Source: a bacterium
GTDB lineage: Bacteria > Patescibacteriota > Patescibacteriia > Patescibacteriales > GWC2-42-12
DNA length: 34,126 nucleotides
NCBI GenBank assembly: GCA_030650415.1
Contig: JAUSEG010000040.1
Location: 1 to 34,126 of the forward strand
Direction of reading: 5' to 3'
The position numbers were made by a program, and so were the translations under genes. Position 1 is the stretch's first letter, and the number at the start of each line of letters is the position of its first letter. Below, in pieces: positions 1 to 34,126 of this stretch. Below the pieces are notes generated by a model, which worked only from the letters and a program-made list of their open reading frames with translations, searched no databases and was not told the DNA's origin.

Positions 1-26
1 GCCGTAAAAACAAAATAAAAACAGCC

Positions 27-47
27 CTTGCCGCCTGCGGCGGCAAG
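27..47. repeat. Perfect GC-rich hairpin
   Basis: Nine-base arms cttgccgcc and ggcggcaag flank a three-base loop. On the minus strand a T-rich tract follows a few bases later, so it could act as a terminator. It also resembles the GC-rich palindromic repeats found elsewhere in the window. The remaining bases 1-149 show no gene. Confidence 0.5.
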
Positions 48-149
48 AGATAAAATAGAAGCAACCTTTACAAATTAACGCGCAAATTCATTAAAAACCA
101 CTTTCCAATTTGGGTATCATTTTAGAATTAGAGAATACTTAATCGGCAT

Positions 150-182
150 AAAAAGGGGCGCCGCTAAATCAATAGGGCGCCC
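150..182 (-). terminator. Terminator of the response regulator gene
   Basis: On the minus strand, gggcgcc and ggcgccc arms enclose a loop of about 12 bases and are followed by a short T run. It begins just downstream of the stop of the response regulator. Confidence 0.7.
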
Positions 183-193
183 GAGGAAGCGAT

Positions 194-580
194 TTACGCT
201 TCGGTCAAAAGGGTTTGAACCATGTCTCGCAGCTTGGCGAGATCAAATGGCTTGGGTAGAAAATCGTCAGCCCCGGCGGCCATAACGATCGATTCCACCT
301 CCTCACGGTGGTCGCTACCGCTCATGGCGATAATCTTGATCTTTGGAAAGGCCGGTCGATCGTTTAGACGAATCCAGTCGATGACTTCTTTGCCTCCCAT
401 CCTGGGCATTTCGTAGTCAGCAAAGACCAAGTTGGGATTATATGCCTCAATCAGGCCTATGCCTTCCTTGCCGTCACCGGCCGGCAGGATCTTCATAAAT
501 CCCATCCGCGCCAAGACCAGAATCAGAGTATTCCGAACGACTTTATCATCATCGATTACCAAGATTACATTTGTGGTCAT
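194..580 (-). CDS. Stand-alone receiver-domain response regulator
   Basis: A 128-residue CheY-like protein made only of a phosphoacceptor receiver domain. Visible hallmarks are the acidic cluster D10-D12, the phosphorylation site D55 in FADYEMPRMGG, a Ser in the MSGS strand and the conserved Lys of LPKPF. There is no DNA-binding or enzymatic output domain, so it would act by protein-protein contact after phosphorylation by a histidine kinase; none is encoded nearby. I start it at the ATG at 578-580 because MTTNVILVIDDD is the normal beginning of a receiver. The longer open frame up to 721 adds 47 residues of low-complexity, non-receiver sequence. Codon use is more GC-rich than in neighbours such as tsaD, and it has its own terminator, so it may be acquired. 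Family call is secure; pathway is unknown. Confidence 0.9.
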   Translation of the reverse strand: MTTNVILVIDDDKVVRNTLILVLARMGFMKILPAGDGKEGIGLIEAYNPNLVFADYEMPRMGGKEVIDWIRLNDRPAFPKIKIIAMSGSDHREEVESIVMAAGADDFLPKPFDLAKLRDMVQTLLTEA

Positions 581-724
581 TTTTTTGTTTATTTTCGGGT
601 TTTTGTTTGTTGTTTTCTGTCGTCTTGTTTCATTTTCAAAACCACCAAGGACTGGATAGTTCTGAACGAAATTTTGAAAGAGCAGATTATAAATAGTAGC
701 ATAAAAATCAAAACCTGGCAAGCC

Positions 725-754
725 TTGACATAAAATTACAAATTGGGCTAATAT
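725..754 (+). promoter_or_regulatory. Sigma70-like promoter of the Gfo/Idh gene
   Basis: TTGACA at 725-730 and TAATAT at 749-754 are separated by 18 bases. The predicted start of transcription falls at a perfect hairpin (761-779; arms ttgcggta and taccgcaa), so the mRNA would begin with a stem-loop. Confidence 0.5.
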
Positions 755-837
755 AAAACATTGCGGTAAAATACCGCAATAACAAAAAACCCGCCAAAAA
801 GCGGAAAAACCAAAACCAAAACAAAAGACAGAACATC

Positions 838-2037
838 ATGAGACCATTAAACGTCGGACTAATCGGCGGCGGCAAAGGCGCCTTCATCGTTCAACCTCAC
901 CAGAAAGCCATCCATATGGACGGCACCCGCCGCGTCGTCGCCGGCGCGCTCTTCCCCGATCCAAAGATCGCGCTCGAAGAGGCCGCCAACTGGCCATACC
1001 CGATCAGGGGCTATGGCTCCTACGACGAGATGATCGCGGCCAACGCGACTCTGCCCGCGGATGAGAAACTCGACTACATCTTGATTGTCACACCCAATCA
1101 CGTTCACTTCGACCCGGCCATGAAGGCCATCGAAGCCTGCATCCCGGTCTTCTGCGAGAAACCGCTCTGCCTGAATCTCAAAGAGGCCAATCGGCTCGTG
1201 AATGCCGTGCGCGAAGCCAATATTCCCTTCGGCGTGGCCCACACCTACCTTGGCCACTGGACCACCCGCTTCTCACGCTACATCGTGAGTCAGGGTTTGC
1301 TCGGCAGAATCCGCTGGGTGGACAGCTCCTACATCCAGGGCTGGCTCGCCACCAAGCTGGAAGGCACCGGCTGCCAGCAGGCTGATTGGCGCGTTGATCC
1401 CAAGCGCGCCGGCGGCTCCGGTTGCGGCGGCGACATCGGCACTCATGCCTTGATGCATCTCCGCTACATCACTGGCCTGGATGTCACCAAAGTCTCGGCG
1501 CACCTCGAAACCTTCGTGGAAGGACGCGCGCTGGACGACCACTTCACGGCCTATTGCCAGCTCTCGAACGGCGGCAAAGCCCTGGTCCGCGCCTCGCAGA
1601 TCTGCATCGGCTCTAAGAATGACCTCGGCATCACCATCGCCTGTACCAAGGGTACGCTCGTCTGGAAACAGGAGAATCCCGAGGCGGTTACCATTCATCT
1701 GGCCGACCAACCCGACCGCGTCTATTACCGCGGCGCGGTTAAGGCGGGGGACGGCTTCCTGCCCGAGAACGACAACTGGCTCGATACCTTGCTCAAGGAA
1801 CCGACTATTCCGGCCGGGCACGGTGAAGCCTTCCATGACGCCTTCGCCCGCCTGCATCGCTTCTTTGAAGCCGACGTGCGCAAATGGCAAGTCGGCCAAC
1901 CGTTCGCTCGCGACGGCTCGAACTACGCCAACATCGAAGACGGCTGGATGGGGCTCGACTTCATCCAGGCCTGCGTGGAAAGCAGTAAAAGAAACGGTGA
2001 GTGGATGAACCTGGGGAAGCCGAATTCGGAACCATAA
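838..2037 (+). CDS. Gfo/Idh/MocA family NAD(P)-dependent oxidoreductase
   Basis: A 399-residue oxidoreductase of the glucose-fructose oxidoreductase / inositol dehydrogenase / MocA family. Residues 1-130 are a Rossmann fold with [11 protein letters not shown] near the N-terminus. CEKPLCL carries the family's catalytic-type Lys (K108). The C-terminal alpha/beta domain has [11 protein letters not shown] with D199 and H203 in the usual DxxxH arrangement. Such enzymes oxidise or reduce sugars, inositols or sugar-derived acids in the cytoplasm; the substrate cannot be read from sequence. The gene stands alone between its own promoter and a double hairpin terminator. Its codons are strongly GC-biased at third positions, unlike tsaD or the copper genes, which suggests transfer from a larger bacterium. 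No sugar pathway genes are adjacent. Confidence 0.92.
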
Positions 2038-2077
2038 CAAACTAGCCAAGCGGACTAACCAAGGAAAATTTAAAAAC

Positions 2078-2145
2078 GCCAGTCCTCAAAAGACTGGCCT
2101 AACTCAAACCCTTCAAGCAACCAATCGCTTGAAGGGTCTTTTTTA
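2078..2145 (+). terminator. Double-hairpin terminator after the Gfo/Idh gene
   Basis: A first stem (gccagtc/gactggc, 2078-2098) is followed by an 11-bp stem (acccttcaagc/gcttgaagggt, 2108-2137) and a T run. The T run overlaps the stop codon of tsaD, which is read from the other strand. Confidence 0.8.
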
Positions 2146-3300
2146 TATAAACTCTTTATTCGGTTCGGTCTTTAATTTTTGCCAAGGCGTAAAGTCTTTT
2201 CTCTTGGCGCGAAAATAGCCGGCCGCGGCGATCATGGCCGCGTTATCCGTGCAATATTTAAACTCGGGAATTATTAATTTAGCGCCATCCAATCTATTTT
2301 TTACGGCTTGCGCTAACTGATTTCTCAATTCAAGATTCGCGGCTACGCCTCCGGACAACATAATAGTTTGGCAGTTAAAATCTCTGGCGGCTTTTACGAT
2401 TTTAGAAACTAAAACCTCAACCGCGGCTTGCTCAAATTCATACGCATAACCGGAAATTCTCTTTTTCCAGATCTTATCTCTTTGTATGGCGTACCAAAGC
2501 GCCGTCTTTAACCCGGAAAATGAAAAATCATAATCGCCGGAATTAATCATCGGCCTGGGCAAGCTTATATCTTTCAACTTCTTGCCTCTAGCTTTTACCG
2601 CTTCGGCCGCGACCGCCGGCCCGCCCGGATAACCTAAGCCGAGAAGTTGCGCGGCTTTATCAAAAGCCTCGCCGGCCGCGTCGTCACGCGTCTCGCCCAG
2701 CACTCGATATTTTCCATGTCCGCTCATTAAAACTAACATCGTATGCCCGCCGGACACCGTCAAAATAATCGCTGGAAATTTAATTTTATCTTGTATTTTG
2801 TATTTTGTATTTTGTATTCGTTTGGAAATTGAAAATTGAAAATTGAAAATTTCGCTAATTGGCCTTAGCCAATTCGCGTAGATATGCCCTTCAATATGAT
2901 TAACTGCTACGACCGGCGAGCCCCAAGCATAGGCCAAGGTCTTAGCCGTTTCCACCCCCACCAATAACGAAGTCACCAAACCCGGTCCAACCGTCACCGC
3001 GATCGCATCGATTTTTTTAGCCCCCTTTAATAAAGAGCCTGTCCCGAGCTCACCGAGGGAGGGTAAGGGGGATTTAATTCCAGCCTTTGCCAGCGCCTCA
3101 TTAACCACCGGCAAAATATTTAAAACATGCTCGCGCGCCGCCACTTCCGGCACCACGCCGCCGTATTTTTTATGAATCTCAATTTGCGATGACACCACGT
3201 TTGATAAAACCTCCACCTTATCGCCAACACCGCGCACTACCGAAGCCGCGGTTTCATCGCAAGATGTTTCTATACCAAGTATAATAAGTTGTTTTTTCAT
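2143..3300 (-). CDS. tsaD: tRNA N6-adenosine threonylcarbamoyltransferase TsaD
   Basis: TsaD transfers the threonylcarbamoyl group from TC-AMP to A37 of ANN-decoding tRNAs, together with TsaB and TsaE. Seen here are the N-terminal GIETSCDETAAS, the metal-binding NHIEGHIYAN, the VSGGHTMLV nucleotide-site segment, KAAQLLGLGYPGGP, and LSGGVAAN plus YCTDNAAMIA near the C-terminus. At 385 residues it is about 40 longer than a typical TsaD of roughly 340. The excess corresponds to two repeat-derived in-frame inserts: residues about 77-94 (containing [10 protein letters not shown]) and about 148-171 (containing NFQFSIS). The conserved motifs around the inserts are intact, so the gene is probably functional. 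The stop overlaps the T run of the convergent terminator. Confidence 0.95.
   Translation of the reverse strand: MKKQLIILGIETSCDETAASVVRGVGDKVEVLSNVVSSQIEIHKKYGGVVPEVAAREHVLNILPVVNEALAKAGIKSPLPSLGELGTGSLLKGAKKIDAIAVTVGPGLVTSLLVGVETAKTLAYAWGSPVVAVNHIEGHIYANWLRPISEIFNFQFSISKRIQNTKYKIQDKIKFPAIILTVSGGHTMLVLMSGHGKYRVLGETRDDAAGEAFDKAAQLLGLGYPGGPAVAAEAVKARGKKLKDISLPRPMINSGDYDFSFSGLKTALWYAIQRDKIWKKRISGYAYEFEQAAVEVLVSKIVKAARDFNCQTIMLSGGVAANLELRNQLAQAVKNRLDGAKLIIPEFKYCTDNAAMIAAAGYFRAKRKDFTPWQKLKTEPNKEFI
2791..2860 (-). repeat. AT-rich repeat inserted in frame in tsaD
   Basis: Short tandem units of the types ttttcaa and tacaaaa on the coding strand. They encode NFQFSIS followed by a Gln/Asn/Lys-rich stretch that has no counterpart in ordinary TsaD. 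A related segment encodes the same NFQFSIS in valS at 30937-30956. Confidence 0.75.
3021..3071 (-). repeat. Palindrome-bounded 51-bp repeat inserted in frame in tsaD
   Basis: On the coding strand the segment is bounded by cccccTT and AAggggg arms and contains a 28-base core that recurs identically in copA (7451-7479 region). It is read in the same frame in both, giving [10 protein letters not shown]. Its length is a multiple of three. Confidence 0.8.
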
Positions 3301-3370
3301 TGAAAATTTTAAATTAAAAATTGAAAATTAATACTATCTTAACCCAAAACTCCTGAAAAAACAAGCCTAT

Positions 3371-3398
3371 TTGACAAAATAATTATATGCTCTATACT
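3371..3398 (+). promoter_or_regulatory. Promoter of the copper operon
   Basis: Consensus TTGACA at 3371-3376 and TATACT at 3393-3398 with a 16-base spacer, about 65 bases upstream of csoR. Transcription would start near 3405, inside the putative operator that follows. Confidence 0.7.
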
Positions 3399-3405
3399 GA
3401 ACTAT

Positions 3406-3424
3406 ATACCCCCACCCCAGGTAT
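3406..3424 (+). promoter_or_regulatory. Candidate CsoR operator
   Basis: ATACC and GGTAT half-sites are separated by nine C-rich bases (CCCACCCCA). CsoR operators are typically pseudo-palindromes with TACC/GGTA-type arms and a G/C-run centre. This one lies at the predicted transcription start, so apo-CsoR bound here would block the operon and Cu(I) would release it. Confidence 0.55.
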
Positions 3425-3463
3425 TGATATGGCAAGATTTTTCTTAATTCATAATTCAATTTT

Positions 3464-3736
3464 ATGACCCCGCAAAAAACCAAAGCCTTAATCAATTTTA
3501 AAAAAACCAAGAGCCTGATGGAAAAGATTATCCAAATGGTGGAGACCGATGAATATTGCGTAAATGTCATGCAGCAAAACCTGGCGGCTATCGGCTTATT
3601 GCGCTCGGCTCACGAAATGCTGATGGAAGGGCATCTAAACAGCTGCTTTAAAATGGCTTTTGAAACTAAAAACTCCCTTAAGCAAAAGCAGATGACTAAC
3701 GAAATATTAAAAGTCACTAAACTATTTAATAAATAA
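3464..3736 (+). CDS. csoR: CsoR-family copper-sensing repressor
   Basis: A 90-residue all-helical metal-sensitive repressor. The Cu(I)-binding triad of CsoR is present with exact spacing: C32, then 24 residues, H57, three residues, C61 (HLNSC). The helix-2 region LAAIGLLRSAH is also typical of the family. CsoR forms tetramers that bind DNA without a classical HTH and release it on Cu(I) binding. It is the first gene of a run of copper genes on the same strand and is preceded by a promoter with a matching pseudo-palindrome, so it most likely represses its own operon. The paired Cys/His ligands argue against the formaldehyde- (FrmR) and nickel-responsive (RcnR) relatives. Confidence 0.92.
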   Translation: MTPQKTKALINFKKTKSLMEKIIQMVETDEYCVNVMQQNLAAIGLLRSAHEMLMEGHLNSCFKMAFETKNSLKQKQMTNEILKVTKLFNK

Positions 3737-3740
3737 TTAT

Positions 3741-3968
3741 ATGATGTATTATAACTTTCCTCTTTTTGGCTTTTTCATGCCTCTATATATGATTATCGTT
3801 TGGATTATCATTATCGGTGGCATCGCGCTTCTAATAAACTGGTCGATTAAACAAAATCAGCCGGGTAAAATCAACGAGAAATCGGCTCTGGATATTTTAA
3901 GAGAACGGTATGCCAAAGGTGAAATTGATCAAAGAGAATTTGAGGCTAAGAAAAAAAAATTAAGCTAA
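3741..3968 (+). CDS. Small membrane protein with SHOCT domain
   Basis: A 75-residue protein with one hydrophobic segment (about residues 10-34) followed by a C-terminal SHOCT motif (ALDILRERYAKGEIDQREFEAKKKKL). SHOCT is a short C-terminal domain of unclear role, often attached to membrane segments and found near metal-resistance genes. It starts four bases after the csoR stop and so is translated from the same mRNA. Two adjacent Met codons (3741 and 3744) are both possible starts. Confidence 0.85.
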   Translation: MMYYNFPLFGFFMPLYMIIVWIIIIGGIALLINWSIKQNQPGKINEKSALDILRERYAKGEIDQREFEAKKKKLS

Positions 3969-4025
3969 AACTTAATGTCTTTACGAAAATTATAAAGACG
4001 TATATAATGTAATTGTTTCCACGAT

Positions 4026-4454
4026 ATGCCAAAAAACATCACTAAAATTTATCAGCGAACCGCCTTTATAATATTGGCCATTATTATTTCTGGCCTGCTT
4101 AATATTTGCTTGTTTACTTTCCAGGCCAAGGCCTCGACTGCCCCTATGCCGACACCTAAATTAAATTTTGCTTATGATAACGAAGGCGATTGTATCGCCA
4201 AACCCCTGCCCGAACCCAGGGAAACCATCAATCGAGCAGCCGCGCCCATGCCGGCATGTTGCCTGGCGCAAAACCGTAATTATAATGCCGTGGTAAATAC
4301 GGCCAACGACAAATCAACTCCGGCTTTCACCGATCTGGTAATGTTACCGGCAGACAACACATATTTTGAAAATTACTCTACTAATTATACTTCACGATTA
4401 GCCTATCCTCCGCCAGCGGGCTTAGCGCTGGCTTCAATCGTCATTAGAGAATAA
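4026..4454 (+). CDS. Small secreted or membrane-anchored protein of unknown function
   Basis: A 142-residue protein with a basic N-terminus and a hydrophobic segment (about residues 12-33) ending in FQAKAS, which fits a signal peptide or an N-terminal anchor. The mature part is rich in Ala, Pro, Asn and Thr, with several Met-Pro pairs (APMPTP, APMPAC) and one CC pair. I recognise no domain. Its position in the copper operon and the Cys/Met content are consistent with an extracytoplasmic copper-binding role, but that is only inference. Confidence 0.7.
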   Translation: MPKNITKIYQRTAFIILAIIISGLLNICLFTFQAKASTAPMPTPKLNFAYDNEGDCIAKPLPEPRETINRAAAPMPACCLAQNRNYNAVVNTANDKSTPAFTDLVMLPADNTYFENYSTNYTSRLAYPPPAGLALASIVIRE

Positions 4455-4467
4455 ACTTAATCAATCC

Positions 4468-4525
4468 GCCTCCGGACAAAAGATTTTTAGCATTGGGAAA
4501 ATGCTAATTTCGCCGGTGGCTTTTT
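4468..4525 (+). terminator. Nested hairpin with T run inside the copper operon (possible attenuator)
   Basis: An outer stem pairs GCCTCCGG (4468-4475) with CCGGTGGC (4513-4520), one mismatch. An inner stem is tagcatt/aatgcta (4488-4506). Five T follow. It may partly stop transcription between the small secreted protein and the large fusion gene. Confidence 0.5.
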
Positions 4526-4547
4526 AATTAATTTTAATTCTTTCAAT

Positions 4548-6443
4548 ATGACTAATGTTCAAAAACTTACTGTGCCGATTAAGGGCATGCATTGCAAATC
4601 CTGCGAAATTCTGGTTGAAGAGGAGCTAAAAGAAGTAAAAAATGTAGAAAAGGTCGTGGTCAATCACCTAAAGGACACGGCGGAAATTTATTACCATAAA
4701 AAAAGCCCAGACCTAGAGGCTATAAAGGCGGCCATAGAAAAAGCCGGCTATAGTTTAGGTAAAGAAGAAAAAAAGGGCTGGTTTAGTAAAAACAAAGATG
4801 ATTATCGGGAACTGGGCGTAGCCGCGCTCTTTTTAGTCGGTCTCTACTATATACTTAAAGGTCTGGGCCTAACCAGTTTAAACATTCTGCCATCGGGTAG
4901 CGACGGCGGCATCACCGTCTCGTTAATTTTACTTATCGGTTTAACCGCTGGTTTTTCCACTTGCATGGCCTTGGTCGGCGGCTTGGTTTTGGGTCTGTCT
5001 TCAAGACACAATGAACTGCATCCCGAAGCCACGGCTATGGAAAAATTCCGACCGCATTTATTCTTTAATTTAGGCCGGGTTCTAGGTTATACTTTGCTCG
5101 GCACGCTCTTAGGCCTCCTAGGTTCCGCCATCCAACTATCCACTTTTTCTTTAGGCATTCTAACTATTTTTGTCGGCCTGGTTATGCTTATTATGGGACT
5201 CCAGCTCGTAGAAATTTTCCCCTGGGCCAATAAACTGAAGCTTACCCTGCCTAAAGGCCTGAGCCGCGTTTTGGGCATCGGCGGCCATCAGAAAGAATAC
5301 AGCCATAAAAGTTCAGCCATCTTAGGCGCCTCAACTTTCTTTTTGCCATGCGGCTTTACCCAGGCCATGCAAGTCATAGCCATCAGCACCGGCAGCTTTT
5401 TCTACGGCGGAGTCGTCATGGGTCTATTCGCCTTAGGTACTGTCCCCGGGCTTTTAAGCTTAGGCGGCTTAACCTCCGCGGTTAAAGGCGCCTTCGCGCG
5501 AAAATTCTTTAAGTTCGCCGGCCTGGTAGTCTTACTTTTTGCCTTATTTAATATTTCCAATGGGCTGGGTTTAACCGGCCTGAACTTGGCTTACGGCCAA
5601 GCGGAAAATATAAATCTAAACGACCCGAATGTAACCCTGGAAAACGGCGTGCAGATTGTCAGGATGAAAGAACTAGCCAACGGCTACTCGCCTAATAACT
5701 TTACTATTAAGCAAGGTATTCCGGTTAGATGGATAATCGACGCCCAAGCCCCATATTCCTGCGCTTCCAGCTTGGTTATGTCTAAGTATAATATCCGCAA
5801 AACTCTGGTTAAAGGCGAAAATATTATTGAATTCACTCCCAAAGAAATCGGCCGTATTCCTTTCTCCTGCTCCATGGGCATGTACACGGGCGTTTTTAAT
5901 GTCGTTGATAAAAATGGCCAAGCGCCAACGACCATCAATTTAAATTCAACGCCAACCGCCAAGGCCAGCGCTGGTGGCTGCGGCGGAGGCGGAGCAGCAA
6001 CGGCCAGCGCGGGTGGCGGAGGCGGTTGTGGAGGCGGCGGCGCGGCTAGCGGTGCATCAGCCGGCGGTTGCGGAGGCGGTTCGGGCGGCGGGGGTTGCGG
6101 TTGCGGCGGAGGCGGAGCGCAAATTAAAAAAGACGCGACTGATACTATCGCGGAAGTTCAGGGCGACACGCAAATAATTAACGCTACTTACACAGCTAGC
6201 AATTTTTTGCAGCCAAATTCCTATAAAGTTAAAGCTGGCACCAAAGTAAAATTTAATATTGACGTTAAAGACGACGGTCGGGGTTGCGGTTACGCCATCA
6301 TGATCCCGGGGTTATATAATAACGCAGTTCCGCTTAAAGCCGGCCAGCCGATCACTATGGAATTTACGCCCACGGCTAGAGGTGATTACGAAATTACCTG
6401 TGGCATGCAAATGATAACCTTTGGTACCATTATTGTAGAATAA
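4548..6443 (+). CDS. HMA - SafE-like membrane - cupredoxin - Gly/Cys-rich - cupredoxin fusion protein
   Basis: A 631-residue multidomain protein. Residues 1-75 are a heavy-metal-associated domain with GMHCKSC (C16, C19). Residues about 85-350 hold six to seven hydrophobic helices resembling the TauE/SafE or UreH-like membrane domain, with Cys in GFSTCMALVGG and FFLPCGFTQAMQ. Residues about 365-455 form a cupredoxin-like domain ending in SCSMGMYTG. Residues about 475-525 are almost only Gly, Ala, Ser and five Cys. The last about 90 residues are a second cupredoxin-like domain ending in CGMQM. The C-x-M-x-M endings are plausible copper ligands. Cu(I) would be received by the cytosolic HMA, moved by or near the membrane domain, and bound outside by the cupredoxins. 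Each part is a known family; I do not know a characterised protein with this exact order. Confidence 0.85.
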   Translation: MTNVQKLTVPIKGMHCKSCEILVEEELKEVKNVEKVVVNHLKDTAEIYYHKKSPDLEAIKAAIEKAGYSLGKEEKKGWFSKNKDDYRELGVAALFLVGLYYILKGLGLTSLNILPSGSDGGITVSLILLIGLTAGFSTCMALVGGLVLGLSSRHNELHPEATAMEKFRPHLFFNLGRVLGYTLLGTLLGLLGSAIQLSTFSLGILTIFVGLVMLIMGLQLVEIFPWANKLKLTLPKGLSRVLGIGGHQKEYSHKSSAILGASTFFLPCGFTQAMQVIAISTGSFFYGGVVMGLFALGTVPGLLSLGGLTSAVKGAFARKFFKFAGLVVLLFALFNISNGLGLTGLNLAYGQAENINLNDPNVTLENGVQIVRMKELANGYSPNNFTIKQGIPVRWIIDAQAPYSCASSLVMSKYNIRKTLVKGENIIEFTPKEIGRIPFSCSMGMYTGVFNVVDKNGQAPTTINLNSTPTAKASAGGCGGGGAATASAGGGGGCGGGGAASGASAGGCGGGSGGGGCGCGGGGAQIKKDATDTIAEVQGDTQIINATYTASNFLQPNSYKVKAGTKVKFNIDVKDDGRGCGYAIMIPGLYNNAVPLKAGQPITMEFTPTARGDYEITCGMQMITFGTIIVE

Positions 6444-6453
6444 TTAACTTATT

Positions 6454-6534
6454 TGTCATTCTGGAGGGAGCGTCAGCGACCGATAGAATCTCTCGAGATG
6501 CTATCGCTTCACTTCGTTACGCTCCAGCATGACA
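6454..6534. repeat. Intergenic palindromic repeat (tgtcattctgg family)
   Basis: Outer arms tgtcattctgga and tccagcatgaca-type ends enclose an inner gatagaatc/gatgctatc stem. The same family recurs inside valS at 31468-31555 (full) and 31866-31894 (right half). Confidence 0.8.
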
Positions 6535-6544
6535 TTACAATCAT

Positions 6545-6748
6545 ATGAAAATACAATTCAAAATAACCAATATGACTTGCGCTTCCTGCGCCTTAGTCAA
6601 TGAAAAAAATTTGCTGAAAGCCAAAGGCGTATTGAGCGCCAAGGTTGATTTCGCTAGCGGCCAGGCCGAAGTGGAATACGACGAAAAAACTATCGGCGAA
6701 CAAAAAATTAAGGAGCTAATAACTAAAAACGGCTACGGCGTAATATAA
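6545..6748 (+). CDS. Stand-alone HMA copper chaperone (CopZ-like)
   Basis: A 67-residue ferredoxin-like HMA domain with the metal-binding MTCASC motif (Cys at residues 13 and 16) and the usual C-terminal KNGYGV. Proteins of this size act as cytosolic Cu(I) chaperones that hand the metal to the HMA domains or entry site of CopA-type ATPases. The gene lies between the fusion protein and copA. It is separated from copA by a 108-bp inverted repeat, so its mRNA may be partly uncoupled from copA. Confidence 0.88.
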   Translation: MKIQFKITNMTCASCALVNEKNLLKAKGVLSAKVDFASGQAEVEYDEKTIGEQKIKELITKNGYGVI

Positions 6749-6758
6749 TAATGAAGGC

Positions 6759-6866
6759 GCCGGACAAAGCTTTTGGTTTTGAGCGCATACGAAATTGTTT
6801 GTATTTTTCTTTCAAAGAAAAATACCCAAATTTCGTCTAAGTGAAAAACCAAAAGCTTTGTCCGGC
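6759..6866. repeat. Long imperfect inverted repeat between copZ-like gene and copA
   Basis: Arms of about 22 bases (gccggacaaagcttttggtt at the left and its complement at the right) enclose a second inverted pair around acgaaatt and aaatttcgt with an inner ttttctttcaaagaaaa stem. The whole segment can fold into one long hairpin. It could be a MITE-like insertion or an mRNA-processing structure. Confidence 0.75.
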
Positions 6867-6881
6867 AAAAACTAAATATAT

Positions 6882-9851
6882 ATGAAAAAACATCTAAAAT
6901 TGAACATAACCGGCATGCACTGCGCTTCCTGCGAAAAGATTATTGCCATGGAGCTCGGCGATTTGCCCGGAGTAAGCAACATAAAAATCAACTGGTCAAC
7001 CGGCGCGGGCGAACTTGATTTGGATTTAGAAAAAAACCAAGACCAAAAGGTCATAGAGGCCATAAAAAAAGCCGGCTACGAGGCTCAAATTACTAATAGC
7101 CAAACTGAATTACCGAACACAGTTGAAACCATCCCTAACGGCTCCTTAACGTTAAAACAAGTGCCAGCCGGCAAACCCTTAAAAATCAAGCTGGAAACTA
7201 GCGTACTGGCCGAGGGCCGCGTCTTAACCGGCGCGGACGGCCAACCCTATTTTGAGGGCAAAATAAAAAATGATAAAAAAGCGGAATTTGATGTGCCCGA
7301 AGATGACAATAATTCCAGAAACTATATTGATCAGTTGGTTAAATCGGCCAATCTGTCCAATCTGTTTGACAAAATCATGGGCACAGAGAAAACTAAAAAT
7401 AACCCCCTTCAAAAGGGGGATGAAGGGGGTTTTAAAACCTCCCCCGCCCCTTCCCTCGGTGAGCTCGGGACAGGCTCTTCACAAGGAGGGCATACCAGCG
7501 CCAATAAAAGAATCAGTTTATCGCTGTCCGGCATGCACTGCGCTTCCTGCGCCAATATTATTGAGCGCTCGCTTAAAAAAGTTCCTGGCGTTAAAGAAGG
7601 CAATGTGAATTTCGCCGCGGAAAAAGCTTCCATCCTGTTTGATGAAACTAAAACCAATATCGCCGACTTAATCGCGGCCGTGAAAAATGCCGGCTATAAG
7701 GCCCAAATGGTCGATCCTAGAGATACTGAATTTGAAGCCAAAAAAAGGCATCATGAAACGCAAAATTACTTCAAAAAATTTACCATCAGCGCGATTTTAA
7801 GTTTACCCATGCTCTATTTCATGTTGCTTGATTTCTTTAAATGGCTCCCGGGCGCAAACGCCCTGCCGCCTTATTTCGGCATTGTCTCCTTGATTTTAAC
7901 CACGCCGGTGCAATTCATTATCGGCTGGGGTTTTTATAAAGGCATGTGGTCGTCCTTAAAAATGAAAACTTTCAACATGGACAGTCTGATTGCCATCGGC
8001 ACTTCCACGGCTTACCTTTACAGCTTAATCTATTTTCTCATCTACTTGGCTAAAACCGGCTCGCTAATCGGTCTGGCTGGAGAAAAAATTCCGGAGCTGT
8101 ATTTTGAAACCGCGGCCTTCTTAATTACCTTCGTCACTCTTGGCAAATGGCTGGAAATCCGAGCTAAAGGCAAGACTTCCGATTCCATAAAAAAACTCAT
8201 GGGCCTTCAAGCTAAAACCGCGCGCGTCAGCCGAGCCGGTACGATTAAAGATATTCCGATTGATGAAGTAGTTAAAGGCGATATTATAATCGTCAGACCG
8301 GGCGAAAAAATTCCGGTTGATGGAAAAATCGTTAAAGGCGATTCGGCCGTGGACGAATCCATGCTAACCGGCGAAAGCATTCCGGCGGAAAAACATCCCG
8401 GAGATATGGTCTTCGGCGCCACGATCAATAAAAACGGCAGTTTTGAATTTGAAGCCACGCGCGTTGGCGCGGAAACCGCTCTGGCGCAGATTATCCGCGT
8501 AGTCGAAGAAGCGCAAGGCTCTAAAGCGCCGATCCAGGCATTCGCGGACGCGATTTCCGCCCGCTTTGTGCCGATTGTCATTGCTATCGCGGTTATGACT
8601 TTCGCCGTCTGGTTCTTTCTCTTGGGCGCTAGCTTGGCTTTTGCTTTAATGGCTTTTACAGCCGTTATCGTTATTGCCTGCCCCTGCGCTCTGGGCTTAG
8701 CCACGCCAACCGCGATTATGGTCGGTACGGGCAAGGGCGCCGAGTACGGCATCCTGGTTAAAGGCGGCGAACCGCTGGAAGCGGCCTGCAAAATTAAAGC
8801 GATTATTTTCGATAAAACCGGCACGTTAACGAAAGGCAAGCCGGAAGTTACTGATGTTTTAATTTTTTCCGGTCATGACGAAGAAGAGATTATCGCCACC
8901 GCGGCCAGCTTGGAAAAATTATCCGAGCACCCTCTAGCCGAAGCGATTTACAACTACAGCCAAGAAGAAAATATCGATTTAAGCGAAGCAAAAAACTTCC
9001 AGGCCATACCCGGCCATGGCGTAGTCGGTGAAGTTAACGGTCAAAAATATTTTCTCGGCAACGCCAAAATGATAACTGAAATCGCCGGTTTGGATATGGA
9101 AAAAATCAAAAGAAAAATAAATAAATTGGAAGAACAAGGTAAAACCGTCATGACTCTGGCTACCGACAAAGAAATTATCGGCGCCGTGGCTGTGGCTGAT
9201 ACGGTTAAAGAAACCTCTAAGGAAGCTGTGGCTAAACTCATGAAAATGGGCATTGAAGTCTATATGATTACCGGCGATAACGCGCGCACGGCGAAAGCCA
9301 TCGCGCGAGAAATCGGCATTACTAACGTTTTAGCCGAAGTTCTGCCTGAAGACAAAGCTAATGAAGTTAAAAAATTACAGGCTGGCGGTAAAAAAGTCGG
9401 CATGGTCGGCGACGGCATAAATGACGCGCCGGCTTTAGCGCAGGCCGACTTGGGTATTGCCATGGGCTCGGGCACTGACGTGGCTATGGAAACCGGCGGG
9501 ATAGTTATCGTAAAAAACGATTTAAACGACGTGGTCAGCGCCATTCAGCTTTCTAAAGAGACTTTGGCGAAAATCAAGCAGAATATGTTTTTTGCTTTGT
9601 TCTATAACGTCATCGGTATTCCGATCGCGGCCAGAGTCTTCGCTTTTGCCGGGCTAATCTTAAAACCGGAATTGGCCGGCTTAGCCATGGCCTTAAGCTC
9701 AATTTCCGTGGTAACTAATTCCTTGTCCTTAAAATATTTCCGTCCAGGCAAAAAGAATTACTTATCTATAGTGGCTCCGGTCATTATGGTTATCCTCTTC
9801 AGCTTTATTTTCTTTGAGTTCGCTAAATTAAGTTCGGCCGGCATGAAATAA
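6882..9851 (+). CDS. copA: Cu(I)-exporting P1B-type ATPase CopA
   Basis: A 989-residue copper-transporting P-type ATPase. Two N-terminal HMA domains have GMHCASC (C14/C17 and C220/C223). Eight membrane helices are expected from about residue 295. Other hallmarks are the transport motif CPC at 600-602, the phosphorylation site D644 in DKTGTLTKG, the SEHPLAEAI nucleotide-site segment and [12 protein letters not shown] from residue 843. It would pump Cu(I) out of the cytosol using ATP. It is longer than usual because of about 125 residues between the HMA domains. Part of this is a conserved-looking beta-rich piece; part (residues about 174-203) is repeat-derived and contains [10 protein letters not shown], as in TsaD. 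It ends the copper operon and is followed by a strong terminator. Confidence 0.96.
7403..7490 (+). repeat. Composite palindromic repeat inserted in frame in copA
   Basis: A cccccttcaaaaggggg hairpin with a trailing gaagggggtt copy is followed by a segment with cctccc and ggaggg ends. The latter contains the 28-base core also found in tsaD. The insert lies in the linker between the two HMA domains, where extra residues are tolerated. Confidence 0.8.
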
Positions 9852-9862
9852 TGTGCTATTAT

Positions 9863-9894
9863 AAAAAACTCCCGATTAAATTCGGGAGTTTTTT
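9863..9894 (+). terminator. Terminator of the copper operon
   Basis: The stem aactcccga/tcgggagtt has a five-base loop and ends in a T run, starting 12 bases after the copA stop. Confidence 0.88.
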
Positions 9895-9921
9895 ATTCGC
9901 GCGATTGGTAGTAAATTTTTT

Positions 9922-10323
9922 TTATCTAATTTTCTTCCATTCCCTAATAACTGTAGCCATCATATATAAATCACCTGTTCCGTACAGTATTTTTTTAATA
10001 ATTTTAAAGGCTTTATTAATATCAACTTTATCTAATTTTCCCACCGGTTGTTTTTTATTGCTTAAATCATTTATGTCTTCAATGTCTCTCCGCTTAAAAC
10101 AAGCGTAACTATCTTCTGAAAAACAACGGTATTTTTCTCTTTCTAATTTTAAGCCAAAATAATTTTCCGGCTTGGAAGTTATAACGGAACACAAAAGATT
10201 GTTTTGATAGTTCATTATTGCCGAGGGCAATAAAACTAGGGCGAAATGCCTGGCGTATTTATTTATATCCGTGAAGTAATATTTTTCAAAATGTAATATA
10301 TCCGAAGCTTTAAAATTATTCAT
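9922..10323 (-). CDS. MazF/PemK-like protein, predicted toxin of a Panacea toxin-antitoxin pair
   Basis: A 133-residue protein. The N-terminus (ASDILHFEKYYFTDINKYARHFALVLL followed by LLCSVITSKP) lines up with the MazF/PemK fold pattern GDIV-x-F ... RPALVL ... ICPITS. The second half has the FSEDSYACFKRRDIEDI and PVGKLDKVDINKAFKIIKKIL segments, matching the S-x-x-x-x-x-R and G-x-L strands before the last helix. MazF-type enzymes cut mRNA. The match is by pattern only and the family is divergent. The gene starts three bases after the stop of a Panacea-domain antitoxin, the usual organisation of a translationally coupled TA pair. Confidence 0.6.
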   Translation of the reverse strand: MNNFKASDILHFEKYYFTDINKYARHFALVLLPSAIMNYQNNLLCSVITSKPENYFGLKLEREKYRCFSEDSYACFKRRDIEDINDLSNKKQPVGKLDKVDINKAFKIIKKILYGTGDLYMMATVIREWKKIR

Positions 10324-10326
10324 AAA

Positions 10327-10857
10327 TTAAGCCGCTACCATATCTATCACATCCTCATCCAAAGTAACGCAATTAAAATCTAATTTTTCCCCTTTTAAAA
10401 CTTTAACTTTTTTCTTCTTTTCGGCTTCAAGCATTTTTTCCATAGGTTCAGTCGCGTAAACGATCTTTTTTAATTCTTTCATCGGCAGATGAATATATGA
10501 TTCAACAATGCTGTTAATAAATAATTTTTCCGACTCGTCTAAATTTATTTTATTGGGTTTATTTTTTAACGAAATACAATGCCTCGAAAACTCATAATCC
10601 GCTTTTTTCACTTCCGTTAAATTTATATACTTATCTTTTAATGAATTGAGGGCGTGGTAAATGTCAATTGATATAGGGCCGTTTTTATCGCGCACAAAAG
10701 AAATAGAAGAGTTAAAAAAGCTCTTGCCTGTATATTTATATGATTCTGCCTCGAGGAGATATAAAAATTTAAACAGCTCAAATTTAGACAAATTATCTTT
10801 ACCCTTTTCTTTGGCTCTCGCCAATAAATATAAAATTGTTTGTTCTAGCTTATTCAT
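10327..10857 (-). CDS. Panacea-domain (DUF4065/SocA-like) protein, predicted antitoxin
   Basis: A 176-residue protein. The N-terminal two thirds match the Panacea/DUF4065 pattern: an N-terminal helix (ILYLLARA), then LSKFELFKFLYLLEAESYKYTGKSFF, then a Gly-Pro turn (KNGPISIDIYHALNSL). The C-terminal tail is charged (EKKKKVKVLKGEKLDF) and could be the toxin-binding part. Panacea proteins are promiscuous antitoxins paired with unrelated toxins by partner swapping. Here the downstream partner looks MazF-like. The antitoxin-first order, the three-base gap and a private promoter support a toxin-antitoxin unit. Confidence 0.7.
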   Translation of the reverse strand: MNKLEQTILYLLARAKEKGKDNLSKFELFKFLYLLEAESYKYTGKSFFNSSISFVRDKNGPISIDIYHALNSLKDKYINLTEVKKADYEFSRHCISLKNKPNKINLDESEKLFINSIVESYIHLPMKELKKIVYATEPMEKMLEAEKKKKVKVLKGEKLDFNCVTLDEDVIDMVAA

Positions 10858-10878
10858 TTAATTAAATCTTATAATTCT

Positions 10879-10887
10879 ATTATAGCA
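10879..10887 (-). promoter_or_regulatory. Extended -10 promoter of the toxin-antitoxin pair
   Basis: On the minus strand TGcTATAAT lies about 22 bases before the antitoxin ATG. No good -35 is visible; the TG extension may compensate. The leader would be only about 15 bases. Confidence 0.5.
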
Positions 10888-10956
10888 AAATAATTATTGT
10901 TTTTCCATTGAGAGAAAATTTAATATAAAATTAGACATTTTTTGCCTTTTTATCAT

Positions 10957-11697
10957 TTATTCTGCCTTATTTTCATCATACATCCGCACCAATGGATCTT
11001 CCCAGCCAAAGCAAGTCGACTGTTTGCATAATAACTCAAAAGTATTAATGCATTTCTTATCCAGTTGAGAAAACTCTTTAAGAATTTCAACGCATTCCTG
11101 CATAAACCCGCCGACTGTGCCGTCTGAATCATCCACTCCCTTACAAAGTTTCTTGTCGAGGCGCAAAAGCATTTTAATAATCAACTCGGTGATTTGCGCG
11201 CTTACGGGCAAACCGGAAACTATCGCTGACAAACGATTACAGCCTTCCGATAAAGAGGCCTGATAGGTAAACCAAGTTCGCGACGGGCCATTATATGATT
11301 TTATGTACTTTATGGCATTACTAATTGATTTTTTCACTTCAGCCAACTCCATTTTTGATAATTCACCCAATTTCCCGCAACATTGCGGCTCGCTGTTTAA
11401 TTTTTTATCTTCCGGCATAATCGGCTTGCCGCCTAACACCGCATAAATTGATAATGCTACGATATGCTTGCAGAGATAATCGTTCTGTCCCATATAGCAA
11501 TCGCAATACCCCAAGCCAAAACGGCGCGCTTCGATTGAAACATTATAATTTTTGCCGCCCTCAACAATAGCCGAATACGCGCTTATCCCTTCTTTAAAAT
11601 TTTTTATCTTTCCGCTTTCATATAAATCCACCGCCTTTTCAAAGGTCGGGCGTTCGGTTGCGAATTTTATTTTATTGAAGTCAAATTTTGGGGGCAT
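10957..11697 (-). CDS. SWIM zinc-finger protein
   Basis: A 246-residue protein with the SWIM signature C-x-C-x8-C-x-H at C65, C67, C76 and H78 (YCDCYMGQNDYLCKHIVAL). SWIM domains bind zinc and mediate DNA or protein contacts; they are found in SWI2/SNF2 helicases, MuDR transposases and stand-alone bacterial proteins. Residues 1-60 (FEKAVDLYESGKI ... AIVEGGKNYNVSI) look like the strand-rich part that normally precedes the finger. The C-terminal 150 residues are helical with several further Cys and no recognised domain. I start it at 11697 because the four extra residues of the longer frame add nothing conserved. It sits in a minus-strand cluster with TA and HEPN-like genes. Confidence 0.75.
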   Translation of the reverse strand: MPPKFDFNKIKFATERPTFEKAVDLYESGKIKNFKEGISAYSAIVEGGKNYNVSIEARRFGLGYCDCYMGQNDYLCKHIVALSIYAVLGGKPIMPEDKKLNSEPQCCGKLGELSKMELAEVKKSISNAIKYIKSYNGPSRTWFTYQASLSEGCNRLSAIVSGLPVSAQITELIIKMLLRLDKKLCKGVDDSDGTVGGFMQECVEILKEFSQLDKKCINTFELLCKQSTCFGWEDPLVRMYDENKAE

Positions 11698-11761
11698 AAT
11701 AAAAAACATTGTTCAATAATATTAATTAGCTGCTCCGACTTTAGGTGATTTCAAGTTTTTC

Positions 11762-11808
11762 TAATCCGCTTCAAGCGGATTGCCCGGCTCTGCCGAGCTT
11801 GGCGGCAA
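11762..11808. repeat. Palindromic intergenic repeat
   Basis: A perfect hairpin (aatccgctt/aagcggatt around one base) is followed by a GC-rich inverted segment (gctc/gagc inside tgcc/ggca). It separates the SWIM gene from the HEPN-like gene and resembles the other palindromic repeats of the window. Confidence 0.6.
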
Positions 11809-11822
11809 ATTATTTTTTCAAT

Positions 11823-12521
11823 TTACGAATACCTAAACATATTAGACCAACTAACAAATTTCTTATTTGATGCTACTTCAATTTTTCCAACAAAACCAAA
11901 ATATCTTATCAAGGCAATTACTATTATAAGGAATATTCTTCCGTGGGGCATATTTAGATACATAGTGTTCAGTTTCTTGTCGTTAAAAGCCAATAAACCA
12001 TCTTGCGGGATTGCCCCGTCTGGCAACACTATTTCGTGAGCAAAAAAATTTCTAGTCGCATATATATGTGAAATTACATCATCAAAATTATTATATTTTT
12101 TATCTCCACCATAGTGATTAAGCATATCTCGTTTTTTTTCTTCAGTTAAACTATCCATAACAGCCTTGAAACGATCTTTCTGTCTCTTAATTTTACCATT
12201 AGGGCGCAATTCATTTTTTGTATGCTGATCAATTAGACCAATCAAAAGAAGCAATACACAACAATACCAAGTTTCTTTGCTAACTACATTCGCGATTGCC
12301 CCATCTTTGTTGATCGCCTGTTTTTTAAGTATTTCAAGAGATTCTAAATATAAATATAAATAGCGCAATTGCCTAAAAAATATTTCTTTAGAGCTAGGAT
12401 TATTTTTAAAAAAGTCCGTTAAAGATTCGTCAGCTTTTATAAACCATTCACCGAAATACTTATCTTCTTTTCCAAAAACCTCATCAAAAGCTTCCCTTAG
12501 CGACATTTTTTTATCACTCAT
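11823..12521 (-). CDS. HEPN-like helical protein
   Basis: A 232-residue, mainly helical cytosolic protein. I recognise no full-length family. It contains RNFFAHE, with R157 and H162 in the R-x4-H arrangement typical of HEPN nucleases, on a predicted helix preceded by a long helical region (residues 45-110). HEPN proteins are RNases in toxin-antitoxin, CRISPR and abortive-infection systems. A short hydrophobic stretch (IFLIIVIALIRYFGF) near the C-terminus may be a buried helix. There is no MNT partner beside it. The AT-rich composition matches the neighbouring TA genes. The HEPN call rests on one motif plus predicted helicity. Confidence 0.5.
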   Translation of the reverse strand: MSDKKMSLREAFDEVFGKEDKYFGEWFIKADESLTDFFKNNPSSKEIFFRQLRYLYLYLESLEILKKQAINKDGAIANVVSKETWYCCVLLLLIGLIDQHTKNELRPNGKIKRQKDRFKAVMDSLTEEKKRDMLNHYGGDKKYNNFDDVISHIYATRNFFAHEIVLPDGAIPQDGLLAFNDKKLNTMYLNMPHGRIFLIIVIALIRYFGFVGKIEVASNKKFVSWSNMFRYS

Positions 12522-12588
12522 ATAATCCTATATAGATAAGTATAGAGGCTATTTTCTATTTTCATTCTTGTCTATTTTATTTTTAGAA

Positions 12589-13803
12589 TTAATAGATTGA
12601 ACAACTAATATAAGCTTGTAGCCCTACACCACCGTCACCGCTTATTGTGCAATGTGTAGTTTTTGGCATTTGTATTGAAGGATATATTATAGGTTGATAA
12701 TTATTATAAGTTGGCTGAATAGTATTAAGCTCGTTGATCGCTTTTAAATTATTTAATTCATCAAGTTGTTTTTTTGTGTAGGCCAACGAGCTATCAGATA
12801 TCATCAGCATATACCTTTCAATATCTGCTTGCTTGTCTTTAGCATATGTTTCAACTTCGTTGTAAACACTTGTTAAATTTTGTGCCGTTTCTTCAATAAT
12901 AATATAACTTTTTAGTTTATCATAATATGCCCAATACTTCTCTACACTAACAGGTTCAGCAAGTAAATTTTTCTCTTTCTCCGTCCTCAATGTAGTAATA
13001 GAAAGTTTTATTTGGTCAATAACCCCAAGATAACCATTTTTTACATCGCTATAATATTTTAAAGGCGCGTCGAACTCTTTATCTAAAAGTTGCCAAGCTT
13101 TTTGAAAATTACCTTGATCGTTGTTTACACCATTTATCACTATTACTCTACCATCACGTAAGCGGTTGTCGTAATAGTCTATCGCCCCTATTACCTTATA
13201 TGCATAATTGAGATTATCTTGATATAAAGGTATAGCTGAGTCAATAAACGAATTTAAATTTGAAAGTTTAACTAATGTTGTATCTATTGTTTTATCATTT
13301 TTCTGGCCTATTATGTTAGTACCATTAATGTTTATTTCGGCTTGTACTTTATTTTTACCGAAAGCAATAATTTTATCTAAATCTTTATTAGTAATTCCAA
13401 GTCCTAAGTTTCTCATTACGCCATAAGCCTCCAAACCATTTTTTAAATAGTGTAAATTACCGCTAAAATCAACATAGTAGGCCTCACCTTTAGATTCCAC
13501 CTGCAAAAAAATTTTACCGCTATGTTTGACTGCTGAATTTTTATTATTTTGTATTTTTTCTAAATCTTTGTTAGTTATGCCAACTCCTAAATTTCGCATG
13601 ATATTATACGCCTCATCGCCGTTGGCCATATAATTTTTTTCTCCGGTTTTAGGATCTACATACCAGGCTTCGCCTTTTGATTCTACTTGCAATAAAATTT
13701 TACCTTTTAGTCTAGATGCTAAATCTGCGGCGCTAGAAAAATTAACTGGGGCTAATCCTAAAACAAAAATTAAGATTAAAAAAATTGTAAATTGTTTTCT
13801 CAT
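12589..13803 (-). CDS. Secreted protein with two VESKGEA(W/Y)YVD repeats
   Basis: A 404-residue exported protein. Residues 1-26 are a signal peptide (hydrophobic core IFLILIFVLGL, then SSAA). Two tandem copies of about 50 residues follow at about 34-84 and 95-145. Each has G-K-I-(L/F)-LQVESKGEA-(W/Y)-YVD, a Gly-containing turn, EAY-x-(I/V)-MRNLG-(V/L)-GITNKDL. I know this repeat from secreted Patescibacteria proteins; its function is unknown. The rest is helical, with a probable coiled region (about 270-370), and ends with two Cys (CTISGDGG, ISCSIY). It begins 18 bases after the XRE regulator gene, so the two are probably cotranscribed. Confidence 0.8.
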   Translation of the reverse strand: MRKQFTIFLILIFVLGLAPVNFSSAADLASRLKGKILLQVESKGEAWYVDPKTGEKNYMANGDEAYNIMRNLGVGITNKDLEKIQNNKNSAVKHSGKIFLQVESKGEAYYVDFSGNLHYLKNGLEAYGVMRNLGLGITNKDLDKIIAFGKNKVQAEININGTNIIGQKNDKTIDTTLVKLSNLNSFIDSAIPLYQDNLNYAYKVIGAIDYYDNRLRDGRVIVINGVNNDQGNFQKAWQLLDKEFDAPLKYYSDVKNGYLGVIDQIKLSITTLRTEKEKNLLAEPVSVEKYWAYYDKLKSYIIIEETAQNLTSVYNEVETYAKDKQADIERYMLMISDSSLAYTKKQLDELNNLKAINELNTIQPTYNNYQPIIYPSIQMPKTTHCTISGDGGVGLQAYISCSIY

Positions 13804-13821
13804 AAATTTTAGAATATATTA

Positions 13822-14043
13822 CTAATCAATTAACTCATTCATATCCTTACCGTAAAGCTTGGCAAACCTTTTAACTTCAACGATATCGAGACGATAGCCG
13901 CCGGATTCTACACGGGAAATATAAGATTGCGGCCGTTTTAGCTTCTTGGCCACTTCAATCTGCCGTAAGCCGGCTTTAAGCCGAGCCTGCTTTAATTTCT
14001 TAATAAATTTAGCGTATTCTTTTGTCCAAATTGTTTTACTCAT
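13822..14043 (-). CDS. XRE-family HTH regulator
   Basis: A 73-residue protein that is essentially one Cro/C1-type helix-turn-helix (residues about 14-70): ARLKAGLRQIEVAKKLKRPQSYISRVESGGYRLDIVEVKRFAKLYG. Q28 and the PQSYISRVE recognition helix are typical. Such small proteins repress their own promoter or act as antitoxins; no toxin-like gene is adjacent. A palindrome lies about 28 bases upstream of the start, and the secreted repeat protein follows in the same direction. Confidence 0.9.
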   Translation of the reverse strand: MSKTIWTKEYAKFIKKLKQARLKAGLRQIEVAKKLKRPQSYISRVESGGYRLDIVEVKRFAKLYGKDMNELID

Positions 14044-14070
14044 ATACTACCATAATATATCCATAAAATC

Positions 14071-14091
14071 AATATCTAAAATTTAGATATT
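14071..14091. promoter_or_regulatory. Palindrome upstream of the XRE gene (candidate operator)
   Basis: Perfect ten-base arms aatatctaaa and tttagatatt flank a single central base. It lies just upstream of AT-rich -10-like sequence (TATATT) for the XRE gene, as expected of an autoregulatory operator. Confidence 0.55.
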
Positions 14092-14117
14092 GTTGTATAA
14101 GCGTATTATTTAAAAAT

Positions 14118-14143
14118 AAAAAACTCGGCCTTTAAGCCGGGCT
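14118..14143 (-). terminator. Terminator of the copB-cyclase-ICMT gene run
   Basis: On the minus strand a cCCGGC/GCCGAg-type stem with a four-base loop is followed by a run of T. It lies about 20 bases after the ICMT-like stop. Confidence 0.65.
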
Positions 14144-14163
14144 TATATTTTGAGTAGATTACC

Positions 14164-14877
14164 TTAAATTAAAAACGGCGTTTGCTTCTTATATTCCGCG
14201 TAATCGCTATAGAGCGCCAACATTTCTTTCTCTTCCGCTCTGGCCGCCCTTATATACTTATATATCAAAATTGGACTAAAAATAACCGTTATAATGGTCG
14301 GCCAGCCGAAAAACCAGCCTAATATTAAAAAAATAAAGCCAACGTACTGCGGATTTCTGGAATAAGCGTAAAGGCCGTTTCTGGCAAACCCTCCCTGCTT
14401 GGATTGGCGATAAAGAGAATACCACCCCGAGATGATCATAATCATTCCTAAAATCATTAAAACCGCGCCGTACAGCATGGCATGATCCATGCCCATACCC
14501 ACCCCCAAAATATTAAACCCAATCACATTCTCCGGCAGCCTGGCTCCGGCGGTAAAAAAATATTTGGCGGTAAAGAATATGGTCAGCGGCAGGCCGTACA
14601 TTTCTATAAACAACGAAACAAAAAACGCGCCGACCAGCCCATAGTCAAGCCACTTCGCCCGCTTGCGATACGATAGGGGAACTAAAAACAACATAAATAA
14701 AATAATGGACGCGACTACTACCTGCCATTGCGATTTAATAATATTATTAATAATGGTGCCGGTAAGATAGGCGTAAAAATGATCATAAAATTCCTTGCCA
14801 TACCAAAGAGGAATAATTGCCAGAACAATCACGGCCGAACGCCATGGCCAATTATTTATTCGCTTGTTTTCACTCAT
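14164..14877 (-). CDS. ICMT/phospholipid methyltransferase-like integral membrane protein
   Basis: A 237-residue protein with six or so membrane helices. The C-terminal half shows the isoprenylcysteine carboxyl methyltransferase-type signature: GLYAYSRNPQYVGFIFLILGWFFGW, then after a helix ARAEEKEMLALYSDYAEYKKQTP. Here RNPQY and EEKxM ... Y-x-x-Y are the SAM/substrate-site residues of the ICMT/PEMT superfamily. It would methylate a lipid or prenylated substrate at the membrane using SAM; the substrate is unknown. It is the last gene in a minus-strand run after copB and the cyclase-like gene. Such genes often appear near metal-efflux genes, but the reason is not established. Confidence 0.85.
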   Translation of the reverse strand: MSENKRINNWPWRSAVIVLAIIPLWYGKEFYDHFYAYLTGTIINNIIKSQWQVVVASIILFMLFLVPLSYRKRAKWLDYGLVGAFFVSLFIEMYGLPLTIFFTAKYFFTAGARLPENVIGFNILGVGMGMDHAMLYGAVLMILGMIMIISGWYSLYRQSKQGGFARNGLYAYSRNPQYVGFIFLILGWFFGWPTIITVIFSPILIYKYIRAARAEEKEMLALYSDYAEYKKQTPFLI

Positions 14878-14984
14878 AAATTTTATAATAAAATGACGGA
14901 GTTTAAAAAACCGCCATTGATTTAATCATTCAAACAAAAGTAAATTAAATTCCAATTAACTGTTTTTCAACCATATTATTGCTA

Positions 14985-15686
14985 TTACAATTTTTCATGT
15001 ACCTTGCGCCAACTTAAATGCTCATAAATGCTCGACCACAAAAAACCAAAGCTCAGCGCGAATAAAAGCTCTTCTAAGGGAACGCCTAAAATCAAAACCC
15101 CGGAAATAACTTTTAAATTCCATACCTGCTCCACATAGCCTGGAAACATGGCAATCAGAGTCAAAAAATATACGAAGTAAAGCCCGAAAAAAATCAAAGC
15201 GCTGACTAACATTTTCCTTTTAAGATCGGGACGGCAATACCAGGCGAATAAACCGCCAACGGTCATGGCAATCGCCGCGATATAGATCGGACTTAAGTTG
15301 GTTGCTACCAATAAAATAATAAAAATTATCGGCGCTGAAACAATCGCCCAGAAATGCAGACGATGGCGCCGGCCAGGTCTCTCCATTTGAGAAATCACCT
15401 GATGCTTTACGTAAAATATTTTTTCATAAAGCGCGGCCGCCAGACCGCCGATGCCAAATGAAAAAATCAAACTTTCAATGTCAAAACCGGTTCTTAGCGC
15501 CAAATTAAATAACGATGGCGGAGACCAATACTCTGGCACAAAAAACGGCTCCGTCAACCCCAAAAGAGAAGTCCACAAGCTAACCGCCAGCATTTCACGC
15601 TTCTTCTCTTTGCTGCCAAGCGTAAAATAGACTGCCAGCCAAATAATTATTAATAACGAACTCCAAATTAACCACGCGTATTGCAT
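14985..15686 (-). CDS. Lycopene-cyclase-domain-like membrane protein
   Basis: A 233-residue protein with about seven membrane helices. EPFFVPEYWSPP near residue 46 and the pair of repeats around FGIGGLAAALYE and GVPLEELLFALSFGFLWSSIYEH fit the CarR/CrtY-type lycopene cyclase domain, whose repeats carry a P-x-E-(E/D) helix. True cyclases work with carotenoid genes; none is present here. The product may therefore be a relative of unknown substrate rather than a carotenoid enzyme. It lies between copB and the ICMT-like gene on the same strand with short gaps. Confidence 0.55.
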   Translation of the reverse strand: MQYAWLIWSSLLIIIWLAVYFTLGSKEKKREMLAVSLWTSLLGLTEPFFVPEYWSPPSLFNLALRTGFDIESLIFSFGIGGLAAALYEKIFYVKHQVISQMERPGRRHRLHFWAIVSAPIIFIILLVATNLSPIYIAAIAMTVGGLFAWYCRPDLKRKMLVSALIFFGLYFVYFLTLIAMFPGYVEQVWNLKVISGVLILGVPLEELLFALSFGFLWSSIYEHLSWRKVHEKL

Positions 15687-15747
15687 ATATTTTATGTTAA
15701 AATAAAATACTATTTAAATAATAAATTCCCAAATATTCTAATTATTT

Positions 15748-17805
15748 TTATTTTTTAACCCTTAAAAATTTAGCATTTATCGCCACCATCACCGTGCTTA
15801 AAGACATAAAGACCGCGCCTAAAGCCGGCGAAAGTAAAATTCCGTAACCGGCCAAGACTCCGGCGGCTAAGGGAATGGCAATAACATTATAGCTGGTGGC
15901 CCAGGCTAAATTTTGCACCATCTTTTTGTAGGTGGCTTTACCGAATAAAATAAGCGAAGCAATGTCTTCAGGATTAGAATTCACTAAAATTATATCCGCG
16001 GTTTCGGCGGCAATATCCGTGCCGCTGCCGATGGCGATCCCGACGTTAGCCTGAGCTAAGGCTGGCGCGTCGTTTATGCCGTCGCCCACCATAGCCACGA
16101 ATTCTCCCTTGGCTTGCAGCTCTTTGACCTTTTCCTGCTTCTCATGAGGCAGAACGCCGGCAAAATAGCCATCCAGCTTTAATTCTTCAGCCACGCTCTT
16201 GGCCGAACTTTCGTTATCGCCGGTCAGCATCCACATCTTAATGCCTTCGCGCCTCAACGATTTAATGGCCTCGAATGATTCGTCGCGGATGGTATCAGAA
16301 AGATTTAGAGCGCCGATTAAACTTAATTTTTCATCGTTAACCACGATGAAAATCATGGTGCCTTCTGCTTGATTTAAATGATCAGGCACGACTAAACCCA
16401 ATTCTTTTAAATAACCCGGACTGGAAATAATAAACTTTTTATTTTCTATAATTGCTTCTACGCCTTTGCCTTTAATGGCTCGAAATTTTTCGGCAACCAA
16501 GTTTTTGACTCCTCGGCTTTCGGCTTCTTTAATCACCGCTCTGGCAATAGGATGTTCGGAATTTTTCTCTAAAGCTTCGGCCACGGCCAGGATTTTATTT
16601 TCATCATAACTATTATCTAAAGCGTAAATCTTTTTAACGCTGAAGGTTCCTTTAGTCAGCGTGCCGGTTTTATCAAAAATAATGATAGTGATCCGCCTGG
16701 AATTTTCAAAGGCCGTCCGATTCCTGATTAAAAGCCCGTTTTGGGCGGATAGAGCCGTGGAAATGGCTACGACTAAGGGAACGGCTAAGCCTAAAGCGTG
16801 CGGGCAGGCGATAATTAAAACCGTGGCCGCCCGTTCTATGGCAAAAGCTAAATCTCGACCGAGCGCCAGCCAAGTTATGAAAGTTATGGCGCTGATGGCC
16901 ATGGCCGAAAGAGTCAGCCAGAACGCCGCCCGGTCGGCTAATAATTGCGTTTTTGACTTTGAGCTTTGCGCGTCTTTGACTAATTTTATCACTTTAGAAA
17001 GATAGGTTTCCTCGCCTACTCCGGCTACTCGTATTTCCAGCGACCCCTCTTCGGTGATAGAACCGCCGATAACTTTATCGCCGGATTGTTTAGCCACCGG
17101 CTTAGCTTCGCCGGTCAACATGGATTCATTAACAAAACTTTCACCCTTAATAACTATGCCATCAGAAGGAATTTTTTCGCCCGGTTTCACTAAAATAACG
17201 TCGCCTTTTTTAAGATCACTAACGTTTATTTCAACTGCCCCATTACCTTTTTTAAGATGCGCTTTGTCCGGAATAAGCTGAGAAAGCTTTTCTAACGCCC
17301 GGGAAGCTCCCATAACCGATTTCATTTCCAAGTAGTGTCCTAAGAGCATAATATCAATCAGCGTGGCCAGCTCCCAAAAAAATACTTCGCCTCTCAACCC
17401 GAAGGTAACCGCCGAGCTGTAAAAATAGGCGACGCTGATAGCCAATGAAATAAGCGTCATCATGCCGAGCGAGTGATGCTTAATTTCACCTAAAGCGCCT
17501 TTTAAAAATGGACTGCCGCCGAAAAAAAATAAAAATGACGAGATTAAAAATAAAACTAATTGATCGCCGGCAAATTTAAAAGAGACATTTAATAAATTCT
17601 GAATAAAGGGCGAAAGAAATAAAACCGGCAGAGTCAAAACCAGGGAAATATAAAATTTCTTTTTAAAAATTTCCACCGAATGCCCGGCGTGCTTATTGTA
17701 ACCGGCTTGATGATCATGGTCATGTTTCATCTCATGGCTAGACTCCATTCCGGCCATAGCTGAAGGCTTGCCCATCGGCTCATAACCATAATGACCGTGC
17801 TCCAT
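15748..17805 (-). CDS. copB: CopB-type copper P1B ATPase with His-rich N-terminus
   Basis: A 685-residue P-type ATPase. Instead of HMA domains, it begins with a His/Met-rich tail (MEHGHYGYEPMG ... HEMKHDHDHQAGYNKHAGH), typical of CopB (P1B-3) pumps. The transport motif is CPH (C334-P335-H336), not CPC, which also marks the CopB class associated with Cu(II)/Cu(I) or Ag. The phosphorylation site is D378 in [18 protein letters not shown] and [12 protein letters not shown] are present. It would complement CopA, which lies 6 kb away on the other strand. Its upstream region holds a copA relic and a possible structured RNA rather than an obvious operator. Confidence 0.94.
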   Translation of the reverse strand: MEHGHYGYEPMGKPSAMAGMESSHEMKHDHDHQAGYNKHAGHSVEIFKKKFYISLVLTLPVLFLSPFIQNLLNVSFKFAGDQLVLFLISSFLFFFGGSPFLKGALGEIKHHSLGMMTLISLAISVAYFYSSAVTFGLRGEVFFWELATLIDIMLLGHYLEMKSVMGASRALEKLSQLIPDKAHLKKGNGAVEINVSDLKKGDVILVKPGEKIPSDGIVIKGESFVNESMLTGEAKPVAKQSGDKVIGGSITEEGSLEIRVAGVGEETYLSKVIKLVKDAQSSKSKTQLLADRAAFWLTLSAMAISAITFITWLALGRDLAFAIERAATVLIIACPHALGLAVPLVVAISTALSAQNGLLIRNRTAFENSRRITIIIFDKTGTLTKGTFSVKKIYALDNSYDENKILAVAEALEKNSEHPIARAVIKEAESRGVKNLVAEKFRAIKGKGVEAIIENKKFIISSPGYLKELGLVVPDHLNQAEGTMIFIVVNDEKLSLIGALNLSDTIRDESFEAIKSLRREGIKMWMLTGDNESSAKSVAEELKLDGYFAGVLPHEKQEKVKELQAKGEFVAMVGDGINDAPALAQANVGIAIGSGTDIAAETADIILVNSNPEDIASLILFGKATYKKMVQNLAWATSYNVIAIPLAAGVLAGYGILLSPALGAVFMSLSTVMVAINAKFLRVKK

Positions 17806-17887
17806 ATTTTTTGCGTTAATTTTAAATATATTTTAATCATATCATAAAAAACTGATAATTTACCAATAAAAAAGTTGGCACCCGCGC

Positions 17888-17992
17888 GCGCCAGCCTTAG
17901 TGCAAGCCGACCTTGGCATCGCCATGGGATCAGGCACGGACGTAGCCATGGAAACCGGTGGTATCGTCATAGTAAAAAACGACTTGAATGAC
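17888..17992 (+). pseudogene. Fragment of a second copA-type ATPase gene
   Basis: The plus-strand frame encodes [20 protein letters not shown] and then [15 protein letters not shown], a near-perfect match to CopA just after its GDGIND motif. DNA identity with the intact copA is clearly lower, with many synonymous differences, so this is not a recent copy of it. Nothing before or after it is ATPase-like. The end carries a duplicated gacttgaat unit before a C run. It is a relic of a divergent copA once present beside copB. Confidence 0.85.
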
Positions 17993-18007
17993 TTGAATGA
18001 CCCCCCC

Positions 18008-18036
18008 TTGACAAGTTTATTAGGTTGTGCTAAGCT
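18008..18036 (+). promoter_or_regulatory. Promoter-like pair before the structured segment
   Basis: TTGACA at 18008-18013, a 17-base spacer ending in TGTGC, then TAAGCT at 18031-18036. The dapA promoter has the same TGTGC extension before TAGGAT. The -35 is consensus; the -10 hexamer is weak but has the extended -10 TG. Confidence 0.4.
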
Positions 18037-18042
18037 ATTAAG

Positions 18043-18262
18043 TTAACTTAAAAATAGAAAGTAATACCCCTTTCTTTATTTAAAGATGGGTATAAAGGCC
18101 GATTTAAGCGGGCCAGGCACGACAAGCATGGGGATTTTCTTGTCAGGCATAACCTGGTTTTTAACTGTGCTACGCCTTGCAGAAATTTTCTTGCCTGCCC
18201 GCTTAAATCGATCTTCAGAAAAAAACCGTCCCCCACCAAAATTTGGTGGGGGACGGTTTTTT
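18043..18262 (+). ncRNA. Candidate structured non-coding RNA
   Basis: Between the promoter-like pair and a perfect terminator lies about 180 bases without a credible reading frame. It folds as ATACCC/GGGTAT (18064-18069 with 18088-18093), then a 13-bp closing stem (18101-18113 with 18197-18209) continued by aggca/tgcct. Inside that stem are a gacaag/cttgtc hairpin (18121-18144) and an aggc/gcct pair (18145-18177). It does not resemble tmRNA, RNase P, SRP RNA or a riboswitch I know. A MITE-like element with inverted ends is the main alternative. Confidence 0.4.
18221..18262. terminator. Perfect bidirectional terminator
   Basis: Twenty-base complementary arms (aaaaaccgtcccccaccaaa and its complement) with A and T runs at the two ends. 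It would end vanW on the minus strand and the candidate RNA on the plus strand, and it overlaps the vanW stop codon. Confidence 0.92.
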
Positions 18263-20189
18263 AGTTAGCTATGAGTGGAGTTGAAGTACCTATCCCGAGC
18301 GGAGTCGAGGGAGCTGTTTCCGGTCCGCCAGCTGGCGGAGATAATTTTTCCACGCCCAAGAGGCAGACTTCTCGCCAGGGAACGTAGTGGGAAGAGAATC
18401 TTTTGGCTTTAATTTCGCCGCTTCCGTAAGTAACTTTGTAATCAAAGAAAGCATCGGCGCCGTTATGGGCTCGTTCAGTACATTTTTTTTCGCCCGGTTT
18501 AAGCGCCAGAGTTTCAACGATTTTTGTCGATTCAGGTTTAACGATATTGTAAATGGTGGGCTGGGTGGTTTCTATAAGACGGGCGTCGCGAGTACCCCAA
18601 AATTCAAAAGATAAAGTATCGCCGGAAATTTTCGCCTGGATTAAAATGTAAGCCGGCGTGTCGTTAATAAAGCGAAAATCCGGCCAAGGATTATAAATGG
18701 TAGCGTCGGTTCCGGCCGGTTCATAATAGACAACTCGGTAAGAATGATTTTGGCGCATAGTCACAGGCAAGCCGCTAGCGATAACCGCTCGGAAAACGGT
18801 TGTGCCAACCTGGCATAAGCCGCCGCCGAATTCGGGCAGAGTCCTACCTTCTTTAATTACCAGCTCTGGCAGATAGCCGGTGGAACCGCCGATTTCACCC
18901 AAGACTTTTAATAAAGAAAATTCTTCGCCCGGCTTTATCATGGTACCGTTAACCGAATTGGCTCCCACGCTTATATTGTGGCGCCGGTTAACGGGAGAGC
19001 CGGCGAAATTCGAAGCGCCTATGCCGATTACTTCTTTAATGCCAAAGCTATTTATACTGCCGGTTTTAGTTAGAGCTAATTGCGCTTCAACCACCAAGTC
19101 GATTTGGTTGTTACCGGAGGCGATCGCTTCTTCGATTTTTATAAGACTGGATTCAAGATTAAGAGCCAGGCCGTCCTGACTGTTTTGAAATTCCGTGACT
19201 TTGCCGTTATTAATTTCAAATTTAGCTTCAACCGGTTTTTTATCTAATTTAGACGCAACCTGCTCGGTTAAATAAGCTTTGAACTTATCATCGTCTAAAC
19301 CGACCTTTACTTTATCGGCCGGTTGATTTTCTAAATTTGGCGTGTCGGTCGAACCGTCGGGCTTTATGGATAAAAATTGAGCTAAAAGGTCTTTATCTAT
19401 AAGCCATTTGTCCTCGCCGTATTTTAAGGTTAGCGGAGCCAAATCTAGAATATTTTTGGCTTGGCTTTCAATGTTTAGTCCGGTTTTAGCTAAAATCTTT
19501 GGGTATTGGGTTATAGTAGAAAGTTGAATTTCGCTTGAGTCAAGATTTGAAAGATTGGTGATCAGCAGATTGACGGCTTCTTCGTAGTCTATGGTTTTAC
19601 CGAATTTTTCTTTGGTGATGGAAAATTCATAATCACCGGTTGATGCAACCTTTTTTATTATCAGCTTTGCATCCTGGGCCGGTTCATAGGTTTTTATGAA
19701 ATTATTTTCCAAGATTTTTGTGATTTCTTCTCGGTTGACCGAAGGGGTTAAAGCCAGGCGTTTTTTTACAACGAGCGTCAGCAATTTATTTTTTAAGTTT
19801 ATAAAAAAATTATCGCTACGGCTGTAGCTTAAAGCCGCGTTAACGGCTCCGTCAATATTAAAATTAATAATTTGATAGGCCAGGTCGCCGTCGATCGAGG
19901 CGATAACCGGAGTTATCGCGGTCTGATAATCTTTATATGAGAAAGTTACGCCGCGTTGGTTAATCTTATCTACGGCTTGATCAATCATTCGTTTAGCTTC
20001 GGCTCCGGATTTTCCGCCTAAATTTAAATTACCAATAAAAATATTAGGATAAATTTTATTTTTGAACATGCCGTCGAAAACGATTAGTCCGGCGCCGGCC
20101 GAGAGAAAAAAAATAAAAAAAATGATTGCTATCGCCAGCAACCACCGCGGTCCTAAGTTTTTTATTTTATCGGTTATGGTCGGAAACAT
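18261..20189 (-). CDS. VanW family cell-wall-associated protein
   Basis: A 642-residue exported protein. An N-terminal membrane anchor (about residues 17-38) is followed by two alpha/beta YoaR-like putative peptidoglycan-binding regions (residues about 40-370). The VanW domain (about 395-510) shows NSVNGTMIKPGEEFSLLKVLGEIGG, PEFGGGLCQVGTTVFRAVIASGL and NHSYRVVYYEPAGTDATIY. The last part is G5-like (PGEKKC ... KVTYGSGEIKAKRF). The role of VanW proteins is unknown; they are linked to the cell envelope. The last about 26 residues, rich in Pro, Thr and Ser, are encoded by repeat-type DNA (18264-18345). It follows hsp20 and DUF3006 with gaps of 12 and 48 bases, and ends at the bidirectional terminator. 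Confidence 0.88.
   Translation of the reverse strand: MFPTITDKIKNLGPRWLLAIAIIFFIFFLSAGAGLIVFDGMFKNKIYPNIFIGNLNLGGKSGAEAKRMIDQAVDKINQRGVTFSYKDYQTAITPVIASIDGDLAYQIINFNIDGAVNAALSYSRSDNFFINLKNKLLTLVVKKRLALTPSVNREEITKILENNFIKTYEPAQDAKLIIKKVASTGDYEFSITKEKFGKTIDYEEAVNLLITNLSNLDSSEIQLSTITQYPKILAKTGLNIESQAKNILDLAPLTLKYGEDKWLIDKDLLAQFLSIKPDGSTDTPNLENQPADKVKVGLDDDKFKAYLTEQVASKLDKKPVEAKFEINNGKVTEFQNSQDGLALNLESSLIKIEEAIASGNNQIDLVVEAQLALTKTGSINSFGIKEVIGIGASNFAGSPVNRRHNISVGANSVNGTMIKPGEEFSLLKVLGEIGGSTGYLPELVIKEGRTLPEFGGGLCQVGTTVFRAVIASGLPVTMRQNHSYRVVYYEPAGTDATIYNPWPDFRFINDTPAYILIQAKISGDTLSFEFWGTRDARLIETTQPTIYNIVKPESTKIVETLALKPGEKKCTERAHNGADAFFDYKVTYGSGEIKAKRFSSHYVPWREVCLLGVEKLSPPAGGPETAPSTPLGIGTSTPLIAN
18264..18345 (-). 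repeat. Repeat-derived 3' end of vanW
   Basis: Contains the 16-base palindrome tccgccagctggcgga (18324-18339), also present at 32472-32487, and a ccctcgactccgctcggga-type palindrome. Together they encode the low-complexity VanW tail, so a repeat seems to have replaced or extended the original C-terminus. Confidence 0.65.
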
Positions 20190-20237
20190 TTTAGAGTGAT
20201 TAATTATTGCGTCAGTCAGCCTGGCGGGGAATTTAGA

Positions 20238-20453
20238 CTAAGAGTTATTGATTATTTCGTTTATGATATTTTTAGCGGTTTGTTTATCTCGTTTTTCCCG
20301 CTCGGTTTTTTCAACCACATCAAAACTTAAGCCTGAACCTTCGTGAAGATTCTTCGGCAATTTATTTTTTGGCCAATTAATCGTTTCGCCATCGCTAGTT
20401 ATTAAAACAGCTTTATTGCCTTCAAAACGATCTACGGTGAGCTTGATGATCAT
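20238..20453 (-). CDS. DUF3006 family protein
   Basis: A 71-residue protein beginning MIIKLTVDRFEGNKAVLITSDGE, followed by INWPKNKLPKNLHEGSGLSFDV. This is the pattern of DUF3006 (a small beta-barrel-like domain starting V-D-R-F-E-G/D-x-x-A-V-L). Function is unknown. In many bacteria it accompanies exported metallo-beta-lactamase or comEC-type genes; here it sits 12 bases after hsp20 and before vanW. Confidence 0.85.
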   Translation of the reverse strand: MIIKLTVDRFEGNKAVLITSDGETINWPKNKLPKNLHEGSGLSFDVVEKTEREKRDKQTAKNIINEIINNS

Positions 20454-20465
20454 AAATAAAATAAA

Positions 20466-20945
20466 TTATTTTTCACTGACTTTGATGAAAATTTGCTTGG
20501 CGCTCTTAGCTTTAGGCAGGATAACGGTTAAAACTCCGTTGTCTATGGAGGCTTCAACTTTTTCCGCTTCAACTTCAACCGGCAGAATAACCGAGCGGGA
20601 AAAGCCGCCCCAATAACATTCTTTTATTAAATAATTTTCTTCCGAAATTTCTTCTTGGCATAAGCGCTTGCCCCGAATCGTTAGCATGTCATTATTGATT
20701 GAAATATCAATATTTTCCGGCTTGACTCCGGCGATAGTTGATTTAACTACCAGTTTGTTCGGTGTTTGGTAAACATCAATCGAAAGTTGACCTTCGTCAT
20801 AATCATCGCCCAGCCATTCGGCTTGTTTGGATTTTTCCGCGGCGATTATTTCTATTTCTTCTTCCGGCTCTCTAGCTTCTTTTTGATTTTCAAACTGATT
20901 TTTTTTGTCGTTTAGACCGGCTAATTTTTTAAAAATGTTAACCAT
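20466..20945 (-). CDS. Small heat shock protein (Hsp20/alpha-crystallin)
   Basis: A 159-residue sHSP. A charged N-terminal arm (residues 1-45) precedes the alpha-crystallin domain (about 53-155): LSIDVYQTPNKLVVKSTIAGVKPENIDISINNDMLTIRGKR, the YWGGFSRSVILP strand pair and the ASIDNGVLTVILPK signature. It holds unfolded proteins in the cytoplasm. It is first in a run of three minus-strand genes. The upstream 55 bases are very AT-rich with TATAAT-like sites; I see no CIRCE element. Confidence 0.93.
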   Translation of the reverse strand: MVNIFKKLAGLNDKKNQFENQKEAREPEEEIEIIAAEKSKQAEWLGDDYDEGQLSIDVYQTPNKLVVKSTIAGVKPENIDISINNDMLTIRGKRLCQEEISEENYLIKECYWGGFSRSVILPVEVEAEKVEASIDNGVLTVILPKAKSAKQIFIKVSEK

Positions 20946-21014
20946 ATCAATTATTTGTTTATGAAGTAGATTATAAAAATATTATACTATTTATAATATT
21001 ATTATACAAGAGGA

Positions 21015-21045
21015 ATAAAAAAGAAGCAGTTTAATGACTTGCTTC
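21015..21045 (-). terminator. Terminator of the 21.1 kb signal-peptide gene
   Basis: On the minus strand gaagca and tgcttc arms enclose an 11-base loop and are followed by six T. Confidence 0.75.
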
Positions 21046-21063
21046 AGGTCTTGAGTTCGAAAC

Positions 21064-21648
21064 TCAGCGTTTTGAAAAATTGTAGAGCAGGTAGGTGCGG
21101 ATAGTAGTATCGCCTCTGATGCCAAACGTCGCGCTGGTGGTTATTGTCAGCCGGTCTGCTCCCGGAATCTTGAAACTTAGCCGCGGGCCTAGCCTGGCGT
21201 CGCCTTTAACTCCGGAATTTAATCCGGCTGTCAGCTCGGTCTCAAGTCCTAGGCGGAATTTACTGACCGGGAAAGTGGCGTAGGAGCTGGCTACGCATCG
21301 GTCGGGCTTTAATAGCAGGTCGGCGTAAAAATCCGACTGCTTGGTTTTTGAGTAAGAGCGGAGATTTAGAACCGGCTGAACCGATCCATCAGTTCCGAAT
21401 AGCCCGCCGGCCATAATTTCTTTCCAGTTTTCTTCCTCCTTGAAGAGCCAGCCGCCTACGGCTAGAAAACGGGCTGGTTCGGTCTTAGTTAGATCCGGCG
21501 CAACCAGCCAGCCAGCTACGGCTTGCCCGTTGGTGATAGACAATTGGAAGTGCGCTAACGCGCGCAACTGGAAGTCCGGGTCATTTGGCGCGGACTGAGC
21601 CAGGCAGGCGAGCGATAGTAGCGTGATTACCGTTAAGGTGGTTTTCAT
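21064..21648 (-). CDS. Exported protein of unknown function, possibly beta-rich
   Basis: A 194-residue protein with a clear signal peptide (residues 1-19; core LTVITLLSLACLA, cleavage near QSA). The mature part alternates hydrophobic and polar residues (FYADLLLKP, FRLGLETELTAGL, RLTITTSATFGIRG) and ends in TYLLYNFSKR. This suggests antiparallel strands such as a small outer-membrane-type barrel. That would be odd in a bacterium without an outer membrane. Codon use is more GC-rich than in hsp20 or trmB beside it. It is a single gene with its own terminator, consistent with acquisition. No family recognised. Confidence 0.7.
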   Translation of the reverse strand: MKTTLTVITLLSLACLAQSAPNDPDFQLRALAHFQLSITNGQAVAGWLVAPDLTKTEPARFLAVGGWLFKEEENWKEIMAGGLFGTDGSVQPVLNLRSYSKTKQSDFYADLLLKPDRCVASSYATFPVSKFRLGLETELTAGLNSGVKGDARLGPRLSFKIPGADRLTITTSATFGIRGDTTIRTYLLYNFSKR

Positions 21649-21713
21649 AATTTTTCCGGTAGTGGGATCTTGGTTGATGGTTTATTCGGTTGTTAAAGAG
21701 CTAATAGCCATAC

Positions 21714-21742
21714 TTGACTATTAACTAAGAAGTATATATTAT
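21714..21742 (+). promoter_or_regulatory. Promoter of the TrmB-family gene
   Basis: TTGACT at 21714-21719 and TATTAT at 21737-21742 with a 17-base spacer. A small accatatggt palindrome lies just downstream, overlapping the first possible ATG, and could be an autoregulatory site. Confidence 0.55.
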
Positions 21743-21792
21743 ATATAAAGAGTGGCCAAGACCACCATATGGTAGCGATTATCACCACAAAT

Positions 21793-22560
21793 ATGGATAT
21801 AAAAATCTATAAAAGTTTAGGGTTAAGCCCCAATGAAGCCAAGATTTATGAAGCTTTGGTAGAAAAAGGCGAGTCCAGTATTAGCCAGATAGCCATCGCC
21901 GGTAAAATTCATCGCCGAAATGCTTATGACGCCATCAATCGATTAATAAACAAAGGGCTTTGTTTTTTAATTGTTTCCTCAAAAGAAAATAGATATAATG
22001 CCGTTGATCCTAATAAGCTTACGGAGTTGGTTGCAGAGCAAAAAACTGAATTAGACAAAGCTCTGCCGGAATTACTAAGCAAGTTTCGGAGGCGAGAAGT
22101 TCCGGAAGAAGCGTACATTTATCGCGGTTTAGAAGGGCAAAAGAATATTTTTAGGGACATGCTGCGAGTAGGCAAGGATAGCTATTTCATCGGAGCCAAG
22201 GGTGGCTGGTATGATCCCAAAATAGAAGCGGCCAGAGTTGCATTTTTTAAAGAAGCCAATAAAAAAGGAATTAAGTTCATTCAATTATTTGATCATGAGA
22301 TTAAAGTAAAAATGCCCGAATTTCCCGGCCATTTTTCCGGCAAGTTGCAGTTTCGATTTTTACCCAAAGAATACGCCACCAATTCGGCAATTCATATTTT
22401 TGGCGATTATGTGATTACCTATACCGGCTTAGTTTTTGGCAAGGTCAGTGACGACATTGTGTTTTTTGTGATTCGCAGCAAAGATTTAGCGGAAAGTTAT
22501 CGAACCTGGTTTTGGTACATGTGGGAGCAATCTAAAGAGCAGAGAAAGATTAATAAATAA
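21793..22560 (+). CDS. TrmB-family transcriptional regulator
   Basis: A 255-residue regulator. The N-terminal winged helix (KSLGLSPNEAKIYEALVEKGESSISQIAIAGKIHRRNAYDAINRLINKGL) is typical of TrmB, which control sugar or central metabolism in archaea and are common in Patescibacteria. Residues about 75-105 form a coiled segment. The C-terminal part (YIYRGLEGQKNIFRDML ... YFIGAKGG ... KIKFIQLFDHE) resembles the phospholipase-D-like effector fold of the family. I start at 21793 because MDIKIYKSLGLS is the usual TrmB beginning; the ATG at 21769 adds eight residues and neither has a clear Shine-Dalgarno. It stands alone between two GC-rich foreign-looking genes. Confidence 0.88.
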   Translation: MDIKIYKSLGLSPNEAKIYEALVEKGESSISQIAIAGKIHRRNAYDAINRLINKGLCFLIVSSKENRYNAVDPNKLTELVAEQKTELDKALPELLSKFRRREVPEEAYIYRGLEGQKNIFRDMLRVGKDSYFIGAKGGWYDPKIEAARVAFFKEANKKGIKFIQLFDHEIKVKMPEFPGHFSGKLQFRFLPKEYATNSAIHIFGDYVITYTGLVFGKVSDDIVFFVIRSKDLAESYRTWFWYMWEQSKEQRKINK

Positions 22561-22961
22561 TTTTTATCTAAGATTTCAAAATAAAAGACACTTTGAGCTA
22601 AAATTTAGCAAAAGATAATCAGAACATCTTAATCTCGGTTAACTTTTGTTAACTTTCTATCCCGTCTCATTTAATTTTCTTCCCGTCTTTGCATCCCTCG
22701 GACGCAAAGACCCCTTGCGGAGCCGTCAGGCTCCAATCGGCGCACACTACTGTCCGATTAAAATTTTATAACAAAATCGCTCTTGTCAATATCCCTAAAA
22801 AAAAGAGGCAACCGTGAGTTTGGTGCTCAAAGTTGCCAGGTGGGCTGTTTTTGCCTGCGTTTGCAAGCAATCCTCCATACCCATTGTGTAGGCAAATTGG
22901 AAGAAGATAGAACTAGGGGCGATTATTATTAAGGGATCGCCCAACCCGTGAAACCCTCGAA
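22561..22961. other. Intergenic region with consecutive hairpins
   Basis: About 400 bases without a gene. It holds a gttaac-tttt-gttaac repeat (22638-22653), two tcccgtct copies, and three adjacent stems: tttgcatcc/ggacgcaaa (22688-22708, one mismatch), ggagcc/ggctcc (22719-22734) and aatcgg/ccgatt (22735-22759). The terminator of the next minus-strand gene is at 22797-22837, and a gggcgat/atcgccc stem lies near 22918-22943. Confidence 0.6.
22797..22837 (-). terminator. Terminator of the 23 kb multi-TM gene
   Basis: On the minus strand ggcaac and gttgcc arms enclose a 19-base loop and are followed by an eight-T run. Confidence 0.65.
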
Positions 22962-24299
22962 TCAGTATGGCGATATCATCGCCCGAAAGAAACTGCCCCT
23001 GGCAACTTCTTCCCACTCCCAAGGCGCGATGACTGGAACCGAGATCCTGTTAGTCACTCCTGCCGGCAAGACTGCGGTAAAGATCGTCTTCCAGGGACCC
23101 ATTGGTGTGGGAGCGCGTTCAAGTGTCTGCCAAAAGAACGGACCGGACCAATATGCCGTGTTCGTCGCATAGGGTATCCCCCAATGGACGACAACCGGCC
23201 GAGCCTCGTCGGCAATTGGTTGACCGTTTATCGTTGCCGCGGAGGTGTATCCGTTCGTGAAACTTAACCCCCTATCGGCAAGCGCGGTCTCCCACTCGGT
23301 TCTGGGAACCATTTTCAGATTCTCGATTCCTAGAAGCACAGGATCGCAGCAAACGGGGTCTCCCCACTCATTTGTGCCTGGTCTGATAACGGTTGTAACC
23401 TCAAACGACTGTTCGAGGTTTGGTGGCGCGACACTCGCCGCCGATAAACCGACACTAGGGGGCCCCGCAGGACAGGTTCCTAAATAACTGTATGCCTCCC
23501 ATAACGGATCGACAGAGGCATACCCGCTCAAGTTTCCTTGTCCGGGAGGCGGTGCCGGCGGAGGCGGAGGGGCCCCGAAATGATCCTGACAGAACCGGAT
23601 CAGTCGGTAGACTATGATACCGGCTACAATTATTATCAGGATCACTACAATCCAGACCGCATCCGCCGGGCGAATCCCGTCCTGGTGCTGGTGCGCCGGA
23701 TGGAGGTAGCCAGCCTCCACCAGGTAGTTCTCCGCGTACTTCCGGAGGGCGACCTCGTCGTCGGGATTGATCCACCCCTTGTCACTGGGCTTAAGCCCTT
23801 TGTTCACCACCACCTCGACGGTGTTAGTTTGGGCGATGCCGTTAGCGCTCCCGCTACCCGATGACACTTTGACAGCCACACTGGCCGTCTTCACTGTCTG
23901 ACCCTGCACCGGAAGCGATACAATCGCCGCTACGAGGAGGAGCGACACTGTTATCTTCAAAGCCGCAACCAAGGCCTTTCGTCCGCCCGGCCAGAACACG
24001 ACTGCCAGAACTGCCAACGGCGCCAGCAACGGAACGATACTTCGGAGCTCCCCACGCCCCAAGGCCGCAATACCGACTCCACATGCGATCCCTGCACCAA
24101 CGATCGCAATTGCGAAGACGACAAACGCCGCCGCTACCTTCGCTTGGTTGAGTGCCCATCGCCCGACAAGGGCGACGATGACGAAAATCACGCCCCCGAC
24201 ATCAACGGGGTTTGTTGTATAGGAGGCCCAAATGCCGCAGCCGATTATGGCTGCGATGATCGAGGCTTCTTTCTCAAGAAGCCTTTTTAAGGTCGTCAT
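22962..24299 (-). CDS. Multi-TM protein with verrucomicrobial-type C-terminus, function unknown
   Basis: A 445-residue protein. Four hydrophobic helices lie in the first 150 residues. A polar region (VKTASVAVKVSSGSGSANGIAQTNTVEVV) follows, then a fifth helix (VWIVVILIIIVAGIIVYRLI) and a Pro-rich linker (APPPPPAPPPGQG). The last 180 residues are beta-like and end with SGPFFWQTLERAPTPMGPWK ... SFFRAMIS. That closing pattern (W-x-x-L-E-x-A ... G-P-W ... FFR) is like the C-terminal repeat I associate with exported Verrucomicrobia proteins. I start at 24299 because GAAAGGA lies seven bases upstream; the longer frame adds 14 charged residues. Codon use is strongly GC-biased against flanking genes, so transfer is likely. 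Confidence 0.7.
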   Translation of the reverse strand: MTTLKRLLEKEASIIAAIIGCGIWASYTTNPVDVGGVIFVIVALVGRWALNQAKVAAAFVVFAIAIVGAGIACGVGIAALGRGELRSIVPLLAPLAVLAVVFWPGGRKALVAALKITVSLLLVAAIVSLPVQGQTVKTASVAVKVSSGSGSANGIAQTNTVEVVVNKGLKPSDKGWINPDDEVALRKYAENYLVEAGYLHPAHQHQDGIRPADAVWIVVILIIIVAGIIVYRLIRFCQDHFGAPPPPPAPPPGQGNLSGYASVDPLWEAYSYLGTCPAGPPSVGLSAASVAPPNLEQSFEVTTVIRPGTNEWGDPVCCDPVLLGIENLKMVPRTEWETALADRGLSFTNGYTSAATINGQPIADEARPVVVHWGIPYATNTAYWSGPFFWQTLERAPTPMGPWKTIFTAVLPAGVTNRISVPVIAPWEWEEVARGSFFRAMISPY

Positions 24300-24440
24300 A
24301 CAGTCCTTTCTTTTTGTTTTTAATTTGCTTTCTGTTTGCAATGCCTGCTATCTACCGAGTAGACAGACTTATGGCAACTTACAGAAAAACCTTACATCTT
24401 TAGAGTAAACTTGTCAAGGATGACCATAATGTGGTGTAAT

Positions 24441-24468
24441 AAAAAACTCCCTTCGTTTTGAAGGGTGT
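24441..24468 (-). terminator. Terminator of the zincin-like gene
   Basis: On the minus strand cccttc and gaaggg arms with a five-base loop are followed by agtttttt. It begins 12 bases after the stop codon. Confidence 0.8.
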
Positions 24469-24479
24469 TCTTGGTGGTG

Positions 24480-25853
24480 TTATTTTATAGCTTCAATCGT
24501 TTTAACTAATCCGATCTTCTTTATAGACGCGTCAACGCGGTTTAGAAAGCCTTTTCCCCACGACTGTTCCAGCTGTTGGCTTAGCGTTTTCCAGGCGGGC
24601 AACCGTTTTTCTGGCGGTAAAGTTGGATCAAGATTTTCAAAATAGGCAGCCGTAAAAAATTTCTCATCAATCGGCGCTTTCCCCTTTGTCATGATAAGCT
24701 CTAAAAGCTCTCTTTCTTTTTCATACGATAAATAAGATCTTTCGGGAGTTTTTTCCGGTGGCGGCACATATTTATCTTCTAGGCGCGTAGTGATTGCTTC
24801 ATTTAACCAGCGAAATCTTTGCAATTTTTGATGTTCTTCTCTACTTATATTAAAATGAAGTCCGATGCGTTCATGGCGAATTTCTCCCAACTCGTCATCT
24901 TCCTCATTTACCTCCTTTGTTATGAGACGGCCAGAAAGAGCATGAAACATCTCATGAAAAAAAGTATATTCCAACTGTTTTTTTCGCGCTGGATGGGCAA
25001 TAAAAGAATCAACACTTACCACATCAGTCTCCGGATTGAATCTACCCCTGTTTTTTTCAAGCGCTGAATGCAAAGCGTCTTTTAAGGTCACATGAGTTTG
25101 CCCCAGGCGTTTTTTAACAAGATCCTTTGACAAGGGCAATTCATCTCGATCAATAGCTGCTTCAATGGTATTTTGAAATTGTTCCAAAAGCGCTGGTAAT
25201 TTTTGCTCTCGAAATTCCCTTAAATATTCCTTAAAGTTGGCTTCGTGATTATTAAGTATTTTAAGCCATAACTCATCGGAAATTTTTTTGGCGCCTACCA
25301 AAGCTATTAAAGAATCGACCGATGGATCTGAACCAAAAGTACGATTAGCCCATCTTGATATAGGATCTTGTTCGTCTTTTAGTTTTCTATGTCTGCGAAT
25401 GGTGCTTTTACTAATCGACTGTTTTTCCTGCCGCAGAGCGGTTATAATCTCCGGATTTTGGGTAGCCTCATAGAGGAAATTGTTAGTTGAAACTGTATAA
25501 TTTTTATCCAGCATTAATTTTCTGAACAGTTCAATATTTTTAAGAACGACTTCATGGATGCCGGCGCTAGCTTCATCTGGAGTGATGTGTAGTCTTTCAT
25601 ATACATCACGTATTGATTCCTGAATGACGGGACTATGACTAAATTTTTGCAATCTTTCTTCTACTGGTATGGCTTTCTCTCTTATATGCTTAATCATATC
25701 AAAAACGAAATTGCCGAAACAATCAAGATTTTTTTTATCGTCATGATAGTATTCATTAGAGTACCGATTCTCTTGGTAGGTGGGCGATGATTCCGCTATT
25801 TTTTCTACCCGAGGCGGCTCAATTTTTGGTTGTGGTTGAGGTGGCTTTTCCAT
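24480..25853 (-). CDS. Predicted zincin metallopeptidase-like protein
   Basis: A 457-residue soluble protein. FFHEMFHALSG supplies the zinc-binding HExxH (H300, E301, H304), and RFRWLNEAITTRLE about 48 residues later supplies a likely third ligand (E352), a gluzincin-like arrangement. Residues 1-290 are helical and charged, with a Pro-rich start (KPPQPQPKIEPPRVE) and no recognised domain. The C-terminal 100 residues are helical. There is no signal peptide, so it would act in the cytosol on an unknown substrate. It stands between its own terminator and tRNA-Val. Similar uncharacterised HExxH proteins occur in Patescibacteria, but I cannot name a family. Confidence 0.72.
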   Translation of the reverse strand: MEKPPQPQPKIEPPRVEKIAESSPTYQENRYSNEYYHDDKKNLDCFGNFVFDMIKHIREKAIPVEERLQKFSHSPVIQESIRDVYERLHITPDEASAGIHEVVLKNIELFRKLMLDKNYTVSTNNFLYEATQNPEIITALRQEKQSISKSTIRRHRKLKDEQDPISRWANRTFGSDPSVDSLIALVGAKKISDELWLKILNNHEANFKEYLREFREQKLPALLEQFQNTIEAAIDRDELPLSKDLVKKRLGQTHVTLKDALHSALEKNRGRFNPETDVVSVDSFIAHPARKKQLEYTFFHEMFHALSGRLITKEVNEEDDELGEIRHERIGLHFNISREEHQKLQRFRWLNEAITTRLEDKYVPPPEKTPERSYLSYEKERELLELIMTKGKAPIDEKFFTAAYFENLDPTLPPEKRLPAWKTLSQQLEQSWGKGFLNRVDASIKKIGLVKTIEAIK

Positions 25854-25860
25854 TTTTTTG

Positions 25861-25932
25861 TGGGCTCAGTAGGAATCGAACCTACCGCCTCGTCGATGTC
25901 AACGACGCGTTCTACCAATGAACTATGAGCCC
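25861..25932 (-). tRNA. tRNA-Val (GAC)
   Basis: Cloverleaf on the minus strand: acceptor GGGCTCA/TGAGCCC, D arm GTTC/GAAC, anticodon stem CGTCG/CGACG with loop TTGACAT (anticodon GAC), T arm GTAGG-TTCGATT-CCTAC. No CCA is encoded, so it must be added by a CCA-adding enzyme. The first ten bases overlap the end of the upstream HTH/LAGLIDADG-like gene. Confidence 0.95.
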
Positions 25933-26621
25933 AAGTTTTTATCAATTATTTTTTCGCAAAATAGATTCGCTATATATACTAATTTTCTTTGGATCGCTAC
26001 ATTACCGCATCTTAGATGGCAAACCCCTTTATAATTCTGGTATGTTTTTGATCCAAGCGTTCTTTTGTCCAAATGTACTTGCTTAAAGCGATCTATCGGT
26101 ATTTTTAAAGCCTGCGACCAGAATTTTTTCATTTCATCAGGATTTTGATCGGCTCTTAAACTTAATTCACAGCCGATTTTTTCAACTTTAATATTATAAA
26201 CACTTTTTAATAATGACAAAAAGAATTTTAAGATTAAAGGATTTGAGCTACCAAGCGCGGTTTCCGGATTATTTTTTGCACCTTCGCCAAGATAGAGAAA
26301 CGCTAACGCCAATTCCAAAATGTTTTTATCATTTAAATCGATGTTTTTTAAAGTTCTCTTGGCTGAATTTTCCGCATCTTTGATTCTTCCAGCCTTCTGC
26401 GCGTTATGCCAGATAACCGCTTGTTGTCTGGCTTTTATTAAGCCATTTTTCCAATTGCGCAGTAATTCTTCTTTTTGTTTTCTGGTGAGTTTTATATTTT
26501 TAAGCCAGCCGCTTAAAGTGGAGCGGGGGATGCCTAAATCGCGCTCAATTTTTCCGATGGAAAAACCTTGCTGGCGTAATTTTATTGCGTTTTCTTTTGA
26601 TTCGTACCACCTTGATTTCAT
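25923..26621 (-). CDS. HTH protein with LAGLIDADG-like domain
   Basis: A 232-residue protein. The N-terminal 60 residues form a Hin/homeodomain-like HTH (AIKLRQQGFSIGKIERDLGIPRSTLSGWLKNIKLT). Residues about 105-225 contain ALAFLYLGEGAK, an LAGLIDADG-type helix, followed by S-N-P-L-I-x-x-F and the beta/alpha pattern of a single homing-endonuclease-like repeat (VEKIGCELSLRADQNPDEMKKFW). The acidic residue of the helix is E (LGEGA), as in many degenerate or regulatory relatives such as WhiA-type domains. It may be a nuclease, a remnant, or a DNA-binding regulator. Its stop codon TAG lies inside the first bases of tRNA-Val, and a 20-base copy of the tRNA-Ile 3' end lies 55 bases upstream of its start, which suggests a mobile past. 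Confidence 0.7.
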   Translation of the reverse strand: MKSRWYESKENAIKLRQQGFSIGKIERDLGIPRSTLSGWLKNIKLTRKQKEELLRNWKNGLIKARQQAVIWHNAQKAGRIKDAENSAKRTLKNIDLNDKNILELALAFLYLGEGAKNNPETALGSSNPLILKFFLSLLKSVYNIKVEKIGCELSLRADQNPDEMKKFWSQALKIPIDRFKQVHLDKRTLGSKTYQNYKGVCHLRCGNVAIQRKLVYIANLFCEKIIDKNLGS

Positions 26622-26676
26622 GTATACAACATATCATCTTTGATACGAATAAGCAAGCCGTAATATGGCTTTCCGA

Positions 26677-26696
26677 TGGGCATGGATGGACTCGAA
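26677..26696 (-). repeat. Duplicated 3' fragment of tRNA-Ile
   Basis: Twenty bases identical to 26824-26843 of the intact tRNA-Ile gene (T loop to discriminator base), in the same orientation and 147 bases away. It looks like an attachment-site scar or a partial tandem duplication. Confidence 0.8.
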
Positions 26697-26823
26697 GCTC
26701 CTCGGTGACTCCTCTGTGCCGACCTCGGCGCAAAAAAGGGAAACGGGAGCGTGCTAAAATATTAAGCGATATCGGACAAATCATCAGTAGCTGAAAAGAA
26801 AAACGGGGCGACCCGGCTATGGG

Positions 26824-26897
26824 TGGGCATGGATGGACTCGAACCATCTACCTTGGCTTTATAAGAGCCACGCTCTAACCAGCTGAGCTACATGCCC
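26824..26897 (-). tRNA. tRNA-Ile (UAU)
   Basis: Cloverleaf on the minus strand: acceptor GGGCATG/CATGCCC, D arm GCTC/GAGC, anticodon stem TGGCT/AGCCA with loop CTTATAA (anticodon TAT), T arm GATGG-TTCGAGT-CCATC. It would read AUA directly. Most bacteria use a CAU tRNA modified to lysidine by TilS for this codon. No CCA is encoded. Confidence 0.92.
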
Positions 26898-26975
26898 TAG
26901 TTAAGATGGCCATAAAACAAAAAAGGCGTTAACCCTTTTTATCAATTTAACACTAGCCGGGAAATTTTTCAAGCC

Positions 26976-28157
26976 TTAGAGGGATAATTTGCTCATTTTA
27001 TCTCCAATCGCCGTGATGATAATTTTTTCCGCTTCAATAATCGGCGCTTTAATAGTCGCTTTGGCCAGGTTCTTCGCGCCCGAGGGATTAAATTCTTTTA
27101 TAAGCGCCAGGGCGTTTATATTTTTTATGGTGTAGAGTAAGAGGTTGGTAGTTTTAATCGATGTCTCGGCTTTGCTCGGCACAGGCGCCTCGGCCGGAGC
27201 GGCGTTTTCATAAATTATGGCGATAACCTTGGCTTGCGGAATGCTGACAATTAATTCGTCAACCACATCGGTTAAATCTTTTTCCGTTGAATTGGTTTTT
27301 AAAAAATCCGCGGCCGATAGAGTTGACCAAATTAATTTATTTTCTAAGACGCCGGCTAGGCGGGATAAAACCCTGCCCCAGAGCTTTAGGATGTTTAAAT
27401 TTTTTGAACGATAAAGATGATTGACGATTTCTTCCCGGCGCGCGCCCAAGGACATTAATTGCGAAGCGGCTAAAAGAGCGTTAGGCGTGACGTTGTTAGT
27501 CTTAAAGCTCTTGGTTTCCGCGATCATGCCGGCGAGCAAGCAGGTAGCAATATCTTCATCAATTAAGTCGCGCGAATAGCTTTCGATCAGCGAAAAAATA
27601 ATTTCCGATGCCGACACCGCGGTTAATTCAATAAAATTAATTTGGCCGAATTCTTCGTTGGCTGAACTATGATCAAAATTTATAATCGGCGTTTGATAAA
27701 AAAATTCCGTATTATTATCATAAACCTTGCCCAAAGATTCAAGATCCGGAGCGGCAATCGTCATAATTAAATCATATTTAAAATCGCTGGTATCGGTAGT
27801 AATATCATCCTCGGTGAACCAGCCGTCTTTTGGCGAAATGATAAAATTCAGTTTTTTATCTTTTTTTTGATATTTAATTTGGCTGACTTTGGTATTGGTG
27901 ATATCCAAAGATATTACAAACTTGCGCAGATTCTCTAACTCATTTTTTATCTCGCCATAACCGGGAAGAAATGAATAGAGTTTGCCCGAGTCCAGTTTTT
28001 CCGCGGCGATTTCCACGTTTTTATTAAGTTTTTTTAAAAATAAAAATAGCGCCAAGCTGGAGGCCACCGCATCGCCGCTCCAGGCCGATTTAAAGGTGAT
28101 TAGAATATTCTCGGCCTTTTTTATTTGTTCAAAGATTTGCTGTTCTTGAGTTAACAT
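26976..28157 (-). CDS. DHH-family phosphoesterase-like protein with degenerate active site
   Basis: A 393-residue protein with the layout of NrnA-type DHH phosphoesterases (oligoribonuclease/pAp phosphatase): N-terminal DHH domain (about 1-215), middle helical region, and a C-terminal DHHA1-like part. The metal motifs are eroded. The usual H-x3-D-x-D at the first strand reads KSAWSGDAVAS, so the His and the first Asp are gone. The DHH motif reads DHS in NFDHSSANEEFG, and the strand that normally supplies an Asp reads MTIAAPD. It is therefore probably not an NrnA nuclease and may be a structural or binding relative. The C-terminal GG-H motif of DHHA1 is also not evident. Confidence 0.75.
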   Translation of the reverse strand: MLTQEQQIFEQIKKAENILITFKSAWSGDAVASSLALFLFLKKLNKNVEIAAEKLDSGKLYSFLPGYGEIKNELENLRKFVISLDITNTKVSQIKYQKKDKKLNFIISPKDGWFTEDDITTDTSDFKYDLIMTIAAPDLESLGKVYDNNTEFFYQTPIINFDHSSANEEFGQINFIELTAVSASEIIFSLIESYSRDLIDEDIATCLLAGMIAETKSFKTNNVTPNALLAASQLMSLGARREEIVNHLYRSKNLNILKLWGRVLSRLAGVLENKLIWSTLSAADFLKTNSTEKDLTDVVDELIVSIPQAKVIAIIYENAAPAEAPVPSKAETSIKTTNLLLYTIKNINALALIKEFNPSGAKNLAKATIKAPIIEAEKIIITAIGDKMSKLSL

Positions 28158-28238
28158 GATTGGTAATTTTCTTTAGTCGCATGAGGGGCTGTAAGTTAAT
28201 GAATAAATATATATTAAATATTCGTCGGTGTCAAGCGG

Positions 28239-28267
28239 TTGCCAAAATCAGGTGTTTGTGCTAGGAT
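28239..28267 (+). promoter_or_regulatory. Promoter of dapA
   Basis: TTGCCA at 28239-28244, a 17-base spacer ending in TTGTGC, and TAGGAT at 28262-28267 (extended -10 TG). The leader would be about 57 bases. Confidence 0.55.
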
Positions 28268-28330
28268 ACTGTCGATTTGACGCACTGTCAAAGTCAGCAA
28301 CAAAAACAACGAATCGAAAGAAGTTGAACT

Positions 28331-29245
28331 ATGAAAAGAAAGAACCTGCAGTTGGCCGGAGTTTATACGGCAATTGTTACGCCGTTCAGAGACGGTCGGA
28401 TTGATGAGCCCGCATTTAAACAACTGATCAAGTGGCAGGTCGCGGCGGGCGTGGATGGCATCGTTCCCGTCGGCACGACCGGCGAATCGCCTACGCTGGA
28501 CTTTGATGAGCACCTTCGCGTGATTGCGCTGGCGGTAAAATTTGCCGCCGGCAAGATTAAAGTCATGGCCGGTACCGGAGGCAACGCCACGACGGAAGCG
28601 ATCGATCTGACGCAGGCAGCCGAGAAACTCGGCGTTGACGCTTCGTTACAAGTTGCGCCCTATTACAACAAGCCGATGCCGGAAGGGTTGTTCCGGCATT
28701 TCAGCCAAATCGCCAGTAACACCAACCTGCCTATTATGCTCTACAGCATTCCCGGCCGCTGCGGCGTCGAAATTGGCGTGGACACGGTGAAACGCCTCGT
28801 CGCCGGCCATTCCAACATCATCGGTATTAAGGAAGCGGGCGGAAATGTTGATCGTGTTTCGCAACTTTACGCCGCTCTTGGGCGCGAGTTCACGATCCTC
28901 TGCGGCGACGATTCACTCACGTTGCCGTTTATGGCGGTTGGCGCGCGCGGCGTCGTCAGTGTCGCTTCAAACGTCATTCCGCGCGAAGTCGTTCACATGG
29001 TTCACGCCTGTATGATGGGTTCGAATGGCCTGGAGTATTCTTCAATTGCGTTGGACCTGCACTACAGGTTCTACCCGCTGTTCAAAGATTTGTTCATTGA
29101 AACTAATCCAGCCCCGGTGAAAGCCGCCTTGGCCATGATGGGCATAATTCAGGATGAATTACGCCTGCCACTCGTGCCGATTAGCTCGGCGAGCCGGAAG
29201 AAACTGGAGAAGACGATGAGGGAGTGCGGAGCGCTTATGCAATAG
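28331..29245 (+). CDS. dapA: 4-hydroxy-tetrahydrodipicolinate synthase (DapA) family
   Basis: A 304-residue TIM-barrel aldolase. It shows GTTGES with T49/T50, Y138 in LYSIPGRCGVEI, and the Schiff-base K167 in GIKEAGG; an Arg follows the Tyr segment (PGRCG), as in true DapA. DapA condenses pyruvate with aspartate semialdehyde in the lysine/diaminopimelate pathway. No other dap gene is in the window, so a related aldolase role (for example on keto-sugar acids) remains possible. It is a single gene with its own promoter and terminator, and its GC-rich codons differ from valS next door, which suggests acquisition. Confidence 0.9.
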   Translation: MKRKNLQLAGVYTAIVTPFRDGRIDEPAFKQLIKWQVAAGVDGIVPVGTTGESPTLDFDEHLRVIALAVKFAAGKIKVMAGTGGNATTEAIDLTQAAEKLGVDASLQVAPYYNKPMPEGLFRHFSQIASNTNLPIMLYSIPGRCGVEIGVDTVKRLVAGHSNIIGIKEAGGNVDRVSQLYAALGREFTILCGDDSLTLPFMAVGARGVVSVASNVIPREVVHMVHACMMGSNGLEYSSIALDLHYRFYPLFKDLFIETNPAPVKAALAMMGIIQDELRLPLVPISSASRKKLEKTMRECGALMQ

Positions 29246-29279
29246 TTTGAGGCTTTTCGCCTAAATCGATCTTTCCCCG

Positions 29280-29309
29280 CCTCGGCTGGCAGCAGTCGAG
29301 GTTTTTTTT
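29280..29309 (+). terminator. Terminator of dapA
   Basis: cctcg and cgagg arms around a 12-base loop are followed by eight T, 35 bases after the stop. Confidence 0.8.
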
Positions 29310-29353
29310 GCAAAATAGGGTAAATTCTGTTAAGGTTAAAGTAGAAAATGAAT

Positions 29354-29525
29354 TGTCATTCCGGCTTCCGCCCAGCAAATGCTGGGCGGAAAGCCTGCCA
29401 TTAGGCAGGCGAAGCCGGAATCCAGGAGTGACAGAAGGAGCGTGTTTGCTGCTCGCCCCTGGATTGCTCCTCGGTGCTGACCTCGGCGCTGAAAAAGAAA
29501 ACGGGGTGCCTGCGCGGGAATGACA
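29354..29525. repeat. Composite palindromic repeat upstream of valS
   Basis: Starts tgtcattccgg and ends cgggaatgaca. The left part contains two nested stems (ccgcccagc/gctgggcgg and gcctgcc/ggcaggc) inside an outer ggctt/aagcc stem. The right part carries a ctcggtgctgacctcggcgc segment similar to 26699-26735. A related copy lies downstream of valS at 32438-32500. Confidence 0.75.
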
Positions 29526-29565
29526 AAAAAGAGATTAATAACCCTGGTTATAAAATATTTGAGTT

Positions 29566-32340
29566 ATGTCTAACAAAGAACTGCCAAAAGCCTATAATCC
29601 GGCCGACTATGAAGACGCCATTTATAAAAAATGGGAGGAATCGGGATTTTTTAATCCGGACAATTTACCTTGTGAAATCCCGACTAAAGGTCGGGGCGCA
29701 AAGCGCGTTTCACAGGGTGAAAAAGGCGAGCCATATTCCATAATGATGCCGCCGCCGAACGTTACCGGCGTTTTGCATCTTGGCCATGCCTTAGAAAACT
29801 CATTAATGGATATTATGGCGCGCTATCAGCGGATGAATGGCAAAAAAGTTTTGCTTCTGCCCGGCACCGATCACGCGGCTGTGGCTACTCAGGCAAAAGT
29901 GGAAAAAATATTAATTGAACAAGGCATAAAAAATCCGCGCCAAGAATTCGGCAGGGAAAAACTTTTGGAAAAAATCCGTAAGTATGCCGAAGAATCAAAA
30001 TCCACAATTTTAAAACAGATTAAAAAAATGGGCACTTCCTGCGATTGGTCGAGGCTAGCCTATACTTTTGACGAGGCCAGAAACTCGGCAGTCAATACGG
30101 TTTTTACAAAGATGTATAATGACGGTTTGATTTATCGCGGTAAGAGAATTGTTAATTGGGATGCTAAACTGCAAACCACCATTTCCGACGACGAGATCGT
30201 CTGGCAGGAGGAAAAAGTTCCGTTTTATTATCTTCAGTACGGTCCATTCGTCATCGCCACGGCCAGGCCGGAGACGAAGTTCGGAGATAAATATGTGGTT
30301 ATGCATCCGGATGATGAAAGGTATAAGAAGTATAAGCATGGCGATAAATTTGAGTGCGAATGGATTAACGGCAAAGTTTCGGCTACGGTGATTAAAGATA
30401 AAATAATTGATCCTGAATTCGGCTCCGGAGTTATGACTATCACGCCTTGGCATGACATGGTTGATTTTGAAATTAGCCAGAGGCATAACCTAAGCGGCGA
30501 GCAGATTATTGATTTTAACGGTAAGCTCCTGCCAATCGCCGGTGAATTCGTCGGCATGAAAATTTTAGAAGCCAGACCGAAAATTGCCGAAAAGTTAAAA
30601 GCCAAGGGTTTACTCGTTAAAGTGGAAGAAAATTATCTGCATCGGGTAGCCAAGGGCGATCGCAGTAATAGTTCGGTGGAACCGCAAATTAAGGAACAGT
30701 GGTTTGTGGATGTTAATAAGACTATCCCGAGTAAGAATAAAAGTTTGAAAGACTTAATGCGTGAAGCGGTAACTGTTGGCCATAATAATGATCCGAAACA
30801 AAAGGTAAAAATCACGCCGGAGAGATTCGCTAAAACTTATTTACATTGGATAGATAATTTGCGCGACTGGTGCATCTCGCGCCAGATTTGGTGGGGTCAT
30901 CGCATCCCTGTTTACTATCGTAAACAGGGAATGACCAATTTTCAATTTTCAATTTCTAATGAAATGCAAAATGCAAATGCCAAAGATGAAATATATGTTG
31001 GTACTGGACAGCCTAGGGGCGAAGGCTGGGTTCAGGATGAAGATACCTTAGATACCTGGTTTTCTTCCGGGCTATGGACATTTAGCACATTAGGCTGGCC
31101 AGAGCAGGCTAAGAATTTAAAAACCTTTCATCCGACCAGCTGGATGCAGATGGGTTATGAAATATTGTTTTTCTGGATGGCGCGCATGATTTTAATGTCT
31201 ACTTATACTTTAGATCAGATTCCTTTTAAGGATGTCTATATTCATGGCATGTTGAGAAATGAAGCCGGCAAGAAATTTTCCAAATCATCAGGCAATAATA
31301 TTGATCCCTTGGAAGTCATTGCTAAATTCGGCACCGACGCCCTGCGTTTAAGCGTTATCGCCGGCATCGCCCCGGGGAACGATTCAAAATTTTATAAAGA
31401 AAAGGTGGAAGGGGCAAGGAATATGGTGAATAAGTTATGGAATGTGGCTAGGTATATAATTATAAATTGTCATTCTGGAGGGAGCGAGGAACGAGCGACC
31501 GATAGAATCTCGTCGGGATTCTATCGCTCCGCTGGCGCTTCGCTCCAGAATGACAGCTTAACCGCGGCCGATAACTGGATTTTAAATAGATTGCAGACTT
31601 TAATCGCGGAAGTTTTGGCTGATTTTGATAATTTCAGATTTTCCGAAGCCGCGGAACGGTTGCGGGTTTTTACCTGGGATGATTTAGCGGATTGGTATTT
31701 AGAAGTAAGCAAGTTTGAAAAAACTTACAAGAAAAAAGAGCTTTTGCAATATATTTTAGAAAATATTTTAAAGCTCTGGCATCCGTTTATGCCGTTTGTT
31801 ACCGAAGTTTTATGGCAGGAAATCGGCAAGAAAGAATTATTGATGGTGGAGAAGTGGCCGAAATCAGATGCTATCGCTTCGCTCCAGCATGACAAGGGAG
31901 AATTTGAGGTGATAAAAGATATCGTTGTTGCTATTCGTAACGCGCGAGCGGAAAATAAAGTTGAGCCGGCCAAAAAAGTTAAAGCGGTTATTTACGCGGG
32001 TAAGAAAAAAGCGCAGATTGAATCGCAAAGGGAGTTGATAAAATCTTTGCGCACCGGCTTGAGCGAGTTGGAAATCGAGACTGATGGTGAAAAAATCGAT
32101 GGCGCGATTTACGCGGCTGTGGGAGAGATAGAAATTTATTTACTAGGCGCGGTGGACAGCGAAAAGGAAAAAATCAGATTGGAAAAAGAGCTTGCCAATT
32201 TAAAAAAAGTTATTAAAGCGGCGGAAGTCAGACTGACGAATAAAGAATTTACCGATAAGGCGCCGGCCGCGATTGTAAAAAAAGAAAAAGACAAGCTCAA
32301 GGGATGGCAGGTGGAGTTAAAAAATTTAAAGAACAGCTGA
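29566..32340 (+). CDS. valS: Valyl-tRNA synthetase
   Basis: A 924-residue class Ia synthetase that charges tRNA-Val. PPPNVTGVLHLGHAL supplies the HIGH motif (H71-L-G-H74), the editing domain follows (TARPET near residue 235), then WCISRQIWWGHRIPVYY, DEDTLDTWFSSGLW, and KFSKS at 570-574. An anticodon-binding helical domain and a C-terminal coiled coil (about 865-920) complete the protein. Four repeat-derived inserts lie in frame: about 36-50, 448-473, 635-664 and 768-777. All catalytic motifs remain intact, and the inserts fall before the Rossmann fold, in a loop after WWGHRIPVYY, and around the anticodon-binding domain. Start codon at 29566 fits the family N-terminus. Confidence 0.96.
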   Translation: MSNKELPKAYNPADYEDAIYKKWEESGFFNPDNLPCEIPTKGRGAKRVSQGEKGEPYSIMMPPPNVTGVLHLGHALENSLMDIMARYQRMNGKKVLLLPGTDHAAVATQAKVEKILIEQGIKNPRQEFGREKLLEKIRKYAEESKSTILKQIKKMGTSCDWSRLAYTFDEARNSAVNTVFTKMYNDGLIYRGKRIVNWDAKLQTTISDDEIVWQEEKVPFYYLQYGPFVIATARPETKFGDKYVVMHPDDERYKKYKHGDKFECEWINGKVSATVIKDKIIDPEFGSGVMTITPWHDMVDFEISQRHNLSGEQIIDFNGKLLPIAGEFVGMKILEARPKIAEKLKAKGLLVKVEENYLHRVAKGDRSNSSVEPQIKEQWFVDVNKTIPSKNKSLKDLMREAVTVGHNNDPKQKVKITPERFAKTYLHWIDNLRDWCISRQIWWGHRIPVYYRKQGMTNFQFSISNEMQNANAKDEIYVGTGQPRGEGWVQDEDTLDTWFSSGLWTFSTLGWPEQAKNLKTFHPTSWMQMGYEILFFWMARMILMSTYTLDQIPFKDVYIHGMLRNEAGKKFSKSSGNNIDPLEVIAKFGTDALRLSVIAGIAPGNDSKFYKEKVEGARNMVNKLWNVARYIIINCHSGGSEERATDRISSGFYRSAGASLQNDSLTAADNWILNRLQTLIAEVLADFDNFRFSEAAERLRVFTWDDLADWYLEVSKFEKTYKKKELLQYILENILKLWHPFMPFVTEVLWQEIGKKELLMVEKWPKSDAIASLQHDKGEFEVIKDIVVAIRNARAENKVEPAKKVKAVIYAGKKKAQIESQRELIKSLRTGLSELEIETDGEKIDGAIYAAVGEIEIYLLGAVDSEKEKIRLEKELANLKKVIKAAEVRLTNKEFTDKAPAAIVKKEKDKLKGWQVELKNLKNS
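29671..29714 (+). repeat. Palindromic insert 1 in valS
   Basis: Outer arms tgtgaaa/tttcaca enclose two hairpins, cccgac/gtcggg and gcgc/gcgc. It encodes a Lys/Arg/Gly-rich stretch (residues 36-50) with no place in the ValRS core. Confidence 0.8.
30906..30985 (+). repeat. Hairpin plus AT-rich insert 2 in valS
   Basis: A perfect ten-base-arm hairpin (ccctgtttac/gtaaacaggg) is followed by ttttcaa repeats encoding NFQFSIS, then by atgcaaa units encoding an Asn/Gln/Ala stretch. The middle part matches the tsaD insert at 2791-2860. Confidence 0.8.
31468..31555 (+). repeat. Palindromic insert 3 in valS
   Basis: Thirteen-base perfect outer arms (tgtcattctggag and its complement) with an inner gatagaatc/gattctatc stem. 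It is a full copy of the family seen between genes at 6454-6534 and is translated as part of ValRS. Confidence 0.88.
31866..31894 (+). repeat. Half-copy insert 4 in valS
   Basis: Matches the right half of the same palindromic family (gatgctatcgcttc then gctccagcatgaca), encoding DAIASLQHDK between two ValRS helices. Confidence 0.75.
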
Positions 32341-32437
32341 AAAATTTGAAATAGAGATAAATACAAAAAAAGACGAAGCCAATTCGTTTTTTTTGTTTGT
32401 TATTGATATAGGAAAGTAATGTTCGTGCTTTTTGTTC

Positions 32438-32500
32438 TGGATTCCGGCTTCGCCTGCCGGTAAGCAGGCTCTCCGCCAGCTGGCGGAGGCCGGAATGACA
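32438..32500. repeat. Palindromic repeat downstream of valS
   Basis: Contains gcctgccgg/aagcaggc and tccgccagctggcgga stems inside attccgg/ccggaat outer arms. The central 16-base palindrome also occurs in the 3' end of vanW. Two flanking segments (near 32402 and 32529) form a further attgata/tatcaat inverted pair. Confidence 0.75.
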
Positions 32501-32548
32501 AATAAATATATTATCTACCGGATAACAATTTCCTATCAATGACAATCG

Positions 32549-34090
32549 CTATTTACGGTAATACTTTTCCGGCCCCAGGGTTTTTAGAAGAGCGGTTTTT
32601 AACTGCTCCTCGTTAACTTCTCCATTGAGGGTAAAAAGATCCTGAATTCTGGCGTTTCGTCCGCTTAATTTTAAGATGGGATGAGAAAAGAGCTGGCCCA
32701 TGGAAGAAACCATGCAGCCTTCGGGCGCGATATTAAGAAATAGATCGGTGCCTGCTTTTATTTTTAGAATCGCTTCCCCAAGATAGGGCGGGAGTTCGCC
32801 GTGCGGTTTTAGCGAGGGTAGGATTTGCCTTGAATAATCTAAAACCAATTTCATCGGATCCGGCATGGCGACCTTAGCCGATTTATATAGAGGTCCGGCT
32901 AAAATCCGCCTAAGAATTTTTACGGCTTGGTTTATTTTAAAGATTGTTTTTTTCTCTTTTTTAATGGTTTTTTCGTCATGGCTCAAATTAATTCTATCTT
33001 GGCTTTCGATAATGGCGAATTCCAAGAGCAATTCAAGGTAGCACCAGAGAGGCGAGTAAGTAACTTTAAATGAATTAAAGCCGATAGCGTCGATAAGCGC
33101 GTTAAAGACTTCCTGAACTTGCGCCACTCGCATGTAGGCCTCGCCTTCGAGATGAATGGTTATTTGATTTGGTTTGTCCTCTGATTTTTTAATCCATTTT
33201 TCGGCAAATTTATTTAGAATTTTTCTTAGGCCGTTATTGTTATATATGCCATAGCTAAAATATTTAATAATTGCTCCGGCCGAGAAAAATATTTTGCCAA
33301 TTTTTTCGCTTAAAGCTAAAATAGTTTTATTGGGTCGGCTGTTTTTTTCCAGGCTTTCATAAATTTCATCTTTAAGCTTTTTATAATCTTCATAAAATTC
33401 TTGATATTCATCATAATTCCGGCAAGCCGCTCCGGCTTTTAGTAAAACCGCATGGAGCACGCCCTGTAAAATTACTCCTTGGAAGGCTTGAACTAAGGCC
33501 CATTCGGGCAAGCCAACATTAAAACTGTCCTTTTCATGCCCGACTAGAAGTTTAATTTGAGCCGTTAAATTTTCCTTTGGGTTCTGGCAGCCGGCGCAAC
33601 CGAATTGTTTTGAGAGAAGCAGTTTGTGCATTTCATAATATTGGCCCTGGCGGCAAGGCCCGGTACCCTTATTGTCAAAAACCAAGATTCTGGTTTTACC
33701 CTTAAGCAGCGGGTCGTTAGCTTTCTTTCTTTTTATAAAATCTTCGGAGGCGAGAATCATATCGGCGAAAACTCCGGCCAGAGGAGCGCAGACCAAATCA
33801 CCGGCATATTTTCTGCCTAATTTTATTTTATGTTCTAAATCGTAAGTTTCATCATCATAATTATCGATCACGGTTAAACCGGCCGCTCGGAAAACCGCGG
33901 TGATTGTCCGATTGTCATGCACGGTAGGAAAATAAATTACATCCGTGTCTTTATTTATGTCAGACTGGCCGAATTCTTCGATTAAACCGATGGAAAAATG
34001 CTCTTGAGAAAATTCTTCGTGCAATTTTTTATTTAACTGGTTGATATAAGTATTAACCCGATTTTCCAGGTGCGCCAATTCTTTTATCAT
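32549..34090 (-). CDS. Acyl-CoA dehydratase activase-related protein (COG3580/3581-like)
   Basis: At least 513 residues. Motifs match the C-terminal half of large 2-hydroxyacyl-CoA dehydratase activase-related proteins: YFPTVHDNRTITAVFRAAG, DNKGTGPCRQGQYYEMHKLLL, FGCAGC, and near the end APEGCMVSSMGQLFSHP. The Cys residues of GPCR, CAGC and EGCM are candidate Fe-S or thiolate ligands. The ATPase (BadF/HgdC) half is not present within the window. The frame stays open without a stop to the right edge (34126), so the Met at 34090 may be internal and the protein may continue upstream. The actual reaction of these stand-alone proteins is unknown. Confidence 0.72.
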   Translation of the reverse strand: MIKELAHLENRVNTYINQLNKKLHEEFSQEHFSIGLIEEFGQSDINKDTDVIYFPTVHDNRTITAVFRAAGLTVIDNYDDETYDLEHKIKLGRKYAGDLVCAPLAGVFADMILASEDFIKRKKANDPLLKGKTRILVFDNKGTGPCRQGQYYEMHKLLLSKQFGCAGCQNPKENLTAQIKLLVGHEKDSFNVGLPEWALVQAFQGVILQGVLHAVLLKAGAACRNYDEYQEFYEDYKKLKDEIYESLEKNSRPNKTILALSEKIGKIFFSAGAIIKYFSYGIYNNNGLRKILNKFAEKWIKKSEDKPNQITIHLEGEAYMRVAQVQEVFNALIDAIGFNSFKVTYSPLWCYLELLLEFAIIESQDRINLSHDEKTIKKEKKTIFKINQAVKILRRILAGPLYKSAKVAMPDPMKLVLDYSRQILPSLKPHGELPPYLGEAILKIKAGTDLFLNIAPEGCMVSSMGQLFSHPILKLSGRNARIQDLFTLNGEVNEEQLKTALLKTLGPEKYYRK

Positions 34091-34126
34091 GGCATCCGAT
34101 TGAATTAAGAGGCTCGGTGTTTTTTT

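Follow-up and report, generated by a model that had tools for sequence, protein, structure and literature searches.

The copper operon and its membrane protein

The window (the whole stretch of 34,126 nucleotides that was analysed) carries a csoR-copZ-copA operon in which a single uninterrupted frame encodes a membrane protein of 631 aa. The genes of the operon and the domains of this protein are as follows:

3464 to 3736, forward strand: CsoR-family copper-sensor repressor with C32-H57-C61 (PF02583, 1.5e-12; spacing read off the sequence)
3741 to 3968, forward strand: small membrane protein of the operon, with a SHOCT domain (Pfam)
4026 to 4454, forward strand: small secreted Cys-containing protein with no assigned function, similar ORFs lying upstream elsewhere (ORF, neighbour comparison)
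4548 to 6443, forward strand: whole gene, 631 aa, HMA-TM-DsbD_2-Cup1-hinge-Cup2 (ORF, Pfam, AlphaFold2 model)
4569 to 4751, forward strand: HMA domain, residues 8–68, with C16 and C19 of the CxxC motif invariant (PF00403, 1.1e-13)
4794 to 4862, forward strand: membrane helix TM0, residues 83–105, connecting HMA to the core (AlphaFold2 model)
4926 to 5546, forward strand: DsbD_2 six-helix core, residues 127–333, with invariant C139 in helix 1 (4962 to 4964) and C268 in helix 4 (5349 to 5351) (PF13386; structural match to CcdA)
5631 to 5912, forward strand: Cup1, CupA-type cupredoxin with predicted ligands C405, C441, M443 and M445 (4f2f, 2.8e-13; CupA, 2.6e-12; Foldseek 4f2f/4f2e)
5937 to 6122, forward strand: Gly/Ala/Ser/Cys hinge, residues 464–525, with C478, C494, C508, C517 and C519, predicted disordered (model, linker analysis)
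6165 to 6440, forward strand: Cup2 cupredoxin, residues 540–631, with C580, C618, M620 and M622 (Cupredoxin_1 above cut-off; strands in the model)
6545 to 6748, forward strand: CopZ-like HMA metallochaperone (PF00403, 2.7e-13; CopZ model, 4.7e-13)
6882 to 9851, forward strand: Cu(I) P1B ATPase of CopA type; two HMA domains, CPC motif (TIGR01511, 4e-186; CPC read off the sequence)

The C32-H57-C61 spacing of the repressor is that of CsoR. The operon and its conservation strongly support the role in copper that the earlier note had proposed for the protein. A protein similar to the CopA of 6882 to 9851, used as query, was found in 74 of 80 homologous loci, and by a strict count at least 65 of the 80 have a same-strand P1B ATPase of more than 400 aa no more than 2 kb downstream. 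No recurring client cuproprotein was found among the clustered neighbours of these 80 loci; among the groups that did recur, named by eye, were DsbA-like proteins of the thioredoxin fold, regulators of two-component systems, and small proteins that are secreted or lie in the membrane. Secreted Cys proteins like that of 4026 to 4454, ending in PP...SVxxRE or similar, recur upstream in L052, L055, L056, L061, L062, L097, L102 and other loci; Pfam searches on examples, trimmed or retyped, found nothing convincing. In L096, L103, L107, L115, L120 and L121 the upstream gene is a different one, whose small membrane product has two Cys of CP type and ends in a conserved GILHPKI-like sequence.

Pfam searches and the AlphaFold2 model agree on the order of the domains: HMA, one additional membrane helix, the six-helix DsbD_2 core, cupredoxin, hinge and cupredoxin. 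Besides HMA, for which both the PF00403 profile and the CxxC are present at the N-terminus, Pfam detected DsbD_2 (4.2e-33, score 115 for a cut-off of 24.9) and two stretches of Cupredoxin_1 (1.8e-17). The model, built from a 65-row alignment, has a mean pLDDT of 82 and a pTM of 0.69; confidence is good for the HMA domain, for the two cupredoxins and for most of the helices, and pLDDT falls below 50 in the hinge and at residues 111–120. The composition read from the letters alone (HMA, membrane domain, two cupredoxins and a Gly/Cys hinge) was thus upheld, except that 'SafE-like', used for the membrane domain, comes from a product name in databases, whereas Pfam gives DsbD_2, with no TauE match up to E=1, and the best solved structure is CcdA. 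Similarity to the MerTP fusion was likewise rejected (NCBIfam NF033556, 43.6 bits for a cut-off of 180, in the HMA part only), and a search by tblastn for a phage origin gave no match.

In the model, six further helices come after the one at residues 83–105; breaks occur at 136/138 and 265/269, and C139 and C268 are located at these breaks of helices 1 and 4. Comparison of the core-alone model with the PDB returned CcdA (5vkv) as top match (probability 0.97, TM 0.46–0.48, rmsd 7.2), with a weak E-value of 0.096, so that it stands out from the other matches without being strong. A relative from Acetoanaerobium also matches DsbD_TM (3.4e-9). Because a profile search of PDB sequences with the core gave no match at E≤10, the link to CcdA rests on structure and Pfam. 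The core is like the CcdA/DsbD electron transporters (PDB 5vkv; Pfam DsbD_2, DsbD_TM) in its six helices and in the helix-1 and helix-4 Cys at breaks, but the 631-aa protein lacks a thioredoxin-like domain and has HMA and cupredoxin domains instead.

The mean number of Lys and Arg residues over the 65 rows is 2.9 before TM0, then 0.5, 3.7, 0.3, 5.9, 0.1 and 3.3 in the successive loops, and 1.4 past the last helix; the loops predicted to lie inside thus average 3.7, 5.9 and 3.3, and those predicted outside 0.5, 0.3 and 0.1. This alternation predicts that the HMA domain lies inside and the cupredoxins outside, as the earlier note had supposed, rather than in the cytosol, a placement that would speak against its reading.

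Cupredoxins, hinge and relatives

The census across Patescibacteria that had been proposed detected a homologue at E≤1e-10 in 162 of the 380 genomes searched, including the genome studied here. Seven residues (C16, C19, C139, C268, C405, C441 and M443) do not vary among 29 diverse members. The alignment of these members, which was not seeded on Cys motifs, is the basis for the invariance of C16/C19 and C268; in loci L052 to L131 the conservation of these residues is partly built in, as they were included in the scan patterns. Since homologues occur in 162 of the 380 genomes and seven residues are invariant in the 29 members, the architecture is more than a chance association. The form with HMA, membrane domain, two cupredoxins and Cys hinge is a variant of an architecture that recurs.

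By sequence, Cup1 matches the metal-binding domain of CopA (4f2f, 2.8e-13) and CupA (2mry/4f2e, 2.6e-12) of Streptococcus pneumoniae, with profile values of 1.1e-15 and 7.3e-16, respectively. These two domains are its best Foldseek matches (CopA domain, TM 0.85, rmsd 1.4 Å; CupA, TM 0.88, rmsd 1.2 Å). A lack of cupredoxin fold had been set beforehand as the result that would speak against the claimed domains; the structure search found the folds. In CupA, Cu(I) is bound by C74 and C111 at site 1 and by C74, M113 and M115 at site 2 (PMC5646241). C74, C111, M113 and M115 align with C405, C441, M443 and M445 of Cup1, which are present in 65 of 65 rows. Cup2 is more distant (phmmer, 0.011 with CupA and 0.0075 with CoxII), and its C580, C618 and M620 are kept in all 34 rows that have this domain, M622 being shared with one other row only. 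By sequence, fold and ligands, these domains fall in the CupA class of Cu(I) cupredoxins and are predicted to bind Cu(I); this identity had been overlooked in the first reading.

Cup1 resembles the S. pneumoniae domains in sequence, fold, its four ligands and the context of a copper-export operon. Those are single cupredoxins, CupA being anchored by one helix, whereas here a CcdA-like core, linked to an HMA domain in the cytosol, carries two cupredoxins that are predicted to be outside. In S. pneumoniae, CupA and the CopA domain are described as acting on copper at the cytosolic face, ahead of its export, and as handing Cu(I) to CopA (PMC7558416), so homology to CupA in itself implies no outside role. 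For the protein described here, copper handling on the cytosolic side is contradicted by the predicted outside placement (charge bias, 7-helix model).

The cupredoxins are joined by 62 residues (30 Gly, 12 Ala, 6 Ser and 5 Cys); the earlier note was right about the composition and the five Cys of this Gly/Ala/Ser stretch and had put its length at roughly 50 residues. A linker motif C-x(2,16)-C-G(G)-C is present in 26 of 44 distinct two-cupredoxin homologues, and 13 of the 44 have no linker Cys. Many homologues have one cupredoxin only and no hinge Cys, and 14 single-cupredoxin proteins have a C-terminal tail with at least two Cys, including the nearest relative (L052), which lacks Cup2 and whose gene ends immediately past the Gly/Cys motif. 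Four apparent single-cupredoxin loci (L083, L091, L096 and L130) proved to be two-cupredoxin genes that are interrupted by a shift of frame or by N. These broken genes have hinge Cys, those of L130 being hidden where its linker reads N, and all four were left out of the counts of hinge motifs, linker Cys and single-cupredoxin tails. In a tree built from 116 cores, 18 changes are required to account for the two-cupredoxin-plus-hinge pattern, so that it was often gained or lost; it is clustered all the same (0 of 500 shuffles as low). The hinge of 4548 to 6443 is an expanded version. To judge by the conservation of the three-Cys motif, the hinge belongs to the family at large and is more than a spacer; it is a putative site for Cu(I) clusters.

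Beyond Patescibacteria, the distribution was sampled through plasmid records only. In these records, DsbD_2-cupredoxin proteins are annotated as 'sulfite exporter TauE/SafE family protein'. Those of Chlorohelix, Deinococcus and Tsukamurella (Chloroflexota, Deinococcota and Actinomycetota) share with the patescibacterial protein DsbD_2, a CupA-type cupredoxin and an HMA partner, but in them this partner is encoded on its own, by the gene that immediately follows the one for DsbD_2 and cupredoxin, and there is one cupredoxin and no hinge. In Acetoanaerobium noterae, HMA, DsbD_2 and cupredoxin are fused (L139) and the gene lies directly before copA, as in our protein, from which it differs in having one cupredoxin and no Gly/Cys hinge. 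In Manganitrophus, a cupredoxin of the same type is found close to the start of a P-type ATPase. As HMA is fused to the DsbD_2 core in one place and encoded by an adjacent gene in another, it is tied to this core functionally.

Copper, electrons and the membrane core

In the best reading, the protein handles Cu(I), passing either Cu(I) or electrons for it via the core to CupA-type sites at the surface. It may well be a copper-tolerance membrane protein that acts with CopZ and CopA and relays Cu(I) through the core to the outside sites, a role that we find plausible without calling it probable. CopZ would load Cu(I) onto the CxxC of the cytosolic HMA domain, from where it would be passed through the Cys139/Cys268 pair to the outside Cys2Met2 sites; Cup1, Cup2 and the Cys hinge would then keep copper as Cu(I) at the surface. 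We infer the outward direction because the operon is for export, and Cu(I) appears a likelier cargo than electrons because HMA is joined to the core by fusion or gene adjacency. Several points weigh against a relay of Cu(I): the core resembles an electron transporter and not a metal channel; the CopA of the same operon already exports Cu(I), so that a second route needs a reason; the S. pneumoniae homologues are placed at the cytosolic face; and many relatives of the protein make do with a single cupredoxin and lack hinge Cys. The route from cytosol to cell surface in one chain that the earlier note had suggested is compatible with the data and is weakened by this resemblance to the dithiol electron transporter CcdA. 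In its explicit form, an exchange of ligands within one polypeptide would carry Cu(I) through the membrane, from the HMA CxxC to the Cys pair, the CupA-type sites and the tether, without the protein hydrolysing any ATP itself, as a second route beside CopA; this we place on the doubtful side.

Because the core resembles CcdA, electrons rather than copper may cross the membrane. The core would take electrons from a cytosolic thioredoxin via Cys139/Cys268 and re-reduce the Cys pairs of the cupredoxins (and hinge), which would convert Cu(II) to Cu(I) and retain it, so that the protein would act at the surface as a cupric reductase that traps Cu(I). The best structural match of the core, the DsbD_TM match of the Acetoanaerobium relative and the position of both membrane Cys at helix breaks all point in this direction. 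Moreover, CupA is able to reduce Cu(II) in vitro, for which its Cys depend on an electron source that has not been identified (PMC5646241), and in copper tolerance ScsB, which is related to DsbD, maintains the copper-binding ScsC in its reduced state (PMC8900818). This suppressor of copper sensitivity is alike in that a DsbD-type membrane protein serves an outside Cu(I)-binding protein (PMC8900818), but the partner has a thioredoxin fold, and the system includes neither HMA nor cupredoxin. The fused or adjacent partner of our core is a metal-binding HMA domain and not a thioredoxin-like one, and the match to CcdA is weak by E-value, so we regard a transfer of electrons as unlikely, if a serious candidate. 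The passage of copper and that of electrons could also be combined.

The second proposal of the earlier note, an assembly factor for a surface cuproprotein, emerges weaker from the analysis. The clients of such a metallation factor could be two small cupredoxins encoded elsewhere in the same genome, one a likely lipoprotein (150 aa), the other membrane-anchored (186 aa; L135, contig C34) and encoded beside a gene for a ferric-reductase-like flavoprotein. However, no client gene is regularly nearby, the operon carries an export ATPase and a CsoR-type repressor, and in the same genome COX1 has no match and COX2 and multicopper oxidase have sub-cut-off matches only. Maturation of a client is less likely than Cu(I) handling, and we consider it improbable. 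Equally little probability goes to a passive surface sink, in which the cupredoxins and hinge would bind outside or CopA-released copper on a membrane part that is a mere anchor: the invariant Cys/Met of Cup1 and the recurrent hinge Cys would suit it, but an anchor needs neither invariant membrane Cys at helix breaks nor a linked HMA domain.

If Cu(I) crosses the CcdA-like core, the fold would be serving a new purpose; the version with electrons, which is testable, would answer where those that re-reduce the Cys of CupA come from (PMC5646241). Either would bear on how very small genomes may manage surface copper, a manner of transmembrane copper handling that nobody appears to have studied. 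No functional description of the architecture was found among open-licence papers, several of them represented by titles or abstracts, an absence that carries little weight. The sulfite-exporter annotation of the relatives outside Patescibacteria hides their link to copper.

Other features of the contig

A second P1B ATPase is encoded at 15748 to 17805 on the reverse strand; it has a CPH motif and a His-rich N-terminus and is CopB-like by eye. The G+C content is markedly higher (0.58–0.61) at 1 to 2049 and 22962 to 24341, which encode a Gfo/Idh/MocA oxidoreductase and an unrelated-looking protein; these stretches are possibly foreign or misassembled. Two repeats (2797 to 2851 with 30936 to 30984, and 6455 onward with 31531 to 31894) lie in the coding sequences of tsaD and valS or in intergenic DNA. 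Another interspersed repeat, with the core CCCTCGGTGAGCTCGGGACAGG, is found in frame at 3033 to 3072 in tsaD and at 7440 to 7479 in copA, where it sits between the two HMA domains. It has four copies in the genome, versus none for the reversed control, and recalls protein-coding palindromic elements.
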